Assembly: GCA_001803565.1 (NCBI GenBank)
Contig: MHDQ01000067.1
Span: forward strand, 1-13,098
DNA length: 13,098 nucleotides
Direction: 5' to 3'
Origin: Nitrospinae bacterium RIFCSPLOWO2_12_FULL_45_22
GTDB lineage: Bacteria; 2-12-FULL-45-22
Part shown: piece after piece, positions 1-13,098 of the stretch
Layout of the letters: every line of letters starts with the position of its first letter
Position numbering within the stretch: the stretch's first letter is position 1
Made by a program: the position numbers and the translations under genes
The notes under the pieces: model-generated
What the model saw: only the letters and a program-made list of their open reading frames with translations
Database searches by the model: none
What the model was told of the DNA's origin: nothing

Positions 1-686
1 GCCTCCCGGCCAATCTCATCAATAACAATCACCTGGGGCATATGATTCTCCACCGCTTCAATCATTATATCATGTTGCAGTTCTGGGTAGGGAACTTGCA
101 TGCGGCGTGCCCGGCCAATACCCGGATGGGGAATATCTCCATCGCCAGCAATTTCATTAGAGGTATCCACCACCACAACCCTTTTGTCGAATTCTTCACT
201 AAGTACCCGGGCTGCTTCTCGGCACATAGTGGTCTTGCCTACCCCAGGGCGGCCCAGGAGGAGTATGCTCTGACCGCGCTCTACTACATCCCTGATAATA
301 TCCAGGGTACCATAAACCGCCCGACCTATCCGGCAGGTAAGGCCAATTATCCTACCCTGGCGATTCCTGATAGCGGATATTCGATGCAGAGTACGCGCAA
401 TCCCGGCCCGATTATCTTTGCCAAATTCTCCCACTCTACTCACTATATAATCCAGGTCTTCTGGTGTAACCTGCCGCTTTAATAAAGCAACTACCCTATT
501 AGGAAAGCGGGCTTCCGGTAACCGGCCCAGGTCTACTACAATCTCTAATAGGTCTTCCGGATCATCCTCCCGCTCCAGTCCATTCTTTATCTCTCCCGGA
601 AGAACGCCTAGTAGCTCCTCCAGGTTATCAGTTATCGGATAATTTTTAACTTCTGGCCTGGTAATTACCGATAAAGATTCTTTCAT
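1..686 (-). CDS. SpoIIIAA/Ycf45-type AAA ATPase, 3' end outside the window
   Basis: The frame is open from an ATG at 686 to the left edge, giving 228 complete codons plus two bases of the next. Residues 145-152 form a P-loop (GRPGVGKT). Residues 219-224 form a Walker B strand (VIVIDE), preceded by the block [20 protein letters not shown] typical of the stage III sporulation AA / chloroplast Ycf45 family. Family members usually continue with the rest of the ATPase core and often an R3H nucleic-acid-binding domain, which would lie to the left of base 1. An acidic N-terminal stretch of about 100 residues precedes the ATPase core. A GGGAGGGG-type ribosome binding site lies 10-14 nt upstream of the ATG. 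Such proteins occur widely in non-sporulating bacteria, so the gene does not indicate sporulation. The exact role is unknown; ssDNA/RNA-linked ATPase activity is inferred from the family. Confidence 0.85.
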
Positions 687-720
687 ATCAGCTCTTCCCC
701 TCCCGTAACTACTCAATGTA

Positions 721-1153
721 AAATGCAAAATTAGCAATTAGCATTGTAAAATCAATTCTTTCCCTTTGCGGTAAGAATACTTTTTGCAATGATAGCACAT
801 AATTCTTCGCACTCCTGAAGGAGTGGTTCAATACGCTTAGGTGCCACGATGCCGGTCCTGTGGATAACCCGTAGCCAATAACGTGATTCTTTAAGCTCTT
901 TTAGCACAATACTTAATTTGTGCGTAAAATCTGATCGGGATTCAGCCCCACAAGCTTCTTCGTAATTAGCTCCGGGAGACGTTCCAGACCGTATAAGTTG
1001 TCCCCCAATATGTTTGCTTATGCTTGTCTTTGGTAGAGTATTTACAAGTTTAATAATCCTAATCGCAAAATCAATCAAACGCTCAGTAAGATTATCCACT
1101 TTATTCTTAATAATTTTAGCTTCATTCATTGCTTATTGCTAATTTTGCAATTT
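721..1153. repeat. Inverted repeat flanking the four-helix-bundle gene
   Basis: A 15-bp exact inverted repeat (TGCAAAATTAGCAAT at 724-738; its complement at 1135-1149) brackets the small gene at 752-1129. The match extends imperfectly to about 721-742 and 1131-1153. The right arm starts two bases beyond the start codon and so contains the gene's translation-initiation region. The left arm lies 10 bases past the stop. Both arms contain a short internal duplication of the AGCAATTAGCA type. The arrangement suggests the gene and its arms form a unit that could be inserted or folded as a whole. Confidence 0.75.
752..1129 (-). CDS. Four-helix bundle protein (23S rRNA IVS / S23 family)
   Basis: The 125-residue product matches the pattern of the four-helix bundle family first described from ORFs in intervening sequences of 23S rRNA genes. 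It has an N-terminal helix with LTERLIDFAIRIIKLVNTLP, the central RSGTSPGANYEEA block around residues 47-58, then SDFTHKLSIVLKELKESRYWL, and a final helix rich in Leu, Glu and Cys. Length is normal for the family. Diversity-generating-retroelement Avd proteins share this fold, but no reverse transcriptase or variable repeat is visible here. It sits between carB and the SpoIIIAA-like gene, is not overlapped with either, and is bracketed by an inverted repeat, so it looks like an inserted unit. The start at 1129 has no clear Shine-Dalgarno site. The molecular function of free-standing members is not established; nucleic-acid binding is a family-level guess. Confidence 0.85.
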   Translation of the reverse strand: MNEAKIIKNKVDNLTERLIDFAIRIIKLVNTLPKTSISKHIGGQLIRSGTSPGANYEEACGAESRSDFTHKLSIVLKELKESRYWLRVIHRTGIVAPKRIEPLLQECEELCAIIAKSILTAKGKN

Positions 1154-1168
1154 GCGTTTTGACACTTT

Positions 1169-4100
1169 TTATTTTTCATTAGTGGTTAGGCTAGCCAGGT
1201 GGTATTCCTGGAGCGAGAGGACTTCGAGTTGTCCCTCGAGTATAGCCTTGATCCCTTGAGTGGCTGCCCAAGCCCCTGCTATCGTAGTGTAATAAGGCAG
1301 ATTATAAACCAGGGCATTACGGCGAATATAATAAGAGTCGTGCTGGGAGGCTTTCCCTTCGGGAGTATTAATAACCAGAGCTACTTCACCATTCTTTATA
1401 TGATCCACGATATGGGGCCGACCTTCTTTATATTTAAGCACGCTCTCTACGGCTAAACCAGCACCTCTTAAATACTCGCCCGTGCCGCGGGTAGCTAGCA
1501 ACTGAAAGCCCAATTGTACCAGTTCGCGGGCAATCTTTAGCACAGCCGGCTTGTCCTTATCCCTAACACTGATAAAGACCTTGCCCTTTCTGGGCAGTCC
1601 ACCATCGGTACTTAATTGAGACTTAGCAAAGGCCTTGCCAAAAGCGCTATCTATCCCCATGACTTCTCCGGTAGACTTCATTTCCGGCCCCAGGATACTA
1701 TCTACCCCAGGGAATTTGATAAAGGGGAACACTGCTTCTTTGACTGCCATATGCCTGACTATCCTTTCCTGCGTAAATCCTAACTCGCTTAAAGATTTAC
1801 CTACCATAACCTTAGTAGCTAGCTTAGCCAGGGGCACACCGATGGCCTTACTGACAAAAGGTATGGTACGAGAAGCCCGGGGGTTAACCTCGAGGATATA
1901 GATGCTATCCCCCTGGATAGCCAGTTGTATATTGATTAATCCTACTACCTGCAACTCTTTAGCCAACCGATAAGTATGTTCTTTGATGGTCTCGATCAGG
2001 GAAGGGGCAAGGGAATACGGGGGCAATGAACAAGAACTGTCCCCGGAATGGATACCAGCCTCTTCAATATGCTCCATTATCCCGCCAATGACTACGTCAT
2101 GACCATCAGCAATAGCATCAACATCAATCTCGATAGCGTCTTCCAGAAACTTATCTATCAGGACCGGGTGCTCAGGCGAGGCGGTCATGGCCTTAGTTAT
2201 ATATTCCTCCAGACTGGATTCATCATAGACCACCTCCATAGCCCTACCCCCCAGGACATAGGATGGCCTTACCAGTACCGGATAGCCGATCTGTTGGGTG
2301 ATCTTTTTAGCCTCTTGAAAAGATAACGCAGTGCCGCTTACTGGTTGTTGGAGTCCTAGTTTATTTAGTAGTTGCCTGAATCTCTCCCGGTCTTCTGCCC
2401 GGTCTATGCTATCCGGTGAGGTGCCTATGATCTTAACCCCAGCCTTTTCTAGTGGGACAGCCAGCTTTAGTGGTGTTTGGCCGCCAAACTGGACTATCAC
2501 CCCATCGGGCTCTTCTACCTCTACGATATTCAAGACATCTTCTAAGGTTAATGGCTCAAAATAGAGCCGGTCAGAGGTGTCATAATCCGTACTAACGGTC
2601 TCTGGGTTGCAGTTCACCATGATAGATTCATAGCCGATCTCTTTCAAGGCATAAGCAGCATGGACACAGCAATAATCAAACTCTATCCCCTGGCCGATGC
2701 GGTTAGGGCCACTACCTAAGATAACGATCTTTTTTTGCCTGGTGGGTTGGGCTTCACACTCCCGCTCATATGTAGAATAGAGGTATGGCGTATAAGCCTC
2801 AAACTCGGCCGCACAGGTATCAACCCGTTTGAAGGTAACCCTTATCCCGCCCTCTTTCCGCAATCTTCTTACCCTAGCTTCCGAAGTATTCCAGATTTGT
2901 GCTAGCCCGCGATCGGAAAAGCCATATTCTTTGGCCTTACGCAATAGTGGCCCGGAGCTGGCTCCGGCAGTCTTTAATTCTTCCTCCAGGGCTACTATCT
3001 CCTGTATATTAGACAAAAACCAGGGATCAATCCTGGTAAGTTCATAAATCTCTTCTACCGTCCAACCTAGCCGCAAGGCCTGAGCAATATCCCAGACCCT
3101 CTCCCAAGTAGGTAATTTCAACTTTTCCTGTATTATCTCTTCTATGTCATCCCGAGCCCTTCGGCCCTGAACAGGCCTCAGGGCAGGCTCCGCGAAGGGG
3201 AAGCGAGGAATCTTATCCTTTGCCTCTCTGTGAGACCTGTTCATTTCTTCCAACCCGTATCTATCAATCTCCAGTGAGCGGATGGCCTTTTGGAGGGCCT
3301 CCTTAAAAGTACGACCGATAGCCATCACCTCACCTACCGATTTCATTTGGGTAGTAAGGGTCTGGTCGGCCTGGGGGAATTTTTCAAAGGCAAAGCGGGG
3401 GAACTTCACTACACAATAGTCAATGGTAGGTTCGAAAGAAGCCGGGGTCTCACGGGTTATATCGTTAGGTATCTCATCCAGGGTATAGCCAACCGCTAAT
3501 TTAGCGGCAATCTTGGCAATAGGAAAGCCCGTGGCCTTGGAAGCCAGGGCCGAGCTGCGCGATACCCGGGGATTCATCTCTATTACTACCATCTGGCCAT
3601 TTTTGGGGTTGACCGCAAATTGTATATTGGAACCACCGGTCTCTACGCCAATTTCTCGGATAATGGCGATAGCAGCATCACGCATCAGTTGGTATTCTTT
3701 GTCGGTAAGGGTTTGCGCCGGCGCCACCGTGATGCTGTCACCCGTATGAATGCCCATAGGGTCAAAATTTTCTATGGAGCAGATAATGACCACATTATCT
3801 TTTAAATCCCGCATCACTTCCAGTTCATATTCCTTCCAGCCAATAACTGACTCTTCAATCAGTATCTGCCCAACCGGACTGGTATTCAAGCCCCATTCTA
3901 CATAGGCGCTAAATTCTTCTATGTTGTAAGCGATATTGCCGCCCGTACCGCCTAAGGTAAAGGAGGGCCGAATAATATTGGGAAAACCCACTTCTTCCAG
4001 GATTTGCCGGGCTTCTTTCTCTGAGCTGGCATAGCCGCTCTCAGGGATTTCCAGGTTAATGGCTTGCATGGCCTTTTTGAACAGGTTCCTATCCTCAGCC

Positions 4101-4474
4101 TTTTTTATCGCCTCAAGTTTTGCCCCTATCAGCTCTACACCATATTTGTCCAGGACACCGGTTTCCGCCAGGGTAACAGCAATGTTTAACCCCGTCTGGC
4201 CTCCCAGGGTAGGGAGTAGGGCCTCAGGGCGCTCCCGGGCAATGATCTTCTCGACTATCTCCGGAGTAATCGGCTCGATGTAAGTACGATCGGCCATCTC
4301 GGGATCAGTCATGATAGTAGCGGGATTGCTATTGATCAATACTACTTGATAACCCTCTTCTCTCAATGCCTTACAGGCCTGGGTGCCAGAATAGTCAAAT
4401 TCGCATGCCTGGCCAATGACAATGGGTCCAGAGCCTATTAGCAATATCTTCCTGATATCTTTTCGCTTAGGCAA
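1169..4474 (-). CDS. carB: Carbamoyl-phosphate synthase large subunit
   Basis: Makes carbamoyl phosphate from bicarbonate, ATP and ammonia supplied by the small subunit, for pyrimidine and arginine synthesis. The 1101 residues show both halves of the enzyme: an N-terminal dinucleotide-like lobe ([20 protein letters not shown] near 11-30), the first ATP-grasp with [16 protein letters not shown], an oligomerisation region, the second half beginning [19 protein letters not shown], the second ATP-grasp with [17 protein letters not shown], and a C-terminal MGS-like allosteric domain. The start is TTG at 4474, with AGGAG at 4481-4485 spaced by 6 nt. It overlaps the end of tsaC by 8 bp, so translation is probably coupled. 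The protein is about 30 residues longer than usual, because residues about 421-443, in the linker after the first ATP-grasp domain, are encoded by a palindromic repeat. No carA lies in the window. Confidence 0.97.
3146..3214. repeat. Palindromic repeat inserted in frame within carB
   Basis: On the carB coding strand this stretch encodes a segment with [18 protein letters not shown] that has no place in the usual CarB alignment. Its DNA contains nested inverted repeats: CCTTCG pairs with CGAAGG, and inside that CCCTGA pairs with TCAGGG. Local base composition is more GC-rich than the surrounding gene. The word order (GATTCCTCGC, then CCTTCGCGGAGCC, then GGGCTCGGGATGAC) resembles interspersed palindromic elements common in intergenic DNA of environmental bacteria. 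It adds 23 codons without breaking the frame, comparable in principle to Rickettsia palindromic elements. No second copy is visible in the window. Confidence 0.75.
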
Positions 4475-5111
4475 GTTGCTCTCCTAACACTACCTCTAAG
4501 GCCCGGCGACTGAGCTGCCCTTCCCGGATTAGGGTAGGGGGTAAGGTAGTTACATCAACGATGGAAGAAGCCCTGTCTGTCCCACACACCCCTCCATCTA
4601 CTATGAGGTCTATCCCGTCTCCCAGGAAAGTTTCTATTTCCTTGACACTCATCAGGTCGGGCTGGCCAGATATATTAGCGCTGGTGCCGGTTAAGGGCAC
4701 CTTTGTCTCTTTAAGCAATAGATCAAGGAAGGGGTTTTTGGGTTGCCTGAAGGCTATTTTTGAAGTATTACCCAGTAACGAAGGCGGGAGGTTATTTGCA
4801 GCTTCAAAGATCAAAGTAAGGGGCCCGGGCCAAAAAATCCTGATGAGCCTTTCTCCTGCTTCTGGTATAGTCTTTACCCGTCCTTTCAACTGCTCCTTGT
4901 CATGTATAAGGAGCAATATAGGTTTAGCGAAATCCCTTTTTTTTATCCGATAAACCCTTTTGATTGCTCTTTCATCTAGACTGTTTACCGCTATTCCATA
5001 TAAGGTATCAGTGGGAATGACTACTAATCCCCCCGCTAGAATGGCTGCCACAATCTCCTCTACTAACTCTTTATTGGGGGAGGATGGATCAATCTTGAGG
5101 ATTTTTACCAT
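4467..5111 (-). CDS. tsaC: L-threonylcarbamoyladenylate synthase (TsaC/YrdC type)
   Basis: Forms threonylcarbamoyl-AMP from threonine, bicarbonate and ATP, the first step in making the t6A37 modification of ANN-decoding tRNAs in the cytoplasm. The 214-residue product has the YrdC-fold signature motifs: PTDTLYGI at 33-40, a KKR...KP segment at 57-64, WPGPLT at 94-99, SANISG at 144-149 and SSIVD at 182-186, followed by IREG. It is the short form and lacks the extra Sua5 C-terminal domain. The ATG at 5111 lacks a good Shine-Dalgarno site, but the conserved motifs sit at the expected distance. A sigma70-type promoter lies about 70 bp upstream. The stop overlaps the TTG start of carB, so both are read from one transcript. 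Confidence 0.95.
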
Positions 5112-5181
5112 GCAAATTATCGGCTAGGCTCTACCCAGCTCAAAAAGAGTCGTTTTTTGTCTAGCTATCACTTCGTTTATT

Positions 5182-5211
5182 ATTATACCTTTCTCCTCTA
5201 TCCTACGTCAA
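5182..5211 (-). promoter_or_regulatory. Predicted sigma70-type promoter for tsaC-carB
   Basis: Reading leftward, TTGACG (5206-5211) is followed by 18 bases and then a perfect TATAAT (5182-5187). Transcription would begin near 5175, leaving a leader of roughly 64 nt before the tsaC ATG. This is the best promoter match I found in the window. It is a sequence match only. Confidence 0.7.
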
Positions 5212-5322
5212 GCCGCCTGGATGGCAAGATGGTCTCTCATCTACTTGACAGGACTTTGAGAGGCAATATAATGCATTACAGATTAAGGCATCCTGTAAAT
5301 ACTCACTGAACCCCGTTTAATG

Positions 5323-5509
5323 AAACCACAAGATTTCACAAGATTTACACAAGATAATGAAGGGAAATGGCGGGGTGCACCCCGGGCACAACTTTTAAAT
5401 TATTTGAAGGCTACCAGGAAAAGGGTTGGTTTGCTACTAAATTTTGGCAAGGAGAGTTTAGGGATTAGGAGGAAAATCTTGTGATAATCTCGTGTTAATC
5501 TCGTGGTTT
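5323..5509. repeat. Inverted repeat built from tandem CACRAGATT units
   Basis: The left arm (5323-5356) and right arm (5476-5509) are inverted copies. Each begins AAACCAC and contains three consecutive units of the form CAC(A/G)AGATT at a spacing of 10-11 bp. The arms match at most positions, with one 1-base length difference. About 120 bp lie between them. The structure resembles a small non-autonomous (MITE-like) or palindromic element. It could equally be a clustered protein-binding array, because the unit spacing is close to one helical turn. Confidence 0.65.
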
Positions 5510-5596
5510 ACTGAATACTTCCGGCATCCTCTACACGAATAAAATAAGGTTACAATCAAGGCTAAAGGTTTGAGGTCGTATGGTGTTGTTTTAATT

Positions 5597-5630
5597 ATTC
5601 GTGCAATTCGTCTATTCGTGTCATTGGTGG
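5597..5630 (+). repeat. Short tandem repeat ahead of queA
   Basis: Four successive words, ATTCGTGCA, ATTCGTCT, ATTCGTGTC and ATTGGTGG, form a degenerate 8-9 bp tandem array. One word (ATTCGTGT, 5614-5621) is the exact complement of ACACGAAT at 5533-5540, so a weak hairpin about 90 bp long is possible. The array sits 21 bases before the queA ATG. Confidence 0.5.
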
Positions 5631-5651
5631 TTAAGTCTTTGTTTGGAAAAG

Positions 5652-6692
5652 ATGGAAACCAAAGAGCTGTATTATTCTCTACCAGAAGAATTTATTGCCC
5701 AATACCCGGCTGAGGAGCGGGAGGCCTCCCGGCTCATGATCCTTGACCGAAAGGGTAAGTCATGGGGGCATAGCCGGTTCGATAGTCTACCAAATTATCT
5801 CCAGTCAGGGGACTTATTGGTGCTGAATGATACCAGGGTTATCCCGGCCCGCCTCATAGGGTGTAAAGTTAATACCCATAGGAAAATAGAGGTATTACTG
5901 GTGAAGGAGGTTGCCCCTCGCTCCTGGGAAGCCTTAGTAAAACCAGGCAAAAAAGCCCCTATAAATACCCAGATCATCTTTGGCAAGGGCGACTTGAAGG
6001 GGGTAGTGACCGCGGTTTGTGGTCCGGGGAAGAGGGTGATAGAGTTTTTTGCTAACGGATACCTGGAGGCCAAGCTGAAACAATATGGCATGGTGCCAAT
6101 ACCACCCTACATCAAACGAGACTCTCATCATCCCCTGGAACTAGACCAGGTAAGGTACCAAACGGTCTATGCCAGGATAGAAGGGGCAATAGCAGCCCCT
6201 ACCGCGGGATTACATTTTACTGAAAGGTTATTGGAAAGGATTAAAGAGCAAGGTGTCCAAATACTCTCTCTCACCCTGCATATAGGTCCCGGCACCTTCC
6301 GGCCGATAAAAAGCAGGGTAGTAGGAGAACACCCAATGGAGCCTGAATATTACATAATAGAACCCGAGACAGCCGATATAATAACCCGCGCTAAAGAAGA
6401 TGGCAGGCGGATAGTAGCAGTAGGGACTAGTGTTACCAGGGCATTGGAGACCATATTTGGCTCACCTTACCAACCGAGACCCTTAGAAGGCTGGACCGAC
6501 TTGTTCATGTATCCGGGATACTGCTTTAAGGTTGTGGATAGTCTGGTAACCAATTTCCATCTACCTGGCTCTACACTCCTGGCCCTGGTTTTTGCCTTTG
6601 CTGGTAAGGAATTGATCCTTAAGGCTTATCAAGCAGCGATAAAAGAAAGATACCGCTTTTACAGCTATGGTGATGCCATGCTAATTATCTGA
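5652..6692 (+). CDS. queA: S-adenosylmethionine:tRNA ribosyltransferase-isomerase
   Basis: Transfers and isomerises the ribosyl part of S-adenosylmethionine onto preQ1-modified tRNA, giving epoxyqueuosine-tRNA, the penultimate step of queuosine synthesis. The 346-residue product has the family's diagnostic segments in order: YSLPEEFIAQYPAEERE at the N terminus, DLLVLNDTRVIPARL, VKPGKK, VPIPPYI, IAAPTAGLHFT, LHIGPGTFRPI, VGTSVTRALE, and NFHLPGSTLLALVFAFAG near the end. I chose the ATG at 5652 because family alignment begins there. The frame stays open back to an ATG at 5601, but those 17 codons come from the ATTCGT repeat and have no family likeness. The ribosome binding site is weak (GGAAAAG). 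The gene converges with hisC across a 97-bp gap. No other queuosine gene is visible. Confidence 0.96.
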   Translation: METKELYYSLPEEFIAQYPAEEREASRLMILDRKGKSWGHSRFDSLPNYLQSGDLLVLNDTRVIPARLIGCKVNTHRKIEVLLVKEVAPRSWEALVKPGKKAPINTQIIFGKGDLKGVVTAVCGPGKRVIEFFANGYLEAKLKQYGMVPIPPYIKRDSHHPLELDQVRYQTVYARIEGAIAAPTAGLHFTERLLERIKEQGVQILSLTLHIGPGTFRPIKSRVVGEHPMEPEYYIIEPETADIITRAKEDGRRIVAVGTSVTRALETIFGSPYQPRPLEGWTDLFMYPGYCFKVVDSLVTNFHLPGSTLLALVFAFAGKELILKAYQAAIKERYRFYSYGDAMLII

Positions 6693-6705
6693 TAATTTCC
6701 CATAA

Positions 6706-6791
6706 AGGAGTCAAGGAATCAAGGGTTCGAGTGAAATGTTAAAAAGTTACAAACGAAAACAAACACTTGAACCCCTGAATCCTCGAACCCT
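6706..6791. repeat. Inverted repeat between convergent queA and hisC
   Basis: Arms at 6706-6733 and 6764-6791 match in inverted orientation at 22 of 28 positions, using words such as TCAAGG, AAGGGTTCGAGTG and CACTTGAACCCC. The right arm runs into the hisC stop codon. Located between convergent genes, it could form a hairpin that ends transcription from both sides, although no clean T-run follows either arm. The arms resemble interspersed repeat words rather than a standard Rho-independent terminator. Confidence 0.6.
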
Positions 6792-7839
6792 ATATTGGGA
6801 GCATCTTTTCTAGCTTTTCTATCAACTGGGCCATCTCAGCTTCGGTGCCGATGGTTATCCTGATACAATCCTGCAGCCGAGGCTGAGTGAAGTATCGCAC
6901 CAGGATGCCCTGGCTTTTTAACCATTCATAAAGGGAGAATAAATCCTGGCCGGGTAGCCGGGCCAGGATAAAGTTGCTTTCTGAAGGGAATACATAAAAG
7001 CCTAACTTTGTAAGGGCGAGGGTAACCTTTTTTCTGGTCTGGACGATACGGCCTATATTTTGCTGCATCCATCCCAGGTCATCCAGGGCCGCTATCGCAG
7101 CGGCAATGCTTAACCGGTTGAGGTTATAAGAGTCTTTAACCTTGAGCAAACCATTAATAATCTCTTCATCGGCAAAGGCCAGCCCTATGCGTAAACCTGC
7201 CAGTGAAAAGGACTTAGAAAAGCTCCTGAGGATAATGAGATTATTATATTTTTTTATTAGGGGGATAGCGCTAGCCTGCCCAAAGTCACCATAAGCCTCA
7301 TCTACTACCAATACCCCCTTTAGCTTAGCGGCTAATCCCTCTATCTCGGTTACCGGGATACAGGTACCGGAGGGTGAATTAGGGTTAGCTAAAAAGGTTA
7401 ATCGGGCCTCTTTTTTACCGATCTCTGAGGGTAAGGAATAATCCTCCGGGTATTCTACGGTCTCTTTAATGCCTTCCTGGATATCTATTAAAGTATCATA
7501 AAGGGTATAGGTAGGAGTGGGATATACCACAAGGTCTCCTTTGCCTATAAAGGCCCGGACAATAATCGAGAGGAGTTCGTCAGAGCCATTACCGGCTAAA
7601 AGGTTTTCTCGTTGTAGGCCATACACCTTGGCTGCCTTATCTCGCAAGGGGTTTGCTAAAGGGTCTGGATAGAGCCGTAAAGAGGAATTAATTTCATCTT
7701 TTAGGGTTTGGATAACCCTTGGGGATGGTGGGTAGGGGTTCTCATTGGTATTGAGTTTGATATAAATATCTTTAGAGGACGGCTGTTCACCCGGGACATA
7801 CCCCACCATATTTTCTATAACCGCACGTAGATAACCCAT
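6790..7839 (-). CDS. hisC: Histidinol-phosphate aminotransferase
   Basis: A PLP-dependent class I/II aminotransferase that converts imidazole-acetol phosphate to histidinol phosphate in histidine synthesis. Many homologues also accept aromatic amino acids. The 349-residue length is normal. Visible hallmarks are NTNENPYPPSP (31-40), GNGSDELL (83-90), the NPNSPSG loop (152-158), DEAYGDF (180-186), the SFSKSFSLAGLRIG block with Lys209 as the probable Schiff-base lysine, and IRITIGT near the C terminus with the phosphate-binding arginine. The ATG at 7839 gives the usual family N terminus (LRAVIENMVGYVPGEQ). No strong Shine-Dalgarno site precedes it. It lies 218 bp downstream of the PilZ gene on the same strand, across a long palindrome, so co-transcription with the flagellar genes is uncertain. 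No other histidine gene is in the window. Confidence 0.95.
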   Translation of the reverse strand: MGYLRAVIENMVGYVPGEQPSSKDIYIKLNTNENPYPPSPRVIQTLKDEINSSLRLYPDPLANPLRDKAAKVYGLQRENLLAGNGSDELLSIIVRAFIGKGDLVVYPTPTYTLYDTLIDIQEGIKETVEYPEDYSLPSEIGKKEARLTFLANPNSPSGTCIPVTEIEGLAAKLKGVLVVDEAYGDFGQASAIPLIKKYNNLIILRSFSKSFSLAGLRIGLAFADEEIINGLLKVKDSYNLNRLSIAAAIAALDDLGWMQQNIGRIVQTRKKVTLALTKLGFYVFPSESNFILARLPGQDLFSLYEWLKSQGILVRYFTQPRLQDCIRITIGTEAEMAQLIEKLEKMLPI

Positions 7840-7857
7840 AATATTTTTGCAACCGTT

Positions 7858-7976
7858 CAGCCACCAGGGAACAAGCCGTGAAGCGCGAGGAGTGAGCAGT
7901 AAGGAGTTAACAACTCTCGGCTCACTCTTTACTCCTCACTGCTCACGGTTTAGGGGTCTTTGTGCCTTGGTGGCAG
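7858..7976. repeat. 119-bp imperfect palindromic element upstream of hisC
   Basis: Three nested inverted-repeat layers occur. The outer arms 7858-7872 and 7962-7976 match at 12 of 15 positions (CAGCCACCAGG against CTTGGTGGCAG). Middle arms lie at 7876-7893 and 7931-7948 (CCGTGA...AGGAGT against ACTCC...CACGG). An inner hairpin is GAGTT-AAC-AACTC. The right half shares CTCACTGCTCAC and GGTCTTTGTGCCT with a partial copy at 10277-10316. This is the clearest interspersed repeat family in the window, because two copies can be compared. Confidence 0.7.
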
Positions 7977-8057
7977 ATAAAGCTTACCTGGGTAAATGTT
8001 CATTTAATAATAACAGAAGTAGTAGAAAAAGCAAAAAAAAGGCAGGGAGAGGAATTA

Positions 8058-8669
8058 TTAGACCTGGCACCCATGGGGTAACCGGGCCCGCAGGAGCATC
8101 CTTTGCTGTTGGAAGATAAAGCGGATTATCTCTTCCCGGTCATCTTCATTAATAGCCACAAATTTCAACCCGGCCTCCCATCTGACCGAATCTTTACCCG
8201 TAATGCTTTTTGTCCAGACTACCTTCCCAATACAGGCAACAACTGCTATAGGGAGTAAAGGAATATCCATTTCCAGTTGTAAATACTCATCCACGTTTAT
8301 CTCCCTGGGGGAGCTAATACGTATTCCGGAACCACTCAAGTCAAGGGATCTGGCTTCCCATTTTTCCAGATCACGGAGATCATTATGCTCTAATATATCA
8401 ATCAATCGGTTTAATTTGTTACTAATCTCCCATAGGAGACGGAGGGACAAAAGATTAAAATCCCCTTCACTATCCACATTATCCCTTTTTTTATCGGCTA
8501 TACGAGCAGTATTCCAGCCCATCCCTTCCAGACTACTGGGGCGTAGAGCTAACTCTTCTTGTCTTTCTGGCAGGTCTTCTTCCCTTATCTTCCTGCACTG
8601 AACCGGTAATGATACCTCAATGCGGACAAACTCCCTCCTTTGTTGCTGGCCTATGCCCTGATTGTTCAA
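8058..8669 (-). CDS. PilZ-domain protein, probable c-di-GMP receptor
   Basis: The product, about 203 residues, carries both c-di-GMP contact motifs of PilZ domains: RREFVR (the RxxxR motif, residues 12-16) and DLSGSG (the D/NxSxxG motif, residues 110-115). Beta-rich sequence follows (EYLQLEMDIPLLP, VVWTK, WEAGLKFVAI) and the end is an amphipathic helix. Between the two motifs is an unusually long insert of about 90 residues, including a helical stretch LLWEISNKLNRLIDILEHNDL, which may dimerise. I chose the TTG at 8669 because AAGGAGG (8678-8684) lies 8 nt upstream and its TTGA overlaps the TGA stop of the HD-GYP gene. A GTG at 8690 would add seven residues but has no ribosome binding site. 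Next to a c-di-GMP phosphodiesterase and flagellar genes, a motility-control role is the natural inference. Confidence 0.88.
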   Translation of the reverse strand: MNNQGIGQQQRREFVRIEVSLPVQCRKIREEDLPERQEELALRPSSLEGMGWNTARIADKKRDNVDSEGDFNLLSLRLLWEISNKLNRLIDILEHNDLRDLEKWEARSLDLSGSGIRISSPREINVDEYLQLEMDIPLLPIAVVACIGKVVWTKSITGKDSVRWEAGLKFVAINEDDREEIIRFIFQQQRMLLRARLPHGCQV

Positions 8670-10162
8670 TAAGATGTCCTCCTTATCCACTGGTTAAAGG
8701 CTTTTACTATATCTTTATTGAAATGGGTTCCACTCTCTGCCTCTAGTTCCCTCAGGGCCTCTGCGGATGATTTTGCTGACCGATAAGGCCGGTCAGAAGT
8801 AATAGCATCATAAACATCTGCTACCGCCAGGACAAGGGCTAAATAAGGGATCTGATCCCCAGCTAACCCATCAGGGTACCCTTTCCCATCCCACCGCTCA
8901 TGATGATGGCGGATAAGGGTTCTTTCCTGGGGCAGGAGCCCTAAGGGGAGGAGGATCTTTTCCCCAATGATAGGGTGGGTCTTGATAATCTCATATTCTT
9001 CCGGAGTTAGTCTTCCTGGTTTCATCAGGATAGAGTCTCGGACCCCTACCTTACCAATATCATGGAGATAACCAGCAAATTTTATAGTATCTTTATCTTC
9101 TTGTGAGCATCTCAACTCGTCAGCAATACCAAGGGATAGCTCGGTAACCCGTTGAGAATGGGCTTTAGTATAAGGGTCTTTGGCCTCTAATACCTGCACC
9201 AATACCCTTAGGGTTTCACCAATATTCTGAAATATCCTTTCGTATAGAAAGCTATTCTCTATATTTAAAGCCGCCTTTTGTACCAGCGTATGGAGCAGAA
9301 ACACTTCTTCCTGGGAAAAGGGGGTATCATCCAACTTATCTATTACATTGAGGATACCAAAAGGCCTATCCTTTATGGATAGGGGTACTGAGACCACTGA
9401 TTTTCCCGTGAGGAAGGAGGGGAGCGGATATTTTTCTGGGTTTTCTATTAAAAGAGGTTGTGCTATATTGACCACTTCATCCATAATATTCGCCGGCAGT
9501 GTAAATCGAGTTTTTTGAGCTATTTCTTGCCCCAACCCCCTGGCTGACTTTATTTCAATTTCGCCGGAATCTCTATCAAAGACCATAAAATATGCCTTTC
9601 TGGAGTTTACAATCTCGCAAGCTAACTCGACTAGCTTATCAAATAATTCCTCTATATCCTTAATAGAGTTCATCATATCAGTTATTGAGTAGAGGATGTT
9701 TAGCTCCTTTATCTTTTTATTTAGTTGCTGGCTTACCTCTTCAAATTTCCTATTCGCTTCTGTCTTTCCTGCTAAACTGCCATTATTCCTTTTGTTTAGC
9801 AGTTTGTTTATGGTGAGATTAAGTTGGTCTAATTTGAAAGGTTTTACAATAAAATCGGCCGCCCCTTTTTTCATGGCCTCAATAGCTATTTCGACTCCAG
9901 GATATCCAGTTATCATTGCTACTGGCACCGAGGGGTCCAGCCTCAGTATTTCTGGTAATAAATCTATGCCAGTAATATCGGGTAGTCGAATATCTAGCAA
10001 GATCAAGTCAAGCTGGCCATTATTCCTGAGTAAGGTCAGGGCCTCATTGCCATTCTGGGCTTCTTGTATCCGGTAATTCATGTCCCTCAGAAAGTCCTTT
10101 AATAAGAACCTCATATCTGCATCATCATCTACTATTAGGATATTTTTCTGGGATCTGTTCAT
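8666..10162 (-). CDS. Response regulator with REC, GAF and HD-GYP domains
   Basis: A probable phosphorylation-controlled c-di-GMP phosphodiesterase of 498 residues. Residues 6-122 are a receiver domain with acidic pocket DDD (12-14), phosphoacceptor Asp57 (LLDIRLP), Thr85 and Lys107. A coiled linker (about 125-160) leads to a GAF domain (about 165-310, with SVVSVPLSIKDRPFGILNVIDK). Residues about 320-495 form the HD-GYP domain: His335, the HD pair 367-368 in YLHDIGKVG, His396 in KTHP, the HHH 419-421 cluster, HERWDGKGYPDGLAGDQIP and VADVYDAIT. All metal-binding positions expected for an active enzyme appear present. The ATG at 10162 has a weak AGAGAG ribosome binding site. The stop overlaps the PilZ start by 4 bp. 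No sensor kinase is encoded in the window. The GAF ligand cannot be told from sequence. Confidence 0.93.
   Translation of the reverse strand: MNRSQKNILIVDDDADMRFLLKDFLRDMNYRIQEAQNGNEALTLLRNNGQLDLILLDIRLPDITGIDLLPEILRLDPSVPVAMITGYPGVEIAIEAMKKGAADFIVKPFKLDQLNLTINKLLNKRNNGSLAGKTEANRKFEEVSQQLNKKIKELNILYSITDMMNSIKDIEELFDKLVELACEIVNSRKAYFMVFDRDSGEIEIKSARGLGQEIAQKTRFTLPANIMDEVVNIAQPLLIENPEKYPLPSFLTGKSVVSVPLSIKDRPFGILNVIDKLDDTPFSQEEVFLLHTLVQKAALNIENSFLYERIFQNIGETLRVLVQVLEAKDPYTKAHSQRVTELSLGIADELRCSQEDKDTIKFAGYLHDIGKVGVRDSILMKPGRLTPEEYEIIKTHPIIGEKILLPLGLLPQERTLIRHHHERWDGKGYPDGLAGDQIPYLALVLAVADVYDAITSDRPYRSAKSSAEALRELEAESGTHFNKDIVKAFNQWIRRTSY
8678..8684 (-). promoter_or_regulatory. Shine-Dalgarno site that sets the PilZ start
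   Basis: AAGGAGG on the minus strand lies 8 nt before TTG 8669-8667. It is inside the end of the HD-GYP reading frame, as expected for coupled translation. Confidence 0.75.
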
Positions 10163-10199
10163 TTTTCTCTCTATCTTATAGTGACCGACTTTAAATTAA

Positions 10200-10217
10200 C
10201 GCAGGCTAAAGCCTGCG
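10200..10217. repeat. REP-like perfect hairpin (8-bp arms, AA loop)
   Basis: CGCAGGCT-AA-AGCCTGCG lies 38 bp upstream of the HD-GYP start, followed by ACTACC. The form and wording resemble REP-type palindromes mobilised by Y1 (RAYT) transposases. No such transposase is present in the window. Confidence 0.6.
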
Positions 10218-10270
10218 ACTACCACAAAACCGCATTAATAAAATGAAAATTCCTATACTATCAAGTTAAA

Positions 10271-10316
10271 AGTGAGCTCACTGCTCACTCTTCACCGCTT
10301 ACTGGTCTTTGTGCCT
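10271..10316 (+). repeat. Partial copy of the 7858-7976 repeat family
   Basis: It begins with a perfect 12-bp palindrome AGTGAGCTCACT (10271-10282). It shares the exact words CTCACTGCTCAC (10277-10288) and GGTCTTTGTGCCT (10304-10316) with the right half of the larger palindrome at 7935-7967, in the same orientation but with different spacing. The 172-bp gap at 10163-10334 otherwise holds only the REP-like hairpin. Confidence 0.6.
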
Positions 10317-10334
10317 GGTTGAATGGTTATCCTT

Positions 10335-10574
10335 TTACTGTGGCAGTTCATCTGCAAAAACTGGTTTCTGCTCTTTAAGCGTGAACCGCTCTACAGCTTG
10401 AGAGAGAATCTGTTCGATAAGTTGCCTCTTCTTGGCTTCTGAAGATATAGTGACATTATCTATAACCTCTGAGGAATAATCCTCCTTCCTGGTAGGGTTA
10501 TTAGTCTTTTCCAGCTTCAGTTGCCTGTTATAGGTTTTGAGTACCGAATGGATCTGACTGAGCGAGATACTCAT
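10335..10574 (-). CDS. Small FlgM-like protein, possible anti-sigma-28 factor
   Basis: The 79-residue product begins SISLSQIHSVLKTYNRQLK. It has a central DNVTISSEAKKRQ segment that closely resembles the conserved D-x-(V/I)-x-IS-x-xAK motif of FlgM anti-sigma factors, followed by one amphipathic helix (IEQILSQAVERF). The longer C-terminal part of classical FlgM, which wraps sigma-28, is mostly missing. The protein is charged, has no membrane segment or signal peptide, and is probably largely disordered. The ATG at 10574 has a modest GGGG site 6 nt upstream. It sits in the flagellar operon between two response regulators, which supports a flagellar regulatory role. It may instead be an uncharacterised small flagellar protein that shares only this motif, so I give no symbol. 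Confidence 0.6.
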   Translation of the reverse strand: MSISLSQIHSVLKTYNRQLKLEKTNNPTRKEDYSSEVIDNVTISSEAKKRQLIEQILSQAVERFTLKEQKPVFADELPQ

Positions 10575-10607
10575 GATGTAACCCCATTCTAAATGATGAA
10601 TTCAGAA

Positions 10608-10680
10608 GTTAGAATTCAGAATTCAGAATGGCAGAGCAGCTTTTATTCTGACTCCTGACTACTGAATTCTGCATTCTAAC
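10608..10680. repeat. Inverted repeat of ATTCAGA words after the response regulator
   Basis: The 19-bp arms (10608-10626, GTTAGAATTCAGAATTCAG; 10662-10680) are inverted copies with one mismatch. The right arm ends on the first plus-strand base of the response-regulator stop codon at 10680-10682. The arms are rich in GAATTC and ATTCAGA words. The loop holds ATTCTGACTCCTGACTACTG, a degenerate continuation of the same words. The hairpin fills nearly the whole gap before the FlgM-like gene. Confidence 0.7.
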
Positions 10681-11402
10681 TATATTTTGGATAATAATCT
10701 CTTTTTATAAAGCATAAATTCCTCTTCTGCGATAATCCCTTCCTCGCGTAACTCAGCCAGCTTCTTTATTTCGTCCAGAATCCTTGTCTTGTCCTCTCTA
10801 TACGGGTTAGTATAGTGAAACGGGAGGATATTCCTTGGGAATAAATAGAGCGACGATGATCGCTCATTTATCTCTAGTTGGCTCTTCTCCATCTTTTTAT
10901 TTACGAGTTGTAGTTTCTGTTCTAGTTCTTTTTTGGTTGTTTTAAGGGTTTCTAGTTCGCCATACACCGCCTTTAGCGCCGCCAACAGGCCTTCATTTTC
11001 TCTTATCAACTGGATGTTTTCGGTAGCGTTGTTTACCAGGATTTCTATCTCATCTAATTTGAACGGTTTGGTCAGATAGCTATATGCCCCCGCCTCAATG
11101 GCCTCCAGGGCAGTATTTAATGTGGCGAAACCAGTGATGACTATTACTAAAACCTTGGGATTAATCTTCCGGGCAGTTTTTAATACCTCGATGCCGCTGG
11201 CCCCGGGCATTTTAAGATCAGTAATGACCAGGTCAAAATCCTTCTCCTCCAGCTTTTTTATAGCTCCCAGCCCCTCCTCCGCGGTTTCAATCTTTCTGCC
11301 CTCTTTATCTAAAAGTTGGGAAAGGAATTCGACAGATTTTTTATCATCATCAACTATCAGTATATTGACATACCCTTTACTCAAAAGCTCCCTCGGCATC
11401 AT
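10680..11402 (-). CDS. Response regulator: receiver, coiled coil and SHOCT domain
   Basis: The 240-residue product has an N-terminal receiver domain (about 12-125) with DDD at 18-20, phosphoacceptor Asp62 (VITDLKMPG), Thr90 and Lys112 (LTKPF). A predicted coiled coil follows (about 130-175, KKELEQKLQLVNKKMEKSQL). The C-terminal 33 residues (ILDEIKKLAELREEGIIAEEEF and onward) fit the SHOCT pattern, a short domain often at protein ends and linked to oligomerisation. There is no DNA-binding or enzymatic output domain. The gene overlaps the upstream chaperone-like gene by 4 bp (ATGA), so translation is probably coupled. There are two consecutive ATGs. The first sits in the ATGA overlap, with an AAAGGGA site just upstream. 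The setting suggests control of flagellar assembly or motility, but the partner kinase and target are unknown. Confidence 0.85.
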   Translation of the reverse strand: MMPRELLSKGYVNILIVDDDKKSVEFLSQLLDKEGRKIETAEEGLGAIKKLEEKDFDLVITDLKMPGASGIEVLKTARKINPKVLVIVITGFATLNTALEAIEAGAYSYLTKPFKLDEIEILVNNATENIQLIRENEGLLAALKAVYGELETLKTTKKELEQKLQLVNKKMEKSQLEINERSSSLYLFPRNILPFHYTNPYREDKTRILDEIKKLAELREEGIIAEEEFMLYKKRLLSKI

Positions 11403-11839
11403 ATTTCCCTTTCCATGAACTTAGGAGCAGCAGTCTGAGCTACCCGATTTATATATAGCTTCCTCAATCCCTTTTTTCTATGATGATCAACCAGCTCTTC
11501 CCTCAATGATAATTGGCTGTGGAAGAGGCTTTGGTAACTGACTTCTTCCAGGGAGACCATCTCTTTCATTATTTGGACCAGGGGAACGGTCTTCTCTTTA
11601 TTAATAGCCGAAGACTCGCTCAGGCCCTTCCTCTTTAGCAAGTGATCAATTTCCTTTATCCTGGCCAACCGGTCTTCTTTCTGCTGCAGAATAAGCTCCA
11701 GGCTTTTCAGATTTATATGTTCTTCTTTAGTTATACTTACCTGTTCTCGGGTAAGGTCTAACAAAGCATTAAAGCAGGCTAATTTCTCTTCTAAATAACT
11801 CTCCATTTGTTGAGTAATTTTCTCTCCTACTATATTCAT
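11399..11839 (-). CDS. FliT/FlgN-like flagellar export chaperone
   Basis: The 146-residue product is almost wholly helical and charged, with heptad-like stretches (YLEEKLACFNALLDLTREQ; LKSLELILQQKEDRLARIKEIDHLL). It has no signal peptide or membrane segment. Its position right after fliD and fliS is where fliT, the chaperone of the FliD cap protein, is usually found. The helical ~140-residue build also fits FlgN, the hook-associated-protein chaperone. The call rests mainly on position and overall character, not on a diagnostic motif, so I give no symbol. Its 5' side has no obvious Shine-Dalgarno site. A perfect 10-bp palindrome CGGTATACCG (11840-11849) touches the ATG. It starts 34 bp after fliS and overlaps the following response regulator by 4 bp. 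Confidence 0.6.
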   Translation of the reverse strand: MNIVGEKITQQMESYLEEKLACFNALLDLTREQVSITKEEHINLKSLELILQQKEDRLARIKEIDHLLKRKGLSESSAINKEKTVPLVQIMKEMVSLEEVSYQSLFHSQLSLREELVDHHRKKGLRKLYINRVAQTAAPKFMEREI

Positions 11840-11873
11840 CGGTATACCGCGATAATTTTATTAGGGGAAATAA

Positions 11874-12299
11874 TTACCTCACTGCAACTCCTACCCTCAT
11901 CCTGTCCATTGTCCGGCTGCTGGATATGTTGTTGGGTTGAAGGGCTATAGTTTCCCAGGCCTCTTTTAGTTCACTTAATATTTTTATTACCTCCTGAATA
12001 ATTTGTTGGTCAGAAGTCTGGTCAGCCAGGATGAGGCGGCGGATCATATAGTTATAGAGGCTCTGCAATGAATAGGCTATCTTCCCTGCCTCAAAGTTTA
12101 AAGTGTTCATCAATTCCAGGATGATGTTTTGGGCCTTCAGGATCAGTTGGTTCCTTTGATAATAATCCCCGGCTACGATCTTTTCCTGGGCTTGCTTCAA
12201 AGAGAAGATCGCCCGCTCATAGAGCATAACGATTAATCTACCTTGATCCGCTGTCCGGATCTGGTTCTCCTGATAGAAGCTAGAAACATTTTGCTGCAT
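11874..12299 (-). CDS. fliS: Flagellar export chaperone FliS
   Basis: FliS binds unpolymerised flagellin in the cytoplasm and delivers it to the type III flagellar export apparatus. The 141-residue length is normal. The N-terminal pattern YQENQIRTADQGRLIVMLYERAIFSLKQA matches the FliS signature of a tyrosine-containing N terminus followed by the first helix of the four-helix bundle. The middle has LILKAQNIILELMNTLNFEAGKIAYSLQSLYNYMIRRL, the conserved segment with LN, G and Y-L-Y-M-R positions. The ATG at 12299 has a strong GGAGG site about 5 nt upstream. It follows fliD by 100 bp, in the usual fliD-fliS order. Flagellin itself is not in the window. Confidence 0.95.
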   Translation of the reverse strand: MQQNVSSFYQENQIRTADQGRLIVMLYERAIFSLKQAQEKIVAGDYYQRNQLILKAQNIILELMNTLNFEAGKIAYSLQSLYNYMIRRLILADQTSDQQIIQEVIKILSELKEAWETIALQPNNISSSRTMDRMRVGVAVR

Positions 12300-12322
12300 A
12301 CCTTCCTCCTCTCTCCGTAATA

Positions 12323-12393
12323 GGTGATTACGTGATTAGGTAATTGGGTAATTGAATCACCCAATAGCGTAATAACCTAATGACCTAATGACC
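12323..12393. repeat. Imperfect hairpin between fliD and fliS
   Basis: Arms 12323-12345 and 12371-12393 are inverted copies at 19 of 23 positions and are made of GGTNATTA-type words. Inside them ATTGGG (12343-12348) pairs with CCCAAT (12360-12365). The hairpin fills most of the 100-bp gap, starts 7 bp after the fliD stop codon (reading leftward) and ends shortly before the fliS ribosome binding site. It could attenuate or stabilise the transcript, or be another inserted repeat. Confidence 0.65.
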
Positions 12394-12399
12394 GTGGCC

Positions 12400-13098
12400 T
12401 TATCTCCACATATTATTCAAGGAACCTAACTGCTGGGAGAGCCAGTTACTGATGCTTTGCATCCGGGCCAGGGCACTCTCCATGGCAATATATTGGTTAT
12501 ATAAGGTATCAGTACGGCCCTCCAGCCGCTTCTCCATCTCATCCATCCGGTCTTGCAGATAATCAATATTATCTTGCAGGCCATCCATCCTGGTGGTGAC
12601 ATAGCCATCTATGGGATCAGTGATAAATTTTAGGCGGTTATCCAGTTGTTCCGCTACACCGAAGGTCAAGGTTATGTTACCCATGGATCCGGTACTGGTG
12701 CCACTATAGCTAATGGATAACCCCGCAATATTGGGTTGGTCACTATTACCGGTAAGTATCTGACCACTACCGGTCACAGTCTCTCCATTGATCGTACCGG
12801 CTACATCTACCCCGGCATAGCTCCCGTTAGTGATACCAGTATAGTTGGCCGTCTGAGAGATCGTGAAGCCATTGCTATCACCGTAAATGTTATGGGTAAT
12901 CTTCAGGTAGTTGCCGCTGGCAGAGGCAGTGATAGACATGGCGGAACGCCCCTGGGTAGTCACACTCATGGTACCAAAGTCTAAGGAACCGGCATTCTCG
13001 GTCAGACTAAGGGATATATTGCTGTCACCGGTATACTTATCCGTCAGGACCAGCCGGCCACTGGTATCAATGGTGGCATAGACCTCGTTATTGAAGGC
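12400..13098 (-). CDS. fliD: Flagellar hook-associated protein 2 (filament cap), C-terminal part
   Basis: FliD caps the growing filament and promotes flagellin assembly outside the cell. The visible 232 codons run from the right edge to the TAA at 12400; the N-terminal portion is outside. The frame is open throughout to base 13098, so the ATG at 12969 is internal. Diagnostic pieces are GVDVAGTINGETVTGSGQILTGN, a beta-rich domain with many Ser, Thr, Gly and Asn, and the C-terminal helical part (QLDNRLKFITDPIDGYVTTRMDGLQ, then a coiled coil around DYLQDRMDEMEKRLEGR, then YIAMESALARMQSISNWLSQQL). This terminal coil packs with the N-terminal one in the assembled cap. It is followed by fliS on the same strand, the standard arrangement. 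Confidence 0.95.
   Translation of the reverse strand, partial: AFNNEVYATIDTSGRLVLTDKYTGDSNISLSLTENAGSLDFGTMSVTTQGRSAMSITASASGNYLKITHNIYGDSNGFTISQTANYTGITNGSYAGVDVAGTINGETVTGSGQILTGNSDQPNIAGLSISYSGTSTGSMGNITLTFGVAEQLDNRLKFITDPIDGYVTTRMDGLQDNIDYLQDRMDEMEKRLEGRTDTLYNQYIAMESALARMQSISNWLSQQLGSLNNMWR

Follow-up and report, generated by a model that had tools for sequence, protein, structure and literature searches.

A dispersed REP-like palindrome read in frame within the carB gene of an uncultured Nitrospinae bacterium

The closest described relatives of the repeat considered here are the CGTC-tagged REPs, in which the tag is often TGTC, stems of 8–9 bp start with AT, loops span 4–5 nt and the 3-nt tail is mostly CCA; they form inverted dimers, occur in several phyla and have no dedicated transposase (PMC3733652). 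Both GTAG- and CGTC-tagged REPs have been found inside ORFs in O. terrae, Thauera, Xanthomonas, Thioalkalivibrio and others (PMC3733652), and the Rickettsia elements RPE-4 and RPE-6 were classed as CGTC REPs (Di Nocera, De Gregorio and Rocco, 2013, PMC3733652). The first RPE to be described measured 105–146 bp (PMC2229807). In-frame gene fusions are also documented for the ERIC and Correia/NEMIS MITEs (the latter in its 107-bp form; reviewed in PMC2229807 and PMC10969869), and the IS66 elements ISPpa5a and ISPpa7 make 8-bp duplications on insertion (PMC3281130).

The locus described here lies in a 13,098-nt stretch (positions 1 to 13,098 of contig MHDQ01000067.1, Nitrospinae bacterium RIFCSPLOWO2_12_FULL_45_22), referred to as the window. 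The gene carB, encoding the carbamoyl-phosphate synthase large chain, occupies 1172–4474 of its minus strand (ORF list; TTG start, stop codon at 1169–1171) and was the only full-length match when the host assembly, a draft of 3.67 Mb in 321 contigs that is 85% complete, was searched for it. Its product carries the usual CPSase set of Pfam domains (CPSase_L_D1, CPSase_L_D2, CPSase_L_D3 and MGS) and can be aligned with Escherichia coli CarB over residues 1–1093. A scan of genome contigs gave only CarB relatives of about 70% identity or less, from several phyla; the nearest relative compared, that of genome G001, shares 76–83% CarB identity. None of the 271 columns that are invariant in 44 other CarB sequences deviates in the window protein. 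The small chain gene carA (CPSase_sm_chain) was not found in the host draft (G000) and was found in all 14 control genomes, its sequence probably being missing from the draft. Next to carB, a 23S_rRNA_IVP family gene encoding a four-helix protein (752–1129, minus strand) is flanked by a 32-nt inverted repeat within 715–1158, the arms of which (715–746 and 1127–1158) are 84% complementary, so that the gene is bracketed as if it were a mobile cassette.

CarB is 1101 amino acids long compared with 1073 in E. coli, and 23 of the 28 surplus residues are encoded by a REP-like unit of 69 nt at 3145–3213 (plus strand, TGTCATCCCGAGCCCTTCGGCCCTGAACAGGCCTCAGGGCAGGCTCCGCGAAGGGGAAGCGAGGAATCT). A first-pass annotation of the window had ascribed most of the excess length to such an insert, correctly, and had its size right, its coordinates (3146–3214) being one base off. 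On the minus strand the unit is translated as 23 codons, corresponding to about residues 421–444 of CarB with the flanking codons split, and CarB uses the sole stop-free frame of the unit's coding strand. On the plus strand it opens with the 5′ tag TGTC (3145–3148), which is common to other copies and is a described variant of the CGTC tag (PMC3733652). The outer stem pairs ATCCC (3149–3153) with GGAAT (3207–3211), with one C–A mismatch, and is followed by the tail CT (3212–3213), an ending shared by other copies. It encloses the nested inverted repeats that the annotation had also recognised, namely stem 1, with arms CCCTTCG (3157–3163) and CGAAGGG (3193–3199), and stem 2, with arms GCCCTGA (3164–3170) and TCAGGGC (3178–3184), the left arm of which is paired in the predicted fold. 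Folding energy was dropped as evidence for the unit (z = −0.84 over 81 nt); what sets the unit above chance is its repetition in the genome, the fold by itself not being exceptional. The junction sequence revealed no target-site duplication. The TA on either side of the unit was rejected as one, being too short and of a length that would put the codon count out of frame. Its precise junctions are deduced from the repeat ends, an unoccupied site in a closely related strain being unavailable and G001 the nearest genome for comparison.

The repeat is dispersed through the host genome, as established by pattern searches and by reading the stretches around the sites. Two long copies are both intergenic, one (C130:24173–24241) being 90% identical to the carB unit over all 69 nt (E 1e-20) and the other (C299:5574–5628) 91% identical over 55 nt (E 1e-15). 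The 13-nt end TGTCAYYCYGAGC, with one mismatch allowed, gave 123 matches in the genome against four for the reversed control; 106 of these sites were read, showing few inside ORFs and frequent inverted pairs. The majority are either hairpin units of 27–28 nt (TGTC-ATTCTGAGC-GAA-GCGAAGAAT-CT, dozens of copies) or longer forms of 52, 54, 58 and 69 nt with a second hairpin in place of the loop, the long kind to which the carB copy belongs. The core also includes GCGAAGC, a DNA mini-hairpin known for its unusual stability. Stem arms differ between copies and do so as matching pairs (ATTTC/GAAAT, ATTCC/GGAAT, ACCCT/AGGGT and ATTCT/AGAAT). Among 79 units picked only by their left end and TC(T) tail, the right arm was complementary at all five positions in 58, whereas 2000 permutations of the arms averaged 13.5 such units and never exceeded 26; the stem thus covaries strongly between copies. 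About 54 clusters were examined, with two convincing in-frame copies in genes, and among the long copies that of carB alone is genic, so few cases underlie any tendency of this family to invade genes.

A literature search with the literal repeat sequence found no paper, and the family was compared with described ones by its features. Like the CGTC REPs, it has an unpaired 4-nt tag (nearly always TGTC, but CGTC in some copies), it is multicopy, dispersed and mostly intergenic, with inverted dimers, some genic copies and a presence in several phyla, and no transposase gene is associated with it, whereas the GTAG REPs have their RAYTs. The first stem pair is A–T in nearly all copies and the second mostly T–A, or C–G in the ACCCT/AGGGT class. 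The stem spans nine positions (five strict pairs, two mismatches of G–A type, G–A and A–G, and two further pairs), that is, seven standard pairs, compared with the 8–9 bp of CGTC REPs. The loop, of 4–5 nt in CGTC REPs, typically measures 3 nt here, as GAA or a variant of it; it has 4 nt in units of 28 nt and more than 40 nt in the carB copy, where a nested GC-rich hairpin takes its place. The tail is CT followed by C or T, and not mostly CCA. The host repeat is therefore a close variant of the CGTC REPs, which we have placed in none of their four families because of the 3-nt loop, the CT tail and the two stem mismatches. With the RPEs it shares a palindrome translated in frame within a conserved housekeeping protein, here CarB, and apparently tolerated; it differs in lineage, in having far fewer intragenic copies in the host genome and, probably, in sequence. 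The first-pass annotation had looked to this locus for a coding palindrome outside Rickettsia. It is indeed an instance, although not a novel one in kind, because intragenic REPs in several lineages (PMC3733652) and ERIC and Correia fusions had already been published; what is new is the lineage, the target gene and the nested 69-nt form.

The 23 residues are absent from all 73 aligned CarB homologues, 29 in one set of genomes and 44 in a set of named genomes, and the CarB of G001, the sole genome of the same order compared, is free of the insert. Of the two findings that the annotation had named as refuting its reading, the same residues in relatives and a genome free of further copies, neither was obtained. 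They lie, as the annotation had it, in frame between the ATP-binding domain (128–334) and the oligomerisation domain (450–528). The distance between the conserved residues E402 and P455 is 54 in the window protein and 24–40 in the others, and removal of the 23 residues would give 31, a normal linker length. An AlphaFold2 model built on the CarB alignment (mean pLDDT 86, pTM 0.89) has only one long stretch of pLDDT below 50, residues 412–439, just before a helix at 438–453; the insert there forms a loop of low confidence that adjoins the oligomerisation domain, in agreement with the flexible loop that had been anticipated. The low pLDDT is partly expected, as no aligned homologue covers these columns. 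The matching site in E. coli CarB, at about residues 409–425, lies where the oligomerisation domain starts. From the conservation and the model together, the encoded CarB would be active and would tolerate the insert.

These data bear on whether the residues might instead be a native, lineage-specific and functional extension of the linker, for instance an extra binding or regulatory loop, with the repeat derived from it or converged on it. Extensions are evidently tolerated here, as the 24–40 residues among homologues indicate, but the match to an intergenic copy at 90% over 69 nt (E 1e-20), the multicopy family with its covarying stems and the absence from G001 of the same order make this origin very improbable. 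The peptide itself also gives no sign of conservation or of selection, since six of the seven differences between the carB and C130 copies alter the encoded residue. A misjoin of a repeat copy into carB during assembly appears equally implausible: repeats often cause misjoins and the draft comprises 321 contigs, but a misjoin at a repeat normally fuses two different genes, and here carB sequence continues on each side of the repeat with frame and orientation unchanged and every invariant residue preserved.

Some REP units of the host genome are carried in larger elements. Seventeen of the 54 REP clusters lie between GTAACCGTTCA and TGAACGGTTAC ends within 320 bp, and elements with these ends, whether their interior is REP or other sequence, are frequently bordered by perfect 8-bp direct repeats (such as AAGAATTT, AAAAAATA, CTATTCAT, TAACCACT, TGAGGAGA and CTTTATCA). 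They make up a large MITE-like family of 110–240 bp (e.g. L180:1475–1586, L194:5556–5667, L184:1472–1606 and L202:1519–1641), the interiors of which are REP dimers in some members and CCACCAAGGCAC-type or unrelated sequence in others. An exact search for the end GTAACCGTTCAC gave 46 matches in the host genome and none for the control. One such end lies just upstream of an IS66-type transposase ORF (PF03050; L274:651–2469, C275:12150 onward), which starts 115 bp inside it and is interrupted by an assembly gap; this transposase is the likely autonomous partner of the GTAACCGTTCAC-ended MITEs. The composites thus resemble the IS66 family in their 8-bp duplications as well as in their ends, which points to IS66 as the carrier of some REP units in the host genome, a likeness from which the carB copy is excluded. 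In the window itself, a degenerate copy of the host genome's CCACCAAGG-type MITE occupies 7851–7996, and a similar fragment at 10280–10338 probably accounts for the window direct repeat D2.

A complete REP-carrying composite of this kind, 112 bp long and with the 8-bp duplication AAGAATTT, lies in frame in a 415-amino-acid ORF (L180:1127–2371, C302), upstream of a GvpL/GvpF domain in its C-terminal part. The frame of this ORF is kept because 112 + 8 nt make 120 nt, although the Gvp domain may begin at a later start codon. The two other GvpL/GvpF genes of the host genome are both without the MITE. Such an event in the same genome would fit a different history for carB, in which a larger IS66-type MITE, a composite of a GTAACCGTTCAC end, a long REP unit, a second REP unit and a GTGAACGGTTAC end, was inserted first and deletions then trimmed it to the left unit, in frame. 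The closest copy, at C130, sits within just such a 155-bp composite with GTAACCGTTCAC and GTGAACGGTTAC ends, and a GAGACC motif downstream of the carB unit resembles the start of the second unit. However, no GTAACCGTTCAC-like ends were found in the window, and both the terminal inverted repeat and the 8-bp duplication are absent around the carB unit, and the sequence on its left codes for native CarB residues that relatives conserve. Taking out the 23 residues by themselves already yields a typical linker, while also removing the ten residues up to GAGACC would shorten it to 21, below the homologue minimum of 24; such flanking ends are likewise absent from 37 of the 54 REP clusters in the host genome. 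Since the ends are missing from the carB copy, a remnant of this kind is a minority explanation, and an unlikely one. The same distinction applies to the bacterial MITEs that make fusions in frame, ERIC and Correia/NEMIS. The likeness to them lies in being short non-autonomous repeats whose open frames are joined to genes, and the host composites, unlike the carB copy, also show terminal inverted repeats with target duplications.

We consider it most probable (roughly 90%) that a dispersed REP-like palindrome was inserted in frame into an ancestral carB and was kept as roughly neutral DNA. A REP-like unit would have entered the gene in the orientation that presents the one fully open frame of its strand, and its 69 nt, or 23 codons, would have kept the carB frame. 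The site would be the variable linker that joins the first ATP-grasp half to the oligomerisation domain; there the 23 extra residues would form a disordered surface loop and the enzyme would keep working; we propose that the insertion was for this reason retained as roughly neutral DNA.

The core unit extends well beyond the host. Of 192 sampled genomes, 31 contain the 27-mer TGTCATTCTGAGCGAAGCGAAGAATCT with up to three mismatches, and the reversed control matched in none; the carriers belong to many families, their copy numbers reach 92, and some unrelated families share exact matches. G001 has 18 core units. A RAYT/Y1 transposase was rejected as the mover, since Y1_Tnp is present in 23 of the 31 repeat-bearing genomes and in 95 of the 161 others, an association that is not significant over the 192 genomes (Fisher p 0.16), and is absent from G138, G014 and G033, which have 60, 33 and 29 copies respectively. 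IS66 was rejected as a general mover of the core unit as well (3 of 31 vs 18 of 161 genomes, p 1.0). No GTAACCGTTCAC ends were found in G001 despite its 18 units, and IS66 is therefore at most a carrier, and in the host genome only. A broader reading, which we offer tentatively, is that a near-identical 27-nt core common to distant lineages spreads with no transposase of its own and has two routes into genes in the host genome. Those routes, put forward with the same reserve, might be solo units with a length that is a multiple of a codon, as in carB, and units travelling as cargo of IS66-type MITEs in which length plus 8-bp duplication is a multiple of three, as in the gvp ORF.

The carB insertion is a clean case of a repeat turned into part of a protein, here a central enzyme, and comes from an uncultured lineage that branches deeply; it also links the Rickettsia-style coding palindromes to a repeat family of many bacterial families. 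The parts of greatest value are the widespread core (31 of 192 genomes) and the IS66 carrier. An IS66 transposase acting as carrier of some units bears on the spread of CGTC-like REPs and, if true, the carrier route would explain how some of them move.
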